Under the pieces are notes generated by a model. The model had not been told where the DNA came from and made no database searches. It was given only the letters and a program-made list of their open reading frames with translations. DNA of 64,000 nucleotides from Myxococcaceae bacterium JPH2 (lineage in GTDB: Bacteria; Myxococcota; Myxococcia; Myxococcales; Myxococcaceae), in the NCBI GenBank assembly GCA_016458225.1, contig JAEMGR010000001.1, positions 1 to 64,000 on the forward strand, given 5' to 3'. Shown here piece by piece: positions 1 to 64,000 of the stretch (its first letter is position 1; each line of letters starts with the position of its first letter). The position numbers were made by a program, and so were the translations under genes.

Positions 1-88
1 GGCACCTCAGCCGAGGCGACAACTTCCCTGACACAGGGGGAGTAGGTCAGAGGGTACGTCGACACAGCGGTTTTGACCCGACGGCAAG

Positions 89-119
89 GCCCTGCCTATC
101 GCTGAAGGATAGGCAGGGC
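89..119. terminator. Perfect 12-bp hairpin, terminator-like
   Basis: GCCCTGCCTATC (89-100) is followed by a 7-nt loop and its exact reverse complement (108-119), then TTC. No gene is visible on either side within the window, so it may end a gene lying left of position 1. There is no long U tract. Confidence 0.5.
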
Positions 120-534
120 TTCGGACAGTTCAGACGGCTGGATGCCGCCGGCATGGCCGGCGCAGCGCTGGATGGGACATTGGCGCCGAAGTTCCCGCGA
201 CGAGCGGCGAGGCCTGGCGACGGTCCCAACTGCCTCCGCCCAGCAGGAGCCAAGTGAAGTAGCCAACCGTATGGAAGTTCGCGGTCACCCAGTCGGACCC
301 CGAAATTTCCTGACTTCGTCTAACCCCAAGATGTCTCTCATGTTTTCCGTCGCACTCTTTAGAGAGGCACCGAGAACGAGTTCGCGCAGAGTTTCTCTCG
401 GGGAGCCGATTGAAAGTCTATGCAACGTCGCAGGACCTTCTTTTCAACACAGGCCTCGCGATGAAAATCGCGGGGCCTTCGTGCGCAAGTCTCTGAGTTA
501 CAAAGGAGTCTCCCTCGCAGAGTAGAGAGCGCTT
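120..534. other. Gene-free stretch
   Basis: I see no credible coding region here: the open frames lack family-like composition and none has a convincing ribosome site. The only structure is the hairpin at 451-478. The stretch adjoins an insertion-sequence remnant and may be debris from it. Confidence 0.4.
451..478. terminator. GAAA-tetraloop hairpin
   Basis: AGGCCTCGCGAT (451-462), loop GAAA, then ATCGCGGGGCCT (467-478). This gives a 12-bp stem with one G-T wobble and a stable GNRA loop. It looks like a terminator or RNA structure, but no gene in the window clearly needs it. Confidence 0.4.
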
Positions 535-814
535 GGAGTTGCCCCCGTCAAATCGGACACGGTCAGAGGGGTGGGGCTGCTCGTCGGTACTCGATGGGGG
601 AACGCGTCCTCAGGCCCTTGTGAGGGTGCACGTGATTGTAGTCGTCGAACCACGTGGGCAACTGTCGAAGGACGGCCTCCGCACTGTCCAGGCGAGTCAG
701 GTGGATGTAGGCGCGCTTGAAGCTCTTCACGAAGGACTCCGCCATCCCGTTGCTCTCAGGTGAGTACGCTGGAGTTGTTCGGATGAGCAGGCCCAGCTTT
801 GCGCCGAACCGCAA
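535..814 (-). mobile_element. IS3-family (IS2-group) remnant
   Basis: The stretch holds the 3' end of an IS2-group transposase, and just beyond its stop (about 537-560) a TGTCCGATTTGACGGGGGCA-like sequence that could be the terminal inverted repeat of the element. The 5' part of the transposase and the other IS end are missing, because the VOC gene ends at 851. The IS end is inferred from position only. Confidence 0.55.
563..814 (-). pseudogene. IS2-group transposase OrfB, C-terminal fragment
   Basis: About 83 codons match the end of the DDE integrase core of IS2-type IS3 transposases. The segment SPESNGMAESFVKSFKR contains the catalytic Glu region, and it is followed by LPTWFDDYNHVHPHKGLR, typical of the family C-terminus. 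The frame can be read about 9 codons further upstream before similarity stops. The first two catalytic Asp residues and the whole OrfA are absent, so the fragment cannot transpose by itself. Confidence 0.8.
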
Positions 815-850
815 GCTCGAGGGACTGAAGTCGCCGGGAAGGCGGCGGAT

Positions 851-1252
851 TCAGGGTCGGCGGAACCGCTGCTTCGCCGCGTCGGTGACCGGAGCGAAGA
901 GGTTGATGAGGTTCCCTTCGGGATCGCGAATGAGCAGAGAGCGATTGCCCCACGGCATGGTCGTCGGCGACTGCACGAGTTCGGTGACGACTCCGCCGAG
1001 CCTGGCGAACGCTGCGTCGACGTCTTCGACGAGGAACTCGATGATCGCCGTATGGTTGTCGGCCGCCCTCGCGGCGCCTTCGGCGAACAGCTTCACGGTG
1101 CGCTCGCTGCCGATGGCGAGCGTGCACGCGGGGGTGGGGATCTCGGCGAAGTCGTCGTTGAGCCACCTCGCCGGCAACGCCGTGACGGCCTCGTAGAAGG
1201 CCACGAGCTTCTTGATGTCGCGAACGATGAGTCGAACGGAGTAGAGGTTCAT
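851..1252 (-). CDS. VOC superfamily (glyoxalase-like) protein
   Basis: This 133-residue protein is a single VOC-fold unit, as in glyoxalase, bleomycin-resistance and dioxygenase relatives. Visible motifs are NLYSVRLIVRDIKKLVAFYE at the N-terminus and the family signature LIRDPEGNLINLFAP near the end, whose Glu would be a metal ligand. I chose the ATG at 1252 because the conserved domain begins there; an in-frame extension upstream has no VOC similarity and would overlap the operator. It is divergent from a YafY-type regulator 43 bp away, a frequent arrangement suggesting that the regulator controls it. Its stop abuts an IS remnant. The substrate cannot be told from the sequence. Confidence 0.85.
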   Translation of the reverse strand: MNLYSVRLIVRDIKKLVAFYEAVTALPARWLNDDFAEIPTPACTLAIGSERTVKLFAEGAARAADNHTAIIEFLVEDVDAAFARLGGVVTELVQSPTTMPWGNRSLLIRDPEGNLINLFAPVTDAAKQRFRRP

Positions 1253-1274
1253 GCCGAGCGTTGTACACAGGGGC

Positions 1275-1296
1275 TGCTGACAGCATGATGTCAGCA
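1275..1296. promoter_or_regulatory. Inverted repeat operator between VOC gene and YafY regulator
   Basis: TGCTGACA and TGTCAGCA (8-bp perfect arms) flank a 6-nt spacer. The right arm ends on the A of the regulator's start codon at 1296. Position between two divergent starts, one of a helix-turn-helix protein, makes an autoregulatory operator the simplest reading. Confidence 0.6.
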
Positions 1297-1994
1297 TGCG
1301 ACGCGCCGACCGGCTGTTCCGAATCATCCAGACGCTGCGGCGCTCGCGGGGGCCCGTCACCGCCACGAAGCTCGCCGACGAGTTCGAGGTCACCAAGCGG
1401 TCTATCTATCGCGACATCGCCGCGTTGGTGGCGCAGCACGTACCGATCCGGGGCGAAGCTGGGGTCGGCTACATCATCGACCGCGAGTTCGACATGCCGC
1501 CCCTCATGCTCACCCCCGACGAGCTCGAAGCGGCGGTCCTCGGCGCGCAATGGGTCGCCGAGCGGGGAGATCGAGCGCTGGCCGCGGCCGCGCGCGACCT
1601 GCTGGCGAAGATTTCGGCGTCCGTCCCCGCGCACCTCCGCGTCTTCGTCACCGAGCCAACCGTCGGTGCACCGGTCCCGCTCGCCCAGCGTCCTGATGGG
1701 ATCGACGTCGCGCAGGTCCGGCGTTGGATCCGCGCCGGACGTAAGCTCCGCATCCGGTACGAGGACGAGGCCGGGAAGCAGACGCGCCGCACGATCTGGC
1801 CGGTGATGATCGGCTACACGGATGCGGTGCGTCTGATCGCGGCGTGGTGCGAGCAGCGCAAGCGCTTTCGCCATTTCCGGACCGACCGCATCCTCGACGC
1901 CGAGTTCCTCGATGACTTGAGCGACGTCCGCCCGGCGAGCTTGCTCACACGATGGAGGGCGCACATGGACGACCGCGGCGTGCGCTTACCGTGA
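1296..1994 (+). CDS. YafY-family HTH/WYL transcriptional regulator
   Basis: 232 residues. Residues 1-60 form a winged helix-turn-helix of the HTH_11/DeoR type (RADRLFRIIQTLRR, then TKRSIYRDIAAL as recognition helix). Residues 130-210 fit a WYL-like ligand domain, with RIRYEDEAGKQTRRTIWPV and later AAWCEQRKRFRHFRTDRI. This is the usual architecture of the YafY family of one-component regulators. The start abuts the inverted repeat at 1275-1296, so a conventional ribosome site is lacking and the mRNA may be leaderless or start elsewhere. It probably controls itself and the divergent VOC gene. The effector is unknown. Confidence 0.88.
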   Translation: MRRADRLFRIIQTLRRSRGPVTATKLADEFEVTKRSIYRDIAALVAQHVPIRGEAGVGYIIDREFDMPPLMLTPDELEAAVLGAQWVAERGDRALAAAARDLLAKISASVPAHLRVFVTEPTVGAPVPLAQRPDGIDVAQVRRWIRAGRKLRIRYEDEAGKQTRRTIWPVMIGYTDAVRLIAAWCEQRKRFRHFRTDRILDAEFLDDLSDVRPASLLTRWRAHMDDRGVRLP

Positions 1995-2321
1995 GGCATC
2001 GGCGTGCCCCCGTGCTGGAGGGGTCGCGCGAGAACGAACTTGGGAGGAATCGCTTCGACGGTGCGCCAGACCGGTGGAGGTCGCGGCGTCGGCACGCGAC
2101 GAATGGCCAGGGCTGAAAGAACCTGAACGAGAGGGACAGTCCCGTCCTCGACAGGGACGCGCGCGCTGGGAGCGTCACCCATCACGTCCCGCGGACCTGG
2201 AACGGCCAGCCCTGGCAGGAGCGACAGCTGGATTGAGCTGGCATCGCGCCTCGGATAACGTCTGACCCAAGCTGCATCCTCGCAGTCGGTCTCGCCAGCC
2301 GATCCCAACTCGGCGTCCGCT
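1995..2321. other. Intergenic stretch, 327 bp
   Basis: No gene, RNA or strong hairpin recognised. The next gene has an unusual TTG start, so part of this stretch (after the in-frame stop at 2256-2258) could belong to its N-terminus if translation begins at a rarer codon. Confidence 0.3.
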
Positions 2322-4175
2322 TTGTTCCCGTACCTGAAGCTGAAGTGGTCCTCGCGCGAGAGTCTCTGCGCGCAGTTGCTGTCGGTCCTCCAGTCGATTC
2401 CACTCGAAGGACCGCATCCCCACGAGAGCACTTCCGCCAACGAGCACTACCTGAAGTGGGCGCTGTACCTCCGAGCGCATCACCAGAAGCCCGGGAGAGA
2501 CCCGACGCGGGAGCGCTGCATCGACCTGCTGGCGCGCTTCGCGGGCCCGGGGCAGCGTGACGCCTTGCGCGACCTCCTCCTCGATGACCGGGAGGGAATC
2601 GTCGCCAGGAGCCACTCCCTGCAGGGGGCGCTTTCCGTGGGGATTGAGCTGTCCCCGCGCGAGTTCGCGGGACTTCTCGACGAGGCCCTCGCCAAGCGCG
2701 ACTGGGGAAGCCCTCCGGACCTGGACAGGCTCCTCTGCCTGGCTCGCACGGAGGAGTCCTGCATCATCGCCGAGCAGGCCCTCGCGCGCGCCACGGCGAG
2801 ACAGCGCGTCGAGGTGCTCGCCCACTCGCGCACAATCCCCCTGCACACACGACTCCGCGACCTCCTGTACGCGCGCTGGCTCGCCGAGGATCGGGAGGCG
2901 ATTCGACGCGAGGACCCGGACTCGTACCTCGAGCGCTACGCGGCCGTGGCCACCTGGGAGCAACCGGGATCCTGGGACGTCCTTGCGCGCCTCGCCCACG
3001 AGGAGGTCTCCCAGGAGCTGCTGTACAACCTGCGCAACGGCCTTCCCTCCGAAGCCTTCGTCCGATGGGCGCGGCTGCGCCCCGAGCTGTACCAGCAGGC
3101 GGCGGAGGCCCTGCGCCTGCCGCTGCCCGAACTGCGCGCCCACTTCCACGCGGACGACCTGCGCGAGCGCCTGAGCCACGCGGCGGTGCACCAGCAGCTC
3201 TTCACCTCCCTCCGCGGCAACATCGCGGTGAAGCGCGACACGACCTTCCCGTTCGCCGCCAGACTGCTGGCCGAGTGGACCGAGGAGAGGCCCCTGCTCC
3301 TCCGCCTGCTCCGCCATCCGAACATGGCCGACCATCCCCGCCGCGCCTTGCTCGCGGCGCTCTTCCTGGTGGACCGGCCGGCCGCCATTCAGTGGGCGTG
3401 GGAGTCACTGGGCGCGGCGGAGCTTCCAGCGCTCGTGCTCGAACTGCTCCAGGAGGTGGCGCTGGCTCCCAGGCCCGAAGAGCGCCCCTTCTTCCTCGAG
3501 GTCCTGCAAGGAACCGACGACGTCGCCGCGTGCTTCGCGCTCGAAGCGCTGCTTGGGCTCGGAGGCGTGGGCGACGAAGCCCGAGAGCGAGTGGAGGCAC
3601 TGACGCGGTCGACGCATCCGGGCCTGCGCGTTCGCGCCGCAGCGGCCCTAATCCGCGCAGGAAGACGCGAGCAACTGCCCGAGCTCGTGCGGCTGGCCCG
3701 GGGGGCTCCCGAAGCATGGCTTCGCGCCGAGGCCCTGCGCTGGCTGTGCGAAGTGGACCGCGAAGCCGGTCAGCCGTGCGTAGAGCAGGCCCTCACGGAC
3801 GAGAGCGCCTGGGGCGATGTGCCGCTCGCGGCGGCAGAAGCCCTCCACGCCCTCGCGAAGCGCGGCACGCCCGAGGACCTCTCCTTGTTGATGAACGCCT
3901 CTGTTGCCGTGCTGGAGACGTTCAACGACGCAAGCCGCTACTCGAGCTACACCTTCTTCCAAATGCACTATCTCGTGGATGAGAGCCTGGAGTTCCACCT
4001 GGCGCGCGACGAGGGACGCGAGCAGGGTGTGCTCCCGTCGCCCCGGGTGCGCAAGTTCGCATTCGATATCCTGGCGAATGCCCGAACGCCGGAGGTGAAG
4101 CCTTCCAGGCACAGCTTCCCGCGTGCCCTGTTCTCGCCCTGGAGCCGACACGAATGGGGACTCACGGGCACCTGA
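2322..4175 (+). CDS. HEAT-repeat-like protein of unknown function
   Basis: 617 residues, almost entirely helical, with no signal peptide or membrane segment. Residues about 300-520 read as degenerate HEAT/Armadillo-type helical pairs (for example CFALEALLGLGGVGDEARER and LRVRAAAALIRAGRREQLPE), a fold used for protein-protein contact. The N-terminal half is also helical and Leu/Arg/Glu-rich but is not a family I recognise. The start is uncertain: the only start codon near the reading-frame beginning is TTG at 2322, and an in-frame stop lies at 2256-2258. It stands alone, with convergent transcription from the beta-lactamase-fold gene downstream. A 5'-truncated gene is possible. Confidence 0.7.
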   Translation: MFPYLKLKWSSRESLCAQLLSVLQSIPLEGPHPHESTSANEHYLKWALYLRAHHQKPGRDPTRERCIDLLARFAGPGQRDALRDLLLDDREGIVARSHSLQGALSVGIELSPREFAGLLDEALAKRDWGSPPDLDRLLCLARTEESCIIAEQALARATARQRVEVLAHSRTIPLHTRLRDLLYARWLAEDREAIRREDPDSYLERYAAVATWEQPGSWDVLARLAHEEVSQELLYNLRNGLPSEAFVRWARLRPELYQQAAEALRLPLPELRAHFHADDLRERLSHAAVHQQLFTSLRGNIAVKRDTTFPFAARLLAEWTEERPLLLRLLRHPNMADHPRRALLAALFLVDRPAAIQWAWESLGAAELPALVLELLQEVALAPRPEERPFFLEVLQGTDDVAACFALEALLGLGGVGDEARERVEALTRSTHPGLRVRAAAALIRAGRREQLPELVRLARGAPEAWLRAEALRWLCEVDREAGQPCVEQALTDESAWGDVPLAAAEALHALAKRGTPEDLSLLMNASVAVLETFNDASRYSSYTFFQMHYLVDESLEFHLARDEGREQGVLPSPRVRKFAFDILANARTPEVKPSRHSFPRALFSPWSRHEWGLTGT

Positions 4176-4287
4176 GCCTCACGCATCGGTCCTCGGGCGG
4201 ATGCAGACGGAGTTCACCGCCCGGGCTTTGAACTCCGGCGTGGACTTCCTGCGCTCGCGTCTCGGCATCGTCGTGGGCATCCTGCGG

Positions 4288-5748
4288 TCACCTCTTCTCA
4301 GGTGTCCTTGGAACCCGGGAAGGCTCAGCGGCCAGTTGCCGCGACTTCGCGTACAGCGCGGCTGCGGTTTCCGCATCGCCCAGCGCGGCGTGACACTCAG
4401 CCAAGCTGTCCCAGGCATTGGCCGATTGCGGATGGAGCTGGGTATTGAGGGTGAACACTCGCAGCGCCGGGCGATTGCCGAGATTCTCACGGATGGCATA
4501 GCCGGCACCGTTGATCTCTCGCTCCAGGTCCGCCTCCGCGATTCCACTGCTGTCGCGCAGCCAAGTCCTCAGCGCCGTATCGTCGCTGCCATCGTCGGCG
4601 AGGGCATGGGTGATCAAGCGTTCGGACAGCGTCTCGCGCGGAAACAACTGCGGCGCGACCTGCGCCATGGTGCTGTCCACCAGCGTGCGCGACCAGATAT
4701 TGCGCGCGCTGCCGTTGGTGAAATAGACAAACGTCCAGACATCCCCGGCCAGCGTCTCCTTGAACAACAGGCGCGCGCGAACGCGAGTGCCTCCATCGTG
4801 GCTTATCTGTCGGTAGGCGCCGCTTTGCCCCATCTCCCACCCACTGACAAACCCACTGTCGCGTCCCGTGCTGAGCGGCTGCGGCTGTAGCAGTGTCTGG
4901 AGCGTCGCGCGGCGCACCAGCTTGCCGGCGACCAGCGCTTGCAGGAAGCGATCGAGATCGCCGACGGTGGTGTGCAGGCCCGCGTGGCCCTGCGCATAGG
5001 CAGGCCAGGCGATATCGTCTTCCCGTTGCAGGGCGCCGTCCTTCCCAATGTAAGCAGGGGCCAGACGTGCGGCCGGAATACCAGATGGCCCCAGCCAGGT
5101 ACTTCGCAGACGCAGGGGCTGCAGGATGCGCTGGCGCACGATGGCCGCGTAGGGCTGGCGGTAATGCGCTTGCAGCAGTGCGGTCAGCACCAGGAAGTTG
5201 GTCTGCGTGTAACGGTTGCTGCTGCCGGTGGCGAACTGCATCGGGGTGTCGGACAGGCTCGCGAACACGGCGTCCAGCGTGGGCGGGAAACCGACGTGGC
5301 CCTTCGACACCACGGCGCCCGCGTGATTCTCGAAGTACTCCGGAACACCGGAGCTGTGATTGAAGAAGTGGCGCACGCTGATTGCCCGCCACGCCTCGGG
5401 CAGGTTCGGCAGGTAGCGGCTGGCCGGTGCATCCAGCTCGACGTGTCCCTGCTCGACGAGCTGCAGCACCAAGGTGCCCGCCAGCAGCTTGGCCAACGAA
5501 TAGGCGTCGAACACGGTCTCGGCGGAGACCGGCGTGTGACGGGCGATGTCCCGCTCGCCGCCGGCTCCCTGATAGACGAGTTCGCCGTTGTGGCGGATCA
5601 GCACGGCCTGTCCGGCGATACCGTAGCGAGCGCGGTTACGCTCCATTTGGGCATCGAGGCGGGTGGTCAGCTCCGCATCAGCAGCCGGTGCGACAGCCGG
5701 AACGGCGACGAGCACACACAGGAGCGCGGCAACAAACGGGTGATGCAT
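4288..5748 (-). CDS. Secreted serine hydrolase, beta-lactamase/PBP fold (class C-like)
   Basis: 486 residues. The ATG at 5748 gives an N-terminal signal peptide (about 1-23, cleaved near APAADA); longer in-frame starts run into IS and DUF1348 debris. The class C / D-alanyl-D-alanine carboxypeptidase triad is visible: SLAK (Ser84, Lys87), Tyr180 in the sequence YTQTN, and HDGG at 317-320 in place of KTG. The last 100 residues include a TPR-like unit (PQSANAWDSLAECHAALGDA). Such proteins hydrolyse peptides or esters in the periplasm; true beta-lactam hydrolysis cannot be concluded. It is transcribed alone, with genetic debris immediately upstream. Confidence 0.85.
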   Translation of the reverse strand: MHHPFVAALLCVLVAVPAVAPAADAELTTRLDAQMERNRARYGIAGQAVLIRHNGELVYQGAGGERDIARHTPVSAETVFDAYSLAKLLAGTLVLQLVEQGHVELDAPASRYLPNLPEAWRAISVRHFFNHSSGVPEYFENHAGAVVSKGHVGFPPTLDAVFASLSDTPMQFATGSSNRYTQTNFLVLTALLQAHYRQPYAAIVRQRILQPLRLRSTWLGPSGIPAARLAPAYIGKDGALQREDDIAWPAYAQGHAGLHTTVGDLDRFLQALVAGKLVRRATLQTLLQPQPLSTGRDSGFVSGWEMGQSGAYRQISHDGGTRVRARLLFKETLAGDVWTFVYFTNGSARNIWSRTLVDSTMAQVAPQLFPRETLSERLITHALADDGSDDTALRTWLRDSSGIAEADLEREINGAGYAIRENLGNRPALRVFTLNTQLHPQSANAWDSLAECHAALGDAETAAALYAKSRQLAAEPSRVPRTPEKR

Positions 5749-5853
5749 CCCGATGATCCTTCCAGAGGTGAGCGCGAACCTTATGAAGGCAGCTGATGCG
5801 GGGTCAATCCGCGAGGAGGAGGGACTCAACCCCGGGGTCCCTCGGGCGGAACA

Positions 5854-5928
5854 GCGAAGGCGGCGCTCACTCCCCGCGATTTGAATGTCATTGGCGCTCA
5901 GGTCTCGGCGGCGAATGAGGCCCTCATT
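5854..5928 (-). pseudogene. DUF1348 (NTF2-like) gene remnant, last 25 codons
   Basis: The minus strand reads NEGLIRRRDLSANDIQIAGS then ERRLR, nearly the same as the end of the intact DUF1348 protein at 14376-14786 ([20 protein letters not shown] then SERRLR). The intact gene has CGC TGA at its end; here the stop has become TGT, so the frame reads on. Only the 3' end is left, joined in frame to the IS5-type fragment upstream. Confidence 0.75.
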
Positions 5929-6060
5929 GTACGGCTGCGCGAGGCGACGCAGCATGAGGCCCGTCATCGCGATGTGGATGAAGGCTTCGAACGAGCGCTC
6001 TTGACGCGCGGAGTCCCGAGCCAGTCGCGGCTGGCGAGTCCGCCACGCAGGGGTGCGCTC
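5929..6060 (-). pseudogene. IS5-family transposase, C-terminal fragment
   Basis: Forty-four codons on the minus strand read ERTPAWRTRQPRLARD, then SFEAFIHIAMTGLMLRRLA, matching the characteristic ERTFAWL...LARDYE...SEAFIHIAMTRLMLRRLA ending of IS5-family transposases. The catalytic region is missing upstream. Downstream it runs straight into the DUF1348 remnant with no stop codon, so a deletion or rearrangement joined the two. Confidence 0.7.
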
Positions 6061-6173
6061 CCCGGGAGACGCCCTTCAAGAAGCGCGGGGCTACGAGGGT
6101 GTGGCGGGAAAGACGCGCCCGAGATGCGTGAGGTGTATGGCCCGAAGCGCGTCATCCGGGTGTAGCAGGGAGT

Positions 6174-6224
6174 GAGAAATAAGCAGCCCCTACGGGTGTT
6201 CACGGGGCGTGTCGCTGCTTTCTC
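6174..6224. other. Imperfect long hairpin upstream of the S9 peptidase gene
   Basis: GAGAA (6174-6178) plus AGCAGC (6182-6187) pair with GCTGCT (6214-6219) plus TTCTC (6220-6224), and CCC/GGG pairs add to the inner stem. It lies in the leader 30 bp before the peptidase start, so it could be an mRNA leader structure or a terminator for transcripts entering from the left. Confidence 0.35.
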
Positions 6225-6255
6225 GTCCCGAGGGACGACGCCACTGGGAGATCCG

Positions 6256-8238
6256 ATGTTGCTGCGCCGTGGAGTGATGGTGTTGATGCTGTGGGCCGTG
6301 CCCGCGCTAGCGGAACCGCCGCCCGTGATTCCCCGGACGCTGTTGTTCGGCAACCGCGTCCGGGATGCGCCCGCGCTGTCTCCAGACGGAGAGAAGCTGG
6401 CCTGGGTCGCGCCCGATGCGAAGGGCGTCATGCAGGTCTGGGTGCGAACGCTGCAAGGCCAGGACGACACCCGCGCCGTCACGAAGGAGCCGAAGCGAGG
6501 CGTCCGGTATTACGAGTGGTCGCAGGACTCGCGCACCCTCCTCTACCCGCAGGACTCCGACGGCGACGAGAACACGCATGTCTACGCCGCCGACCTGTCG
6601 ACGGGCGTGGTGCGCGACCTGACGCCCTTCCAGGGCATCCGCGCCCGGATGCTGGAATCCTCGCCCACCGCGCCGCGAGAGCTCCTGGTGACGATGAACC
6701 TCCGGGAGCGCACGGGCTCGGACATCTACCGCGTGTCGCTCGACACTGGCGCCATCACGCTCGACACGCAGGACCCGGGCGACGTGATGAACTGGACGGC
6801 GGACTCGCAGCTGAACGTGCGCGGAGCGCTGGCGCAGAAGCCGGACGGCACCACGGTGCTGCGCGTCCGGGACTCCGCGCGCACCCCGTGGCGGACGCTG
6901 CTGGAGGTGCCCCTGCGCGAGAACGTCTTCCCGCAGTACATGGGGTTCGTCGGCTTCTCGCGCGACGGCGCGAAGGTGTACCTGAAGAGTCCGCACGGCT
7001 CCAACACCTCGCGGGTGGTGGAGAAGGTGCTGCGCACGGGCGCGGAGAAGGTGCTCGCGGAGGACGCGGGCTCGGACGTGTTCGACGTCCTCTTCCACCC
7101 CGAGCGCAAGGTGGTCCAAGCCGTGGCCTTCAACACCGACGGACACGTGCGGTGGAAGGTGCTGGACCCAAGCCTGCGCGAGGACTTCGAGGTGCTGGGC
7201 CGCATGGCCGACGGAGACTTCTCCCTGGTCAGCCGCGACCGCGCGGACCGCCGGTGGGTGGTGGCCTTCGAGCAGGACGCCGCGCCCTTGCGCTACTACA
7301 CCTACGACCGGTCCACCCACCGCGCCGAGCTGCTCTTCTCCAACCAGCCCTCGCTGGAACAGACGCCGCTGGCGCGGATGAAACCCTTCCAGCTGAAGTC
7401 CCGCGACGGCCTGACGCTGACGGGCTACCTGACTCGGCCGGTGGATGCGCCGCAGGGCCCGCTGCCCACGGTGCTGCTGGTGCACGGCGGCCCGTGGACG
7501 CGGGACACGTGGCGCTTCAGCCCGGAGGTGCAGTGGCTGGCGAACCGGGGCTACGCAGTGCTCCAGGTCAACTTCCGCGCTTCCGCGGGGCTGGGAAAGG
7601 CCTTCCTCAACGCGGGCAACCGCCAGTGGGGCCGCGCGATGAACGACGACCTGGAGGACGCGGTGGCGTGGGCGGTGAAGGAGGGCCAGGTGGATGCCTC
7701 GCGGGTCGCCATCATGGGCAGCTCCTACGGAGGCTACGCGGCGCTCGCGGGCGCGGCGTTCAGCCCCACGCTGTACCGCTGCGCGGTGGATGCCTTTGGC
7801 ATCTCCAACCTCTTCACGTTCCTGAAGTCCTTCCCGCCGCAGTGGCAGGTCATCCGAGGCTCGTACGCCCAGCGCGTGGGCGACGTGGACGACCCGGCCG
7901 AGCAGGAGCGGCTGCGCGCCACCTCGCCCGTCTTCTCCGTGGACCAGATTCGCATCCCCATGTTCGTGGCGCAGGGAGCGAACGACCCGCGGGTGAAGCA
8001 GGCGGAGTCCGAGCAGATGGTGTCCGCGCTGGAGAAGGCCGGGCGTGACGTGACGTACGTGCTCTATCCCAACGAAGGCCACGGCTTCTATCAGCCTGAG
8101 AACAACCTGGACTACCACGCGCGCGTGGAGGCCTTCCTGGCGCGACACCTCGGGGGCCGATTGGAGCCACTGCCGACGGAAGGGCGTGTGCCGGGCTCGA
8201 GCGCAGTCGTCCGCCAATCCGGCGGCACGGCGAAGTAG
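6256..8238 (+). CDS. Secreted S9-family prolyl oligopeptidase-like serine peptidase
   Basis: 660 residues. The ATG at 6256 is preceded by GGGAG with about 5 nt spacing and opens a signal peptide (residues 1-20, ending PALAE). The middle, about 30-390, has beta-propeller-like repeats with S9-type phrases such as ALSPDGEKLAWV and YEWSQDSRTLLYPQD. The C-terminal alpha/beta hydrolase domain carries the triad: Ser490 in GSSYGGY, Asp577 in GANDPRV, His609 in NEGHGF. Family members cleave short peptides (dipeptidyl or acylaminoacyl peptidases). Export suggests use on peptides in the periplasm or outside the cell. It appears to be monocistronic. Confidence 0.93.
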   Translation: MLLRRGVMVLMLWAVPALAEPPPVIPRTLLFGNRVRDAPALSPDGEKLAWVAPDAKGVMQVWVRTLQGQDDTRAVTKEPKRGVRYYEWSQDSRTLLYPQDSDGDENTHVYAADLSTGVVRDLTPFQGIRARMLESSPTAPRELLVTMNLRERTGSDIYRVSLDTGAITLDTQDPGDVMNWTADSQLNVRGALAQKPDGTTVLRVRDSARTPWRTLLEVPLRENVFPQYMGFVGFSRDGAKVYLKSPHGSNTSRVVEKVLRTGAEKVLAEDAGSDVFDVLFHPERKVVQAVAFNTDGHVRWKVLDPSLREDFEVLGRMADGDFSLVSRDRADRRWVVAFEQDAAPLRYYTYDRSTHRAELLFSNQPSLEQTPLARMKPFQLKSRDGLTLTGYLTRPVDAPQGPLPTVLLVHGGPWTRDTWRFSPEVQWLANRGYAVLQVNFRASAGLGKAFLNAGNRQWGRAMNDDLEDAVAWAVKEGQVDASRVAIMGSSYGGYAALAGAAFSPTLYRCAVDAFGISNLFTFLKSFPPQWQVIRGSYAQRVGDVDDPAEQERLRATSPVFSVDQIRIPMFVAQGANDPRVKQAESEQMVSALEKAGRDVTYVLYPNEGHGFYQPENNLDYHARVEAFLARHLGGRLEPLPTEGRVPGSSAVVRQSGGTAK

Positions 8239-8587
8239 GCAGCGCAGAATCTGGGGCGGAGGGGAATCGCGGCCCTCCCCTCCCCTGACTCGGCCATGGA
8301 GAGTGGGTTCAGCACGCGCGAAGGGAAACTGGGAGAGTCCTTTGAGAGCGTTGATGACGCGAAGGTGAAGCGCTTCGACGACATCAAAGTCTTCGACTTC
8401 CAGCAGTGCGTGCACCCGGCAAGCAGCTACGTTGCGCCAGCCAAGTTCGAATGGGCAGCAGCGCCGTCAGCCTGTCCGCGTGAGCGGCTCAATCCCCTCC
8501 CCGCAATGCACCCATCGAGTCGAAAGCACGCGACGGGTGTCGGCAGATACGCCATGACGGTGGAGGCACTGCGGCCGATGCCGCCCG
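8239..8587. other. Intergenic stretch, 349 bp
   Basis: Lies between two converging genes. A plus-strand frame from about 8296 is open, but I do not recognise the protein and it runs into the 3' end of the DUF5648 gene on the other strand. No strong hairpin was found. Confidence 0.3.
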
Positions 8588-9076
8588 CTACCCTGGACAC
8601 GCCCCAAAGGCCGGGGCGTAGAGATACCCCGCGACGCCTTCATAGGAGTAACCGCTGTTGAGCGCCTCCCCCCACGACAGCGTGTAGAAGTGATCGCTGC
8701 CGCTCCAGAGTCGGTACAAGGGACACGTGCCCGAGGATTGACCGGCGAAGACATAGCATTCGATTCCCTCGTAGCCGTACCCAAGCCTTACGACCGCCAT
8801 ATCCCGCTCCTGCCAGGAGGTCGTATAGAAATGGTCGCCCACCCCCCCTTGATACAGACGATACAGAGGCGTCGTCCCCGGCTCCTGCGTCGAGAGGCAT
8901 TTCCCAGCCACCCCCTCATACACATAGCCCAGATGAGACGCCGCATAGAACGCCTCGTCCATGTTCGTCGTGTAGAAATGGTCTGACGCGCCCCCGCTGT
9001 ACAGCCGATACAGGTCTACCGGCGCCGCCAGGGCAGTGCTCGACACCATCAATCCCAACACAAGAAATCGATTCAT
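8588..9076 (-). CDS. Secreted DUF5648 repeat protein
   Basis: 162 residues, with signal peptide 1-18 (MNRFLVLGLMVSSTALA) and a good ribosome site (GGGAGGG just before the ATG at 9076). The mature protein is three repeats of about 48 residues, each with LYRLYSGG...DHFYT followed by LGYVYEGV; the third is shorter. This is the DUF5648 repeat, common in secreted proteins of myxobacteria and other bacteria, often next to cell-wall or carbohydrate-binding domains. Its function is not established. Here it is the whole protein. Confidence 0.85.
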   Translation of the reverse strand: MNRFLVLGLMVSSTALAAPVDLYRLYSGGASDHFYTTNMDEAFYAASHLGYVYEGVAGKCLSTQEPGTTPLYRLYQGGVGDHFYTTSWQERDMAVVRLGYGYEGIECYVFAGQSSGTCPLYRLWSGSDHFYTLSWGEALNSGYSYEGVAGYLYAPAFGACPG

Positions 9077-9451
9077 TTTCCCTCCCCAGTCATCCACTTG
9101 GGGAGGCGGAATTGCGCATGCGACACGCGAACCGCAAGGCGTGGTCGAGGGCAAGCGAACAGCCAATCGCAAACATCCACCTTCAGGGTCGTTCCGTGCG
9201 GTCGCACCTTCAAGCAAGCCACGTGACGCGGCAGGCAGGGAGCCCATCCGCGCCCTGACGAATATTGCAGCCCAGACAGCCACTCCAGGACGGGGCCAGC
9301 AATCGTCGTGGATTTCCGGTCACCGCGCCCATGTGGAGATTGAAGGGGCGGTGTACGCATCAGCAGGGGCTGGAGGAGAAGTACGAACCGGGGACGCCTT
9401 CTCATACCCGCGGGCTTTCGCGCTCCGCGAGCGCGAGAAACCGCGGGGCAA
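9077..9451. other. Intergenic stretch, 375 bp
   Basis: Holds the promoter region of the DUF5648 gene and the decayed end of the pseudogene to the right. A minus-strand frame in this part ends IDSLALIAPRFLALAERE, which I cannot assign. No RNA or repeat seen. Confidence 0.3.
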
Positions 9452-9991
9452 TCAGTGCCAGCGAATCAATCCTCCCGGAGAATAATGGGCCGCGACGTGA
9501 AGAGGACAGATGGATGTCGGATAAGCCCCCGTACTCGTGCGGCCCTGTTCGCGTCTTGCAGAGACCATCGATACGCGCGCCGCGGTCGACTCCCTCCCCG
9601 ACGCGGCCCAGACACCCAGCAGGTTCGTCATTCCTGGCGCCACGCCCACGCCGAGCATCGCGGTGCTGCCCGAAGCTCGTGCCAGCGCGTCGAATCCCTC
9701 GAATGCATCGAGCAGAGCTTGCTTCGCGCTCACGTCCACGAAGGCCACGCCTGCTCGGAGACAGCACTCGGCAAAGCAGGCGTCCTTCGCATCCACACAC
9801 ATCACCACCACGACGGTGTCCGCGAGGAGCGACGCGGGAGACTCCGTATCCGCGTCGAAGCGATGCCCCCGGACGCCGTGGCCCAGCGAGGTGGCAAGAA
9901 CCGCGGCTCGAGCCTGGGCGCGTCCCGCGATTCGCCTGCCCTACCTGGCCGTAGCCCCCATGATGACGATGGCACCCTTGCGCGCGACCAT
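9452..9991 (-). pseudogene. Saccharopine dehydrogenase-like NAD(P)-binding protein, broken
   Basis: The frame opens at ATG 9991 with a Rossmann start (KGAIVIMGATAR), hits an in-frame TAG at 9941-9943 (codon 17), then continues in the same frame as GRRIAGRAQARAAVLATSLG and on to VVVVMCVDAKDACFAE and AMLGVGVAPGMTNLLG. These are the hallmarks of the saccharopine dehydrogenase / trans-enoyl-like NADP-binding family. Family members are about 350-400 residues; here similarity ends after some 150 codons and the tail to 9452 looks random. So the gene has both a nonsense codon and a lost 3' half. It starts directly after the stop of the membrane-protein gene, so the two formed an operon. Confidence 0.75.
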
Positions 9992-9992
9992 G

Positions 9993-10517
9993 TCACGGCA
10001 CCTCTGCCACGTTGCGGTTCGCCCGCCCTGGGCCGCTCGTCCATCGCTCACGGAAACCGCGAACGAGCGCCAGGAGCGCGAACCCCGCGGGCACGGCCTG
10101 GAGCACTCCGCTCAGCTCGAAGAGGAAGTCGTTCGGCAGTTCGTAGGTGGGGGGCGGGAAGAGTTGCGACAGCAAGGCCGTGGGCGCGCCGCCGAAGTAG
10201 AGGACATTCTTCAGCACGTGGTTGTAGAGCCCCTCGAACGCGCCAATCATCCCAACCGGAACCGCGAGCGTGGTCAGCGCAAGAACGGCGAAGGCCAGCT
10301 CGCCGCGCCTTTCCGCTCGACGCACTCGCAGCCCCCTCTGCGAGGCGAGCAGAACTCCGGCGGTGACGGCGGCGATCCCCACCACATGCAGCCGCCATGG
10401 CGTTCCGTAAAGGAGACCACCGTAGGCGTGGTGAGCGCTCGTCAACAGCAACGTCGCGAGCGAGGCCTTCACGGAATCGCTCACGCCTCCTGAGTCCATC
10501 GACTGCAGCCTTGTCAT
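9993..10517 (-). CDS. Small integral membrane protein
   Basis: 174 residues with about four predicted membrane spans (around 17-35, 45-60, 73-95 and 135-155). I do not recognise the family; the phrase IGAFEGLYNHVLKNVLYFGG is distinctive. The stop (TGA 9995-9993) is followed within 1 nt by the ATG of the broken dehydrogenase, so the two were co-transcribed. The ATG at 10517 follows a GAGAGG-like ribosome site. It is divergent from a LysR gene that may control it. Confidence 0.7.
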   Translation of the reverse strand: MTRLQSMDSGGVSDSVKASLATLLLTSAHHAYGGLLYGTPWRLHVVGIAAVTAGVLLASQRGLRVRRAERRGELAFAVLALTTLAVPVGMIGAFEGLYNHVLKNVLYFGGAPTALLSQLFPPPTYELPNDFLFELSGVLQAVPAGFALLALVRGFRERWTSGPGRANRNVAEVP

Positions 10518-10532
10518 GACGCACGCCTCTCT

Positions 10533-10551
10533 CGAAACGAGCTCACTTTCG
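10533..10551. promoter_or_regulatory. Candidate LysR binding site
   Basis: CGAAA and TTTCG arms are separated by 9 nt, in the gap between the membrane-protein start (10517) and the LysR start (10657). LysR proteins often bind interrupted dyads of this size between divergent genes. The arms are short, so this is tentative. Confidence 0.3.
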
Positions 10552-10656
10552 TGGGCTCACATGAACCACGGGGAGAGATGTGCCGCGTGCGCGGGTAGAG
10601 TGCGAGTGAGCCTCGAACACATCATCGATGCGGCCCACGCATCAATCCGACCTCGT

Positions 10657-11565
10657 ATGTCACTGCCCTCACTCTCCAACATCGACGCCTTCGTCCGAGC
10701 CGTGGAGGACGGAGACTTCACGCAAGCGGCGCGAAGGCTCCGCATCACCGCCTCCGCCGTCAGCCGCCGCATCGCCCGCTTGGAGGAAGAGCTGGGGGTG
10801 CGCCTCTTCCAACGAACGACACGTGTGCTCCGCATCACGGATGACGGGCGCGACTTCTATGCGCGCTGCCAGCGCATCCTGGCGGAGTTGGGTGAAGCCA
10901 AGGAGTCACTCGCCCGCTCCCGCAACCGCCCCACGGGGCTCGTACGCGTGGAGGTACCGCAGGTCATCGGGCAGCTCGTGCTCACCCCGGCCCTGCCTCG
11001 CTTCCTTCAGGCCTATCCGGGTGTCGAGGTTCATCTGACGATGCGGGACGAGGTGGTGGACCCCATCACCGAGGGTGCCGACGTGCTCATCCGCATGGGA
11101 CCGCTGACAGATTCGCGGCTGGTGGCGCGCGGCCTGGCCACGACCCGGCTGGTGGCCGTGGCAGCGCCGGCCTACCTGAAGCAGCACGGGACACCGGCCA
11201 CACCCGAGGACCTGTCGCGCCACCAGTGTCTCGGCTTCCTGCGCCAGGGCGTCGTGGGTGAGTGGCGCTTCAAGGGCGCCGAGGGCATCACGCGCGTCGT
11301 GCCGCGCGGAGCGTTCCATGTCAGCCAGGGAGCCACCCTGCGCGACGCCGCGGTGATGGGGCTTGGCATCACGTGGATGATGGACTTCATGGTGACGCGC
11401 GAGCTGGCTACCGGTGCGCTCGTCACCGTGCTCGACCCCTACGTCTGTGAGGAGCGCCCCATCCACCTGCTGCACCCACCCAGCCGGCATCTCCCCTCCC
11501 GGGTCCGAGTGTTCCTCGACTTCGTCAAGACGCTCTTCGCCACTTCCCGGGCGACGCACGGATAG
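10657..11565 (+). CDS. LysR-family transcriptional regulator
   Basis: 302 residues. The N-terminal winged helix (NIDAFVRAVEDGDFTQAARR, then SAVSRRIARLEEELGVRLFQ) is typical of the CrgA/DmlR-type LysR branch. The C-terminal region is a periplasmic-binding-protein fold for an effector, with GLVRVEVPQVIGQLVLTPALPRFL and the late motif GLGITWMMDFMV. The ATG at 10657 places the helix-turn-helix at the expected distance; the open frame extends upstream to 10516 but that part has no similarity. It is divergent from the membrane-protein gene and probably regulates it and itself. It converges with the DUF6714-like gene, 16 bp away. Confidence 0.9.
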   Translation: MSLPSLSNIDAFVRAVEDGDFTQAARRLRITASAVSRRIARLEEELGVRLFQRTTRVLRITDDGRDFYARCQRILAELGEAKESLARSRNRPTGLVRVEVPQVIGQLVLTPALPRFLQAYPGVEVHLTMRDEVVDPITEGADVLIRMGPLTDSRLVARGLATTRLVAVAAPAYLKQHGTPATPEDLSRHQCLGFLRQGVVGEWRFKGAEGITRVVPRGAFHVSQGATLRDAAVMGLGITWMMDFMVTRELATGALVTVLDPYVCEERPIHLLHPPSRHLPSRVRVFLDFVKTLFATSRATHG

Positions 11566-11581
11566 CCGCCCGACACAGGCG

Positions 11582-12331
11582 TCATGACAGGAGCGTTCGC
11601 CAGGCGACGAGGGAGTCCCGGTGCTCAAGGAGCAAGCGGCTCCAGGGCTGGTCATCGGATACGAATGCGAGGAACCGGGCGATGGCGTGTCGTTGGTCGT
11701 GGGTCCATCGACTCATCGCATCGGTTGGCGAGAGCTCCAGGAACGTCAGCAGCGTGAAGAACTCGCACTGTCCCGCCGGGTGGTGGAGCGCATGCGAGAG
11801 GAAGGCTGGCACGTAGAACGACCACGCGCTGGCATCGAGCCAGAGATAGACCGAGTTCTTCTCGAACGCGCGCTCGAGCTCGCCATCCGGGAGCTTCCTC
11901 CAGTCGCGAGTCTCCGCGCTCGCTCTCGCGGCCTCGACTTCAGCCTCGAGCACCACCCGAAAGGCCCGCTCGTCCTCCAGCACCGCCTCACCCAAGGGGC
12001 GCCCCACGAGCGGGGTGGGGGGAAAAGCCTCGTGGATGCAGCGCAGGACCGACGCACGCCTGTCGTGAACACCGAGGCCATGCATGAGCGCCTGCGAGAG
12101 AAGCGAGGGGCGCACGTGAAGTTCCGCAAGCAGGCTTCGGAGGCGACGTCGCGTCTCCTCGCTCGGGTCCTCGGCGACGGTGACCTCGACGAAGCGTGTG
12201 AGCGTGGCCTCGAAGACCTCCCAGGGCATATCGAGCGGTCGCAGGAGGCGCCGGCCGTGCTGCCTCACCAGCCCGGGATTGGCGAAGGCTTGCGCGAACA
12301 GAGCAACGAGGGATGGGTCGGCATCGGGCAT
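11582..12331 (-). CDS. DUF6714-like protein
   Basis: 249 residues, soluble, rich in Trp and aromatic residues. The C-terminal 110 residues (RKLPDGELERAFEKNSVYLW, then FYVPAFLSHALHH and later HDQRHAIARFLAFV) resemble DUF6714, a family of unknown function. The N-terminal 100 residues are helical and not recognised. I chose ATG 12331; the frame extends to 12460 without family-like sequence. A copy of the palindrome found at the sigma54 promoter at 14 kb lies 220 bp upstream, which may place this gene under the same activator. Confidence 0.65.
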   Translation of the reverse strand: MPDADPSLVALFAQAFANPGLVRQHGRRLLRPLDMPWEVFEATLTRFVEVTVAEDPSEETRRRLRSLLAELHVRPSLLSQALMHGLGVHDRRASVLRCIHEAFPPTPLVGRPLGEAVLEDERAFRVVLEAEVEAARASAETRDWRKLPDGELERAFEKNSVYLWLDASAWSFYVPAFLSHALHHPAGQCEFFTLLTFLELSPTDAMSRWTHDQRHAIARFLAFVSDDQPWSRLLLEHRDSLVAWRTLLS

Positions 12332-12550
12332 CGGCCGTGTTTGTAACACTGACACGAAGACCGTGACCTGCCTGGACTCGTCGGCCCCTGATTGGCTGCC
12401 GTCGCTCTCCGTGTGCGACGCCCCTTCGATGCAGGGCTCGCAGCTTGGAGGCTCGGTCAATCACCACGCCGCAATTGGGTGAGATGTTTCCGCCTTCATG
12501 GGGCCGGGGTGTGACGATGCCCGTCTCCCGCTGGGGCATGGCACCTCATC

Positions 12551-12562
12551 ACGAGAACTCGT
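12551..12562. promoter_or_regulatory. Second copy of the ACGAGAACTCGT palindrome
   Basis: A perfect 12-bp palindrome, ACGAGAACTCGT, has the same core as the 18-bp palindrome at 14236-14253. It lies just past the 3' end of the sigma54 activator gene and upstream of the DUF6714-like gene. I found no convincing -24/-12 promoter between it and 12331. Confidence 0.45.
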
Positions 12563-12608
12563 TGGCCACGAAAATCCGTTGTCATGACATTGACCGTGCG
12601 CCGGAGCC

Positions 12609-14204
12609 TCAACGAACCTGGATGCCCAGGGCCTTGAGCCGGGAGGCGAGCGTCGTCGGCGCCAGCCCCAGAAGCTCGGCGGCGCCACCCGGCCCGTACA
12701 CCTTGCCTCCCGCGGCGGCCAGGGCGGCCTTCAGGTTCTCCTTCTCCCTGCGGCGCCATTCCTTCTCGGTGATGAACGAGGAGGTGGCACCGGAATCTCG
12801 GGGCCGAACGTCTCGCGACGAGGTCCCACGGGCGTCCGGCAAGGCGAGATCCAACCGCAACCGCCCGCCTCGGGAGAGGATGACGGCGCGAGACAGGACG
12901 TTCTCCAGCTCGCGGACATTGCCCGGCCAGTCGTAGCGCTGGAGTGCCTGCATCTGGGCCTGGGTCATCTTGGGCGGCGCGAGGTTGAGCTTCGCGCAGA
13001 CGCGTCCGAGCAGATGCTCCGCGAGCAGCGGAACATCCTCGAGCCGATCACGCAGGGGCGGGACCTCGATGGGGAAGACGCTGAGCCGGTAGAAGAGGTC
13101 CTCGCGGAAGCGGCCCCGGGCCACCTCGGTCTTCAAGTCGCGGTGGGTGGCCGCGACGATGCGCACGTCCACCTTGCGGGTGACGTCCTCGCCCACGCGC
13201 TCGAAGGTCCCTTCCTGGAGGACGCGGAGCAGCTTGCTCTGGACATCGAGGGGAATCTCACCCACTTCGTCCAGGAAAAGCGTCCCACCGTCCGCGGCCT
13301 GGAAGCGGCCCGCGCGGTCCTTGAGGGCTCCGGTGAAGGCGCCTCGCACGTGGCCGAAGAACTCACTCTCGAAGAGTTCGCGAGGGATGGAGGCGCAGTT
13401 GACGCGAATCAGCGGACGCTCGCGCCGAGGGCTCTGCTCATGAAGGGCCCGGGCGATGAGTTCCTTGCCCACCCCCGACTCTCCGAGCACCAGCACGCTG
13501 GCGGTGGTCGCCGCCACGGGTTGGAGCTGCAGGAGCACGCGCCGAAGCGCCTCGCTCCGGCCGACGATTTCGCCGAACGAGAGCGCTTCCTTCACCTCTT
13601 CGCGCAGGTAGTCCCGCTCCAACTCGAGCTGGGCACGCAAGCTCGCCACTTCCTCGAACGCGCGCGCGTTGGTGAGCGCCACCGCGGCATGGTCGGCGAA
13701 AGCGCGCAGCCAGGAGAACTCCGCGCGGCCCAGCTTGCGCCGGCTGAACACCGCCAGGACCCCCAGCACCTCGCCTCGGAAGATGAGCGGCTGGGCCGCG
13801 AAGCTGAGGATGCCCTCGCGCTCCGCCCAATCGCGGCGCACGAGCCAGCCCTCATCCTTCCCCGTCCACTGGAGGAGCACGGGCTCTCCCGTCGCCCCCA
13901 CCTGCCCCACCTTGCGGACGCCGAGAGGGAACCGCCGGAAAGCTCCGTCGAGGCCCGTCCACTCCTCCGCACGCTTCCGAGAGCCGCCCGCGCTGGCGGC
14001 CAGGTGCAAGCATCGGGAGGTGTCCGGACATTCGGCGCGCATGGGACAGGTGCCGCAGATGTCGCCGGGGGCGATGAGCCAGATGCGCGAGAGCGCCACG
14101 TCCGGCTGCGCCGCCAACCCATGCGCGATGCGCGCGAGCAGCACGTCCACCGAACGGACCTGAGCCATGGCCAGGGAGATGGACTGAAGCGCGTCAGCGA
14201 ACAT
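12609..14204 (-). CDS. Sigma54-dependent activator (GAF / AAA+ / Fis HTH)
   Basis: 531 residues. Residues 1-180 form a GAF-type sensor containing a Cys cluster, CGTCPMRAECPDTSRC (Cys50, 53, 59 and 65), that could hold a metal or Fe-S centre. The AAA+ domain has Walker A GESGVGKE (241-248), the sigma54-contact loop GAFTGA (288-293) and Walker B GGTLFLDE (306-313). The C-terminus (about 480-531) is a Fis-type helix-turn-helix (AAELLGLAPTTLASRLKALG). It should bind an upstream enhancer and open sigma54 promoters in response to a redox or small-molecule signal. It is divergent from DUF1348, with a palindrome and a -24/-12 promoter in between. Confidence 0.92.
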   Translation of the reverse strand: MFADALQSISLAMAQVRSVDVLLARIAHGLAAQPDVALSRIWLIAPGDICGTCPMRAECPDTSRCLHLAASAGGSRKRAEEWTGLDGAFRRFPLGVRKVGQVGATGEPVLLQWTGKDEGWLVRRDWAEREGILSFAAQPLIFRGEVLGVLAVFSRRKLGRAEFSWLRAFADHAAVALTNARAFEEVASLRAQLELERDYLREEVKEALSFGEIVGRSEALRRVLLQLQPVAATTASVLVLGESGVGKELIARALHEQSPRRERPLIRVNCASIPRELFESEFFGHVRGAFTGALKDRAGRFQAADGGTLFLDEVGEIPLDVQSKLLRVLQEGTFERVGEDVTRKVDVRIVAATHRDLKTEVARGRFREDLFYRLSVFPIEVPPLRDRLEDVPLLAEHLLGRVCAKLNLAPPKMTQAQMQALQRYDWPGNVRELENVLSRAVILSRGGRLRLDLALPDARGTSSRDVRPRDSGATSSFITEKEWRRREKENLKAALAAAGGKVYGPGGAAELLGLAPTTLASRLKALGIQVR

Positions 14205-14235
14205 GGCGCACCCCTACTCAATCTGGCGACGATTG

Positions 14236-14253
14236 ACCACGAGAACTCGTGGT
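14236..14253. promoter_or_regulatory. Upstream activating palindrome for the sigma54 activator
   Basis: ACCACGAG AA CTCGTGGT is a perfect 8-bp inverted repeat with 2-nt centre. It lies 32 bp upstream of the activator start and about 88 bp upstream of the transcription start predicted from the -24/-12 element, the usual distance for an enhancer-binding site. Confidence 0.7.
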
Positions 14254-14306
14254 GACGCGGAGATGGAGGACACCGTCCCCCAGAGGGACAGCGCTCAAGC
14301 TCCGCA

Positions 14307-14322
14307 GGGCACGGCCTGTGCA
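14307..14322 (+). promoter_or_regulatory. Sigma54 -24/-12 promoter of the DUF1348 gene
   Basis: GGGCACGGCCTGTGCA matches the consensus TGGCACGNNNNTTGCW at 10 of 12 defined positions, including the key GG (-24) and GC (-12) with correct spacing. Transcription would start near 14333, giving a leader of about 43 nt to the ATG at 14376. Confidence 0.7.
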
Positions 14323-14375
14323 AACCCACCCGACGAACCCGGAAGCACGCCTTCCCGAATCCACAGGAGCAGGAC

Positions 14376-14786
14376 ATGTCCGTTACACTTCGTCCTCCGT
14401 TCACGCAGGAGACCGCGCGCGCCAAGGTCCAGGCCGCCGAGGATGCCTGGAACAGTCGAGACCCGGACCGGGTGGCACTCGCCTACTCGGAAGATTCCGA
14501 GTGGCGGAACCGCACGGAGTTCTTCCGGGGACGAGAGGCCATCCGAAACTTCCTGCGCCGCAAGTGGGAGCGAGAGCTGGACTACCGCTTGATGAAGGAG
14601 CTGTGGGCCTTCACCGGGAACCGCATCTCCGTGCGCTTCGAGTACGAATGGCACGACGCGACGGGACAGTGGTTCCGCACGCACGGCAACGAGCATTGGG
14701 AGTTCAACGACGAAGGACTCATGCGTCGCCGCGACATGAGTGCCAATGACCTGCCCATCGCGGAGAGCGAACGGCGCCTTCGCTGA
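14376..14786 (+). CDS. DUF1348 / nuclear transport factor 2-like protein
   Basis: 136 residues, a complete single-domain DUF1348 member of the SnoaL/NTF2-like fold. Motifs: [36 protein letters not shown] and the C-terminal [20 protein letters not shown]. The family is small, soluble and of unknown enzymatic activity. It is divergent from the sigma54 activator and sits behind a -24/-12 promoter with an enhancer palindrome, so it is probably that activator's main target. A 3' fragment of a second copy is at 5854-5928. Confidence 0.9.
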
Positions 14787-14915
14787 GCCGCCGGCCCGGC
14801 GCGAGCGCTGATGATCGGCTTGGATTCCTCGGGCCCCTGATGATGAGGACGGACCTGCGCCAGCGAGGGCCACCGCGCAGGCGTCCCGAGGAGGTGGACG
14901 GGTGCCCGTCTCCCC

Positions 14916-16121
14916 TCATGGGTTCGAAGGGGCGGCGAAAGCCCCGCCATACTCGGGGAGCGCGAACGCATTGGCCGCATGGGTGACGAGCTTTTCGAAC
15001 ACGTGCTCGAGCGGCTTCGAGGTGAGCAATCGGTAGAACTGGTTCCGCAGGAACAGCCCGGACCGAGTGCGCGGGGCGAAGAAGCCACCCACGCGCCTCG
15101 CGCCGCCTTGAGCCGGTGTCGCATAGGGCCGCAGCCGGGCCTCGAAGCGCGAGAAGGCGTCGGCGTGGGCATCCGGGCTCGCGAGCAGCTCACCCGCGAG
15201 CACATACGCGCCCACCATCGCGAGAGGCGTGCCCTGCCCTCCGAGCGTGCCGCCCCAGGCCGCGTCTCCGAGCAGGACCACGCGGCCCTGGGAGTACCGC
15301 GCAAGCCGCACGGAGCCGAGGGCGTCGAAGTAGACGTCCTCCGCGTCACGGAGCCCGTCCACGAGCTGCCGCGTCTTCCACCCCGCGCCCGCGAAGGCCG
15401 TGGAGACCGCTTCGCGCGCCACGGCCGGGGAACGCGCATGGGGGCCGAGGGGAGCACCCGTGAAGACAAACAGCGCGCGGACCTGCTCCACATCCTGCGC
15501 ACTGGTGACACTGACCCCGCGTCCCGGCTCGCTGTAGACGACGCCGCGCTGCCTCAGCCCCAGCGCGTTCGGCAGGGTACAGCCCACGATGCGGTAGCCA
15601 TGATGCATCAGACAGTCATGGGCCGCACCGAAGCGCAACGAGCGCACAGTCGAGCGAAGCCCATCCGCGCCGACCACCAGGTCGAAGCGTTGCGAGGCGT
15701 GCTGCTCGAACTCCACCTCCACTCCGCCGGGTATCTCGCGCAGCGCGGTGGGTGCGTCCCCGAAGCGATACTCCACCACCGCTCGCGTGCGCTCGAAGAG
15801 CAGCTGGCAGAGGTCTCCACGCTGAATCTCGACGTCTCCGCTCATCAGCATCGCGGGCAGCTCCACCAACGTCCGGCCATTGCCATCGATGAGGGCCTGC
15901 GCCCCCAACCTTGTTCGCCGTTCATGGATCGCCTCCCACAGCCCCATGCGCTCGAGGACGCTCCGGTGCACGGGGCCTCGGAAGTCCACGGCCTGACCGC
16001 CGGTGCGCAGCGAGTGGGCGCGTTCGACGCCGGTGATCCGCCAGCCCTGGCTCGCGAGCCACCCCGCGAGTGACGGGCCTGCGATTCCTGCTCCAACGAT
16101 GAGGACATCGGGTCGTGCCAT
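14916..16121 (-). CDS. FAD-dependent monooxygenase (class A, TetX/PHBH-like)
   Basis: 401 residues. The N-terminal dinucleotide-binding motif is GAGIAGPSLAGWLASQG; the DG-type motif is DLVVGADGLRSTVR; the second FAD motif is RVVLLGDAAWGGTLGGQGTP. This order is that of single-component flavoprotein hydroxylases acting on aromatic or polyketide-like compounds. There is no membrane segment. It is divergent from a GntR-TetR fusion regulator with a perfect palindrome between them; regulators of this kind often control such enzymes in drug or xenobiotic inactivation. The substrate cannot be told. Confidence 0.88.
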   Translation of the reverse strand: MARPDVLIVGAGIAGPSLAGWLASQGWRITGVERAHSLRTGGQAVDFRGPVHRSVLERMGLWEAIHERRTRLGAQALIDGNGRTLVELPAMLMSGDVEIQRGDLCQLLFERTRAVVEYRFGDAPTALREIPGGVEVEFEQHASQRFDLVVGADGLRSTVRSLRFGAAHDCLMHHGYRIVGCTLPNALGLRQRGVVYSEPGRGVSVTSAQDVEQVRALFVFTGAPLGPHARSPAVAREAVSTAFAGAGWKTRQLVDGLRDAEDVYFDALGSVRLARYSQGRVVLLGDAAWGGTLGGQGTPLAMVGAYVLAGELLASPDAHADAFSRFEARLRPYATPAQGGARRVGGFFAPRTRSGLFLRNQFYRLLTSKPLEHVFEKLVTHAANAFALPEYGGAFAAPSNP

Positions 16122-16234
16122 GATGCGTACGGTGCACGCGCGCCCCCGTCACCACAATAAAGCCCACGGCGATGTTGCCCGGTGTCCTAGCTCAGGCGGG
16201 CACGCCCTCCGGGACGTGCGGCGCTTCCGCGAAC

Positions 16235-16246
16235 TGTACTAGTACA
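16235..16246. promoter_or_regulatory. Operator palindrome TGTACTAGTACA
   Basis: A perfect 12-bp palindrome 6 bp before the start of the GntR-TetR regulator and 113 bp from the divergent monooxygenase start. TGTAC-N-GTACA forms are typical of one-component repressors; it would allow autorepression and, less surely, control of the monooxygenase. Confidence 0.6.
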
Positions 16247-16252
16247 CATCTC

Positions 16253-17161
16253 ATGGGAATGGCCCCCTACCGACGCATCGTCGAAGACGTGAAGAGGCAG
16301 CTCCGCACCGGCGCACTCCAGCCTGGCGACCGGTTGCCGTCCACCCGGGAACTTGCTCGGCAGTGGAAGGTTGCGCTCGCGACGGCGGCACATGCCATGA
16401 GGGTGCTCGCGCAGGAGGGCATCGTGAGGGCTATGCCGCGTGTGGGCACTGTTGTCGCGGGCGGCTCCTCGCGGCAGGGTGCGGCGCGTGGCACGGCGGA
16501 GTCCACGCGCGAGCGAATCGTGCGCGCGGCGATCGCCATGGCGGATGACGAAGGCCTGCCAGCCCTTTCGATTCGTGGGGTCGCGTCGAAGCTGGGCCTG
16601 CCGGTGATGTCCCTCTACCGATACGTCGCCAGCAAGGACGTGCTGCTCGTGATGATGGCGGAGGCGGCGTTCTCGGAGGAGCCGTTGCCACGGGAGCCTC
16701 CGCCGGGCTGGCGCGCGCAGCTGGAACTGGCGGCCCGGTTGGAGTGGCGGATCTTCAAGCGCCACCCCTGGCTTGCGCGCGTGGTGAGCCTCACGCGCCC
16801 CCAGCCACAACCGGGGGCGCTCGCCTTCGCGGACTGGGTGATGCGCGCGCTCCTGGAGACGCGACTCCCGGCGCAGGAGATGGTGCGCATCCATGTGCTG
16901 CTCCACGCGTTCGTGCAGGGCATCGCGGTCAACCTCGAGTCCGAGGCCGACGCCCTTGCCCAGACGGGCATGAACGACGAGGAGTTCATGCGGCGGACCG
17001 AGCCCAGCTATCTCCGCTTCGCGACATCGGGGCGCTTCCCGCACTTCGCGAAGGTGCTCATCGACCTGCGAACGGGCTTCGACCTGGACTTCGATGAGCT
17101 GTTCGAGCTGGGCCTGCGCGTGTGTCTCGACGGCTTCGAAGCACGGCTCGCGCGGCGCTAG
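16253..17161 (+). CDS. GntR-TetR fusion transcriptional regulator
   Basis: 302 residues with two DNA-binding domains in tandem. Residues about 3-72 are a GntR winged helix (YRRIVEDVKRQLRTGALQ, PGDRLPSTRELARQW, MRVLAQEGIVRAMPRVGTVV). Residues about 83-135 are a TetR helix-turn-helix (RERIVRAAIAMADDEGLPA, then LSIRGVASKLGLPVMSLYRY). The rest is a TetR C-terminal ligand and dimer domain. I chose ATG 16253 just after the TGTACTAGTACA palindrome; MAPYRR at 16259 is an alternative. The divergent flavin monooxygenase is the likely target. Confidence 0.85.
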   Translation: MGMAPYRRIVEDVKRQLRTGALQPGDRLPSTRELARQWKVALATAAHAMRVLAQEGIVRAMPRVGTVVAGGSSRQGAARGTAESTRERIVRAAIAMADDEGLPALSIRGVASKLGLPVMSLYRYVASKDVLLVMMAEAAFSEEPLPREPPPGWRAQLELAARLEWRIFKRHPWLARVVSLTRPQPQPGALAFADWVMRALLETRLPAQEMVRIHVLLHAFVQGIAVNLESEADALAQTGMNDEEFMRRTEPSYLRFATSGRFPHFAKVLIDLRTGFDLDFDELFELGLRVCLDGFEARLARR

Positions 17162-17254
17162 GGTGCGCTGAAGAGTTGTCGCACCGCGGATTGATTTGCG
17201 AAGTCGCGACGACTCAACGAGCCTGGTGTCACGACACCCCAGCGGCGCGCGGTA

Positions 17255-18556
17255 TCACTCGAAGAGCGAGAGTTCCGCGAGTGAAGTGGGCGCCGCCCCT
17301 TTTCCATTCCCTCCCTGCAGCGCCAGTCGGACGAAGCGGACCGAGCGGGGTCCAGACAGAGGAATGTCGAGGAAGTTCTGGCCGTATCTCTGGATGGGCG
17401 GGTCCCAGGGATTGTCTGCGTCGCTCGCGGTCCGAAAAGTGCGGCCATTCCCCTGCATTCCGTGCTGGAAGGCGAGAGTCCGTTGAGCGAGTTCGTCCCA
17501 CTGCAATCCGTCCTCGCTGCCCTCGACGACGAGCTTCGTCCCGAAAGTCTCCAGATTGCGGATGACCACGCGTGAGATGAGCGCGGGCGCGCCGAGGTCG
17601 ACGCCGAGCTTCAGGGGATGGGTCGCGGGATCGTTGTCAGGCCACAGCTCGGAGACCTCCCGTCGCAGAAACACTCCATCCGTGAAGGGACACGGCCCGT
17701 CGAGCGTCGGATAGCACCGGGCGCCCCGGCTCAGGGGCCGCAGCGTTCCTGCCGGAAGGGAGAGCCGCTCGCTGCGCCACTCGAGCCGGAAGACGAGCCA
17801 GGCTTCGTGGCTCACCAGTGGCGCCCGCCGCCAGGCGCCCGCGCTCACCATCCGCACCTGCGCCTGCGGAGAGGCCTCGTCCTCGATGAGCCACGGGAAC
17901 AAGACCCGAGGAGAAGTGACCTCGGGCTCGTCCCAGAGCAGTCCCCCTCCCCCGTGGAGCTGCCACGTGGAGACGGGAATCAGCGGAGACTGTCGGTCGC
18001 GACTGGGGGCTCCAGATTGTGGTGGTTCCGGCTCGTCGTTCGCCACCACGCCCATGGGCACCTGCGGTGTGGGTGGGGGCGGGGCAAAGGTCAGCATGGG
18101 GCCGGTGGGCCCCTCTTCCATCGCAAGCTGCGCGTCCCAGATGCGCATCACAGGAAGCTCGGTGTCGCCCCCGTTGCTCGACGTGAACGAGAGGAAGGCC
18201 CCCCGGTCGTTCTCGAGCGGTGTCGCGACCCGGAAGCGCTCGCGATACGTCGGACGGGGGCTGAGGTACCTTGTGTCCATGTGCTGCACGAGGTCGCCCG
18301 CGAGGATCTCCAGCGCGAAGGCCCCATTGGCTTGCGTGGTCACGGCTCCATAGGGCGTGTAGTTCATCACGTCCCGGAAGCGGCCCTGCGGATCGACGCT
18401 CAGCCCGCCCTCCAACACGAGGTCTGTCTGACTGAAGGGCGAGCCGTCTCCCCGGAGGGCCATGCTGTAGAGGAAGAGTGGCGAGTCCTCGAAAGGCTCA
18501 CAGCCTGTGCTGCACAGGGCTGTCAGGACGAGCCCAGGCCAAAGGAAGGTGCGCAT
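17255..18556 (-). CDS. Lipoprotein with C-terminal discoidin-like domain
   Basis: 433 residues. A lipoprotein signal ends in LCSTGC, with the modified Cys at residue 19. The middle is low in recognisable motifs, with a Pro-rich linker around residue 160-170. The last 130 residues resemble an F5/8 type C (discoidin) sandwich: LKLGVDLGAPALISRVVIRN, VVEGSEDGLQWDELAQRT and VRFVRLALQGGNG. Such domains bind sugars or surfaces. It starts 1 nt after the stop of the TonB-dependent receptor gene, so it is translationally linked to it and may be a surface subunit of that receptor, as in SusD-like pairs, although it is not SusD. Confidence 0.75.
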   Translation of the reverse strand: MRTFLWPGLVLTALCSTGCEPFEDSPLFLYSMALRGDGSPFSQTDLVLEGGLSVDPQGRFRDVMNYTPYGAVTTQANGAFALEILAGDLVQHMDTRYLSPRPTYRERFRVATPLENDRGAFLSFTSSNGGDTELPVMRIWDAQLAMEEGPTGPMLTFAPPPPTPQVPMGVVANDEPEPPQSGAPSRDRQSPLIPVSTWQLHGGGGLLWDEPEVTSPRVLFPWLIEDEASPQAQVRMVSAGAWRRAPLVSHEAWLVFRLEWRSERLSLPAGTLRPLSRGARCYPTLDGPCPFTDGVFLRREVSELWPDNDPATHPLKLGVDLGAPALISRVVIRNLETFGTKLVVEGSEDGLQWDELAQRTLAFQHGMQGNGRTFRTASDADNPWDPPIQRYGQNFLDIPLSGPRSVRFVRLALQGGNGKGAAPTSLAELSLFE

Positions 18557-18557
18557 G

Positions 18558-21317
18558 TCAGTAAGTCCCTTTCAGGCCGAGCATGGGAAGAACGACGGGC
18601 ACCCCCTGCCCCGTTCGGCGAAGCGCGGAGGATGTGGTGGAGTACTCGAAGAAGACGACCTCCTTCTGGACGGAGGCATTGAGCAGATCCAGCGAGAGCT
18701 CGAGCATGAAGTCATCCATGGCCCAGGCCTTGGATGCGCGCAGGTCCACGCGCCAGAAGGAAGGAAGGCGCGCGGCCTGGTCCCTGTCCTGGCGCACCCA
18801 TCTGGGATTGCCCCTCGAATCCTCGGAGGGGCGCATGGGCGGAGGGGTGAGGTCGCCCGTTTCGGGCCGGCCGGTGTTGAAGTGCAAGACCGCCCCGACC
18901 GTGAAGCCATGGCCGAGCTTGCGACTGACGGCCGCGTTGAAGACGTGCTCCTGCTCGAAGGCGAAGGGCACGGTCGCCAGGACCGTGTCCGCGCGTTGAT
19001 TCTGGTCATCGAAGCGCTGGATGCGCAGCCGTCGTCGGCTCTGGAGGAAGCTGTAGGACGCCCAGCCAAACCAGTCGTTGCCGAGCGGGTGGCGGACCTG
19101 CAATTCCAGACCGTAGGCTTCGCCTGACGCGGCTGGGTCAGAGCCAGCGAGGCCGCCTCGGCGGCGCCCCTCGAGGAGTTGCTGGATGTCGAACTCCACC
19201 GTTCGGAGCAAGGGATTGTAGAAGGCGTCGGCGCTCAGATCCCAGGCTTCATGGGGTTTCCACTCGGCGCCCACGTCAAGCTGGATTCCCTCCTGCAAGC
19301 CATAGCGAAGGCCATTCGTGTCCATCGCCGGGAGTTGAAGGAGGACGGTGGGCGCTTGGTGGAAGAGGCCCGCCCCGCCCTTGACCACGAGCGTCTGGGT
19401 CAAGGCGTGACGCACCGTCAACCGGGGCTCGAGTGTCGTGTGGGTACTGACCTGGAACAGGTGATAGGAATCCGCACGGCCCCCGGCGACGACGAGCCAA
19501 CGAGGCGAGGGGCGCCATTGCAGCTCGACGAAGGCTCCGCCCATGTTTGCCTTTGAGCTGGGACGCGTGAGGGGATCGTCATCGGAGAAGTACTGGGAGC
19601 CAGCGGGTGCGCCATCGCCGGTGGCGACAACGGTCGCCCGGCGGTGCTCCAGGTCACCGCCCACGGTGAGCTGAAGCGTCTGGCCCCAGGCGCGAGTCCA
19701 ACGGAGCCGTCCCGAGAGGCTCTTCTCCTGGAGCCGGAACTCCCCCAGCACGACGCGCGGAGGCCCTCGCTCGGTGCCAAAACCCTGGTCGTCCACGCCC
19801 GCGGTGAGGCCCAGCTCCAGGTTTCCCTCCGCGAGCGGGTGGGTGCCACGAAGATCCACCCGGTGGAAGCGGGTGACGAGGCTCACGCCGTTCGAAGCCA
19901 CCCCTCGAAGCAGGCCATCTGGGCTCTCGAACAACGCTTCGGGGGAGTGCTCCGCCAGGGCATCGGAGCTGCCGAGTGCCAGCAGGCGCAGCGTGCCCTT
20001 TCCCACCTTCTGGTCGATGCGGGCCTGATAGTCCCAGAACTCCGAGCGGATCCGCGGCGCGTCATCGGTCGACAGGGCGTTGACCACGAGCGAGCCGAGC
20101 AGCCCGGAGTAGCTCATCCGGCCCGCCACGCTGACGGAGGTTCCCGTGGAGGGAAGAGGAACCTCCAGGAAGACGCCACTGTTGATGACATCCAGGGTGA
20201 CCGCTGCGTGGATCCTGTCCTCGCGCGGCCGGGAGATGCGGCCCTCGACGACACTTCCGAGCAGGCGGCCGTACTGAACGGGCGGCGCGCCCGGAAAGAA
20301 GTCGAGGGTCTCGATGAACTCGGGCTGGATGACGGCTGGCCCCAGCAGCAGGTGATACAGCATGGGGATGCGGACCCCATCGACGTAGAAGCCGGTGGAC
20401 GCGGGCTGACCTCCTCGAACGACGGGATAGCCGAGGCCCGACGCGAGACTTCCAACCCCTGGCATCAGCATGACGACGCGGAAGGGATCGCCTTGCGTCC
20501 CAGGCACCTCGCGAATCTCCTGCTCATGGAGGCTGATGCGCGTCACCTCGGCGCGAGGGCGTTCGTCTCTCACGACCGTCTCGTAAGGGTTCACCCGCAG
20601 GGGCTCGAGGCGATAGATGACCTGGAGCTGCTGCCCCTCGGTGAGGGACTCCTCGAAGGTGGCGGGTTCGTAGCCAGGGGCGTGCACCTGGATGGAATGG
20701 GAGCCAGCCGGGAGGGACAGCACGAAGTGGCCTTCGGCATCGGGGAAGATGGCTTGCGTCTGCCCGTCGACGGTGAGAGCTGCGTCCGCGAGGGGGCGAC
20801 GCGTGCCCTTGGCCCTGACGAAGCCCGAGACCTGCGTCGTCGCATGCTCCTCCACGGCCGGAGGCGTGAAGACGTAGGCGAAGCGGATCCGCGCCGCCAC
20901 GGGCGCATCGCGCAAGGTCGCAGGAGTGAAGCGCAACCCCCAGGCGGCCTGGACGGCCGCGTCCGTGAAGCGCGAGTCCGCGCTCTCCGCCACCTTCACT
21001 TCGGACACCCCGCCCTGCTCGTCGATCAGCAGCTCGAGGGTGACGACGGCCGTCGTGTTCTCGAGTCCCTTGGGAACGGTGGCCGGGGAGTCGGTGAGCC
21101 GCGTGGGCGGAACGAGTTCGGAGCTGTCCCCATCGCCGGTGAACCCGCGCGCAGGGACAGCGCCCTGGACACGCAGTCCCCCGTCAGCGGACTGGACGTC
21201 GAGTTCAAGGACCCGAAGCTCCTCGGGGGGCGCGCCTTGCGCCAGGGCGGGCGCTGCCGCCAGGAATATCCAGAGCGCGACCAGTTTCCCAGTCGGGTGA
21301 GACGACAGTCGAGACAT
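18558..21317 (-). CDS. TonB-dependent outer-membrane receptor with N-terminal TonB_C domain
   Basis: 919 residues. Start ATG 21317 follows GGGGAG and opens a signal peptide (1-27). Order of domains: a TonB C-terminal-like domain at about 80-152 (VVTLELLIDEQGGVSEVKVA, FTPATLRDAPVAARIRFAYV), a carboxypeptidase-regulatory beta-sandwich at about 162-237, a plug (YPVVRGGQPASTGFYVDGVR) from about 270, and a 22-strand-type barrel to the C-terminal aromatic (LGLKGTY). TonB_C normally belongs to the energising protein, not the receptor, so it may act as a docking or regulatory module. It is co-transcribed with the discoidin-like lipoprotein and divergent from an ECF sigma operon, the usual layout for surface-signalled uptake. 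Confidence 0.85.
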   Translation of the reverse strand: MSRLSSHPTGKLVALWIFLAAAPALAQGAPPEELRVLELDVQSADGGLRVQGAVPARGFTGDGDSSELVPPTRLTDSPATVPKGLENTTAVVTLELLIDEQGGVSEVKVAESADSRFTDAAVQAAWGLRFTPATLRDAPVAARIRFAYVFTPPAVEEHATTQVSGFVRAKGTRRPLADAALTVDGQTQAIFPDAEGHFVLSLPAGSHSIQVHAPGYEPATFEESLTEGQQLQVIYRLEPLRVNPYETVVRDERPRAEVTRISLHEQEIREVPGTQGDPFRVVMLMPGVGSLASGLGYPVVRGGQPASTGFYVDGVRIPMLYHLLLGPAVIQPEFIETLDFFPGAPPVQYGRLLGSVVEGRISRPREDRIHAAVTLDVINSGVFLEVPLPSTGTSVSVAGRMSYSGLLGSLVVNALSTDDAPRIRSEFWDYQARIDQKVGKGTLRLLALGSSDALAEHSPEALFESPDGLLRGVASNGVSLVTRFHRVDLRGTHPLAEGNLELGLTAGVDDQGFGTERGPPRVVLGEFRLQEKSLSGRLRWTRAWGQTLQLTVGGDLEHRRATVVATGDGAPAGSQYFSDDDPLTRPSSKANMGGAFVELQWRPSPRWLVVAGGRADSYHLFQVSTHTTLEPRLTVRHALTQTLVVKGGAGLFHQAPTVLLQLPAMDTNGLRYGLQEGIQLDVGAEWKPHEAWDLSADAFYNPLLRTVEFDIQQLLEGRRRGGLAGSDPAASGEAYGLELQVRHPLGNDWFGWASYSFLQSRRRLRIQRFDDQNQRADTVLATVPFAFEQEHVFNAAVSRKLGHGFTVGAVLHFNTGRPETGDLTPPPMRPSEDSRGNPRWVRQDRDQAARLPSFWRVDLRASKAWAMDDFMLELSLDLLNASVQKEVVFFEYSTTSSALRRTGQGVPVVLPMLGLKGTY

Positions 21318-21525
21318 GCACTCCCCTGTTCCCGGCGCGAAGCGAAATGGACGGCGGGGCCCCCGGGATTGGCGGGGACGCTCCCGGCAGGTCGGAAGGG
21401 GGAACGGTGTGAGGCCTCGCATCCGGCCACGGTCTCGGCCAGATTGCCCTCGCACGATTTCCTGTCCGCTTTTCTGGGGCCCAGTCGTTTCCTTCCCGCG
21501 CATCCATCTGGAGCACCCCCGAGCC

Positions 21526-22008
21526 GTGGCCACCGACATTCAGAGCGCCTACCTGCGCTACTTCCCGTTCATCCGGGAGAAGTGCCGCCGGATGCTGGGC
21601 GACTCCGACGAGGCACAGGACGTGGCGCAAGAGACCTTCATCCGGTTGTGGAAATCGAGGCTTCAGACCCATGACCCGCGCCAGGCGACCGCGTGGATCT
21701 ACCGGACCAGCACGAACCTCGCGGTGGACAGGCTCCGCCAGCGCCGGAGCGCGCCCATGCGCGAGTCCGCATCCCTGACAGAAGTCCCCGACAGGCGCTC
21801 CACGGAAGCCATGCTCCAGCAGCGCCAGGAGCTCCAATCACTGGCAATGCACCTGCCCCCTGATGTGCTGGAGGTGGCGTTGATGAACCGACTGGATGGC
21901 CTGACCCAACAGGAGATTGCCGACGTGCTCCAGGTGTCCGAGCGAACGGTGCGGCGGCTCCTCCAGAGACTCGACGAACAGGTAGAGCAGTTGAGGAGGA
22001 CCCTCTGA
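21526..22008 (+). CDS. ECF-type RNA polymerase sigma factor
   Basis: 160 residues from GTG 21526. Region 2 (YLRYFPFIREKCRRMLGDSD, EAQDVAQETFIRLWKSR, ATAWIYRTSTNLAVDRLRQR) and region 4 (LPPDVLEVALMNRLDGLTQQ, EIADVLQVSERTVRRLLQRL) are both complete. The frame is open upstream to 21316 but that part opposes the receptor promoter and has no sigma similarity. The next gene, 2 nt away, encodes a zinc-type anti-sigma factor, so activity is probably set at the membrane. The divergent receptor operon is a likely target. Confidence 0.9.
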   Translation: MATDIQSAYLRYFPFIREKCRRMLGDSDEAQDVAQETFIRLWKSRLQTHDPRQATAWIYRTSTNLAVDRLRQRRSAPMRESASLTEVPDRRSTEAMLQQRQELQSLAMHLPPDVLEVALMNRLDGLTQQEIADVLQVSERTVRRLLQRLDEQVEQLRRTL

Positions 22009-22010
22009 AC

Positions 22011-22700
22011 ATGACCGCCCCCCCCGGACATCCCTCCTTTCTCGAGCTGGATCGCGCGGCGCTTGGACTGCGGAGCCCTTCTCTGGAACAGCACCTCGAG
22101 ACCTGCACCGGGTGCCGCGCCTATCTGAGCCGGGTGAAACAATCAGAGCCCGTGCCCGCGTGGGCACGAGCGCTCGACACCGACCGCAGGGCGGACGAGC
22201 GGGTCGCGTGGACCCGCTGGGCGTGGCCCCTGCTTGCCACCGCCGCGCTGGTTGCGGGGCTGTACGTGATCATCCCAGGCCACTTGAGCGAAGCGGCACC
22301 GACCTTCGTGGCGACCAAGGGCGCCCCCGCTGTCGCCGTCTACATCAAGCGTGGCGAGCAGGTCTTCCTCTGGGATGGCCAGGCCCCCCTGGCGCCGGAT
22401 GACCGACTCCAGCTCCAGGTCGTCGCGGGGGAGCACCATCACATCACCGTGGCGGTGCAGGCGCCGGAAGGACCTGAAGCATGGACTGTGCTCTATGAGG
22501 GTCCCGTCTCGCCTGGTCAGGAAATGGCCGTGCCCATGAGCTTGCGAGTGGACGCCACCGAGGGCGAGGAGCGCATTCGCCTCCTCTTCAGCGAAGAGGC
22601 GTTGCCCGAGCCTCAGGCCGTTGAACATCTCTCGGAGGCGTCCACGACCGCGACGCTCTGGACCACCGAGCTTCGCTTCCGAAAGAGCACCCTTCGATGA
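22011..22700 (+). CDS. Transmembrane zinc-finger anti-sigma factor
   Basis: 229 residues. The cytoplasmic N-terminus has HLETCTGC (His28, Cys32, Cys35), the H-x3-C-x2-C signature of zinc-binding anti-sigma domains. One membrane span lies at about 68-90 (WAWPLLATAALVAGLYVI). The periplasmic part, about 90-229, is a beta-rich domain not recognised, with KGAPAVAVYIKRGEQVFLWD. It sits 2 nt after the sigma gene and overlaps the caspase gene start by 4 nt (ATGA), so the three form one operon. It should hold the sigma factor inactive until an envelope signal arrives. Confidence 0.85.
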   Translation: MTAPPGHPSFLELDRAALGLRSPSLEQHLETCTGCRAYLSRVKQSEPVPAWARALDTDRRADERVAWTRWAWPLLATAALVAGLYVIIPGHLSEAAPTFVATKGAPAVAVYIKRGEQVFLWDGQAPLAPDDRLQLQVVAGEHHHITVAVQAPEGPEAWTVLYEGPVSPGQEMAVPMSLRVDATEGEERIRLLFSEEALPEPQAVEHLSEASTTATLWTTELRFRKSTLR

Positions 22701-24337
22701 ATGGACTGACGAGCATGTGTCGTGTCCTCCTCCTGGTCTCGTGGCTGGGCGCCGCCCTCGCCTGGGCCCAGCCGGCGTCTGTCATTCCGCCCGCGCCGAA
22801 GCGGATGGCGGTGGTGGTGGGCTCCAACTCAGCGGTGCTCGGCCGGACCGCCCTGCGCTATGCGCACGTGGACGCTCGGCAGATGGCGGACGTCCTCATC
22901 CAGGTGGGCGAGTTCCAACCCGGAGATGTCGAGCTGTTGCTCGACCCGGCGCCCGAGGCCATCCTGGCCGCGCTCGACCAGAAGCTTCGGCGCCTGCGCG
23001 CGACGCCCGGGCCGACGCTGCTGCTCTTCTACTATTCAGGCCATGCGGACCAGCAGGCCCTGTACCCCCACGGAGAACCCCTCGAGCTGGCCGCGCTGAA
23101 GCAGCGCATCGAGAGCCCCGACGCCACGGTGCGCCTGGGCATCATTGACGCGTGTCGTGGCGGTGGCTGGACGCAGACGAAGGGCCTCCACGCGGACGCG
23201 CCGTTCGAACTCGCGGATCCGCTCCACGTCCAGAGCGAGGGCTCGGTGCTCATCGCCTCCAGCTCCGGCTTGGAGAATGCCCATGAGGCGGCGGCCGTGG
23301 AGGGTTCGTTCTTCACCCACCACTTCGTCGCGGGACTGCGAGGTGCCGCCGACGTCGCCGGAGATGGGGAGGTGTCGATGCTCGAGGCCTTCACCTATGC
23401 GAAGCAGCTCACGATTCGAGACACGGCGGTGTTCGCGGACCAGCCGCAGCACCCGAGCTTCGACCTGAACCTGCGGGGCCGCGACGACCTGTCGCTCACC
23501 CGCGTGGCGACGGGTGGAAGCGTCGTGGTGTTGCGCCAGCGTCGGGGGCCGCTGCAGGTGGTGCAGGCATCAGAGGGCCTGAGCGTGCTCGAGCTGCCCG
23601 CGGGGGAGCGGGAGGTGAAGGTCGCGCTCCGCCCAGGACGCTATGTCCTGATCCGCAAGGTCCCGGACGGCCCGGTCGCTCTCGAGTTCAACGTCCAGGC
23701 CGAGCAATCACTCCTCATCGAGGAGGAGTCCCTGGTACCGGCGAGCTTTGCCTCCATCACGGCGAAGGGGCCTGAGGCCAACGGGTCGTCTCCGCCGAAC
23801 AACGCGGACCGGCTGCTGACGACGAATCTGCTGTCTCTCGCTTTCGGTGCGGCCGTTCAGTTCGAGTATGCACAGGCGCTCTCCCCAGCATGGATGCTCA
23901 CTGTCACACCATCACTTTCGGCTGGCTCGGAGCCAATAGCTCCGGCGGGCTCGGATGACTGGGCTTGGGCTGGCTCGGTGAAGAGAATCAGCCCAGGGCT
24001 GCAGGTGGGAGTCCGCTACCATCCCCACCAAAACGCACCTGCGGGCCTCTACGTCGGAGCACAGATGGGTGTGACGGCCGCGCTCCTGAGGCGGGACGAT
24101 GGCTCGATGAACAGGGACAAGAAGACATTCCTCTCGCTGCTCTCGAACGTCGACGTGGGCTACTCCTTTCTCTTCTGGAACCATGCTGCCTTGTCGCTTG
24201 GCATGGGTGTGGAAGGTGTCGTCGTGTCGCAATACGATGCCATGAGGCAGTTCCTCGTTCAGGCTGGCGTCGAACATCCATCCGGGCATGTGCTGTTCGG
24301 CCTCTACCCGAAGATCGCGGTCGGCGCCGCGTTCTGA
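22697..24337 (+). CDS. Exported caspase-family (C14) protein with C-terminal beta-barrel-like region
   Basis: 546 residues, signal peptide 1-24. Residues 36-260 form a p20 caspase domain with both catalytic residues, His116 in FYYSGHAD and Cys153 in IIDACRGGG. Residues about 262-360 are an unassigned beta-rich linker. The last 180 residues alternate hydrophobic and polar strands (AAVQFEYAQALSPAWMLTVT, LYVGAQMGVTAALL, NHAALSLGMGVEGVVV) and end in Phe (VGAAF), like a small outer-membrane barrel. Bacterial caspases cleave after Lys or Arg; export to the envelope is unusual. It is the third gene of the sigma/anti-sigma operon and could cleave the anti-sigma factor or an envelope partner. Confidence 0.85.
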   Translation: MNGLTSMCRVLLLVSWLGAALAWAQPASVIPPAPKRMAVVVGSNSAVLGRTALRYAHVDARQMADVLIQVGEFQPGDVELLLDPAPEAILAALDQKLRRLRATPGPTLLLFYYSGHADQQALYPHGEPLELAALKQRIESPDATVRLGIIDACRGGGWTQTKGLHADAPFELADPLHVQSEGSVLIASSSGLENAHEAAAVEGSFFTHHFVAGLRGAADVAGDGEVSMLEAFTYAKQLTIRDTAVFADQPQHPSFDLNLRGRDDLSLTRVATGGSVVVLRQRRGPLQVVQASEGLSVLELPAGEREVKVALRPGRYVLIRKVPDGPVALEFNVQAEQSLLIEEESLVPASFASITAKGPEANGSSPPNNADRLLTTNLLSLAFGAAVQFEYAQALSPAWMLTVTPSLSAGSEPIAPAGSDDWAWAGSVKRISPGLQVGVRYHPHQNAPAGLYVGAQMGVTAALLRRDDGSMNRDKKTFLSLLSNVDVGYSFLFWNHAALSLGMGVEGVVVSQYDAMRQFLVQAGVEHPSGHVLFGLYPKIAVGAAF

Positions 24338-24629
24338 GCCGGAGCAAAGCCTTCGCGCTGGTTCGAGCGGGCGTGTCACCGCGCCCCATGCCGGGCGCAT
24401 TCTGTTCACGCCTCGACACACTTCGCGCCTGAAGGCAGCACCGTCTGGCCCAGCGCTGCGCGGCAGGCCACACCCAGGTGACTCACCCGGGACACCGCCC
24501 AGTGCCCTCGTCCGCAGGTCGGACTGGAAATAATGAGAGGAAACATTTTCCTCGCCATTCAGAGAATCCAACTTACGGACGGGATGCTCTCCCCCTTCCC
24601 CGGACGCCCTCATTCCCCCGGAGCACTTC

Positions 24630-25463
24630 ATGGCCGTTGGTGGCGCGGGTTCGTCGAGCAGCAGAGGCAGCACGGGTTCTTCCGCCGGCAAAGGACGCAC
24701 GGGCTCATCGGCCAGCAAGAGCGGGAGCATGGCAGCCGGTCGCGCGGCGGACCGGGCGAGCGTAAAGGGCTACTCCGCCGACAGCAGGACCTCGAAAGCC
24801 AGCACGAAGTCGGGCTCCATGGCCGCGGCTCGCGCGGCGGACCGGGCGAGCGTGAAGGGCTACTCCGCCGAGAGCAGCTTTTCGTCGAAGAACACCATGG
24901 CCGCGGCGCGAGCCGCTGATCGCGCGAGCGTCCTCGGCTACACGAGCGGCTCGCTCCGCAAGGGCGCGACGAACGAGGCGTCGGTCCGGTCGCTGCAGGA
25001 TCGCCTGCGCTCCTCGGGCTTCAATCCTGGCAAGACGGACGGCAAGTTCGGTCCCGCGACGGAGAAGGCGCTTCGCAGCTACCAGCGCGCCGCGGGACTT
25101 CCGGTGGATGGCGTGGCAGGGCGAAAGACCTTCGACGCCCTCAACGGCGTCTCGAGCTTCACGAAGAACAAGACGCCCTCCGTGAGCACGGCTTCCACAA
25201 CGGGCCGGCCGTACCAGGCCATGGCCCGTCTGGCGGAGCAGCACGGGCTCACCGTCACTTCGACCACGGGCGGACGGCACAACACCCACTCGAAGCACTA
25301 CCAGGGGCGAGCCATCGACGTGCGCTCCCGCGGCGTGTCTCAAGCGCGCCTCGATGCCTTCATGGCCGACGCTCGGGCGCAGGGCTACACCGTGCGCGAC
25401 GAGCGGACGCGCCCGGCGGGCCAGCAGGTCTGGGGCGGTCCCCATATCCACATCGAGCGCTGA
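24630..25463 (+). CDS. Peptidoglycan-binding M15-like peptidase
   Basis: 277 residues, no signal peptide. Residues 1-110 are Ser/Ala/Lys-rich and contain three near-identical units (MAAGRAADRASVKGYSA at 34, 64 and 90). Residues about 116-172 are a PG_binding_1 domain (VRSLQDRLRSSGFNPGKTDG, KALRSYQRAAGLPVDG). Residues about 185-277 look like an M15-type zinc D,D-/L,D-peptidase with His223 and Asp230 in SKHYQGRAIDV and HIH at 272-274. It should cut peptide stems of peptidoglycan. Lack of a Sec signal suggests release by lysis or by a contact-dependent secretion system, so a predation or competition role is possible. Confidence 0.8.
   Translation: MAVGGAGSSSSRGSTGSSAGKGRTGSSASKSGSMAAGRAADRASVKGYSADSRTSKASTKSGSMAAARAADRASVKGYSAESSFSSKNTMAAARAADRASVLGYTSGSLRKGATNEASVRSLQDRLRSSGFNPGKTDGKFGPATEKALRSYQRAAGLPVDGVAGRKTFDALNGVSSFTKNKTPSVSTASTTGRPYQAMARLAEQHGLTVTSTTGGRHNTHSKHYQGRAIDVRSRGVSQARLDAFMADARAQGYTVRDERTRPAGQQVWGGPHIHIER
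24729..24947 (+). repeat. Three in-gene repeats encoding AARAADRASVxGY
   Basis: Near-identical 51-nt units start at 24729, 24819 and 24897. Each encodes MAA(G/A)RAADRASV(K/L)GY(S/T). Spacing between the units differs (90 and 78 nt). Confidence 0.8.
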
Positions 25464-25473
25464 CTCGTTGGCG

Positions 25474-25509
25474 GAAGCCCGCCCTCGCGAAGTGAGTCAG
25501 GCGGGCTTC
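25474..25509. terminator. Shared hairpin between converging genes
   Basis: GAAGCCCGCC (25474-25483) pairs perfectly with GGCGGGCTTC (25500-25509) over a 16-nt loop. It follows the peptidase gene, and its right arm encodes the last codons (K-P-A) of the radical SAM gene on the other strand. Confidence 0.55.
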
Positions 25510-26735
25510 GGCCACCGCTTCGTCTTCACGTACTCGCGCTTGAGTTCTGGCTTGGGATCCGGCGCGTCGATGGGCTCCTCGATGATTTCATACAGGCCAT
25601 GGTCAAACGGCCTGCCTGGGGCTGGCGCCTTGGGGACGAGCCGCTCGCGCTTGCCCGCCGTCGCCTGTGCCTTCGCGCGATAATGGCAGTAGGGGTTGTT
25701 TCCCGGCCGCCCGAACAGGGCATGGGCCGTGAAGCTGCACCCAGCCATGCAGCTCTCCGCGAAGGGACAGGTGCGGCAGAAGCCCCAGAGGTCATCCACC
25801 GTCCGCATCCGCGAGAATGCGAGTTCGGGCGTGTCGTTCCAGATGCGCTCGAGCGATTGCTCGCGCAGGTTGCCTCCCACGTAGTGAGCCGTCTGCAGGG
25901 AGGGGCACCCCTTCACGGCGCCATTGGACTCGATGCCCATCACGTACCGGCCCGCCTGACAGCCCCGCCAGTGGTCTCGCCCGCCTGCGTGCAACGAGCG
26001 CAGGAGCGCCTCCTCCGGGCCGAAATAGCCCAGGTTGTTCCCTGGCATCACCGTGATGCGGTCCTGGCGCGCCCGCTCCTTCAGCCGTGCGATGCGTGGC
26101 ATCAAGTCCATCAGGTCCCACGGCTGCAACAACAAGTCCGGACGATCCGCCGCGCGCCCGAGCGGCGCCGTAATCTGGACCTGCCACGCGCCAATGCCTT
26201 GCGTCTTCAGGTGCTCGTACAGCCCCTCCAGGTCGCCCTGGTTGAGGCGGTTGAGATTGGTGTTGGCGGCAGTGCGCACCCCGGCAGCCTTCAGATACCC
26301 CAGTGCGTCCGTGGCGGAGGCGAAGCTCCCCCTCGCCGCACGCATGATGTCGTGGGTGGGCTCCAACCCATCCACGCTCACCGACGCCGCATAGAGCCCC
26401 GCGCGAGCCATCTCCAAGGCAAGCTCCGCCGTCACGCTCCGGCCGCCTGTCGTCAGGCCGGGCCGGATCCCCGCGGCCTTCAGGGCCTGGATGATGTCGA
26501 GGAACCCTGGATGCAGGTACGCCTCGCCCCCAATGAGCACCACCTCGCGGGCGCGCATGGCCGCAAGCTGCGCCACCACTCCGAGGGCTTCCTGCGTGCT
26601 CAGCTCCCCAGCGCGAGCGGTACCGGCCCGAGAGCCGCAGTGCGTACAGGGCTGATCACACGCGAGCGTCAGCTCCCAGACCACATAGGCCGGGTGGTAG
26701 TCCGTTGAACTCACGTCCATGCGCCGGTTCGACAT
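25497..26735 (-). CDS. Radical SAM / SPASM-domain protein
   Basis: 412 residues. The [4Fe-4S]-SAM motif is CDQPCTHC (Cys26, Cys30, Cys33), followed by VVLIGGEAYLHPGF, the GGE motif of the family. The C-terminal third is a SPASM-type domain with Cys-rich stretches GCQAGRY, GCPSLQ and FCRTCPFAESCMAGC that would bind auxiliary clusters. Relatives modify peptides or assemble cofactors, as in PqqE-like enzymes. No precursor peptide gene with an obvious leader is adjacent, and the small gene upstream on the opposite strand is only a weak candidate. Start chosen at ATG 26735; ATG 26720 is possible. Confidence 0.88.
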   Translation of the reverse strand: MSNRRMDVSSTDYHPAYVVWELTLACDQPCTHCGSRAGTARAGELSTQEALGVVAQLAAMRAREVVLIGGEAYLHPGFLDIIQALKAAGIRPGLTTGGRSVTAELALEMARAGLYAASVSVDGLEPTHDIMRAARGSFASATDALGYLKAAGVRTAANTNLNRLNQGDLEGLYEHLKTQGIGAWQVQITAPLGRAADRPDLLLQPWDLMDLMPRIARLKERARQDRITVMPGNNLGYFGPEEALLRSLHAGGRDHWRGCQAGRYVMGIESNGAVKGCPSLQTAHYVGGNLREQSLERIWNDTPELAFSRMRTVDDLWGFCRTCPFAESCMAGCSFTAHALFGRPGNNPYCHYRAKAQATAGKRERLVPKAPAPGRPFDHGLYEIIEEPIDAPDPKPELKREYVKTKRWPKPA

Positions 26736-26913
26736 GGACAGCAGCCTATCGGAAGCGTCCGGGATACCGGCAGCTGTGACATCTGCGTCCTGCCCCGCAA
26801 TCGGGTGCACATCGCGGTGAGCAGCGAGACATGGGACTCCAGGCACTTGCCGCCGGCACAGGGATTGCTGTGTGGCGCCCCACTCCGCGTCCCCCTCCGA
26901 GAAGGATGGCCAC

Positions 26914-27252
26914 ATGCCCAACCTGTCCGACTGCCCGTCGTGCCAAGGCTTCAACCCGCCCTCCGCCACCGCATGTCTGCACTGCCAGCACCCGCTCGAG
27001 AGTGCCCCTGCACGCATGTCGAAGTCATGGGTGGCATCCCTCTGGACGATCGCGGGCGCGAGCGCAGCGGCCCTCACGCTCATGGCCTGCTACGGAATGC
27101 CTTGCGAGGATGGGACGCACCGTTGCTACGAGCTGCCGCCGGACTGCGATGTGACGGACGCGGGCACGCACCAAGCAAACCCTGACGCTGGCGACGCAAG
27201 CTGTACACCCGTAGACGCCGGAACCCAGGCAGATGCAGGCAGCACCGGCTGA
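26914..27252 (+). CDS. Zinc-ribbon membrane-anchored small protein
   Basis: 112 residues from ATG 26914, with GAAGGA upstream. Residues 7-26 form a zinc ribbon, CPSCQGF...CLHC. A single hydrophobic segment follows (about 38-56, SLWTIAGASAAALTLMACYG), then a Cys-containing tail ending in repeated DAG triplets (DAGDAS, VDAGTQADAG). The order fits an N-in anchored protein with a short outside tail; the LMAC sequence resembles a lipobox but comes after the ribbon. DAG-rich tails are common in myxobacterial surface proteins. Function unknown. Confidence 0.6.
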   Translation: MPNLSDCPSCQGFNPPSATACLHCQHPLESAPARMSKSWVASLWTIAGASAAALTLMACYGMPCEDGTHRCYELPPDCDVTDAGTHQANPDAGDASCTPVDAGTQADAGSTG

Positions 27253-27318
27253 AGCCTTGCAACCGGCTTCCCCGCGCCCTGCATCAGACACACTGCAACC
27301 ATGATGCGGGGCCCCCTG

Positions 27319-27849
27319 TCACGCAGACTGAGTCTCTGCCTGCGATTCTTGAAGGCCTACGGTTTTCGCGTCGGCCTCTCTCTTCGCGAGGATGGGCGCA
27401 CTGACGGGTCCCACCAACAGACTGCCCATCCAGAAGAAGAAGCCGAGCGTCGGATACAGCAACTCCAATTGCCGGTCCGCGCTACCGGCCTCGTCCGCGG
27501 GGATGGAGTGCAGGTACCAGGACAAGCTGGAGAGGCCGACGAGCACCGCCACGACGCCGACCCAGAAGGCCCCGCGGTACTTGCCCAGCAGCAGCAAGAT
27601 GAGCGTGAGAAGCAGCAGGGGATTCGCGAACCAACCCCACAGCATCACGAACGCGCCCATCCAGCCGAGGAGGAGCAAGGTCGCGCCCCACATCGAGTCC
27701 TCCTTCCCCGTCCCGGTGTTGAACAGAACGAGGGCGGGCATGGCGCAGCCCAGGACAAAAAGGATCGCCGACAAGGCGGTGGCGGTCGCCCGGGTCAACC
27801 GAAGCGACGAGGCACGTGCAGCAGGGAGTCCAGCGGGGCTTTGCACCAT
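27319..27849 (-). CDS. Four-span membrane protein of unknown function
   Basis: 176 residues from ATG 27849. Hydrophobic segments are at about 25-45, 53-67, 73-88 (LLLLTLILLLLG) and 94-110, plus one near 134-155. I do not recognise the family. The 60 residues between the last spans hold SIPADEAGSADRQLELLYP. It lies downstream of the TetR gene on the same strand, 95 bp away, so co-transcription is possible but not shown. Confidence 0.6.
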   Translation of the reverse strand: MVQSPAGLPAARASSLRLTRATATALSAILFVLGCAMPALVLFNTGTGKEDSMWGATLLLLGWMGAFVMLWGWFANPLLLLTLILLLLGKYRGAFWVGVVAVLVGLSSLSWYLHSIPADEAGSADRQLELLYPTLGFFFWMGSLLVGPVSAPILAKREADAKTVGLQESQAETQSA

Positions 27850-27944
27850 AGGGCCGCAGACTCTACTCCCCGACGATTGGAATCGGGTCGCCTGGCTGCC
27901 CTGGACGAGGCCCACAATGCCAGCGGTGCACTCGAATCAGCGGC

Positions 27945-28523
27945 TCAGCGCTGCGCGGCCTCCAGGGCTGCCTTCAGACGTGCATGTTGGCGCCGCATCG
28001 TGTCGCCGAAGAGGTCCGGGTTGTCGGTGCCACGCGAAACGATGAGCGCGCCCTGCACTGAAACCACGAGGTCTTCGGAGAGTTCGCGCGCGGTGGCCGC
28101 GCCGACGCCGGCCTCCGTCAACATGGCGGCAAGCGCCTGCATCCACCGTCGGAAGGACTGGGTCAGCTCGGTCTGGAACGCCTTGCGCGCGCTCCCTGTC
28201 ACGAGCGCCGCGAGGATGCAGGGCCGCGTGCCGCCACCGTAGAAGGAGCGCAGGGCCGCGAACATCGCATCGAGACGACGGAGGGGAGGCCGCTCCGCGG
28301 TCAGCGCGTTCACGATGTCGCGCTCGAGCCACGCCCCCGCCTGCTCGAGCACGGCCGCGCCCATGTCGTGCTTTCCGCCCGGGAAGTAGTGGTACAGGCT
28401 CGACTTGCCGAGGCCGGTCGCGGCCGACACGTCCGTCAGGCTCGCGCCGTCGTACCCGCGCTCTCGGAAGATCTCGAGCAGCCGCGCGACGATCTCCTCA
28501 CGGGACATGAGTGGAGCTGGCAT
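27945..28523 (-). CDS. TetR-family transcriptional repressor
   Basis: 192 residues. The helix-turn-helix (REEIVARLLEIFRERGYDGA, then LTDVSAATGLGKSSLYHYFP) is typical of the AcrR/LmrA branch; the C-terminal ligand domain carries SFYGGGTRPCILAALVTGSA. ATG 28523 is preceded by GAGAGG with suitable spacing. The same TGTACC...GGTACA inverted repeat occurs twice in the gap to the divergent hydrolase gene, so it probably represses itself and that hydrolase. Confidence 0.9.
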   Translation of the reverse strand: MPAPLMSREEIVARLLEIFRERGYDGASLTDVSAATGLGKSSLYHYFPGGKHDMGAAVLEQAGAWLERDIVNALTAERPPLRRLDAMFAALRSFYGGGTRPCILAALVTGSARKAFQTELTQSFRRWMQALAAMLTEAGVGAATARELSEDLVVSVQGALIVSRGTDNPDLFGDTMRRQHARLKAALEAAQR

Positions 28524-28535
28524 GGGTGACCTCTC

Positions 28536-28551
28536 TGTACCTTTCGGTACA
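28536..28551. promoter_or_regulatory. TetR operator 1
   Basis: TGTACC TTTC GGTACA: 6-bp arms, 4-nt spacer, 13 bp before the repressor start. Its arms match the inner bases of operator 2. Confidence 0.7.
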
Positions 28552-28624
28552 GGTTAACGCCCCGGCTCCCGGCCCTCAAGCGGCGCCGAGCACGACGAAT
28601 TGCGGCGCGAAAATGGCCCCATTA

Positions 28625-28644
28625 TGTACCGAACGCTCGGTACA
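28625..28644. promoter_or_regulatory. TetR operator 2
   Basis: TGTACCGA ACGC TCGGTACA: 8-bp perfect arms, 4-nt spacer, 24 bp before the hydrolase start. It shares the TGTACC/GGTACA arms with operator 1. Confidence 0.75.
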
Positions 28645-28668
28645 ACCCGCTGCACCTCGGAGCTGAAC

Positions 28669-29682
28669 ATGTCACCCACGCAGAATGTTCTTCCCACGCA
28701 TCGCGCCTTCGGCCTGCTGGCCGCAGCCGTGCTCGCACTCGCGCCCTTCTCCCCCGCGCAGGCCGCCGCCCCCCAGAACACCGCCGAGAAGCAACGGGCG
28801 GATTCGCAGGTGCGCTACCGCACCGTGAGCATCGACGGAGTGGAGGTGTTCTACCGGGAGGCGGGGCCGAAGAATGCGCCCGTGCTGCTGCTGCTCCATG
28901 GCTTCCCCACGTCCAGCCACATGTTCCGCAACCTCATCCCGGCCCTCGCCGACCGCTACCACGTCGTGGCGCCGGACTACCCGGGCTTCGGACAGAGCGC
29001 GGCGCCAGAGCGCGGAACCTTCGCCTACACCTTCGACCGCTACGCGGACATCGTGGGGAAGATGACGGAGCAGCTCGGCTTGCAGCGCTACGCGCTCTAC
29101 GTCATGGACTACGGCGCGCCCGTCGGCTTCCGCCTCGCGACCCGCCACCCCGAGCGAGTCACCGCGCTCGTCGTGCAGAACGGCAACGCCTACGACGAAG
29201 GCCTCACCGGGTTCTGGGATCCCCTCCGGAAGTTCTGGGGCGACCCGAGCACGGCCAACCGCGAGGCGCTGCGCTGGCTCACGTCCTCGAAGGCCACGAA
29301 GTGGCAGTACACCAACGGAGTGCCCGACACGTCCCTGCTGAGCCCTGACGCGTGGACACACGACCAGGCGCTGTTGGATCGACCGGGCAACGCCGACATC
29401 CAGTTGGATCTCTTCTACGACTACCGCACCAACATCCCCCTGTACCCGCAGTGGCAGGAGTACTTCCGCAGCCAGCGCCCGCCCACGCTCGTGATGTGGG
29501 GCAAGAACGACGAAATCTTCGTCGCAGCGGGTGCCGCCCCTTACCTGCGTGACAACCCCAAGGCCGAGATCCACATGCTGGACACGGGCCACTTCGCGCT
29601 CGAGACGCACGGTCCGCAGATGGCCGAGCTCATCCGCGACTTCCTCGCTCGCAATCCAGCCACCCGGCGTGCCGGTCGCTAG
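28669..29682 (+). CDS. Secreted alpha/beta hydrolase (haloalkane dehalogenase / epoxide hydrolase-like)
   Basis: 337 residues, GGAG before ATG 28669, and a signal peptide of about 35 residues ending PAQAAA. The fold markers are [20 protein letters not shown] (oxyanion-hole HGFP) and [11 protein letters not shown]. The nucleophile elbow reads VMDYGAPVG, with Asp rather than Ser, as in dehalogenases and epoxide hydrolases. The acid is in GKNDEIF and the base is His in TGHFALE. It is divergent from TetR with two operators, so it is probably induced by a substrate. Export of an Asp-nucleophile hydrolase is unusual. Confidence 0.88.
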
Positions 29683-29690
29683 TGCCTCGT

Positions 29691-29726
29691 GCGGACGGAG
29701 CCGGCTTCAAGGCCGGCTTCGTCCGC
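29691..29726 (+). terminator. Strong hairpin after hydrolase gene
   Basis: GCGGACGGAGCCGGC pairs with GCCGGCTTCGTCCGC (15-bp stem, one G-T) over a 6-nt loop, 8 bp after the stop. No U tract follows. Confidence 0.6.
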
Positions 29727-29858
29727 GACGCCAATTGCCCAAGTCGAGCCTGTTGCCCTAGGGTCCGAACGTGACGGGGCGCTTGTTGGAGTGACCCTCG
29801 GATGGCTGACGCGTCGCCCGGGAGATTGCGCCCCCCCAGACCGCACGGGAGAGACCTC

Positions 29859-30791
29859 ATGGGAAATGGACCTCGAATTGGCGGGCCCAGGCCGCAGACG
29901 ACGACCCACGTCACGCCACAGCATTCGGCCACCCCCCAAGTGCAGGAAACGCATCCGGTGCAGCCGCAGACCCCGGTACAGGGAGGCCCTCCGGGGAACT
30001 CGCACCAGACCTCCGGGTTCTCGACGACCACGCCGCCTCCCAGCACAACCCCGCCGCAGCCGCATGTGACCATTCCCACCCGGCACAATTCCCTGGGTTA
30101 CTCCCGGCCGGCGTCCCCCCAGACCACCGTCGCCGCGACGACGAGCGCCGCGGAGGTCTCCTCGAGCCGCCCCGCCTTGACGCTCGCGGACCTGAAGCCC
30201 GGCGACGTGCTGCTCAAGGTCGGCGTGCAGAGCAGCACGCACAAGGTCATCAAGTTCGGACAGTCACTCCAGGGGACGAGCGGCTCGAAGGGGAACAGCG
30301 AGACCGTGCACGCCGCCATCTACAAGGGAGATGGCCACCTGCTGGAAGCAACGGGCACGGGCCTGTCCAAGGCAGAAGTGGAGAAGGGCTGCACCTGGCA
30401 CGTCTACCGCTTCAACAACGAGACGGTCGCCCAGAACGCCGTGCACATGGCCGAGCATCACACGGCCATGCGCCAGAACGGCATCGTGGAAGGCTACGGC
30501 GACTACGCGACGGCAGGCGCCGCGCTCTCCGTCCTCAAGGGGCAGGGAAAGTCCGACACCGACAAGTTCTGGAACGGCGACCAGAAGGCCTACAGCGAAC
30601 AGGACAAGAAGGACTTCTTCTGCTCGCAGCTCGTCCTCCGGAGCTACGGCGAAGCGGCGAAGCTTGAAGGCGGTGGGCAGCCCGTCATCCCCATGGATGG
30701 ACACACTCGCAGCAGCCCCCGAATGCTGGAGCACATGATGGAGTCGGACGCCGCGCAGTGGAAGTGCGTGGGGAGCCTCCGGCTCGAGTAA
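29859..30791 (+). CDS. Permuted NlpC/P60-like papain-fold protein
   Basis: 310 residues, start ATG 29859 after GGGAGAG. Residues 1-108 are Pro/Thr/Gln/Ser-rich and disordered, with no signal peptide. Residues 109-300 resemble the circularly permuted NlpC/P60 (YiiX/LRAT-like) fold: LADLKPGDVLLKVG, then His151 in ETVHAAIYKGDGH, and Cys255 late in KKDFFCSQLVLRSYG, the reversed His-Cys order of that group. Such enzymes cut amide or ester bonds in cell-wall peptides or lipids. The long disordered N-terminus and missing signal are reminiscent of secreted effectors, but no partner gene is visible next to it. Confidence 0.7.
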   Translation: MGNGPRIGGPRPQTTTHVTPQHSATPQVQETHPVQPQTPVQGGPPGNSHQTSGFSTTTPPPSTTPPQPHVTIPTRHNSLGYSRPASPQTTVAATTSAAEVSSSRPALTLADLKPGDVLLKVGVQSSTHKVIKFGQSLQGTSGSKGNSETVHAAIYKGDGHLLEATGTGLSKAEVEKGCTWHVYRFNNETVAQNAVHMAEHHTAMRQNGIVEGYGDYATAGAALSVLKGQGKSDTDKFWNGDQKAYSEQDKKDFFCSQLVLRSYGEAAKLEGGGQPVIPMDGHTRSSPRMLEHMMESDAAQWKCVGSLRLE

Positions 30792-30833
30792 GCCCCTCAC
30801 CTGCTCACCTTCGGCGGCGCCTGTTCGCGGACA

Positions 30834-31412
30834 TCAATTCATCGGCGCGCCGTGCTCACGCCAGGCTCCGCGGCGAAGCAACTCCTCGCGCAGCTGGGCC
30901 CGTGCACGGTGCAGCCGGGTCTTCATGGCGGCCAGCTCCAGCCCCAAGGCACGACAGACCTCTTCGCCCGACAGCCCCTCGAGGTCTCGCAGGATGAGGA
31001 CCTCGCGATAGGCGGGCGCGAGGCTCGCGATGGCCGCGTGGACGGACTGGATCAGCTCCCATCGCTCCAGCGCCTGCTGTGCATCGGGCGCATGGGGCTC
31101 CAGGCCCGCGACCTCCTCGAGCCGCGCGCCCAGCGACGGGCGGCCCCGGACGAAGGGGCGGACCATGCGCAGACACGCATGGCGCACCACGCTCATCAGC
31201 CAGGAGAGGACGCCGGCATCGCGCTGCACCTCGGGGCGCTTCGCGAGCTTCGTGAAGGCCTCCTGCACCGCATCGTCCGCGTCATCGCCATCCCGGCACA
31301 CACGCAGGCCAAACCGGTACACCCGGTCGTGGTACGTGCGCACCAGCACGGCCAGGGCCTCGTCATCCCCCCTGGCCGCCGCGGCGAGCAATGCTCCGTG
31401 CCCGGTCCCCAT
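30834..31412 (-). CDS. ECF-type RNA polymerase sigma factor
   Basis: 192 residues. Region 2 (LVRTYHDRVYRFGLRVCRDG, DDADDAVQEAFTKLAKRPE) and region 4 (LAPAYREVLILRDLEGLSGE, then LAAMKTRLHRARAQLREELL) are complete. The ATG at 31412 overlaps the stop of the DUF2892 gene (TGATG), so the two are translationally coupled. No anti-sigma gene follows. The small membrane protein upstream is the only candidate membrane partner. Confidence 0.88.
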   Translation of the reverse strand: MGTGHGALLAAAARGDDEALAVLVRTYHDRVYRFGLRVCRDGDDADDAVQEAFTKLAKRPEVQRDAGVLSWLMSVVRHACLRMVRPFVRGRPSLGARLEEVAGLEPHAPDAQQALERWELIQSVHAAIASLAPAYREVLILRDLEGLSGEEVCRALGLELAAMKTRLHRARAQLREELLRRGAWREHGAPMN

Positions 31413-31627
31413 CAGCGCCCTGGCTCGATGGGGCACGTGGAGCGGCCCATCAGCGCGTAACCGAGGCAGCTCCCCGCCAGGGACGTGAAGAGCAGGTACG
31501 CCCCCATCCCTCCGAAGGCCACGAGCCGGACTGCCAGCGGTAGCGGTGTCATGACCGCACACGTTACCAGCGCCAGCCCGCCCAGGGCCCTGAACAGCCG
31601 CTCCACATTCCCGACATTTCGCTTCAT
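31412..31627 (-). CDS. DUF2892 (YgaP-type) small membrane protein
   Basis: 71 residues with AGGAGGA before ATG 31627. It has the family pattern NVGNVERLFRALGGLALVTC, two membrane spans, and the end GSCLGYALMGRSTC with paired Cys. DUF2892 domains are often linked to rhodanese or sulfur metabolism. It overlaps the ECF sigma start by one base, an uncommon pairing that suggests it senses or anchors something for that sigma factor. This is inference from order only. Confidence 0.8.
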   Translation of the reverse strand: MKRNVGNVERLFRALGGLALVTCAVMTPLPLAVRLVAFGGMGAYLLFTSLAGSCLGYALMGRSTCPIEPGR

Positions 31628-31747
31628 GACGTCCTCCTTGCCCCAGGAGAAGTCACGTCGCGCCCCAAAGGATTCAGGGACCCATTCTTTTCTCCGGCCA
31701 GAGGGCCACCGCGACGGGGCGCAGTCCGGCGTATAGGGAGTTCCGAC

Positions 31748-32419
31748 ATGAGCCCCCACCGGATGGCGCCGGACGACAACCGCATCATCGACGTGCGCTT
31801 CGACGAGAAACACATCCTGCTGCATCTGGCGGATGGCCGAGTGCGAGCCACCCCGCTCAGCGCCCTCATTCGCGTCGACAAGGCCACGCCCGAGCAGCGG
31901 CGCGAATGGGTCCTCACCGAAGATGGCCGGGGCGTGAACTGGCCAGCGCTCTGGACTCCCGCCCCCGACGGCATGCTCAGCCTCTGGGCCATCGAACAGG
32001 ACGCGCTCTACGAGCACGCCCTCGCGCAACTGCAGCACGCCCACCGCGACCTCGAGGCCCTGCCACCCGACGAACGCGAGCTGGTCGCGCTGTGGCGAAT
32101 GGAGGCCGACATCAACAACGGAGGCTTCATGCAGTTCTTCTGCAACTGGGGCGAAGCGACCTGCCACCTCGCCATCGAGGCGCTGGGCAGGATTGGCGCC
32201 CAGGCCACCCGCCAGTGCCTCCAAGACATGCTGAGTGTCATTGCCCCCTATGGTGAGACAGAGGAGATGGTATCGCTGTCCGAACTGCCGGGAATGGTGA
32301 CAGACGCCGAGCGGGACCGGATGTATGCGTTGGACCAGGCGTTCTGGAAGGCCCCCGACGCGCTCCCTCGGCTCGTCGTGCGGCATTACGCGCCACGCGT
32401 GGCAAACGTCACGGATTGA
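31748..32419 (+). CDS. DUF2442-DUF4375 (DMP19-like) protein
   Basis: 223 residues, soluble. Residues about 12-75 match DUF2442 (IIDVRFDEKHILLHLADGRV, then ATPEQRREWVLTEDGRGVNW). Residues about 85-220 match DUF4375/DMP19 (LWRMEADINNGGFMQFFCNW, GRIGAQATRQCLQDMLSVIA). DUF2442 often occurs in antitoxin-like or housekeeping small proteins, and DMP19 was described as a DNA-mimic in Neisseria. The joined form here has no partner gene, and its role is unknown. Confidence 0.8.
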   Translation: MSPHRMAPDDNRIIDVRFDEKHILLHLADGRVRATPLSALIRVDKATPEQRREWVLTEDGRGVNWPALWTPAPDGMLSLWAIEQDALYEHALAQLQHAHRDLEALPPDERELVALWRMEADINNGGFMQFFCNWGEATCHLAIEALGRIGAQATRQCLQDMLSVIAPYGETEEMVSLSELPGMVTDAERDRMYALDQAFWKAPDALPRLVVRHYAPRVANVTD

Positions 32420-32611
32420 GCAACCCGGGAAGGACGAGAGCCCTCGACGAGGGTCCATCGGACTCGAAGGCCTGTCGTCTAGCGACCAAACGACGCTGGC
32501 CATCCGCGAGTTGCGCCCCAAGCCGTCGGGAACAAGGAAAGGTGTCACTCATTCCGCGAGGGGGACGGTCCATCCCGGACACCGTCCTGCGCCTCGGGGG
32601 GAAGACACTCA

Positions 32612-35041
32612 ATGCGAAGCCGTCCTGGTGTGCCGTGGTCGTGGGGGCTGGGCGTGATGCTGGCGTTGTCGATGGCCGCGTGTGGTGTGGAGTCTCCGGC
32701 GGAGAAGGCGCGACCTCCGCGGGATGGAGTCTCGCGACAAGACGACCAGGCCTTGACGCAGGAGCGTCCGCAGGTCGCGCTGACCTGGGACCCCTACGCG
32801 GACGCGGTGTCGTCGGGCACCACGGCGACGGTGCTCAACGCGAACGCGGCGCTGGGCGCGCCGGACGGTCAGGCAGCGACGCTGCTGGGATTGCTCAACA
32901 CGGCGCTGGTGCTGGACCTGGGCCAAGGGGAGGAAGGCACCGGCAACCTCCGCGTCTACTACCAGGGACTGTCGTTGGCGCTGGTGGCCACGGTGGACTT
33001 CCTGAAGGCGGATGGAACCCTCCTCTGCTCCAGTCCGTTGCACCTGGTGGAGCTGGGCCTGGGGACCCACGTCGCGGTGGCGACCTACCCGGGGAACGGG
33101 CCGTATCGCTACGTGCGACTGAGAGGCTCGGTGCTCGCGCTCTACCTGGTGGATGCGGTGGAGACCTCGCTACGGCCCTTCTGTGGGGATGGACTGCTGG
33201 GCGGGCTCGAGACCTGTGATGACGCCAATCAGGCCTCTGGGGATGGCTGCAACAGCGTCTGTCAGGTGGAGCCGGGCTACACCTGCACGGGCTCTCCGAG
33301 CGTTTGCGACAACAACTCAGCGCCGACGATCGCGAACGTCCACGTGACCACCCCCGAGGACACGCCGGTGAACATCACGCTCTCCGCTTCGGACCCGGAT
33401 GGCGACGCCCTCACCTACTCCTACGCCACGCCCGGCCATGGCACGCTCACGCTCTCGGGCACGGCAGCAACGGTGACGTACACCCCAAACGCGAACTTCG
33501 CCGGAGAGGACTCATTCCAAGTCACGGTCTCCGACGGAAAGAAGCAGGCAACGGCCACCGTCTCGGTCACGGTGAGCCCCGTCAACGACGCTCCCGTGGC
33601 GGCCTCGGCCTCGGTGACGGTGAGCTACAACACGTCGACGCCCATCACGTTGGTGGCCACGGATGTGGAGGGAGCTGCGCTCACGTTCACGGCAACGACG
33701 CCCGCGCACGGAACCCTGTCCGGAACCGGCGCCCAATTGCTCTACACACCGGCTGCGGACTTCCATGGGGCGGACCAGTTCACCTTCACCGCCAATGACG
33801 GCGCGCTGACCTCCAATACCGCCACGGTCAGCATCACCGTCCGGGGGCCGCCTGCCTGCGGTGACAGCTACCTCGATCCAGGTGAGGTGTGTGACGACGG
33901 CAACCGCGTCGCGGGCGATGGCTGCCGAGCGGACTGCCAGGGCGTGGAGGTGTGCGGCGACGGCCTGGTCGACAGCGTGAAGGGCGAGCAATGCGACGAT
34001 GGCGGCACGACCCCTGGAGATGGCTGCGACGCGACGTGCCAGCTGGACGCCTTCTCGAATGTGCCCCCCACCCTCGTCAGCGGGGCGCTGAACTGCACCA
34101 CCGCCACCACGAACACGGGGCGCAAGACAGCCGTGGATGCACTGGGGCGCTTCTACGTCGTCATGAAGTGCGGTGGCGCGGTCTATGCCAGCGTGAGCGT
34201 GGACCGCGGACACACCTGGGTGGGGCCCACGCCCCTGGGCATCACCAATGCCGCGGAGGTCGCGATTGAAGGCGGCCCCACGGGAATCGCCTACGTCGCG
34301 GCCACGAGCGCAGGCTCGGTCCTATTCACCCGGACCGTCGACGCGGGGGCGACCTGGGAGGCGCCGCGAGTCCTCAGCACGGCGGCCAACCCCACCGTCA
34401 GCCTGGATTCCAGAGGCGACGCCCTCTACATCGCGGTCTCTCGAGGAAACACCACGGGGGTGCGCATTCTGCGGAACTTCACGCGAGGCGCGAGCGACTT
34501 CAGCGTGACGGACGTCACCCAGAACAATGCCTTCTTCGACGTCCTCGTGGACAAGATCAGCGGAGACGTCTTCTCGGTGAGCGACGACCCCTCCTTCCGT
34601 ATCCACCGCAGCAGCGACCAGGGGACCACCTTCGGCGCGGAGAGTTCCCCACCGGGACAGGCGTACTACTCGGACTGGACGGGCTCCAATGGCTTCATCT
34701 ACGTCACGGGCACCTTTGGGGACGACAACGTGGACGTCATCCCGATGTCCGCGCCGGGGACAAGCACCCAGGTTCCGGGGTTGCCCACGGACATCGGGCC
34801 CGGGCCGCTCCGGACCATTGACGCGGATGCGCTCGGCAATGGCTACATCGCGTCCCAGCGGGGGACGGGCGATATCCAGTTGGATCGGATGCTCGTGGGG
34901 GCCACGATGATCCTCGCCACGGATGCCAGGACGGTGGGGCCCGGCGCCTCGCCAGCGGTCGCAGCGCTCCCGTCGAACGGCGGCGCCTTGGTGGCCTATA
35001 CGAACGGCACCAGCGTCTACGCCTCCGTCGTCGTGTACTGA
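32612..35041 (+). CDS. Large surface lipoprotein with myxobacterial Cys-rich repeats
   Basis: 809 residues. The lipobox LSMAAC puts the lipid Cys at 24. Then come a beta-rich domain (about 45-185), a first Cys-rich repeat ([17 protein letters not shown], then GDGCNSVC), two cadherin/Ig-like domains (about 238-325 and 330-412, each starting with or linked by NDAP-like turns) and two more Cys-rich repeats (CDDGN...[13 protein letters not shown]...GDGCDATC). The last 330 residues are a BNR/sialidase-like propeller ([42 protein letters not shown]). It is a surface-display protein, probably for adhesion or matrix; no catalytic site is evident. A hairpin follows it. Confidence 0.85.
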
Positions 35042-35057
35042 TTCCACGGGTCCTGAT

Positions 35058-35088
35058 GCGCGCCTTCCTTTTCGTGAGGGAGGCGCGC
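35058..35088 (+). terminator. Hairpin after the large lipoprotein
   Basis: GCGCGCCTTCC (35058-35068) pairs with GGGAGGCGCGC (35078-35088) with one mismatch-type pair over a 9-nt loop, 17 bp after the stop. Confidence 0.6.
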
Positions 35089-35351
35089 AGCCGAGTTGAC
35101 TCAGCCGAAGCCAGCGAGCGAGAGCAGTCCTGAACGATTGACTCCCACCCACCTGGCGCGACAGGTCCTGTCCGATTCTCAATCGCAGCGGGCAGCTCTT
35201 CGCGTCAGGTGCCTCCGCAATGAAACAGTTTGCCGCTCCAGCGCTACCCGGTCCGTGAAACTTCTCCTGCGTCCCGCCACAGTCCGTGCCTCGGGAGGCC
35301 ACGGCTTCCCGAGGGTGACGAACACGGACAATCCGGTGAACAGGAAGGCGC

Positions 35352-35564
35352 ATGGCTGAGCGACAGAACGGAACGGTGAAGTGGTTCAATGAGGAGAAGG
35401 GCTACGGCTTCATCACGCCCGAGAGCGGCTCGGACCTCTTCGTCCATTTCAGAGCCATCGAGGGGACTGGCTTCAAGAGCCTGAAGGAGGGGCAGCGTGT
35501 GACGTTCGAGGCGGTTCAAGGCCAGAAGGGCATGCAGGCAGATAAAGTCCAAGTTGTCGGGTGA
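35352..35564 (+). CDS. Cold-shock family RNA/DNA-binding protein
   Basis: 70 residues, one full cold-shock domain: [18 protein letters not shown] carries RNP1 (KGYGFI) and DLFVHF is RNP2. These proteins melt RNA structure and act as anti-terminators or general chaperones. The gap of 310 bp to the preceding gene leaves room for a long 5' leader, common in this family. GGAAGG sits just before the ATG. Confidence 0.95.
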
Positions 35565-35907
35565 CCCCATTCGGTTTGCCTTCTCTGAGTAGAAGCCAAG
35601 CAGGAACTCTCGCGGGCCTTCGCTCAGGCGTGGGGAAGTGATGGCGCGACGGACTCGAGCGCGGGCCCTGTCTCAGGCCCCGCGCCACGTAGGACAAGAC
35701 GAGGGATAGGCGCCCGAAGCCCGCGGCCGCGCCCCGAGAGGAGCGCCCAGGCAAGCCAGGGCCGGGGCGCTTCCCAACCCACCGAGACCGGCACCGCGAG
35801 CTGTCCGCGCCCCCGGCACGAGGGAGGAGGACGGGCGCCATGAGGCGCCTGCCCGCTCCATGCCGCGCGGTGGGCGATGGGATTGACGCGGACCCGTCCG
35901 AGAATTA
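35565..35907. other. Intergenic stretch, 343 bp
   Basis: No gene or strong hairpin recognised; very GC-rich. It contains the promoter of the following TetR gene near its right end. Confidence 0.3.
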
Positions 35908-35936
35908 TGAACACGTTCAATTTTGAACGCGTTCAA
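35908..35936. promoter_or_regulatory. Tandem TetR operators
   Basis: TGAACACGTTCA (35908-35919) and TTGAACGCGTTCAA (35923-35936) are two palindromes with the same TGAAC-N2-GTTCA core, the second ending one base before the regulator's ATG at 35938. They overlap the position expected for the ribosome site, pointing to tight autorepression. Confidence 0.7.
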
Positions 35937-35937
35937 T

Positions 35938-36549
35938 ATGTCCCGACGAGAACAGGCCAAGAACGAGAAGTGGGAGCGCATCCGCGCCGCGGCGAAGCGG
36001 CTGTTCGCGGAGCGCGGTTACGAAGGGACGACGGTCCGCGCCATCGCGGAGGAGGCCGGCGTCGCGACGGGCACGGTGTTGGTCTACGGCGAGACGAAGG
36101 AGGCGCTGCTGCACGAGGTGTGGCGCACGGAGGCGATGCCCCTGGTGGAGGAGGCGGTGTCCTCGTTGCGCGCGGGGCCGTTCGTGACTCGGTGCATGCA
36201 CCTGTTCACGCCGCTGCTGTCTCACTACGCCTCGCAGCCCGACCTGGCGCGGGTGGTGGTGAAGGAGCTGCCGTGGCTCACGGGAGCCGCCGAGGAGGCC
36301 CAGCGTCCCGCGCTGGCGCGGCTCCTGGGGGCGCTGGCGCAACTGGTGGATGAGGCGAAGGCGAAGGGCGAGCTGCGCGCGACGCTGGAGCGAGCGCTGG
36401 CGGCGGAGCTGGTCTTTGCCCTGTATCACTCGGCCGTCCTCCGCCTGCTCTCCCCCCTGACGAACGCGACGCTGGCCGAGGCTCGCGAGGGCCTCCGATT
36501 GGGGCTGTCAGCCCTGTTGATGGGACTGGGTTCGAGGAGATCATCGTGA
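35938..36549 (+). CDS. TetR-family transcriptional repressor
   Basis: 203 residues from ATG 35938. The helix-turn-helix is KWERIRAAAKRLFAERGYEG then TVRAIAEEAGVATGTVLVYG; the rest is an all-helical ligand domain. The upstream TTG at 35923 lies inside the operator and is unlikely. The stop overlaps the GTG start of the monooxygenase gene, so repressor and enzyme share one operon behind two operators. Confidence 0.9.
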   Translation: MSRREQAKNEKWERIRAAAKRLFAERGYEGTTVRAIAEEAGVATGTVLVYGETKEALLHEVWRTEAMPLVEEAVSSLRAGPFVTRCMHLFTPLLSHYASQPDLARVVVKELPWLTGAAEEAQRPALARLLGALAQLVDEAKAKGELRATLERALAAELVFALYHSAVLRLLSPLTNATLAEAREGLRLGLSALLMGLGSRRSS

Positions 36550-37682
36550 AGGTGCTGATCGTGGGTGGAGGGATTGGCGGGCTCGCGCTGGGAGCCGCCC
36601 TGGCTCGCCGAGGGGTGACGGCCGATATCATCGAGCGGAAGCCCCAGCCGGCTGACGAGGGGGCGGGCATCGTGCTCGGGCCCAACGTGATGGCTGTGAT
36701 GAAGGGCCTCGCGTTGCATGAAGACATCCTCGCGGCCGGGCATCCCGTGGACACCGCGCGCATCACGGATGCCCACGGGCGCGTGCTGCAGGAGACCGCC
36801 TACGCGGTGTCAGGACTGCCATTGCCAGCCACCGCCCTGCACCGTCAGCACCTCATGCGGGTCCTGGGCTCCGCCTCGCCCGCGCCAAGATTCGGCGTGT
36901 CGGTCTTGAAGCTGCTCGGCGTGGCCGACGGCGTGGACGTGGAGTTCTCCGATGGAGCGACGGGCCGCTACGACCTCGTGGTCGGCGCGGATGGCATCCA
37001 CTCCACGGTGCGGACCTTCATCTGCGGCGAGGAGGTGCTCCCCCGCTACTCCGGCTACACGTGCTGGCGCGTGGTGGTGGACGGCCACTTCGGGGAGTCC
37101 GTGGTCGAGATGTGGGGCCGGGGCAGGCGCCTGGGCGTGGTGCCGCTGGGCGAGGGGCGGACCTATGTCTATGCCACGCTCAATGCGGCGCGCCGCGCGC
37201 CTCCGCCGTGGAAGGACCTCGCGGGGTTCCGCGCCGCGTACGCCGAGTTCTCGGGTCCCCCAGCCCGCGCCGCGCTGGCCGCGGTCCATCGGCTGGAGGG
37301 GATGCTCCACAACGACATCGAGGACTGCTCCGCGCCGCGATGGTGGAGGACCGGTGTCGTGCTCCTGGGTGACGCGGCCCATGCGGTGACGCCCAACCTG
37401 GGACAGGGCGCGGGGCTCGCCATCGAGGACGCCGCCGCGCTCGCGCAGCTCCTGATGACGATGGGCCCCACGGATGCGGCGCTGGCTCGCTACGAGAGCC
37501 TCCGCCGCCCGCGCGCGGAGCGGATCCTCGGCCGCTCCTGGTCGATGGGGCGGATCGCCCAGTGGGAGAGCCCGCTCGCGCGCGGCCTCCGCAACGCGCT
37601 GCTGGCCTGGACGCCCGAGTCGGTGACGCGCGCGGAACTCGAGAAGGTCGTCCGCGACATGCCCGGCGTACCCATCGGCTGA
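36546..37682 (+). CDS. FAD-dependent monooxygenase (PHBH/salicylate hydroxylase-like)
   Basis: 378 residues, GTG start overlapping the TetR stop by 3 nt. Motifs: GGGIGGLALGAALARRG (FAD-binding), DLVVGADGIHSTVR (DG motif), VVLLGDAAHAVTPNLGQGAG (second FAD motif, the classical GD sequence). It is a complete class A flavin hydroxylase without a membrane anchor, likely acting on an aromatic compound. This is the second regulator-flavin monooxygenase pair in the window, but from a different subfamily than the enzyme at 14916-16121. Confidence 0.9.
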   Translation: MKVLIVGGGIGGLALGAALARRGVTADIIERKPQPADEGAGIVLGPNVMAVMKGLALHEDILAAGHPVDTARITDAHGRVLQETAYAVSGLPLPATALHRQHLMRVLGSASPAPRFGVSVLKLLGVADGVDVEFSDGATGRYDLVVGADGIHSTVRTFICGEEVLPRYSGYTCWRVVVDGHFGESVVEMWGRGRRLGVVPLGEGRTYVYATLNAARRAPPPWKDLAGFRAAYAEFSGPPARAALAAVHRLEGMLHNDIEDCSAPRWWRTGVVLLGDAAHAVTPNLGQGAGLAIEDAAALAQLLMTMGPTDAALARYESLRRPRAERILGRSWSMGRIAQWESPLARGLRNALLAWTPESVTRAELEKVVRDMPGVPIG

Positions 37683-38263
37683 CCTTCAAGTCGGCCGCAG
37701 CGAAACAACCCCAGAGGTTGGATGGGAGACCCCGAGGCTGTTGCATGTGCGCGCCGCCCGTCATCCTCCTCGCCACCCGGCTGAGACACGAGAGTGCAGA
37801 CATCCGGCCGAGCGCCGGTGGAGCCCCGCGACCGCGGAGGAACGCACCTGCGTCCTCGCGGGACGCGGCCGCCCATGACCGCGAGTGTGAACCTCCAGGC
37901 AGTCCCTTGAGCGAGGCTCGGATCCGCCGCTGGCCCTGTGATTGCTAATGCAGTCGCGCGATGAACACCTGCATCGCGTTCGAGTTCCCAGACGACCTCC
38001 GGCGTCCACTCCACTCCATCCGACGAAAACGTCGCGTCCCCGCGCGGGATGGGTCGCGAGCAGGTTGATACCGACTTCCCCTGGAGTGACTCCAGGGGTT
38101 CGCCGCAGTCACCAGCACCCGCATTCCCTCTCCGCCCGCTGTCTCGGCTGACGTCAATCCCAGACACCTCCGTGGGACCCGTCTCTCTGACGGCGTCACG
38201 CGCGGGAGCTTGGGCATCAACGCCAGCGCGCTGTCGTCACCTCCACCTCAGAAGGGACCGTCC
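37683..38263. other. Intergenic stretch, 581 bp
   Basis: No convincing gene. Several short frames are open on both strands without family features. The only marked structure is the palindrome at 38078-38098. Confidence 0.35.
38078..38098. promoter_or_regulatory. Perfect 10-bp palindrome CCCCTGGAGT-G-ACTCCAGGGG
   Basis: A 21-bp perfect inverted repeat with 1-nt centre. CCTGGAGT..ACTCCAGG is the type of dyad bound by MerR-family regulators, and it is also able to form a hairpin. No MerR gene is present in the window. It is 165 bp upstream of the large gene at 38264. Confidence 0.4.
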
Positions 38264-41200
38264 GTGACCACCCCCACCCCTCCGCCGCCGCCCTCCCCCA
38301 CCAGCATCATCGGCATCCCCGCCGCCGACCCACTCGACGTCAATGGCGACTCCGGCGAGTTCCGCCTCATCCAAACCGGCTCCTCCATGGTGCTGGTCGG
38401 CGTCAACGACGACGACATGCTCCAGGGATACTTCAGCGACTCGACCGCCGCGTACCTCAGCCGCCCCAAGGGAAATCCGAAGCGGCTGGATCCCTGGACC
38501 GGCTTCACCATCCAGAAAGACTCGTCGCAGTCCGATATCGACTTCGAGACCTCGAAGCGCATTGGCGTGGTCGCGCGAGGCGGCTTTGTCTACATCTTCT
38601 GGATCGACAGCACGGGCAGCAACCTGTGCGCGACCCGGGTCGCCCCTGGGGCCACGCATACCGCGACGGACTGGTGTCTGGTTTCCCTGCCAGCGACCAC
38701 GACGGGAGGCCCCACGAACCCGGTGAAGGTCTTCTCCAATGGTGTGTCGGCCTGCGCAGGCCTGCGTGAGACGGAGATCATCCTCAACTACACAAGCTGG
38801 GACACCTCCAGCAACTCAGCGGTGGTCTACCACCTGGTCATGGACACCCTGGGCTACAACTCCCTCGCCAATGACTGGGTTTGCCAGGTTCCGCGCTGGT
38901 CCGTGAAGATTCCCGTCACCAGCCCGGCCCAGACCTCCAACAACGCAGCCAACCTCGATATCCGCACCATCCTCCTGACCCAGCCGGGAGACAGCACCGC
39001 CACCACCACCGGCCCTCGCGTCAATTGCCTCATCGCGGCGCTGTGGGACAAGTCCAACAACACCACGACGACCTTCTCCTGGACGTTGGATGCCGACTGC
39101 CACGCCAGCGCCACCTCCGCGCCAGCCCCGATGCTCCTCCCGTGGCCCAATGCACTCAAGAGCCGCAAGGCCCTGGGCACGAGCCTGGCCGTGGACCCCG
39201 CGGGGAGACTCGTCGCGCTGTTCGCGGACAACACCCACAACAATGCGATCTCCTTCGCCGTGATTCAAGACATCCGGCCCCTGCGGCAGCTCAGCCCCTC
39301 GGTCGCCGCGCCCACGTGGAAGGAGTACGGAAAGATCTTCACGAGCGCCGCGGAGGACACGACGGGGCCGCTCTCGATGTGCTTCTCGATGGGAATCACC
39401 CCCCAGGCGAAGGCGCAAAACTCAACCACCCTGCCCATCATCCTGGGGATGGCATGGGTCCGTTCTTCGAGTTCGCCGGGCTCGCCCATCCAGATGTCCT
39501 CGCTGCAGTATGGCGACTTCGTCCTGCAGACCGCCCTGCATCCGCCGAAGCAGCAGAACACGGGCAGTCGTCTGCTCACCGCGGTCTGCGACCCGTTCCC
39601 CATGCCCCTCCCCGCGTCGGAGGTCTGGGGCAATGCCAGCCCGGATGGCATGGCCGACTGGAACATGTTCGATTACGAGATGAACACCACCCAGGAAGAC
39701 GTGGTCTTGAATGAGATCAACTTCTCCGGGAGCATTGGCGCCCAGGTCTCCGTCGAGGCCCAGGCCGGCATCGGGGGAACCAAGTCGGGCGGCAGGGCCG
39801 GCGGCTCGGTGAAGGTCGGTGCGTCCGGGCACTTCGCCTGGCAGGACAGCAAGTTCACGGCCCAGAGCATCAAGGTGCAGACGAAGGCGTACCGTCACCC
39901 CTACTTCCCCCTCGATGACGGGTCTCCCTACCTGGTCCGCCCCTACGGGTGCTACTTCGGACGGTCGCTGTTCTGGCTGCGCTCCCAGTACGGAACGGCG
40001 GCGAACCTCGCCTTCAACCAGGACACCACCTACAAGCCGGCGCCGTTGATCGTGGCGCACTGGCCCGTCGCCTCGAAGGACTCCGATGAGACCGCGGCGG
40101 GTGACTTCTTCAGCTATGCCTGCACCCCCGGCGTGGTCGACTCCTATACCGAGGTGGCCATCAACGCCCGGATGTTCGCCCTGTACAACGAGTGCGTGAA
40201 CAGGCTCCTGGCCTCCGGCATGACCCAGGCGCAGATCCAGCAGATCTTCACGGCTCCGGACGGGACGGACCTCAGCACGTTCTACACGGGCAAGAACTAC
40301 GTCGCGGCGGTCATCGCGAAGTACGGCACGGACACCAACATGGACGGCCAGAAGTACCTCAAGTTCGCCATGAGCGGCAGCTCGGTCTGCGACGGCCAGT
40401 ACCGGGTGTCGAACAGCGAGACCTCGGGCTTCGGAGTCCACCTGGAGATCAGCGCCTATGCGGGCTTCGTCAAGTCCACGGACACCTCGGTCCTGGGCAT
40501 CGGGGTCTCGGGCGAGACCTACGTGGGGGGAACGCTCGACTTCTCGTTCTCATACAAGAACGACTCGACGACCAACACCTCGCAGGGCGTGGGGGTCTAC
40601 ACCTATCTGAATACGCTGGCACCGACGCAGACGATGTCCGCGCGGCTGTACATCCTCAAGGAAGCGTATCTGTGGGCGCTCGAGCTGAAGTACTTCCCGG
40701 CCATCGCGCGGGATTGGTACATCCAATCCCTCCGCAACGCGAAGGCGAACGGGGAGATCTCCTCGACCATCGACACGCCGAACCTGGACATGCTCGCCGG
40801 CACCACGTCCGCGGACAACACCCTGCTCTACGAGCAATCGCTGCCCACGCGCTTCATGTTCGTCGTCACGAGCTGGGATCAGGGACCGCAGGCGTATGCG
40901 CCCGTCAATGTGCCCATGGACCTGCCGGGTGGATACGACATCGCCACCTTCAACTCGGGCATCGGGGACGGCACGACCTTCAACCTGCCGGGGCCCTGCG
41001 ACGTGGCGTATGGCGCGAATGGCCACTTCCGCTTCCTCCCGGGTGTGACGGGCTCCATCACGTTCAATCAGGCCACGTTCGGCAACCCGGGGTCGGGCAC
41101 CACGAACAAGGGCTACTACCGGCAGGTCGGCTATCCCAACCGCACGGCGTACAAGGTCTCGCAGGACTTCACCAAGGTCTGCAACGAGGGCCAGTCGTAC

Positions 41201-41353
41201 AACGTGGGCAATGAACCCGTGACGGTGGCCTTCGGAATCAACTCGAGCTGGAACGTCGTGGGAGGGATGACCGGGACCGTCACCGCCTCCGACAATGTCT
41301 TCGGAGATCCGGCGGTCGGCTCCGGCAAGGAGCTTCGGGTCCTGAACAAGTAG
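38264..41353 (+). CDS. Large protein of unknown function with duplicated C-terminal module
   Basis: 1,029 residues from GTG 38264, preceded by AGAAGGGA; a TTG at 38210 is less likely. The N-terminus is Pro/Thr-rich with no signal peptide visible. Residues about 20-450 are rich in Thr, Ser and Asn and look beta-sheet-like. A Gly-rich stretch near 490-520 (SIGAQVSVEAQAGIGGTKSG) and an alternating-strand region near 740-800 resemble pore-former or barrel segments. The last 120 residues hold two related modules: VAYGANGHFRFLPGVTGSIT...ATFGNPGSG and VAFGINSSWNVVGGMTGTVT...NVFGDPAVGSG. I know similar VAYGANG modules at the ends of secreted carbohydrate-active proteins. Function is unknown. Confidence 0.6.
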   Translation: MTTPTPPPPPSPTSIIGIPAADPLDVNGDSGEFRLIQTGSSMVLVGVNDDDMLQGYFSDSTAAYLSRPKGNPKRLDPWTGFTIQKDSSQSDIDFETSKRIGVVARGGFVYIFWIDSTGSNLCATRVAPGATHTATDWCLVSLPATTTGGPTNPVKVFSNGVSACAGLRETEIILNYTSWDTSSNSAVVYHLVMDTLGYNSLANDWVCQVPRWSVKIPVTSPAQTSNNAANLDIRTILLTQPGDSTATTTGPRVNCLIAALWDKSNNTTTTFSWTLDADCHASATSAPAPMLLPWPNALKSRKALGTSLAVDPAGRLVALFADNTHNNAISFAVIQDIRPLRQLSPSVAAPTWKEYGKIFTSAAEDTTGPLSMCFSMGITPQAKAQNSTTLPIILGMAWVRSSSSPGSPIQMSSLQYGDFVLQTALHPPKQQNTGSRLLTAVCDPFPMPLPASEVWGNASPDGMADWNMFDYEMNTTQEDVVLNEINFSGSIGAQVSVEAQAGIGGTKSGGRAGGSVKVGASGHFAWQDSKFTAQSIKVQTKAYRHPYFPLDDGSPYLVRPYGCYFGRSLFWLRSQYGTAANLAFNQDTTYKPAPLIVAHWPVASKDSDETAAGDFFSYACTPGVVDSYTEVAINARMFALYNECVNRLLASGMTQAQIQQIFTAPDGTDLSTFYTGKNYVAAVIAKYGTDTNMDGQKYLKFAMSGSSVCDGQYRVSNSETSGFGVHLEISAYAGFVKSTDTSVLGIGVSGETYVGGTLDFSFSYKNDSTTNTSQGVGVYTYLNTLAPTQTMSARLYILKEAYLWALELKYFPAIARDWYIQSLRNAKANGEISSTIDTPNLDMLAGTTSADNTLLYEQSLPTRFMFVVTSWDQGPQAYAPVNVPMDLPGGYDIATFNSGIGDGTTFNLPGPCDVAYGANGHFRFLPGVTGSITFNQATFGNPGSGTTNKGYYRQVGYPNRTAYKVSQDFTKVCNEGQSYNVGNEPVTVAFGINSSWNVVGGMTGTVTASDNVFGDPAVGSGKELRVLNK

Positions 41354-41365
41354 CCGGCGGTGGGC

Positions 41366-41391
41366 CCCCGGTGACAGCATCGTCACCGGGG
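41366..41391 (+). terminator. Hairpin after the 1,029-residue gene
   Basis: CCCCGGTGAC (41366-41375) and GTCACCGGGG (41382-41391) form a perfect 10-bp stem with a 6-nt loop, 12 bp after the stop. It lies before the converging acetyltransferase gene. Confidence 0.6.
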
Positions 41392-41462
41392 CCATGGCAA
41401 TGCCAGACAGCTGCTTCGGGTGGCGTCCTCCGAGTCCAGGGCTCACCCGAAGCGCTGGCGCC

Positions 41463-42041
41463 TCACCAGCGTCGGCGCACGGTGGCCTTGGTGCCGGTCA
41501 CCAGGCTCGCGGCAGGCACGTCGTCGGCGACGACCGCTCCGGCCGCGACCACGGCGTCCCGTCCGATTCTGACCCCGGGCAGGATGGTCGCTCCCGCGCC
41601 AATCCACACGTTCTCCTCGACCTCGATGGGCGCGCCCGTGAGGTACAGCCGCCGGTCCCCCGGGTCGACAGGATGGCTCACGGTGATGAACGTGGCCTTC
41701 GGGCCAATCATCACGCCCTCGCCCAGGCGAATGCCGGCGTAGTCGAGGAACGTGCAGCCCTGGTTGATGAACACCCGCTCGGCCAGCTCCAGACGCAGGC
41801 CGTGGTCCGTGTAGAACGGCGGATAGATGGTGACCCGCTTCGGGAGCGGTCTGCCCAGGATCTTCTCGAACAGCTCGGCCTTGGCCGCGTCGTCCTCGAA
41901 AGGCAGGACGTTGAGGCGCGACGTCAGCTCGGTGGCCCGCAGCACCCGCTCGCTCATCGCCTTGAACTCGGGGCTGAAGACCCGCTCCCCTCTCTCGAGG
42001 GACTCGGCACTGTGGATGCGCATGAGGCGGTCGATGGGCAT
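41463..42041 (-). CDS. Sugar O-acetyltransferase (maltose/galactoside acetyltransferase type)
   Basis: 192 residues. The N-terminal Mac-type segment (FSPEFKAMSERVLRATELTS) is followed by a left-handed beta-helix of hexapeptide repeats (GIRLGEGVMIGPKATFI, VWIGAGATILPGVRIGRDAV). The catalytic His is in TVSHPVD. It transfers acetyl from acetyl-CoA to a sugar hydroxyl, as in Maa/LacA/NodL. ATG 42041 fits the family length (about 185-200). It is transcribed toward the large gene and is not obviously in an operon. Confidence 0.9.
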   Translation of the reverse strand: MPIDRLMRIHSAESLERGERVFSPEFKAMSERVLRATELTSRLNVLPFEDDAAKAELFEKILGRPLPKRVTIYPPFYTDHGLRLELAERVFINQGCTFLDYAGIRLGEGVMIGPKATFITVSHPVDPGDRRLYLTGAPIEVEENVWIGAGATILPGVRIGRDAVVAAGAVVADDVPAASLVTGTKATVRRRW

Positions 42042-42127
42042 TCCACGAGCTTCACCAGCGCCCGCACCCACGTCCAGCCACGGAATCTTGCGCGCGCAAT
42101 CAGCGCGGCTGCGCGCGACGAGCACGC

Positions 42128-42568
42128 TCAGGGACGGCGCAGCGGCCCTCGCGTGACGTCGGCCCACTCCTCGGCGACACGCCAGTGCTCGTTCGGACAA
42201 TGCCCTTCCGGTGTGCGAAGCGCTTCGTCCGCGATGACCTCCAGCTCCTCGATACTCCCGGCCCTTCGAATCCAGTGCGGGCCACCGTGGACCGTGCTCC
42301 GCGCCTCCCAGCTCGTCCCCGAGTGATAGAGCGCGATCCGGTGCGTGAGCACCTGGATGTCGGCCGAGCTGTAGTCGAGCGGTGGAGGAACTGGAGCGGC
42401 GCCTCGCGGCGCGGGCGCAGCGGGATGAGGCGCCTTTCCCGGAAGCGCGACGATGATCCCATTTTCGGCGAAGAGGGCCCGAGGCATGAAGGTGAGCCCC
42501 CGTGCCGCCATCCGCAGGCCGAGGGCCTCGAGTCCATGCTGATGATCCGCGCTCTCGATTCGGGTCAT
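42128..42568 (-). CDS. Hypothetical protein
   Basis: 146 residues, soluble, with a Pro/Ala-rich stretch (residues 42-65) in the middle. No family recognised. The C-terminal half (HSGTSWEARSTVHGGPHWIR) has several His and Trp. It lies 86 bp upstream of the acetyltransferase on the same strand and is divergent from the monooxygenase-like gene, 102 bp away. Codon bias at third positions is GC-rich as in its neighbours, which favours a real gene. Confidence 0.5.
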   Translation of the reverse strand: MTRIESADHQHGLEALGLRMAARGLTFMPRALFAENGIIVALPGKAPHPAAPAPRGAAPVPPPLDYSSADIQVLTHRIALYHSGTSWEARSTVHGGPHWIRRAGSIEELEVIADEALRTPEGHCPNEHWRVAEEWADVTRGPLRRP

Positions 42569-42670
42569 GCGCGGACGCTAGCACTGGCGTGCATTCTCCA
42601 GCGACTTCATACCTGCCGGGTGTTACCACTCGCGCTGCCCCTCAATGCGCGGCCTGCGCAGGAGACCCGG

Positions 42671-43006
42671 ATGAGCCTGACGGTGATTTGTGAGTTCAAA
42701 GCACGGACCAACAGCGAGGCAGAGTTCGTGCGGGTGGCGCGAGCCCTGGCCGCCGCCGTCAAGACCGAGCCGGGGACGCTGCGCTACGATTGGTTCGTCA
42801 CGCAGAAGCCGGGTCACTATTCGATCATCGAGGAGTACGTCGACGCGGACGCGGCCGAAACACATAACAATCATGTCGCCCCCCTGCTCGGCGAGCTGTT
42901 CGCGGCGGCCGACCTGGTGTCGATCACCTTCTTCGGGGCGCTCAACGCGTACATTCGCGATTGGGCAACCGGCCGCGAGGGCGTCGCGGTCAACATGCCG
43001 CTGTGA
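42671..43006 (+). CDS. Antibiotic biosynthesis monooxygenase (ABM) family protein
   Basis: 111 residues from ATG 42671 with AGGAG upstream. It is a single dimeric alpha-beta barrel domain: VICEFKARTNSEAEFVRVAR, EPGTLRYDWFVTQKPGHYSI and the family His pair in AAETHNNHVAP. Members oxidise quinone-type compounds or bind small molecules without a cofactor. The frame is open far upstream but those codons have no ABM similarity. No partner gene is adjacent on this strand. Confidence 0.85.
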   Translation: MSLTVICEFKARTNSEAEFVRVARALAAAVKTEPGTLRYDWFVTQKPGHYSIIEEYVDADAAETHNNHVAPLLGELFAAADLVSITFFGALNAYIRDWATGREGVAVNMPL

Positions 43007-43144
43007 CGCCGCGCGTGACGCACGCGCTCGCCGCAGCCTGCTCCCTCATGGGGGAGGCAAGCTGACCCGTTCGCTGCACCCTGGAGCCCCTTGGCTGCAC
43101 CGAAGCCAGGCGCGGCTCCAGTTCAGGGCTAGAATCCGCGGGTC

Positions 43145-44335
43145 GTGGAATCCATCTCTCCCACCGTGCGCTCCGTCCCGCTGACCTCCGCCGCGAACCT
43201 CCCGTCGGAGTCCGGCACATCGGCCGCGTCCGCGCTGCTCTCCCAGCTGCGCCGCCTGCCGCTGATGATGCTCATCTTCGCGGTGCCCGGACTCATCTCC
43301 ACGACGCACGCCTGGGCGTTCGCCCAAGCCAAGGACCCCAGCTATACGTTCGCGCGGGCCCTGCTGATGCAGGTGCCGCCCTGGCAGTTCTGGGCCCTCG
43401 CCACACCGCTGATCCTCGCGCTCGGGCGGCGCTTCCACGTGGAGCGCGGCGTCTGGCCTCGGAGCCTCGCGGTCCACCTGTGCACCCTCGGCGTCCTTCT
43501 GGTCCCCTACGTCTCGCTCGTCTACACCGCCTCTCGCGCCGCGGGCGAGAAGTGGTACCTCGAGAACTCCCTGAGCCAGCTGCTGCCGATGATGATGGCC
43601 AAGTACTGCATCATCAGCCTGCTCATCTACGGCGGCATCCTCTCCATCGGGCACGCGGTCGAGTACCACCGCCGCTACCGGGAGGGAGAGCTGGCCCAGG
43701 CCCAACTGGAGACGCGCCTGGTGCACGCGCAGCTCGACACCCTGCGCGCCCAGCTCCATCCGCACTTCCTCTTCAACACGCTCAACGCCATCTCCGTCCT
43801 CGTGCGCAAGCAGGACACCGCGGGCTCCATCCGCATGCTCACCGGCGTCAGCGAGTTGCTGCGCATGGCCCTCAATACGACGGGGCGACAGCACGTCCCC
43901 TTTCACGAGGACCTCGACTTCCTGGAGCGCTACCTCGACATCGAGCAGACCCGCTTCCAGGACCGGCTCCAGGTGGTCCGCGCCATCGACCCCGTGACGC
44001 TCGGCGCGCTCGTGCCCAGCCTCATCCTCCAGCCCCTGGTGGAGAACGCCATCAAGCACGGCCTTGCCCCGCGCTCCGGAGCAGGCCGGGTGGAGCTGCG
44101 CGCCTCGCGCGAAGGCGCCTGGCTGATCCTGGAGGTGCTCGATGACGGCCCCGGACTGGCTCCGAACTGGGAGCACAAGGAGGGCTGCATCGGAGTCGCC
44201 AACGTGCGGGCCCGTCTGCTCCAGCTCCACGGCGAGCGGCACACCTTCACGATGGAGAACCGCGTGGGGGGTGGTGTGCGGGCTCGCATGGAGCTGCCCT
44301 TCGTCACCGCGTCCCCCGAGGAGCGCGGCGCATGA
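43145..44335 (+). CDS. LytS/YehU-type sensor histidine kinase
   Basis: 396 residues, GTG start. Residues about 38-175 hold four membrane spans (LPLMMLIFAVPGLISTT, WQFWALATPLILALG, LGVLLVPYVSLVYTA, YCIISLLIYGGILSIG). A short coiled linker leads to the His_kinase domain with LHPHFLFNTLNA (phosphoacceptor near His207) and an HATPase region with LILQPLVENAIKHG and LEVLDDGPGLA. There is no periplasmic sensor domain, so the signal is probably sensed within the membrane. Its 3' end overlaps the LytTR regulator (ATGA), forming a two-component pair. Confidence 0.93.
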   Translation: MESISPTVRSVPLTSAANLPSESGTSAASALLSQLRRLPLMMLIFAVPGLISTTHAWAFAQAKDPSYTFARALLMQVPPWQFWALATPLILALGRRFHVERGVWPRSLAVHLCTLGVLLVPYVSLVYTASRAAGEKWYLENSLSQLLPMMMAKYCIISLLIYGGILSIGHAVEYHRRYREGELAQAQLETRLVHAQLDTLRAQLHPHFLFNTLNAISVLVRKQDTAGSIRMLTGVSELLRMALNTTGRQHVPFHEDLDFLERYLDIEQTRFQDRLQVVRAIDPVTLGALVPSLILQPLVENAIKHGLAPRSGAGRVELRASREGAWLILEVLDDGPGLAPNWEHKEGCIGVANVRARLLQLHGERHTFTMENRVGGGVRARMELPFVTASPEERGA

Positions 44336-45138
44336 ACGTGGCCGCCGCCATTCGGACGCTCGTGGTGGATGACGAGCCGCTGGCTCGCGAGGGCCTGCGG
44401 CTCTTGCTGGCCGTGGATCCCGACGTCACGGTGGTGGGCGAAGCGGGGAATGGACAGGAGGCCGTGCGCCTCATCCGCGAGCAGCGGCCGGACCTCGTCC
44501 TGCTGGACGTGCAGATGCCGGAGTTCAACGGCTTCGAGGTACTGGCCCGGCTCGACCCGGGTGAGGTGCCGGCCGTCATCTTCGTCACCGCATACGACCG
44601 CTATGCCCTGCGCGCCTTCGACATCCACGCGCTCGACTATCTCCTCAAGCCGTTTCGCGACGATCGCTTCCACGACGCCATCGGCCGCGCCAAGGCTCAG
44701 ATTCGCCTCGCGCGGATGTCCGACCTCGGCCACCGCCTGATGTCCGTGCTCTCCACCTATGGCGAGCGCGAGAACACTCCCGCGCCAGTCGCTCCTCCCG
44801 CCCCCGTCGATGCCTATGTGCGTCGGCTCGCCATTCGAGACACAGGGCGCGTGGTGTTCCTCGACGTGGACGAAATCGAATACATCGAGGCCGCCGACTA
44901 CTACGTGCAGATTCACGCGGGCGGGAAGGCGTACCTCCACCGCGAGACCATGCAGAGCCTGGAGTCGCGCCTGGATCCGGAGCGCTTCATGCGCATCCAC
45001 CGCTCGGCCATCGTCAACTCGCGGCGCATCCGCGAGCTGCGCAACGAGGGACGCAGAGACCTCGTGGTGGTGCTCACCGGTGGAATGGAGCTGCGCGTGG
45101 CGCGCAGTCACCGAGAGAAGTTCCAGAACCTGCGCTGA
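44332..45138 (+). CDS. LytTR-type response regulator
   Basis: 268 residues. The receiver has phospho-acceptor Asp59 in VLLDVQMPEF, the acidic pair VVDDEP and Lys in LLKPFRDD. The C-terminal LytTR DNA-binding domain (about 165-268) includes VVFLDVDEIEYIEAADYYVQ and FMRIHRSAIVNSRRIRELRN. It overlaps the kinase gene by 4 nt. The RND efflux operon begins 312 bp downstream and is a plausible target, by position only. Confidence 0.93.
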   Translation: MNVAAAIRTLVVDDEPLAREGLRLLLAVDPDVTVVGEAGNGQEAVRLIREQRPDLVLLDVQMPEFNGFEVLARLDPGEVPAVIFVTAYDRYALRAFDIHALDYLLKPFRDDRFHDAIGRAKAQIRLARMSDLGHRLMSVLSTYGERENTPAPVAPPAPVDAYVRRLAIRDTGRVVFLDVDEIEYIEAADYYVQIHAGGKAYLHRETMQSLESRLDPERFMRIHRSAIVNSRRIRELRNEGRRDLVVVLTGGMELRVARSHREKFQNLR

Positions 45139-45450
45139 GTCGCGCGGTGCGCGGCACGTCACCCGACCTCAGCTGATGCTCTCGGTGGGGACTCAGGGTC
45201 CATCCACCACGAGACGGGATGCGCCGTTCAGCCCACGCGTCGCGGACGCCGTGGCGGGTGCGCCCCCCTGGCCCGTTCGCCGCACGCTGGGGCCGGTTCA
45301 CCGCGCGCCCCGCCCCACTGGCTGAACACTCCGCTCACGCGACGCGCGCGCGGGCACTGTGCCTCCTGTCTCAGCCGCACTCGGAGGTCGCCATGTCGCG
45401 CAAGCCACTCGGCCCTTCCGTGGCGCCTGCCCTCTCTCCACTTCTGGCGC
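45139..45450. other. Intergenic stretch, 312 bp
   Basis: Between the two-component pair and the efflux operon; it should contain the efflux promoter. I could not find a clear LytTR direct-repeat pair or hairpin by eye. Confidence 0.3.
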
Positions 45451-46833
45451 ATGGCCACTCCTACCGTCCTTCTCCTCGCGCTCGTCGCCACGTCGATGCC
45501 CTCCGAGCCCGCCTCCTCCGCGAATGCTTCAGCCGAGCATCCACCGGACCTCGCCCAGCGCACAGTGGAGGACGCGATGCTCACGCCCGTGCCCCCCGCG
45601 TCCCATTCGGTGACGACGTGGGATGAGGCAGTGACGCTCTTGCGTCAGCGCTCCACGGACCTCCGGAGGGTGGAGGCCGAGGTGGAGCGCGCCAGAGGCC
45701 GGTGGCGACAAGCCCTGTCGGTTCTGCTGCCCAACGCGCGCGTCCAAGCCAGCGTGGCCATGGACGTGCTCAACCCTGACACACCCGTCAGTGCGAACAC
45801 GGGCGCGAGCACGCGCACGCCCACGTCGCCGCTGGGCACCGTCACCGCGACGTTGACGCAGACCGTGGTGGACGTGGGGGCGTGGCGAGGGCTGTCGTCG
45901 GCACGGGCCACGGAAGTGGGCGCGACCGCAAGTCTCCGCGACATCCAACGTCGCCTCACGTTGGGGCTGGCTCAAGCCCTGGTCGCCACCGTGGCCGCCG
46001 AGCGCGCCGCGGAGATCAACCGCGTGGGTCTTCAGCAGGCCCTGGAGCGAGAGGTCCTCACGCGCCGCATCTTCGAGCTTGGCACCGGCAACGCGTTGGA
46101 CGTGGTGCGTGTGAGTCAAGACGTCGCGGTCGCGCGCGGCACGCTCATCGCCGGTGACGAGCAACTGCGTCGGGCCCGCGAAGCGCTGGGCCTCACGCTG
46201 GGCCTCGACCACGCCGTGGGCGTCGCCCCGACGTTCAACCTCCAGGGCTTGGTGGAGCAGACCCGGCAAGACTGTGCGCCACTGGAGCAACTGGACGCGC
46301 GGGCCGACCTGGTGGCAGCGCGCGCGCAGGTGGAGTCCGCGAGCGACAGCCGGCGTCAGGCGTCCGCGGGGTATCTGCCCACGCTGGGCATCTCCAGCAC
46401 CCTCTTCGGGCTCACCACCGACCCAGGCTTCGGCCGGTTCTCCACCTGGAACGTCGCGGCCGTGCTGTCGGTGCCCCTCTGGGAGGGCGGAGGACGCGAC
46501 GGGCTGGTGCGCGAGCGGGCGGGCGTGGAGACCCAGGCGGCGGCGGTGCTGGAGCGTGCGCGTCGCGACGCGGCGGTGGAGGTGGCCCAGGCCCGGCGCG
46601 CGGTGGAGGTCGCCGAGGCACTCACCCAGACGGCAGTGGAGTCGCGTGACCTCGCGAGCCGGACCGACGCGCTGACTCGCCGTGCCTTTGAGATGGGCCG
46701 GGGCGGGAGCCTCGAGCTGGTGCAGAGCGGAGCGGCCCTTCGCCAGGCGGAGCTGAGCCTGGTGCTGCGTGATTTCGAGCGCGTCCAGGCACGCCTGGCC
46801 GCATTCCTGACGGAGGCCCGGTGCGATTGGTGA
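45451..46833 (+). CDS. TolC-family outer-membrane efflux protein
   Basis: 460 residues, signal peptide about 1-26 (TVLLLALVATSMPSEPASSA). Two TolC-like halves are visible: TTWDEAVTLLRQRSTDLRRV starting the first and SDSRRQASAGYLPTLGISST starting the second helical barrel repeat. Long coiled-coil segments (ARRAVEVAEALTQTAVESRD) form the periplasmic tunnel. It is the outer-membrane duct for the adaptor and RND pump that follow. Its stop overlaps a possible ATG of the adaptor (TGATG). Confidence 0.9.
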   Translation: MATPTVLLLALVATSMPSEPASSANASAEHPPDLAQRTVEDAMLTPVPPASHSVTTWDEAVTLLRQRSTDLRRVEAEVERARGRWRQALSVLLPNARVQASVAMDVLNPDTPVSANTGASTRTPTSPLGTVTATLTQTVVDVGAWRGLSSARATEVGATASLRDIQRRLTLGLAQALVATVAAERAAEINRVGLQQALEREVLTRRIFELGTGNALDVVRVSQDVAVARGTLIAGDEQLRRAREALGLTLGLDHAVGVAPTFNLQGLVEQTRQDCAPLEQLDARADLVAARAQVESASDSRRQASAGYLPTLGISSTLFGLTTDPGFGRFSTWNVAAVLSVPLWEGGGRDGLVRERAGVETQAAAVLERARRDAAVEVAQARRAVEVAEALTQTAVESRDLASRTDALTRRAFEMGRGGSLELVQSGAALRQAELSLVLRDFERVQARLAAFLTEARCDW

Positions 46834-46859
46834 TGTGGATGCGTTCCCGTGAGGCGCGG

Positions 46860-47996
46860 ATGAAGTCGATATGGATTGGGGTGGTGTGTGTCGCGCTGGC
46901 CGGTTGCTCGGGGACACCCGCGCCCCCGGCGAAGGGGCCGCCACGTGAGGTCGAGGTGGTCTCCATCGTCCCGCAGCCGGTGCGGGACACCGGAGAGTAC
47001 CTGGGCGCATTGATATCGCGGCAGAGCGTCACGGTGCTGCCCCAGGTGGCGGGGTACGTGCGCCGCATCCACGTGCGCCCCGGCGAACGGGTGACCGAAG
47101 GCGCGCTGCTGGTAGAGGTCGACGCACGAGAAGAGGTCGCCACACTCGAGAGCGCGCAAGCGCAGCACAGCGCCTCGCAGGTGAACCTGGAGCTGACCCG
47201 TCGCACGCTGACTCGGACCGAGGCGCTCCACGCGGAGGGACTCGCGAGCAAGCAGGAGTTGGAGAGCGCCAAGGCCCAGGTGGAGGCCGCCGAGGCCGCC
47301 TCACGCGCCTCCGCCGCACAGGTGGCGCAGCGACAGGTTCAGCTCCAACTCCGTGGGGTGCGCGCGCCTTTTGCCGGCACCGTGGGAGACGTGCTGGTGC
47401 GCGTGGGTGACTTCGTCAGCGCCTCGACACCGCTGACCAGCGTGGCCCAGGCGGACCTGCTGGAGGTGAGCGTCGCCGTGCCATCGCACCGCGCGCGTGC
47501 GATGAAACCAGACACGACACTGGAAGTGCTCGATGCGCGGGGCAAGGTGCTGCTCACCAGCACGGTGTTCTTCATCGCGCCCCAGGCCGACCCTCGCACG
47601 CAACTGGTGGAGGTGAAGGCGGCCTTCAGCAACACCCTGGGGCTGCGCCCCGGTGAGCTGGTGCGTGCTCGCATGGTCTATTCCGTCCGCAATGCCTTGC
47701 AGGTCCCGGCCCTCGCGGTGGTGCGCCAGAGCGGCCAGCCCTTCGTGCTGGTGGTCCGGGAGACCGGGGACAAGACCGTGGTGGCGCGCCGCCCCATCAC
47801 CCTCGGACCACTGGGAGACCAGACGTACGTCGTAGAGGGGGGACTCGACGCGGGAGACCTCGTGGCCGTCTCGTCCCTGTATGCCCTGCGCGATGGCATG
47901 GACGTGACGCTGAAGACCCCACCATCCGCGCCTCGCGCCGAGGCGCGGAGGCCGGCCCCCACGCAAGACAGCGCCTTGGCCGGAAGCCGGCACTGA
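46860..47996 (+). CDS. RND efflux periplasmic adaptor (membrane fusion protein)
   Basis: 378 residues from ATG 46860, with GAGG upstream; ATG 46833, overlapping the TolC stop, is an alternative. Lipobox VALAGC gives a lipid-anchored adaptor. Order: beta-barrel strand SRQSVTVLPQVAGYVRRIHV, lipoyl half-motif PGERVTEGALLVEVD, a helical hairpin (about 80-140), second lipoyl half RAPFAGTVGDVLVRVGDFVS and C-terminal barrel (RPITLGPLGDQTYVVEGGLD). It bridges the RND pump and the TolC-like duct. Confidence 0.92.
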   Translation: MKSIWIGVVCVALAGCSGTPAPPAKGPPREVEVVSIVPQPVRDTGEYLGALISRQSVTVLPQVAGYVRRIHVRPGERVTEGALLVEVDAREEVATLESAQAQHSASQVNLELTRRTLTRTEALHAEGLASKQELESAKAQVEAAEAASRASAAQVAQRQVQLQLRGVRAPFAGTVGDVLVRVGDFVSASTPLTSVAQADLLEVSVAVPSHRARAMKPDTTLEVLDARGKVLLTSTVFFIAPQADPRTQLVEVKAAFSNTLGLRPGELVRARMVYSVRNALQVPALAVVRQSGQPFVLVVRETGDKTVVARRPITLGPLGDQTYVVEGGLDAGDLVAVSSLYALRDGMDVTLKTPPSAPRAEARRPAPTQDSALAGSRH

Positions 47997-48017
47997 GCCC
48001 AGGAGAGCAAGCGCGCC

Positions 48018-51000
48018 ATGTTCATCGACTTCTTCATCCGCCGGCCCGTCTTCGCCAGCGTCTGCTCCATCTTGCTGACGCTGGGAGGCGCCATCGCCCT
48101 CACCACCCTCCCCATCGCCCAATACCCAGACCTGGCCCCACCTCAGGTGACGGTCATCGCCAACTATGTGGGCGCCAGCGCGGAGGTGGTGGAGAGCGCC
48201 GTCACGATTCCCCTGGAGCAGGAACTCAATGGCGTGGAGGGCATGCGCACCATCTCCTCCACCAGCGGCAATGACGGGAGCAGCCAGATCACCCTCACCT
48301 TCGAGCCCACGCGCGACATCGAAGTGGCCACCATCGACGTGCAGAACCGCGTCAGCCGAGCATCCTCGCGCCTGCCCTCTCAGGTGAACCAGACCGGAGT
48401 CGTCGTCAGCAAGGCGTCCAACCAGATTCTCTTGTCCGTGGCGATCTTCAGCGCGGACGACCGCTATGACACAAAGTTTCTCAGCAACTACGCGGACGTG
48501 AACCTGAAGGACGCCATCAAGCGCGTGCGCGGCGTGGGAGACGTGCGCATCTTCGGTGAGCGCAAGTTCTCCATGCGACTGTGGTTGGACCCCACGGAGC
48601 TGGCTCGGCGCAAGCTCACCCCACAAGACGTCACGCGCGCCCTCCAGGAGCAGAACCTCCAGGTCGCGGCGGGACAGGTGGGGCAACCGCCCTCCGCGGA
48701 GGCGCAGCCCTATCAGCTCGCGGTGCGTGCCCGGGGCCGCTTGGTGGAGCCCGACGAGTTCGGGGACATCGTCGTCATGCGCCAGTCGGATGGGCAGAGC
48801 GTGCGCGTGAAGGACATCGCGCGCGTGGAGATGGGCGCGGAGAACTACAGCACGCTGCTGCGCTTCAGCGGAAAGCAGGCGGTGGGCATGGCCGTCTTCC
48901 AGTTGCCCACGGCCAATGCCCTGGACGTGCGTGACGCCGTCTTCGCGGAGCTGGAGCGGCTGTCCAAGCAGTTCCCACCCGGCCTGCAGTTCCAGACGGG
49001 AACGGACACCACCCTGGCCGTCCGCGCGACCGTCCACGAGGTGCTGCAGACGCTGGTCGAGGCCATCCTCCTCGTCATCCTCGTCATCTTCCTGTTCCTG
49101 CACGGCTGGCGCAGCGTGCTCATCACGGCGCTCACCCTCCCCGTCTCCTTGGTGGGCACCTTCGCCTTCGTGCGGTGGATGGGATTCTCCATCAACACGC
49201 TCACGCTCTTCGGACTGACGCTGGCCACGGGGCTCGTGGTGGACGATGCCATCGTGGTCATCGAGAACATCGAGCGCATCATGGTGGAGCGGAAGCTGCC
49301 CGCCGACCGGGCCGCTCGCGAGGGCATTCACGAAGTGGCCGGCGCAATCCTTGCCATCTCCATCGTGCTGGTCGCGGTGTTCGTTCCGGTGGCGCTCTTT
49401 CCGGGCACCACGGGCGCCATCTATCGCCAGTTCGCGCTGACCATCGCCGCGTCCGTGGCCATCTCCACCTTCTGTGCCTTCACCCTGACGCCCGCCCTGA
49501 GCGCGCGGATGCTCGCGCATGCGCCCGGCGAGAAGTGGGGGTTCTTCCGCCAGGTGGACCGCGTGCTCGATGGGATACGGGCCACGTACGGTCGGAGCCT
49601 GCGCTGGCTGCTGAAGCGCCCCGCCATCATCCTGGTGGCGTTCCTCCTGTGCATCGGCGCCATGGTCGCGCTCATCCGCGCGACGCCCCAGGGCTTCATC
49701 CCCGATGAGGACCAGGGCTACCTGCTCGTGTCGGTGTTGGGGCCGGAGGGGACGGCACTGTCCCAGACAGAGAAGGTGATGGAGCAGGTGGAGGCAGTGC
49801 TGAGAGCACAGCCGGAGGTGCGCGCCACCTTCGCCAACGGCGGCTTCTCCGCCTTTGGTACGGGCGCCAACATGGCCAACATCTTCGTTCCCCTGAAGCC
49901 GTGGGCGGAGCGCCCGAGAGCGGACCAGTCGGTGGCCGCGCTGGTCGAGCGACTGCGGGCGCCGCTCGGCCGCATCGGTGGCGCGCGCGTCATCCCCTTG
50001 CAGCCTCCGGCCATCCGGGGCGTCGGCGGTGTTGGCGGCTTCCAGTTCATCGTCACGGACACCACGGGCACCTACTCGCTGGACGCGCTGGCCTCGTCGG
50101 TCCAGGAGCTGATGGCGAAGGGCAATGAGGACCCGCGACTTCGCGGCGTCTTCACGGGCTTCAACGCGGACACGCCACTGCTGGATGTGGAGGTGGACCG
50201 GCAGAAGGCCAAGGCGCTGGGTGTCCCCATCGAGCAGATCTACAGCACGATGCAGGTCTACCTCGGCAGCCAGTACGTCAATGACTTCAACTACGCGAGC
50301 CGCGCCTACCGCGTCTATGTCCAGGCCGAGCAGCAGTTCCGCGACAGCGCGACGGACATCAGCGCCTTCTATGTGCGCAGCGACAGCGGGGACATGATTC
50401 CGCTCGAGTCGCTGGTGAAGGTGGTGCCCACGGTCTCCGCACAGGTCATTCGCCACCACAACCTCTTCCGCGCGGTGGACCTGAGCGGCCAGCCCGCGCC
50501 GGGCCTGTCCTCGGGACAAGCCATGGAGGCGATGGAGGAGCTCGCGGCGCGCGGCCTTCCGCAGGGAATGGTCGGCGAGTGGGCGGGCATCAGCCAGGAG
50601 CAGCGGCAGAGCGGCGCGGAGACGCGCGTCATGTTCGGACTGGGCCTGCTCTTCGTGTTCCTGGTGCTCGCGGCACAGTACGAGAGCTTCAGCCTGCCCT
50701 TGGTCATCATCCTCTCCGTGCCCCTGGCCATCCTGGGTGCGCTGGGGCTCCAGTTGCTGCGCGGGTTCGCCAATGACGTGTTCTGCCAACTGGGACTCGT
50801 CATGTTGGTGGGATTGGCGAGCAAGAACGCCATCCTCATCGTGGAGTTCGCGGAGCAACTGCGTGCGCGCGGCAAGAATGCCGTGGACGCGGTGGTGGAG
50901 GCCGCGGAGGTTCGGCTGCGCCCCATCCTCATGACGTCGATTGCCTTCCTCCTGGGCGTGGTGCCACTGATGACCGCGCAGGGGGCCGGCGCCGCGTCGC

Positions 51001-51167
51001 GCAACTCGCTGGGCACCGCGGTGTTCGGCGGGATGCTCGTGTCCACCGCGGTGAACTTCATCTTCATCCCGGGTCTGTACGTGCTCCTGCAGACGCTGCG
51101 CGACCTGACGAAGCGCCTCGCTCGCGGACACCAGGCCTTGAGCCAACCCGTGGAGGGCGAAGCCTGA
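48018..51167 (+). CDS. RND multidrug efflux pump (HAE1 family)
   Basis: 1,049 residues, full length for AcrB/MexB-type pumps. The N-terminus FIDFFIRRPVFASVCSILLT is the classical first helix. The proton-relay aspartates are in TM4, GLVVDDAIVVIENIER, and the matching Lys in TM10, GLASKNAILIVEFAEQL. Two large periplasmic loops (about 30-335 and 555-860) carry the substrate pockets. It starts 21 nt after the adaptor stop, making the third gene of the operon. Substrate range is not predictable. Confidence 0.95.
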   Translation: MFIDFFIRRPVFASVCSILLTLGGAIALTTLPIAQYPDLAPPQVTVIANYVGASAEVVESAVTIPLEQELNGVEGMRTISSTSGNDGSSQITLTFEPTRDIEVATIDVQNRVSRASSRLPSQVNQTGVVVSKASNQILLSVAIFSADDRYDTKFLSNYADVNLKDAIKRVRGVGDVRIFGERKFSMRLWLDPTELARRKLTPQDVTRALQEQNLQVAAGQVGQPPSAEAQPYQLAVRARGRLVEPDEFGDIVVMRQSDGQSVRVKDIARVEMGAENYSTLLRFSGKQAVGMAVFQLPTANALDVRDAVFAELERLSKQFPPGLQFQTGTDTTLAVRATVHEVLQTLVEAILLVILVIFLFLHGWRSVLITALTLPVSLVGTFAFVRWMGFSINTLTLFGLTLATGLVVDDAIVVIENIERIMVERKLPADRAAREGIHEVAGAILAISIVLVAVFVPVALFPGTTGAIYRQFALTIAASVAISTFCAFTLTPALSARMLAHAPGEKWGFFRQVDRVLDGIRATYGRSLRWLLKRPAIILVAFLLCIGAMVALIRATPQGFIPDEDQGYLLVSVLGPEGTALSQTEKVMEQVEAVLRAQPEVRATFANGGFSAFGTGANMANIFVPLKPWAERPRADQSVAALVERLRAPLGRIGGARVIPLQPPAIRGVGGVGGFQFIVTDTTGTYSLDALASSVQELMAKGNEDPRLRGVFTGFNADTPLLDVEVDRQKAKALGVPIEQIYSTMQVYLGSQYVNDFNYASRAYRVYVQAEQQFRDSATDISAFYVRSDSGDMIPLESLVKVVPTVSAQVIRHHNLFRAVDLSGQPAPGLSSGQAMEAMEELAARGLPQGMVGEWAGISQEQRQSGAETRVMFGLGLLFVFLVLAAQYESFSLPLVIILSVPLAILGALGLQLLRGFANDVFCQLGLVMLVGLASKNAILIVEFAEQLRARGKNAVDAVVEAAEVRLRPILMTSIAFLLGVVPLMTAQGAGAASRNSLGTAVFGGMLVSTAVNFIFIPGLYVLLQTLRDLTKRLARGHQALSQPVEGEA

Positions 51168-51171
51168 ACGA

Positions 51172-51201
51172 CGCCCGAGCCCCTCCGAGGCTCGGGCGTT
51201 T
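51172..51201 (+). terminator. Terminator of the RND operon
   Basis: CGCCCGAGCC (51172-51181) and GGCTCGGGCG (51189-51198) form a perfect 10-bp stem, followed by TTT. It stands 4 bp after the pump stop, before the converging ECF41 gene. Confidence 0.85.
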
Positions 51202-51211
51202 CCGCGCGCTG

Positions 51212-52186
51212 CTACCGACTCAGTGCCACCTGCTGCGTGAGTCGGCCCATCTTGTGCGGATTGCGCATGGCATAGATGCGGGAGATCCGACCGCCTTCGA
51301 CCACGACGCTGATGGCGGTGTCGAACGCACCCGCGATGTCGACCCGAAGCGCGGGCGCACCGTTGATCCATACGGTCGACACCTGAGCGTCAGGAACAAT
51401 CTTGGAGAAGCGAGTCAGCGCTCCGGCCACGCGAGCCCCACCGACCACGGGGAGCAGGGCCGCCGCCACCACGCCACCGCCATCCGCGACCAGGACCACG
51501 TCAGGGGCGAGCACGTCGAGCAGGCTCTGCAGGTCACCCGAATGGACGGCGGTCTGGAACCGCTCCAGGACGGCCTGTTGCTCCGCTCGGTCCACCTGCA
51601 TTCGCGGCCGCCGCGCGGCCACATGCTCGCGCGCGCGGTGGGCGATCTGCCGGACGGCGGCGGCGGTCTTGTCGAGCATCGGGGCGATCTCTTCGTATGG
51701 CATGTCGAAGACCTCCCTGAGCACGAACACCACCCGCTCGGCCGGAGTGAGCGTCTCCAGCACGGTGAGCATCGCGATCGAGACGCTCTCCGCGAGCTCG
51801 ATGTCCTCGGAGACATCGGGGCTGGTCAAGAGCGGCTCGGGGAGCCATTCACCGACGTAGTCCTCCTTGCGGCGGGCCAACGTGCGCAGTCGGTTGAGGG
51901 CCTGCCGGGTGACGATTCGGACCAGGTAGATGCGCGGCTCGCGCACCTCCGCTCGGCCTGCCTCGCCGATGTCGGCCCATCGCAGCCAGGCCTCCTGCAC
52001 GACGTCCTCGGCATCCGCCGCGGAGCCGAGCATCTCGTACGCGACCGTGAAGAGCAGGCTGCGATGGGTGGCGAAGAGGCCCTCCGCGCTCGACGGTGCA
52101 GGGGTGCCATCGGGCGCGGAGGTTGAAATCGGCGCATCGTCAGGAGCCGCGACTCCGGATGACGGTGGGTGGATCGAAGCCGTCAT
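51212..52186 (-). CDS. ECF41-type RNA polymerase sigma factor with SnoaL-like C-terminus
   Basis: 324 residues. Region 2 (FATHRSLLFTVAYEMLGSAA, then AEDVVQEAWLRWADI) and region 4 (LTPAERVVFVLREVFDMPYE, then AVRQIAHRAREHVAARRPRM) are followed by a SnoaL/NTF2-like extension, about 200-324 (LERFQTAVHSGDLQSLLDVL, RVDIAGAFDTAISVVVEGGR). This is the layout of the ECF41/SigJ group, where the extension replaces an anti-sigma factor. The start codon overlaps the stop of the carboxymuconolactone decarboxylase gene by 4 nt, the classic ECF41 partner. Confidence 0.92.
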   Translation of the reverse strand: MTASIHPPSSGVAAPDDAPISTSAPDGTPAPSSAEGLFATHRSLLFTVAYEMLGSAADAEDVVQEAWLRWADIGEAGRAEVREPRIYLVRIVTRQALNRLRTLARRKEDYVGEWLPEPLLTSPDVSEDIELAESVSIAMLTVLETLTPAERVVFVLREVFDMPYEEIAPMLDKTAAAVRQIAHRAREHVAARRPRMQVDRAEQQAVLERFQTAVHSGDLQSLLDVLAPDVVLVADGGGVVAAALLPVVGGARVAGALTRFSKIVPDAQVSTVWINGAPALRVDIAGAFDTAISVVVEGGRISRIYAMRNPHKMGRLTQQVALSR

Positions 52187-52779
52187 GACGCGGACGCGAC
52201 TCCCAGCCGTGGGCTCGGCAGGACCACCGGCTTCAGCCCGCACGAGGCAGCGAAGCCCTCGGATTCGATGCCCAGCGCCGTGTTGGTGCGGGTCGTCATG
52301 TGGGCGAAGCCGATCACCGTGGTGAGTTCGATGAGCGCCGCCTCACCGAGCTGCACGCGAAGGCTCGAGACCATCTCGTCGGTCACTCGCGGAGGGGTCT
52401 GGCTCATCGCCTCGGCATACTCCAAGACCTCCTGCTCCAGGAGCGTGAACACGTTGGACTCGCGCCACTGCGGGACTTGCTGCGCCTTGTCCATGTCCAG
52501 CCCCTTGTTCCGGGCCATGAAGTAGTTGAGGTCCAGGCAGAACGAGCAGCCCACCAACGAGGCCACCGCGATGTGCGCATAAGACTTCAGGCTCTCGTCG
52601 CATGCGTTCCACTGATGGAGCTTCTGCGAGAGCCCCATCTGGGCCTTGAGCACCGGCAGGTTGTGCCACAGCACCCCGAAGGCCTTGGGGACCTGGCCCA
52701 ACGTCCGCTGGGCGAACATCTTCACGACCGCGCCGTAGAGGCCGGTGATCTGCTTCGGGGGAATCCTGGTCGAGGACAT
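52183..52779 (-). CDS. Carboxymuconolactone decarboxylase (AhpD-like) family protein
   Basis: 198 residues with AGGAG before ATG 52779. The AhpD-type redox motif is VGCSFCLDLN (Cys78, Cys81), after the helix YAHIAVASL and before EQEVLEYAEAMSQTPPRVTD. Such proteins act as peroxidase-like or decarboxylase-like enzymes. It is upstream of and overlaps the ECF41 sigma gene, and in other bacteria ECF41 factors drive their adjacent COE-type gene, so autoregulation is expected. Confidence 0.92.
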   Translation of the reverse strand: MSSTRIPPKQITGLYGAVVKMFAQRTLGQVPKAFGVLWHNLPVLKAQMGLSQKLHQWNACDESLKSYAHIAVASLVGCSFCLDLNYFMARNKGLDMDKAQQVPQWRESNVFTLLEQEVLEYAEAMSQTPPRVTDEMVSSLRVQLGEAALIELTTVIGFAHMTTRTNTALGIESEGFAASCGLKPVVLPSPRLGVASAS

Positions 52780-52883
52780 GTCACGTCTCCTGGGGTCAGC
52801 GTTGGATTGCTTCGACCTGAAGACACCGAGGGCTTCCGAGTTGTGACACCCCATTTTGAAGCGAATTTCCCGGCCCGGCGGGC

Positions 52884-53522
52884 TCACAGGAACGGGTACT
52901 CCGGGTCGCGGATGGCCACGAGCCGAACGGTCCACTCGGCGTGACCCGAGGGCTCCTGTCCGGTGCCCAGCTCCAGCGTGTACCCCGGCCGCGCCCAGGA
53001 CAGGGAGAACTGCCGAGGGTCCTGCCCCTCCACCTCATCGGAACCAAAGTGAGGATCGAACCGCCCTGGGCCATAGCGGCGCCGCAGCGGGTCCGCGAGG
53101 GAGTCGAAGAGGGCTTGCCGCTCGTGCTCCAGACGCTTCGCGCAGGCCGCGAAGGCGTCCGAGTCCGTGGGACACGTCTCCGCCGGGTTGTCGATGTGCT
53201 CGATGACGAGCACGCCCGTGGGTACCCCACTCCGCCGCATCACGCGCACCCGGGCGGAGCCGAAGGGGGCCAGCCGAGCGCCCTCCAAGAGGAGAACGCC
53301 GACGGTGTGGGCTCCTTGGAGATCAGCGTCACGGTGGGAGATGGAGGCTTCAGGGAAGCGGGAATGCAGCTCCGCTTCCGTGGAGTCCCACGTCACGGGA
53401 CCGAAGAGTTCAGGGAGTGGCTCGGCAGCCGCAGTCGCCTCGGGCAGGGGCGGCGAGGTTCGGCACGAGGAGAAGACGGTGAGGGCGCAAAACCACGCCC
53501 CGAAGAACCAATGCGTTCGCAT
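52884..53522 (-). CDS. Hypothetical lipoprotein
   Basis: 212 residues. A lipoprotein signal ends in VFSSC (Cys at 20). The mature protein has no family I recognise; LFGPVTWDSTEAELHSRFPE is reminiscent of small periplasmic proteins that track residue pairs, and LARPGYTLELG-like strands follow near the end. It lies 104 bp upstream of the carboxymuconolactone gene on the same strand, with an independent promoter likely. Confidence 0.65.
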   Translation of the reverse strand: MRTHWFFGAWFCALTVFSSCRTSPPLPEATAAAEPLPELFGPVTWDSTEAELHSRFPEASISHRDADLQGAHTVGVLLLEGARLAPFGSARVRVMRRSGVPTGVLVIEHIDNPAETCPTDSDAFAACAKRLEHERQALFDSLADPLRRRYGPGRFDPHFGSDEVEGQDPRQFSLSWARPGYTLELGTGQEPSGHAEWTVRLVAIRDPEYPFL

Positions 53523-53860
53523 GAAGGAGCCCCACTCGCTGGATCGCTGCCACCGTGACACACGGGACCGCGCCACTGTCGAGCATTGCAGGCGGGATGC
53601 CGTCCCCTGGCGCCCGGACGGCGCGGCATCGCCCACTGACCTGCATGTGGCCACTGGGCTCGCTGCCTACAACACGCCCATCCTCACAAGGGCCTGAGGA
53701 TGCAGGTCCCCTCGGGTATCGCCGAATGGATTCACTCAACTGACCGTGTTCCTCGCTGACGGGGCAAGTCCACCTGCTTGCCGTGGAGCGTGCTTCTCAC
53801 GCCACCACATCCCCACCCACGCAGGCTTGGCGGGAGGTCATGCCATGGCAAGCGTCCTAA
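53523..53860. other. Intergenic stretch, 338 bp
   Basis: Between two minus-strand lipoprotein genes. No gene, RNA or strong hairpin seen; it should hold the promoter of the gene at 52884-53522. Confidence 0.3.
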
Positions 53861-55849
53861 TTACTGCGCAGCCAGGTAGCGGTCGGGCCTCGGCCCGTCG
53901 ACCCTGAAGTCGAATAGGAAGTATGGCGGGACGCATGCCCCTGTCCCAGGAGCGCTTCCTGGGTACCGGCTGCAGCCATAGTCGTCTCGACAGGGCTCGT
54001 CGACCGAACAGGCGCGCGAAGCCATGGCGGCCACGAGCCCCCGCTTCCGGACGCATTCTTCAATCGGCTCATCCAGCGGGAAGCAGACCTGCTCGTAGCT
54101 GGAGACGAGCATTGCTGTGCACACCGATGTACCCCAGCGCGCGCCGGGCCGGGCACACGCCACGCTGCAGAATCCGCGCGGGAACCCGTAGTGATTGGCG
54201 ATGCACGGAATGGCGTCCGGGGGCTGCCCTTGGCACACCTCGGGCGAATCCGCGACGATCTGATCTCCGCTCGCGCCTGGGCGCGCAATCACCCGCGCGT
54301 TCTCACAGGCGTCACCGGCAGTCCGGATCGTGGGCGCACAGAACCCAACCTCGTCGTGGTGGCTGTCGCGACATTCGAGCCCGGCCATGCACGTCCAGTC
54401 CGCGAAGCTTGGGTCCCCAAGCCCGCAATGCGAGCCGTAGATGCCCGCCGAGGCAGCGCGTTCAGGGAACGGTCGAGGCTCCGTGAAGGCCGCCCCATCC
54501 GCCACGCTGGCGAGCATCCGTGAGCGCCAGCCGAGTTCCTCATGCAGGTGCGGCGAGACGCCCACCGCGAGGGCGTTGAACGTCTGGCTCGGATCGCGCT
54601 CCTCGCCGGGGAGGTGGAAGCCCGCCACGGACCGGCTCTGATGGCAGCCCGTACACGTGAAGCCGTCCAACCGCCGCAGGAGTCCTCGCGGGGAGCGAAC
54701 CAACTTCGCCTTGGCATAGGGGAGATCCGCGAACGCGCCCGAGTCGAGCTGTGTCTTGAAGAGGGAGCTGAAGACGCGATTGGCGGGCCTGGCGAGCCCG
54801 CGGGGGCTCACTGAGATGGCCCTCATGGCCAAGAACCTGTCCGGGATGACGGAGCGACCAGCATCGATGGCCATGAAGTTCTTCGCGATCCAGTCCGCCA
54901 GCGCCTTCTGCTCCACCGGGCTGAGGTCTGCCCGAGGCGTGTTGAGGAGCGGCCGCGGCACGAGGCGATCCGACCGCACGTCGAAGGACCTGAGGACGTA
55001 CTCCGCATGATCGTCCGCATCAGGAGTTCCCGGCCCGTGCAGGTTCTGGAAGTTCGTCTCGAGGCGGCTCATGGGCGGCAGTTGCGTCACCATCCGCCCT
55101 ACCGCGGCGACGCGCTCGGGGGCATTCGCCGGCAGCCCGCGCCACTGCTGGGCGATCGCCTTGCAACTCCCGCCTGGCCCCATGGGCAACGGCCGGATGA
55201 CGTTGACGGTCATGGGCAGACGGACAACAGGTCTGCCTTTCGGCTGCAAGGAGAGGCGATAGATGAGCCGGAGCTGGCCACACTCCTTGGGCGTCGCGAA
55301 GCGCATGTCGAGCCGGTCGACCACTCCCACCAGTTGGAAGCGCGCGCCGGGCGAGCGCAGCCACTTCGGATCGAAGACGTAGTTCACGCGCTTGGGATCG
55401 AGCGGGAACTGGCTGAGCGCGATGCCGTCCCGACTGGACAACTCGGTCACGTCGCGTTCGATGACCGAGACGAAGGACGCATATCGTGGCGACTTGAGGA
55501 GGCTCTGGGCATCCTCATCCGGTGCGCCCAACTGCTGCCCCAAAGACAGCCCCTGCCGCTCCAGGAGGATCAGCTCCGCGGGGTCAGAGAGCAGCAGCGC
55601 AGGATCGGGAGCTGACGAAGGAGACACCTGCGTGGTGGGCGCTGGCGCGAAGGGCGCCGGCGCCGCGGACACGGGCACAGGAAGCGCCGGGACCGCGGGC
55701 TGCTGGACCATGGCAAGGCCTGGAACGGCGGCTGGGGGGCGTTCCGGCGGCTCGCCCGAACAGGCGGCGCATAGGAACGCAAGCGCGGCCGCGAGAACTC
55801 GTACCCTGGAGAGGTGTGCCCTTGCGGCGCCCGCCTCTGCCCCGGTCAT
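53861..55849 (-). CDS. Large lipoprotein with a CxxCH motif and Cys-rich C-terminus
   Basis: 662 residues from ATG 55849. The lipobox FLCAAC gives a lipid Cys at about 31, then a Pro/Ala/Val-rich linker. The middle domain (VNYVFDPKWLRSPGARFQLV, then RLDMRFATPKECGQLRLIYR) is not a family I can name. FTCTGCHQSRSVAGFHLPG near residue 400 contains a single CxxCH, able to attach haem c. The last 180 residues have about 14 Cys in pairs (CRDSHHDEVGFC, CVRKRGL, CSVDEPCRDDYGCSRYPGS), likely disulfide-bonded. The start is uncertain; the frame is open to 55984. Function unknown; possibly an exported redox or oxygen-related protein. Confidence 0.7.
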   Translation of the reverse strand: MTGAEAGAARAHLSRVRVLAAALAFLCAACSGEPPERPPAAVPGLAMVQQPAVPALPVPVSAAPAPFAPAPTTQVSPSSAPDPALLLSDPAELILLERQGLSLGQQLGAPDEDAQSLLKSPRYASFVSVIERDVTELSSRDGIALSQFPLDPKRVNYVFDPKWLRSPGARFQLVGVVDRLDMRFATPKECGQLRLIYRLSLQPKGRPVVRLPMTVNVIRPLPMGPGGSCKAIAQQWRGLPANAPERVAAVGRMVTQLPPMSRLETNFQNLHGPGTPDADDHAEYVLRSFDVRSDRLVPRPLLNTPRADLSPVEQKALADWIAKNFMAIDAGRSVIPDRFLAMRAISVSPRGLARPANRVFSSLFKTQLDSGAFADLPYAKAKLVRSPRGLLRRLDGFTCTGCHQSRSVAGFHLPGEERDPSQTFNALAVGVSPHLHEELGWRSRMLASVADGAAFTEPRPFPERAASAGIYGSHCGLGDPSFADWTCMAGLECRDSHHDEVGFCAPTIRTAGDACENARVIARPGASGDQIVADSPEVCQGQPPDAIPCIANHYGFPRGFCSVACARPGARWGTSVCTAMLVSSYEQVCFPLDEPIEECVRKRGLVAAMASRACSVDEPCRDDYGCSRYPGSAPGTGACVPPYFLFDFRVDGPRPDRYLAAQ

Positions 55850-56280
55850 CCACAACCCACCGGCGGAGGTCCGCAGCTCGATGATTTGACCTGTGGAATT
55901 CATCGGAGGGAGGACGTCCGACGCACGCATCAGCCGGTCTGCGTTCAGCTTCACGACGTCTTCGTTCGGCGCTACCCCGGACACGGCGTCTCCTACTCAC
56001 TGGATGCTTCGAGACGCACCCTGTCGGCTGCGAAGCTGCGGATAGCGTCCCGACATCAGCCATAGAACGAGGAACCGTCCACGACTGCTCAAATGCCTCG
56101 CGCCATCCTAGAGGCTGTTGAGATGGATCGCCATGCGAGGCGCCACGGAACGAGCCCCGTCCTTGCGATGGGGTTGAAGGTTTCGGACGGGGACCCGTGG
56201 GCGCGCGGACTCGCGCCCCTGAGTCCTTCGGTAAAGCGACTCTCCTCCACGGCCTGCCTCTGGCGTGGCCGGAGACTGCA
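55850..56280. other. Intergenic stretch, 431 bp
   Basis: Contains a transposase-like gene tail at 56108-56215 and otherwise nothing recognised. Confidence 0.35.
56108..56215 (-). pseudogene. Transposase-like C-terminal remnant
   Basis: On the minus strand a frame ends VRNLQPHRKDGARSVAPRMA then IHLNSL and stops at 56108. I read this as the decayed end of a transposase of the type ending RNLT.HRKDGSR.VA..MAIHLNSL; the family is not assigned with certainty. Upstream similarity is lost. Confidence 0.35.
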
Positions 56281-56991
56281 TCAAGCGGCCTCCGGCGTCG
56301 GGAGTTGCTGACGTGGCGCCCACTCGCGCAGCAGTCGGGCCACGAGGACATCCACCTGCCCCTCCGCATGGGCGATGGAGTGCTTGAGGCGCTCACCGCC
56401 AAACTCGTCGTACTCAATCGCCACGGAGTCCACGTCCGTGATGCCCATGTAGCCGAACGCGGTGCGAATGCTCGGCTCGACATGATTCATGGCTTCGAGT
56501 CGCTCGCCGCGCCCATAGCCGAAGTCTCCGCGCGAACTCAGGATGACGAGCTTCTTGCGCGCTTCGGTCAGCAGGGGCCAGTAGGGATCGCCGGACCGTG
56601 AGCGGTCGAACCCGAAGGTGCGACCCACGCGGATGATGTTGTCGATGTATGCCTTGAACTGCGCGGGCACGTTGAAGTTGTACATGGGCACGCCCGCGAC
56701 GATGAGGTCCGCGCCGAGCAGCTCATCCACCAGCGCGTCGCTCTCGGCGAGCACATCGGTCATCCACGGTTCCCGCTTCGAGGGAGCGGTGAAGGCCGAA
56801 TGAATCCATCGCCCCGTCACAGGCCCGGGTGGAGCCTGCCCGACGTCCCGGTAGACGACGGTGTCGCCCGGACGGGCTGCTCGCCAACCGGCGACGAAGC
56901 GCGAGGACAGGCGGCGCGTATGCGAGCCATGGGGCGTTTGCTCGGACCCACCTGCGCGAGCGCTCGAATCGAGATGAAGAATCTTGACCAT
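56281..56991 (-). CDS. azoR: FMN-dependent NADH azoreductase-like oxidoreductase
   Basis: 236 residues. A flavodoxin-like fold with SSARAGGSEQTPHGSHTRRL (phosphate loop) and GVPMYNFNVPAQFKAYIDNI, the signature of AzoR/AcpD quinone reductases, plus VGRTFGFDRSRSGDPYWPLL and LSSRGDFGYGRGERLEAMNH. It reduces azo dyes and quinones with NADH, often as protection against quinone stress. Its start is 144 bp from the divergent LysR gene, which is its probable regulator. Confidence 0.9.
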   Translation of the reverse strand: MVKILHLDSSARAGGSEQTPHGSHTRRLSSRFVAGWRAARPGDTVVYRDVGQAPPGPVTGRWIHSAFTAPSKREPWMTDVLAESDALVDELLGADLIVAGVPMYNFNVPAQFKAYIDNIIRVGRTFGFDRSRSGDPYWPLLTEARKKLVILSSRGDFGYGRGERLEAMNHVEPSIRTAFGYMGITDVDSVAIEYDEFGGERLKHSIAHAEGQVDVLVARLLREWAPRQQLPTPEAA

Positions 56992-57096
56992 GGGATGTCT
57001 CCAACGGCGGTTTCGGTTGAGGCACGCTCATCCATCGAGCGGACCGGACACCGCTGGAGATAGGAGCTGGCCAATTTGCTGACAAACGCGTATTCC

Positions 57097-57117
57097 TCAG
57101 GCGATGGCTGAGCCTGA
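57097..57117. promoter_or_regulatory. Candidate LysR box
   Basis: TCAGGC and GCCTGA are separated by 9 nt, 19 bp before the LysR start and 106 bp from the azoreductase start. It fits an interrupted dyad between divergent genes. Confidence 0.35.
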
Positions 57118-57135
57118 TTCATCCATGGGTGATTC

Positions 57136-58086
57136 ATGAGGGACCTCCCACCTCTGTCAGCGCTTCGGGCCTTCGAGGCGGCCGCGCGGCACCTCAGCTT
57201 CAAGAAGGCCGCCGAGGAGCTTTCGGTGACACCTACGGCCATCAGCCACCAGGTCCGTCAGCTGGAGGAGTGGCTGGGGCTTCAGCTCTTCGAGCGGCAA
57301 GTTCGTCGGGTGGCCCTGACTCGGGAAGGAAGAGAGCTGTTCCCTTCGCTGAGAGAGGGCTTCGACACCCTGGTCCGTGGCATCGACGCGATCAGGGCGG
57401 CGCCCCGCCAGGAGGTCCTCACGCTCTCTTCCACGGTCGCCTTCACGTCGAAATGGCTGGTGCCGCGTGTGCCCGCGTTCCGGGCCGCGTGCCCCGGCTT
57501 GGACCTGCGACTTCACGCCTCCGATGAGGCCGTGGACTTACGGGCGGGCGACGTGGACCTGGCCATCCGCTACGGCCGAGGAGCCCATGCGGGCCTGCGC
57601 TCGGAGCTGCTGTGCCAGGACCGCTTCGCGCCCGTGTGCAGTCCGCGATTGGGCGTGCGCAGCCAGGAGGATCTCAGCCGGCATCCGCTCATCCACTTCG
57701 AGTGGCGCCGCGTCGAGGAGGCAACGCCGACCTGGAGCCGGTGGTTCGGGAGCATCGGACGGCGCTACCGAGCCCCGAGCGGTGAGCTGCGCTTCACCGA
57801 CGAATCACATGCCATCCAGGCAGCGATCGCCGGGCAAGGCATCGCGATGGTCAGCCTCGTGCTCGTAGCAGAGGAATTGGCAAGCGGGGCGCTCGTGCAG
57901 CCATTCGGGCCCGACCTAGGAGGATTCGCCTACCACCTCGTCTACGTGGACACGCCACGGCATGCCGAGCGGCTGAGCGCCGTGCGACAGTGGTTGCTCA
58001 CCGAAGCGAAGACGCTTGAGGCGCGGGAGTCCGGAGTTCAGCGCACCACGAGCAAACAGAAGACAGACACATCTCGTCGAAGCTGA
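57136..58086 (+). CDS. LysR-family regulator (GcvA-like branch)
   Basis: 316 residues. MRDLPPLSALRAFEAAARHL at the start and SFKKAAEELSVTPTAISHQV form the GcvA/AmpR-type helix-turn-helix; the effector domain has FTSKWLVPRVPAFRAACPGL and DLRAGDVDLAIRYGRG. The last 20 residues are basic and Ser/Thr-rich, beyond the usual end. It is divergent from the azoreductase gene with a dyad between, so regulation of that gene by a quinone or related compound is plausible. Confidence 0.93.
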   Translation: MRDLPPLSALRAFEAAARHLSFKKAAEELSVTPTAISHQVRQLEEWLGLQLFERQVRRVALTREGRELFPSLREGFDTLVRGIDAIRAAPRQEVLTLSSTVAFTSKWLVPRVPAFRAACPGLDLRLHASDEAVDLRAGDVDLAIRYGRGAHAGLRSELLCQDRFAPVCSPRLGVRSQEDLSRHPLIHFEWRRVEEATPTWSRWFGSIGRRYRAPSGELRFTDESHAIQAAIAGQGIAMVSLVLVAEELASGALVQPFGPDLGGFAYHLVYVDTPRHAERLSAVRQWLLTEAKTLEARESGVQRTTSKQKTDTSRRS

Positions 58087-58157
58087 ACCCGAAGGAGGTC
58101 CTCTGTCGCCATTCGGGTCAGCCGGACTGCGCCGTGCTCGATTCGGAGGCGCTCGGG

Positions 58158-58922
58158 CTACGACTCGACGATGAAGGTCGTGGCGTCCACTCCGACGTTG
58201 CCCGTGGCGGGGTCGTAGGCGGTCACCGTGACTTCGTAGGCTCCTGGCTGCTGCACCGTCAGCGCGCCCTCGTAGGTGCTGGTCTTCCCAGCGAACTTCA
58301 TCGGGAACTGGGTGAGCGGCTTCCCGTTGTACTTCACCGTCGCCTGCAGCTCATACCGGCTGGAGTCCCAGAGTCCCTTGGGCTCCGTCGGACAACCGCA
58401 CATGAGCGTCACGTTGGTTCGAACCGGGACCGTGAGCTTCTTGTCTGCCCCAAGCTTCATGAACTCGTGCGCGGACGGCGTCTGCACGTCCACCACGAAG
58501 CCCGGCAGCTCCAGGATGATGCCATCGCCCTCGATGTGCTTTCCGGGCAGCAGCCACAGCTGGGTCGTGCTGGTAACCAGGGCCTGACGCTGCGCGAGCG
58601 GCCCTGACGCCTCCACCGTCACCAGCAGCGGCTCGGTGATGTCCACGGTGGCCGTGAACTTCGCGGAGGCCTCGTCCGCGAGCGGCGCCCCTCGCACTTG
58701 CGGCTGCTTCATCAGCGTCTGCGTGTTGCCCGTCGAGCCGGCGGTGACGCCGCTGGCCAGCACCTGGCCAGACTGCGCGTCTTTCAGCACCACGCGCACG
58801 CCGCCCATCGTTGTCCCGACGAACTTGCCATCTCGGGCACGCGCCCTCACGACCAGCCGAGTCTCGGTCGCCAGCGCGGTCGTGGAGCACAACAGCAGGG
58901 TCCAGAAGATAAGGCTTCGCAT
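58158..58922 (-). CDS. Secreted protein of unknown function
   Basis: 254 residues with signal peptide 1-19 (SLIFWTLLLCSTTALATE). The mature part is beta-rich and reads like two or three Ig/bacterial-pilus-type sandwiches (LVVRARARDGKFVGTTMGGV, YELQATVKYNGKPLTQFPMK, GAYEVTVTAYDPATGNVGVD). CGCP near residue 175 gives one Cys pair. The family is not recognised. It converges with the LysR gene, 71 bp away, and is divergent from the helical protein to the right. Confidence 0.65.
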   Translation of the reverse strand: MRSLIFWTLLLCSTTALATETRLVVRARARDGKFVGTTMGGVRVVLKDAQSGQVLASGVTAGSTGNTQTLMKQPQVRGAPLADEASAKFTATVDITEPLLVTVEASGPLAQRQALVTSTTQLWLLPGKHIEGDGIILELPGFVVDVQTPSAHEFMKLGADKKLTVPVRTNVTLMCGCPTEPKGLWDSSRYELQATVKYNGKPLTQFPMKFAGKTSTYEGALTVQQPGAYEVTVTAYDPATGNVGVDATTFIVES

Positions 58923-59252
58923 GGCTGACTCCGTGTCTGGATTTCCTTCGCGGAGCCGCATAGCACAGCGGATCCGCACGCCGCTGGAGAAACAGCCCAC
59001 GGAACGGCGCAGCGAGGCTTCATCTCGGCCCACACCTCCACTGCGGCCACGAACGGAATTCTCCGGAGCCGCGAGAACGCTCGGTTGATTCACCGGCGCT
59101 CCCGCGGCGTCACGACACGTGGCCACTCCGACGCAAGGACGCCTGCTCCGGGGCTGTGCCCCATCCGGAACTGGATGAATGAGGACCACGCAAAGTGCGA
59201 GACGAACACGGAACTCCCGTCACGCCACCGTCGCCGTAGTAAGTTGCCGCGA
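58923..59252. other. Divergent intergenic region, 330 bp
   Basis: Should contain both promoters. I see no strong dyad. The frame of the helical protein is open from 59085, but those codons look non-coding. Confidence 0.3.
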
Positions 59253-61610
59253 ATGGTACGCCCCCCCGTGTTGGTGTTGATTGGGTTCCTGACCTTCGCT
59301 TCCGCCGCCGCCATGGCCGCGCCTCCCGAGGCAGGCGCCGCGAAGTCCGTCCAGGACGCATCGAAGCGATTGGAGAGCGCTCGCTCCACCCTCGCCACCG
59401 CCGTTCAGCGCATCGAGAAGGATCCGCCCAGCAACGCGGACCTCGATGCCGCCGTCGCGGCGGTGGAGGCCCTCAAGGACGCGCTCAACGCGGGCGTGGA
59501 CTTCGAGACGCAGGACCTCGACTACGCGAAGGCCGTCCTGGTCGCGCGCAAGCAACTGCGCACGCAGCGCGAGTACGTCGAAGAGCGCCGCGCCAAGATT
59601 CACATCTTCGAGTCCCGCCGGCGCATCGATGCCGCGCTCGCGCCTCTGAATGAGCGCATGGCGAAGCTCGCCGACAAGGACCTCGACGCCAAGTCGATGG
59701 ACGAGACCCGCGCCTCGGTGGCCTCGCTCAAGAAGCTGGCGGACGAGAACCGCTCCCTGACGAGCCAGGATCCCAAGTTCGCCACCTATCTCAGCGAGGT
59801 CGACGCGACCATCGCCCGGCACACGAAGACGCTCGATGACAAGTGGCTGCAGCAGTCGGCCCAGCAGCAGCGCGGACTCCTGGACGAGCGCCGCAAGGCC
59901 CTGTCCACCGCCCTCACCGAGCTGGCCCCGGCCTGGTCCGATGACAAGTTCAGCGTCGCGGACAAGGCGGTGCTGGCGCTGCAGAAGCAACTCGACGAGG
60001 GCAAGCCGCTCGAGGAGCGCGACAGGACGTATCGCGGCGAGGCGGAGAAGGCTCGCGGCGAACTCGTGCAGGCCCGGCGCAAGATGGATGACCTCGTGGT
60101 GCAAGCAGGCGTCTCGCGGGTCAAGGCGGAGATGGGTCCCGCCCACGAGGAGCTCGTCACGACCGCCAAGGCGCTCCGCGCCAAGCGCCCCACGCCCGAG
60201 CAGTTCGCCGAGGCCAAGACCGCGGCGTTCGTCGTCCGCAAGCTGGTGGAGAAGTACGAGCCCCAGGCCTCGCGGAGCCAGCCCATCGGCCAGTACATCG
60301 CCGAGGTCAAGAACACGCTGGCGGAGGTGGAGGTGGCCCTCCAGGTCCGCAGCCTCGATGCGGCTCGCGCCGAGGTCACGCAGGCGCTGCGGAACATCGA
60401 GAAGCGCTCCGCGACCGCCGAGCAGTTCGAAGAGACCAAGACGGCGCTCGTCGTCCTGGAGAAGACGCTGGAGACGGTTCAGCCGAGGAACCCCGCCATC
60501 AGCCCGTCCGCCGCCGAGGCGCGTCAGCTCCTGAAGGACGGCCGGGCGACCCTGGAGCGACGCCGATACGAGGTCGACCTGCTGCAGCAGCGCGTGAAGG
60601 TCGACGAGGCGCGGAAGAACGCGACGGCCATGGTCGCCCAGGTCCAGCAGCCGAAGCCCTCGGAGGCGCAGATCCAGGACGCCGAGAAGGCGGTCCAGCA
60701 GATTGGCGTGGTGCTGGAGGCCGGCGTCGCCTTCGTCAAGAAGGACCGCGACTATGCCATCTACGCCAAGGAGACGAAGGAGCGCATGGCGGAGCTGAGC
60801 GACCGCATCAACCGGCGGAAGATTGTCATGGCCGCCGCGGATGCCCGCGTTCAGCTCACCGAGCGAATCACCACGACACGGCAGAGCATCGACGCCGCGA
60901 AGCTGGTCTCCTCCACCGACGGTGACGTCGAGACCGCGACGAAGAACATGGAGGAGGTCGTGAAGCTGTTCGACTCGCGCGCGGAGCTGACGCGACAGGA
61001 TGCGGGCTATGCGTCCTACGCGGAGCGGGCACGCACCGAGGTGCAGAAGCTGATGGAGTCGCTCGAGTTCGCTCGGCAGGCGCGGGCGCTGCGCCGGATG
61101 ACCGCCGAGGCCCTGGCCTCGGCCACCCAGACCGCGGAGACCGCCGCCGCCTCCGCGGACCTGCGCAAGCGCAAGGAGCTGTACGCGGGCGCGCTGGAGA
61201 AGCTCAAGGCCTGCCAGGAGGACGGCGCGAGGATGGTGAAGGAGAACGTCAGCCTCGCCACCATCGACGTGCTCGTCGCGGGTGTCCCGGCCCGGCCGCA
61301 GGAGGTGATGGCGCAATGCGCGCAGAAGGCCGACGCGCTCCAGGAGCCCCAGAAGCGCGCCGACGCGCAGCTCCGGTTCCAGGAAGGTCCGAAGAAGGCC
61401 TACGACTCGGCGAAGCCGCTCCTCTCCTCGGGCCGCAAGGACGAGGCGCTCACCAAGCTCAACGAGTGCATCGCGGAGGGACGCATCCTCGAGAACCGCT
61501 ACCCCGACTTCAAGGACCAGAAGTTCGAGGTGGATGGCACCCGCATGAGCGTGCTGGACCTGATCCAGGTCTGCGTGAAGGAGCGCAAGCCCTTGCAGAC
61601 GCCTCACTGA
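59253..61610 (+). CDS. Exported helical-repeat protein
   Basis: 785 residues, signal peptide about 1-23 (LVLIGFLTFASAAAMAAPPE). The mature protein is nearly all helical and charged and consists of about seven units of roughly 95-105 residues, each with a helical hairpin (examples: LDDKWLQQSAQQQRGLLDER, EQFAEAKTAAFVVRKLVEKY, EQFEETKTALVVLEKTLETV) and a recurring D..Y..Y...(R/K) turn. It resembles spectrin- or TPR-like scaffolds without a named family. It may be a periplasmic scaffold. The EEP hydrolase gene follows 48 bp later. Confidence 0.65.
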   Translation: MVRPPVLVLIGFLTFASAAAMAAPPEAGAAKSVQDASKRLESARSTLATAVQRIEKDPPSNADLDAAVAAVEALKDALNAGVDFETQDLDYAKAVLVARKQLRTQREYVEERRAKIHIFESRRRIDAALAPLNERMAKLADKDLDAKSMDETRASVASLKKLADENRSLTSQDPKFATYLSEVDATIARHTKTLDDKWLQQSAQQQRGLLDERRKALSTALTELAPAWSDDKFSVADKAVLALQKQLDEGKPLEERDRTYRGEAEKARGELVQARRKMDDLVVQAGVSRVKAEMGPAHEELVTTAKALRAKRPTPEQFAEAKTAAFVVRKLVEKYEPQASRSQPIGQYIAEVKNTLAEVEVALQVRSLDAARAEVTQALRNIEKRSATAEQFEETKTALVVLEKTLETVQPRNPAISPSAAEARQLLKDGRATLERRRYEVDLLQQRVKVDEARKNATAMVAQVQQPKPSEAQIQDAEKAVQQIGVVLEAGVAFVKKDRDYAIYAKETKERMAELSDRINRRKIVMAAADARVQLTERITTTRQSIDAAKLVSSTDGDVETATKNMEEVVKLFDSRAELTRQDAGYASYAERARTEVQKLMESLEFARQARALRRMTAEALASATQTAETAAASADLRKRKELYAGALEKLKACQEDGARMVKENVSLATIDVLVAGVPARPQEVMAQCAQKADALQEPQKRADAQLRFQEGPKKAYDSAKPLLSSGRKDEALTKLNECIAEGRILENRYPDFKDQKFEVDGTRMSVLDLIQVCVKERKPLQTPH

Positions 61611-61658
61611 GCGCGGCGGAGGACTCGCGAGGGTGTCCAGGAAGAGGGTCTGCCCGGC

Positions 61659-62456
61659 ATGTCGCTGAAGGTGATGACGCTCAACATCCTGATGGGGGGC
61701 GAGGAGCGGATGCCGCGGCTCCTGGCCCTCATCGCCCGTGAGAACCCAGACGTGCTCGTGCTGCAAGAGTGTCTGGGTTGGGAGGATGGCGTGCGGCTCG
61801 GCCAGGTGGCTGCCGCGCTGAACCTCCCGGCCACCGAGTCGCACGTGCGGCTGGGCCTCGCCCGGCCCCGCCCCAGTGGCCGCCGCTACCACGTTGCTGT
61901 CGCGAGCCGCCCTCCGTTGCACTCGGCCCGCCCGCACGCCGATGCCCGTGTCATCGGCCACTGCCTCTTCGAGTGCGCGCTGGAGACAGAGATGGGAACG
62001 TTGACGCTCTTCGCGGCCCACTTCGACTCGCACAACGAGGACCTGCGCCTCGTGGAAGCACGCTACCTGCGCTCGCTGCTCAACGCCGGGGACTTCGCCG
62101 AACGTGACGCCCTGCTGGCGGGGGACCTCAATGCATTGTCACGCGCGGACCCTTATCCGGTGGACCTCGCGGACCGCGTGCGGCGCGCGCGGGTGGACAA
62201 GTATGGCCACCCTCCCCGCTTCGATGTCATCGACGAGTTGGAGGACTTTGGCTGGGTGGACACGCTGCGCCGCAAGCCCGCCTCGCGCCGCTGGGTGACC
62301 GCGCGGCGCGAGCGTGAGGGAGAGGTCCTCGACTTCCGCACAGACTACGTGTTCGCCTCGCCGGCCCTCGCGCGACGGCTCGTGGGCTCGGACGTGGTAG
62401 AGGTCGGAGCGGCCTCCGACCATCATGCCCTGACGGCGACCTTCACCGAGCCGTGA
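61659..62456 (+). CDS. Endonuclease/exonuclease/phosphatase (EEP) family hydrolase
   Basis: 265 residues, no signal peptide. EEP motifs: TLNILMGGEERM (metal-binding Asn), VLVLQECLGWED (catalytic Glu), GDLNALSRADPYP (GDLN) and the C-terminal DYVFASPAL and ASDHHALTA (SDH). All key acidic and His residues are present, so it should be active on phosphoesters, either a nucleic acid or a phospholipid headgroup. It probably shares a transcript with the helical protein upstream. It converges on the minus-strand toxin-immunity genes. Confidence 0.9.
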   Translation: MSLKVMTLNILMGGEERMPRLLALIARENPDVLVLQECLGWEDGVRLGQVAAALNLPATESHVRLGLARPRPSGRRYHVAVASRPPLHSARPHADARVIGHCLFECALETEMGTLTLFAAHFDSHNEDLRLVEARYLRSLLNAGDFAERDALLAGDLNALSRADPYPVDLADRVRRARVDKYGHPPRFDVIDELEDFGWVDTLRRKPASRRWVTARREREGEVLDFRTDYVFASPALARRLVGSDVVEVGAASDHHALTATFTEP

Positions 62457-62465
62457 CGGCGCGCC

Positions 62466-62852
62466 TCACGGAAGCTCGTTGCGCAGCAGCGACTCCGCGC
62501 CCGCCACGAGGGTCGCGCGCACCTTGGCCTGGAGGTGCGGCAGGTTCTGGAGCAGCGCCTTGAGCGCGGCCGAGCTCCCGTAGAACACCCACTCCGCGGA
62601 GTGACTGCCCGCGCTGCGCGTGGCGACCTTCGCTTCGAGGAAGCGCTCCTTCGCGTTCGCATCCCCGCCCACGGGGGCAATCTTCAGCTCGGCCTCGCCC
62701 ATGTTCTGGAGGAGTGAGTCACACGAGAAGCGAGCGAGGATCGGGGCAAACCCGCCTGTGTCGGGCAACGACGCCCGCGCGCGCTCCGACAAGGTCAGAA
62801 GCGCGGCGCCAATCGCTTGTTGCAGCTTCCTCTCATCCTGGACGATCGGCAT
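62466..62852 (-). CDS. Candidate immunity protein for the adjacent RelA/SpoT-like toxin
   Basis: 128 residues, soluble, alpha/beta, with GAGGAG 4 nt before ATG 62852. No named family recognised (PIVQDERKLQQAIGAALLTL; CDSLLQNMGEAELKIAPVGG; LEAKVATRSAGSHSAEWVFY). It starts 8 bp after the stop of the gene with the RelA/SpoT-like C-terminal domain, on the same strand. Small size, missing signal peptide and tight downstream position are what is expected of a cytosolic immunity protein blocking a nucleotide-modifying toxin. This is inference from context. Confidence 0.6.
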   Translation of the reverse strand: MPIVQDERKLQQAIGAALLTLSERARASLPDTGGFAPILARFSCDSLLQNMGEAELKIAPVGGDANAKERFLEAKVATRSAGSHSAEWVFYGSSAALKALLQNLPHLQAKVRATLVAGAESLLRNELP

Positions 62853-62860
62853 GGGGCTCC

Positions 62861-64000
62861 TCAGCGGGACTTGTACCGCGCCTCGATCGCCGAGATGGCG
62901 CGCTTGAGCGCTTGGAGCTGCTCGAAGCCCAGGACCTTGTTGAATCCCTCGGGTAGCGGGGGCGGCGTGGACGGCCGGTTCTGCTCCAGCATGCGCATGT
63001 GGATGTAGCACTTGTTGAAGTAGTCAAAGTACTGCGTCTTCTGCTCTGGGGTCAGCGAGGCCATGGCGGTCTCCACGGGCTTGACCAGGGCCTTGAGCTC
63101 CGCTTCCGCGGCCTCGGGCACGTTGCGCACGAGCGGCTTGCCCAGCTCCACGTCGTAGGGAATGTGCTCGGCATCCGCGAACTCCAGGACACGCGACCCA
63201 ATGATTTGGAGCTCTCCGTGAACCCCGTTGGCGTGCTTCAGATAGGCACACACCACCGTGTAGCCGGTCTCCATCACCTGTGAGCCGTTGATCCGCAATG
63301 GCTTTCCGGCCTGGGCCGCTGCCAACTGAAGTGTCTCCAGATGCTGCGCCGTGAAGTAGGGCTGGCCGCCCGGCCCATGGAGGTTGTTGATCACCTCGAC
63401 CTCCAACTCCCCTCGCTGAATGGCCTCGGCGAGCCGGGTCACCACGCGATTCATCATCGCAGGCGAGGTGTCAGACAGGATGAGTCGCGTCCCAATGGCA
63501 TCCCAGAGGTGGGTGATGACCTCCTTGACCGTGGTGACCTTCGCGCCGAATCGGGTGATCGCGCGTTGCAAGCGATTCACCGCGGAGACAGGGTCCTTCG
63601 CCCTCGCGCGGATCTCTCCGAGCCCCTGGAAGATTTGGGTCACCTTCGCGCGCGCGGGCTCGAGCTGCTTCGCGTACTCGGGCATGGCCTTCTCGGCGAG
63701 TTGCAGCAGGGTCGGCGGGGGGCCCTTCATTCGCTCGTCCAGGAGTTCGGCGTCCCGGCGCGAACGGGGCAAGGGCGACTTGCCCGCGGCGCGCCTCGCC
63801 ATGCGCTCCTTGAGCCACGAGGCCAGTCGCGTTGAGCCGAAGGCCCGCTCCACGGCGGTGCCCTTCAACATCCGGAGCGCGACGCCGGCCCCTTTCGCCA
63901 TGACCCACATCACCAGCGCCTCGACCAGGACGCCCGCGAGCACGCCAATCGCCTCGGCCAGGTCGCGCGCCGCCTGGTCGAGCTGCTGCGCATCCCCTCG
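62861..64000 (-). CDS. Polymorphic toxin-like protein with C-terminal RelA/SpoT-type synthetase domain (5' end outside window)
   Basis: At least 379 codons; the frame is open to the window edge, so the N-terminus is missing. Numbering from the GTG at 63943: residues 1-25 are a hydrophobic helix, 60-110 a helical linker. The C-terminal half has the RelA/SpoT order of motifs: RAKDPVSAVNRL (R114, K116, S120, ATP-binding 'RxKxxxS'), DAIGTR (D148-R153), GY (227-228), ELQI (E244, the catalytic ExQ) and FADAEHIPY (H260). The usual GYxSxH is replaced by GYTVVC. It is followed at 8 bp by a small gene that may be its immunity. Such domains make ppGpp, ppApp or pyrophosphorylate tRNA. Confidence 0.75.
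   Translation of the reverse strand, partial: RGDAQQLDQAARDLAEAIGVLAGVLVEALVMWVMAKGAGVALRMLKGTAVERAFGSTRLASWLKERMARRAAGKSPLPRSRRDAELLDERMKGPPPTLLQLAEKAMPEYAKQLEPARAKVTQIFQGLGEIRARAKDPVSAVNRLQRAITRFGAKVTTVKEVITHLWDAIGTRLILSDTSPAMMNRVVTRLAEAIQRGELEVEVINNLHGPGGQPYFTAQHLETLQLAAAQAGKPLRINGSQVMETGYTVVCAYLKHANGVHGELQIIGSRVLEFADAEHIPYDVELGKPLVRNVPEAAEAELKALVKPVETAMASLTPEQKTQYFDYFNKCYIHMRMLEQNRPSTPPPLPEGFNKVLGFEQLQALKRAISAIEARYKSR

Follow-up and report, generated by a model that had tools for sequence, protein, structure and literature searches.

A caspase-like protease beside an ECF sigma/anti-sigma pair and a TonB-dependent receptor: a candidate envelope-signalling cassette in Myxococcaceae

What does a caspase do in a bacterial envelope, and why should its gene lie in one operon with an ECF sigma factor and a candidate anti-sigma factor, back to back with the genes of a TonB-dependent receptor and a lipoprotein? 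Natural substrates are known, as far as we are aware, for only a minority of bacterial caspase homologues. The locus discussed here belongs to a stretch of 64,000 nucleotides (the window) of Myxococcaceae bacterium JPH2, a predator from soil. It combines a periplasmic caspase, one type of anti-sigma factor, a candidate cleavage bond and two candidate promoters, which makes the role of a bacterial caspase directly testable; this may be among the earliest cases in which such an enzyme can be given a concrete function open to experiment. We put the odds at about even (roughly 0.5) that the five genes form a self-contained envelope-signalling cassette, in which the caspase cuts the anti-sigma factor from the periplasm and the receptor pair is the output.

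A first-pass annotation had described two divergent, tightly packed operons. All five reading frames are indeed found (Table 1), and the spacing is as claimed: 1 nt between LIPO and TBDT, 2 nt between SIG and ASIG, and a 4-nt overlap of ASIG and CASP. SIG is an ECF sigma factor by its domain content. It contains regions 2 and 4 only (Pfam Sigma70_r2, 9e-15; Sigma70_r4_2, 1.5e-11) and scores 79.6 bits against TIGR02937, well over the cut-off of 42.9. The label "zinc anti-sigma" is right as to the HxxxCxxC motif of ASIG, but the zf-HC2 match of the window ASIG stays below the Pfam cut-off; by motif and topology, ASIG is a putative zinc-type membrane anti-sigma factor and a candidate inhibitor of SIG.

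Table 1. Features of the locus (window positions)
Feature	Position	Strand	Remarks
LIPO, lipoprotein	17255..18556	(-)	lipobox-like Cys19; weak C-terminal F5/8 (discoidin-like) domain
TBDT, TonB-dependent receptor	18558..21317	(-)	TonB_C-like, CarboxypepD_reg, plug, barrel
Promoter-like element, ECF type, facing TBDT-LIPO	21403..21429	(-)	TGGCCG-N16-CCGTT; 6/6 cassette loci
Promoter-like element, ECF type, facing SIG-ASIG-CASP	21463..21489	(+)	TGTCCG-N16-TCGTT; 6/6 cassette loci
SIG, ECF sigma factor	21526..22008	(+)	GTG start; Sigma70_r2, Sigma70_r4_2, TIGR02937
ASIG, membrane anti-sigma (putative)	22011..22700	(+)	HxxxCxxC, one TM helix, periplasmic domain
ASIG Lys103-Gly104 codons, juxtamembrane, proposed cleavage site	22317..22322	(+)	near-invariant K-G
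CASP, caspase-like protease	22697..24337	(+)	signal peptide, Peptidase_C14, beta-sandwich, C-terminal beta-barrel
CASP catalytic His116 codon (YSGHAD)	23042..23044	(+)	invariant 25/25
CASP catalytic Cys153 codon (DACRGG)	23153..23155	(+)	invariant 25/25
CASP C-terminal outer-membrane-type barrel (predicted)	23810..24334	(+)	8 predicted strands, Phe at end

The older layer of the locus is SIG-ASIG-CASP, which is an old operon. The caspase is not a gene that occurs mainly without the sigma pair: among 70 testable loci with a CASP relative (Myxococcota, Fibrobacter and others among the named genomes), 64 have SIG and ASIG immediately upstream, and a majority of some 60 Myxococcales loci keep this order, ATGA overlaps being frequent. 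Nor is the core new. Sigma-70/metacaspase operons, with sigma factor and caspase homologue together, were reported in 2012 from the same taxa, i.e., M. xanthus, Anaeromyxobacter, Haliangium, Sorangium, Ralstonia and Fibrobacter (Asplund-Samuelsson 2012, PMC3501461, accessible part). That part of the paper makes no mention of an anti-sigma factor, of DUF4384, of a barrel as anchor, of a promoter or of TBDT-LIPO as a partner. The earlier remark that no described system with this set came to mind is, therefore, half right. An ASIG-CASP gene fusion was not found; the long N-terminal extensions of some caspase reading frames are artefacts from another frame.

With the receptor pair, the operon is confined to one narrow clade. 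Of the 145 genomes from the order, six have SIG-ASIG-CASP divergent beside TBDT-LIPO; as these loci are related, conservation counts are not independent. Besides the window, four genomes have the cassette in one piece, and in one more it is divided between two contigs. Across Myxococcota at large, the five genes are not conserved together: most SIG-ASIG-CASP operons lack an adjacent receptor pair, which argues against a cassette-wide reading, and none of the TBDT and LIPO relatives fetched outside the clade adjoins a caspase. For the six genomes, however, the idea of one system was borne out. The flanks differ almost completely from locus to locus and the cassette genes co-diverge, so that, judged from these comparisons, all five travel together as a block. 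Taking into account the promoter elements that are paired between the two operons, the five genes represent one evolutionary and probably one regulatory unit in these genomes. Each operon is common on its own, and the two might have met by chance; yet the same junction in six genomes with different flanks, the co-divergence and promoters paired at fixed spacing make this most improbable. A clean empty site was not found in a sister genome, where synteny resumes only at window position 25483 and everything to the left differs.

A shared ECF promoter motif had been suspected between the operons (21318-21525). It exists as an opposed pair: the intergenic region of 208 bp carries two copies of TGKCCG-N16-YCGTT, one toward each operon, and their separation is 33 nt in all six loci. 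The -10-like box of the TBDT-side element lies 85 nt before the ATG of TBDT; the per-locus probability of finding this element by chance is about 3e-4, as estimated by dinucleotide shuffling. On the sigma side, the core extends over 21461-21492 (CCTGTCCGNTTTTN11TCGTTTCC), and every one of the six cassette genomes has a single copy of this extended form. At other TBDT-LIPO pairs, none of the 22 TBDT starts scanned showed the element, one of these 22 being the cassette's own TBDT at a contig end, where the upstream region is missing. A relaxed search (3 mismatches in the 28-mer) yielded matches at a level equal or close to that of the reversed control. An opposed pair at constant spacing in all six loci implies that one sigma factor, SIG, probably drives both operons from these candidate promoters. 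The uniqueness of the motif points in the same direction and, like the movement of the block with co-divergence, favours a self-contained cassette.

CASP is a metacaspase-like member of peptidase family C14, as is evident from its caspase fold and His/Cys dyad. It reaches 52.6 bits against Pfam Peptidase_C14 (cut-off 21.4), and its fold matches metacaspase 4 (6w8r; Z 21.1, rmsd 2.9 over 208 residues). The signal peptide is followed by the caspase domain (residues 31-272), a beta-sandwich (254-345) and the C-terminal barrel (372-545). Invariant in all of 25 CASPs are also Ser114 (H-2), Asp151 (C-2) and Asp59 of helix 1. The former two correspond to S1 positions of TbMCA2 (PMC4357240); Lys or Arg is therefore predicted at P1, with cleavage after it. 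"Exported caspase", the earlier description, agrees with the signal peptide but falls short, since the AlphaFold model adds a C-terminal eight-stranded barrel of outer-membrane type, by which CASP is predicted to be anchored in the outer membrane. The eight strands come from the model alone; the fold-search results were filled by the caspase domain. What tells against the anchor is that the C-terminal sequence varies in CASP paralogues, of which roughly one in three has an aromatic last residue.

Might TBDT export or otherwise handle CASP, in the way that PopC of M. xanthus depends on Oar (PMC6434023)? This precedent for TBDT-dependent protease secretion is myxobacterial, and caspase and TBDT are linked in two arrangements. 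PopC, however, is not a caspase, and CASP, which brings a signal peptide of its own and, by prediction, an integral barrel with Phe as last residue, should be inserted by BAM, not secreted. We consider such a role very unlikely.

The ASIGs have one TM helix and mostly a C-terminal periplasmic tail of 120-165 residues, and the model of the window ASIG agrees. By its tail ASIG, and by its signal peptide CASP, should therefore face the periplasm. Residues 107-225 of the window ASIG appear to be an Ig-like periplasmic domain of the DUF4384 type (PF14326 match 0.15, below cut-off); 11 of 20 ASIG paralogues give full-length, sub-threshold matches, the best at 7.3e-6. DUF4384 itself is fused to cyanobacterial orthocaspases (23 of 473 proteins; PMC8283722). 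No solved homologue of the domain stood out in a fold search. In 20 highly diverged ASIGs, full invariance beyond the start Met is confined to the Lys-Gly of the linker; another set has Lys at this position in 17 of 19 and Arg in one. Such a juxtamembrane Lys-Gly fits the metacaspase-like S1 residues of CASP. An ASIG-like protein of the same genome that has no caspase next to it also contains K-G, and this counts against a cleavage site there: K-G may be structural, or be cut in trans.

The events favoured here would be as follows. ASIG, composed of a cytoplasmic zinc-motif domain, the TM helix and the periplasmic DUF4384-type domain, would hold SIG at the inner membrane, while CASP would cross into the periplasm and be held in the outer membrane by its barrel. 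If a change in the envelope left CASP unassembled, set it free, activated it or brought the inner membrane within its reach, CASP would cut the juxtamembrane linker of ASIG, most likely on the C-terminal side of Lys103 (K|G). SIG, released by ordinary intramembrane proteolysis, would transcribe both operons, SIG-ASIG-CASP would thereby amplify itself, and TBDT-LIPO would be made on demand for uptake. Cleavage is suggested by the pairing of SIG/ASIG with CASP, the periplasmic topology, the DUF4384 link and the S1/K-G match. Given the outer-membrane anchor, access to ASIG becomes a question of distance. If all this is true, the role of caspases extends beyond cell death to signalling by proteolysis, and the cassette would be a compact, transferable, self-regulating receptor module.

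The operon can also be read the other way round. SIG and ASIG would sense stress via the usual (RseP/DegS-like) proteases, CASP would be the main target, an envelope protease for lysis, development or predation, and the receptor pair a second target. ECF operons often include their target gene, the promoter pair indicates shared control, and developmental lysis has been proposed for myxobacterial metacaspases (PMC3501461, accessible part). But one ASIG type is tightly paired with CASP over several phyla, a DUF4384-like domain links ASIGs to caspase fusions, and the S1 residues match K-G of ASIG; this alternative is possible, though less probable. Returning to CASP as the protease that cuts ASIG, we suggest, still more tentatively, that it is itself the sensor: the barrel would couple the position of the protease to outer-membrane assembly, and unassembled or displaced CASP would cut ASIG at K-G, thus activating a private sigma factor with the two cassette operons as its only strong targets. 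That would amount to caspase-based regulated proteolysis across the Gram-negative envelope.

Of course, parts of the scheme are familiar. The RseA/DegS/RseP pathway of sigma-E likewise has a membrane anti-sigma factor, an envelope signal and the periplasmic site-1 cleavage proposed here, but its site-1 protease is a PDZ serine protease, where here it would be an outer-membrane-anchored caspase. In type III-E CRISPR systems (Csx29 (TPR-CHAT), Csx30 and CASP-sigma; PMC10028731), a caspase-like protease also cleaves an ECF sigma inhibitor. That system is cytoplasmic, RNA-triggered and based on a CHAT protease, in contrast to a periplasmic Peptidase_C14 and a membrane anti-sigma factor; the locus has no TPR-CHAT protease, CASP being a Peptidase_C14 with signal peptide, and the cassette no CRISPR parts.

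The FecA/FecR/FecI system, too, has a TonB-dependent receptor adjoining sigma and anti-sigma factors. By analogy, ligand-loaded TBDT might signal to ASIG by its N-terminal extension, a TonB_C-like domain (residues 88-150) ahead of CarboxypepD_reg, Plug and barrel in Pfam, and CASP would only remove or trim ASIG or captured protein. A second caspase-TBDT-lipoprotein linkage, in ExbB-ExbD-TonB-TBDT-lipoprotein-CASP operons, would suit this idea. Yet Pfam finds neither an STN domain in TBDT nor a FecR domain in ASIG, most SIG-ASIG-CASP operons lack a TBDT, and the N-terminal domain recurs in 22 of 22 relatives of TBDT-LIPO that were tested, almost all of which have no caspase. For this last reason, a receptor that provides the signal, as suggested earlier, is not specifically supported; FecA-like signalling is unlikely. 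LIPO, with its lipobox-like Cys19 invariant in 6 orthologs, is predicted to be a surface or periplasmic lipoprotein; "discoidin-like" is less secure, as F5_F8_type_C remains below cut-off (22.4 vs 28.2 bits, E=1.5e-4). SusD/RagB was not found in LIPO, which gave weak F5/8 matches only, and the two proteins are thus not a SusC/SusD pair.

The window genome itself has one such ExbB-ExbD-TonB-TBDT-lipoprotein-CASP operon, in which no sigma pair was found. By order and position, it is probably orthologous to the MXAN_0820/0821 TonB-TBDT cluster of M. xanthus, the TBDT of which was reported to be undeletable (PMC6434023).

The genome harbouring the locus is myxobacterial, comprises 9.0 Mb in 144 contigs and is 99.6% complete. 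The five genes proposed by the first-pass annotation proved exact in an ORF check of the window. The TonB-dependent receptor (TBDT) and the lipoprotein (LIPO) are encoded on the minus strand, 1 nt apart; the plus strand carries the sigma factor (SIG), the membrane anti-sigma (ASIG) and the caspase (CASP), with a 2-nt gap and then a 4-nt overlap. Pfam and NCBIfam identify SIG as an ECF sigma, CASP as a Peptidase_C14 protein and, in TBDT, TonB_C-like and CarboxypepD_reg domains ahead of the plug. Profile matches to a discoidin domain in LIPO and a zinc finger in ASIG stay below threshold; the HxxxCxxC of the latter is nonetheless plain and conserved. Nearby (16172-17161), a regulator combining a GntR HTH with TetR N- and C-terminal domains is divergent from a FAD monooxygenase-like gene.

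Genes and opposed sequence elements of the five-gene unit
Feature	Position	Strand	Basis
LIPO	17255-18556	-	ORF check
TBDT	18558-21317	-	ORF check
Reverse element TGGCCG-N16-CCGTT	21403-21429	-	intergenic alignment
Forward element TGTCCG-N16-TCGTT	21463-21489	+	intergenic alignment
SIG	21526-22008	+	ORF check
ASIG	22011-22700	+	ORF check
CASP	22697-24337	+	ORF check

The genomes with an intact LIPO orthologue (53-60%) are exactly those with a close CASP orthologue (60-66% along the entire protein). They comprise the window genome and five from a different genus, of which two correspond to the named records of Myxococcus llanfairpwllgwyngyllgogerychwyrndrobwllllantysiliogogogochensis and Pyxidicoccus fallax. 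One further genome retains a truncated LIPO remnant. The whole unit recurs at four other loci and, split by contig ends, in P. fallax. Conservation of all five genes together holds for six genomes; outside this clade a TBDT/LIPO-type pair is common without a caspase. Flanking genes are unrelated between loci, except for one shared by two close loci, and the sister species lacks the unit, synteny there beginning only at 25483. Pairwise identities of TBDT rise and fall with those of LIPO, ASIG and CASP (Spearman 0.81-0.91), less so with those of the short SIG. At three loci of other Myxococcaceae (L157, L158, L160) the receptor/lipoprotein pair is tandemly duplicated.

The check for a shared promoter motif between the operons, as the first-pass annotation had proposed, gave the opposed element pair, present at 6/6 unit loci with a 16-nt spacer in all and a forward-reverse separation of 33 nt in 6/6. 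The spacers themselves have diverged. By dinucleotide shuffling, the reverse element has a chance of about 3 × 10−4 per locus; the six loci are related, so their agreement does not represent six independent events. At ≤3 mismatches, each of the six genomes has a single copy of the extended forward element, and their reversed control has none. It was not found in nine searched genomes without the unit. A scan of the other receptor starts turned up no core element, while another genus has related copies ahead of SIG in four more caspase operons. These patterns favour one sigma driving both operons, and SIG would presumably be the factor reading the pair. A different site, near TGTRCGNTTTTYC followed by GTCGGAT, recurs in all six genomes searched (e.g., G000:C9:231356-231383) and looks like the promoter of another ECF sigma.

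AlphaFold models CASP (mean pLDDT 85) with a signal helix and then a caspase domain, whose Z-score is 21 against metacaspase 4 and about 20 against many caspases. A beta-sandwich comes next, and the C-terminal part has eight strands, which as modelled are typical of small outer-membrane barrels. The last residue is Phe in all six close orthologues; the C-terminus of the paralogue on contig C5 matches surface-protein families. Of 25 CASPs, 25 keep a Ser two before the catalytic His and an Asp two before the Cys, positions assigned to the S1 pocket in metacaspase TbMCA2 (PMC4357240), as well as an Asp where helix 1 begins. ASIG (pLDDT 84.5) is modelled with a helical N-terminal domain and a long transmembrane helix; a linker of low confidence leads from there to a periplasmic Ig-like domain, which matches DUF4384 in 11/20 paralogues. 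Cyanobacterial orthocaspases carry fused DUF4384 in 23 cases (PMC8283722), which hints at a caspase-DUF4384 partnership. Among 20 ASIGs, mostly only 20-30% identical, a juxtamembrane Lys-Gly in the linker, often R-x-K-G, is the sole fully invariant stretch past the start Met. The conserved S1-position residues and this invariant pair mean that a predicted Lys/Arg preference of CASP and the candidate bond would fit each other. The motif may instead be structural, since a DUF4384-type anti-sigma of the same genome (L025:1366-2136) has it without a neighbouring caspase.

Most likely, CASP would cleave ASIG, this proteolysis would create local positive feedback, and the TBDT/LIPO pair would be its output. 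The principle resembles that of Csx29, which cleaves Csx30, the inhibitor of CASP-sigma (PMC10028731), but the latter system is cytoplasmic. Its chief competitor is the reading of CASP as no more than a target gene. FecA-like signal input through the receptor is a weakened alternative, because STN and FecR domains are absent and the receptor's N-terminal domain is common to all relatives tested.

The SIG/caspase operon core had already been noticed: 4/5 metacaspases of M. xanthus, and likewise metacaspases of several relatives, lie in operons with sigma factors (PMC3501461). A strong CASP relative is present in 123/145 genomes of the order. In a collection of named genomes, relatives occur in Myxococcota, Fibrobacter and other bacteria, and of the 70 loci that extend far enough upstream, 64 carry SIG plus ASIG directly ahead of the caspase; the caspase is therefore not, as the first-pass annotation had allowed, found mainly without the sigma pair. 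The window genome holds five further relatives at 35-37% identity and a remote one. The C3 copy and the remote C7 copy form clear SIG-ASIG-CASP operons; a profile search detects both SIG and ASIG ahead of the C8 copy and, ahead of the C16 copy, an ASIG gene. The C5 copy sits in an ExbB-ExbD-TonB-TBDT-lipoprotein-CASP operon (L015:6123-14140) that recurs in other Myxococcaceae and probably corresponds to MXAN_0820/0821 of M. xanthus, a cluster in which the TBDT reportedly could not be deleted (PMC6434023). On C7 (L010:6067-10182), the gene immediately after CASP encodes a lipoprotein that contains a CarboxypepD_reg domain, a further accessory partner, here of the remote caspase type. C8-type operons (L101, L117, L110) have a second recurrent partner set: a lipoprotein-like gene of about 326 aa precedes the sigma gene, and downstream a gene for a protein of about 324 aa has a 4-nt overlap with the stop end of the caspase gene.
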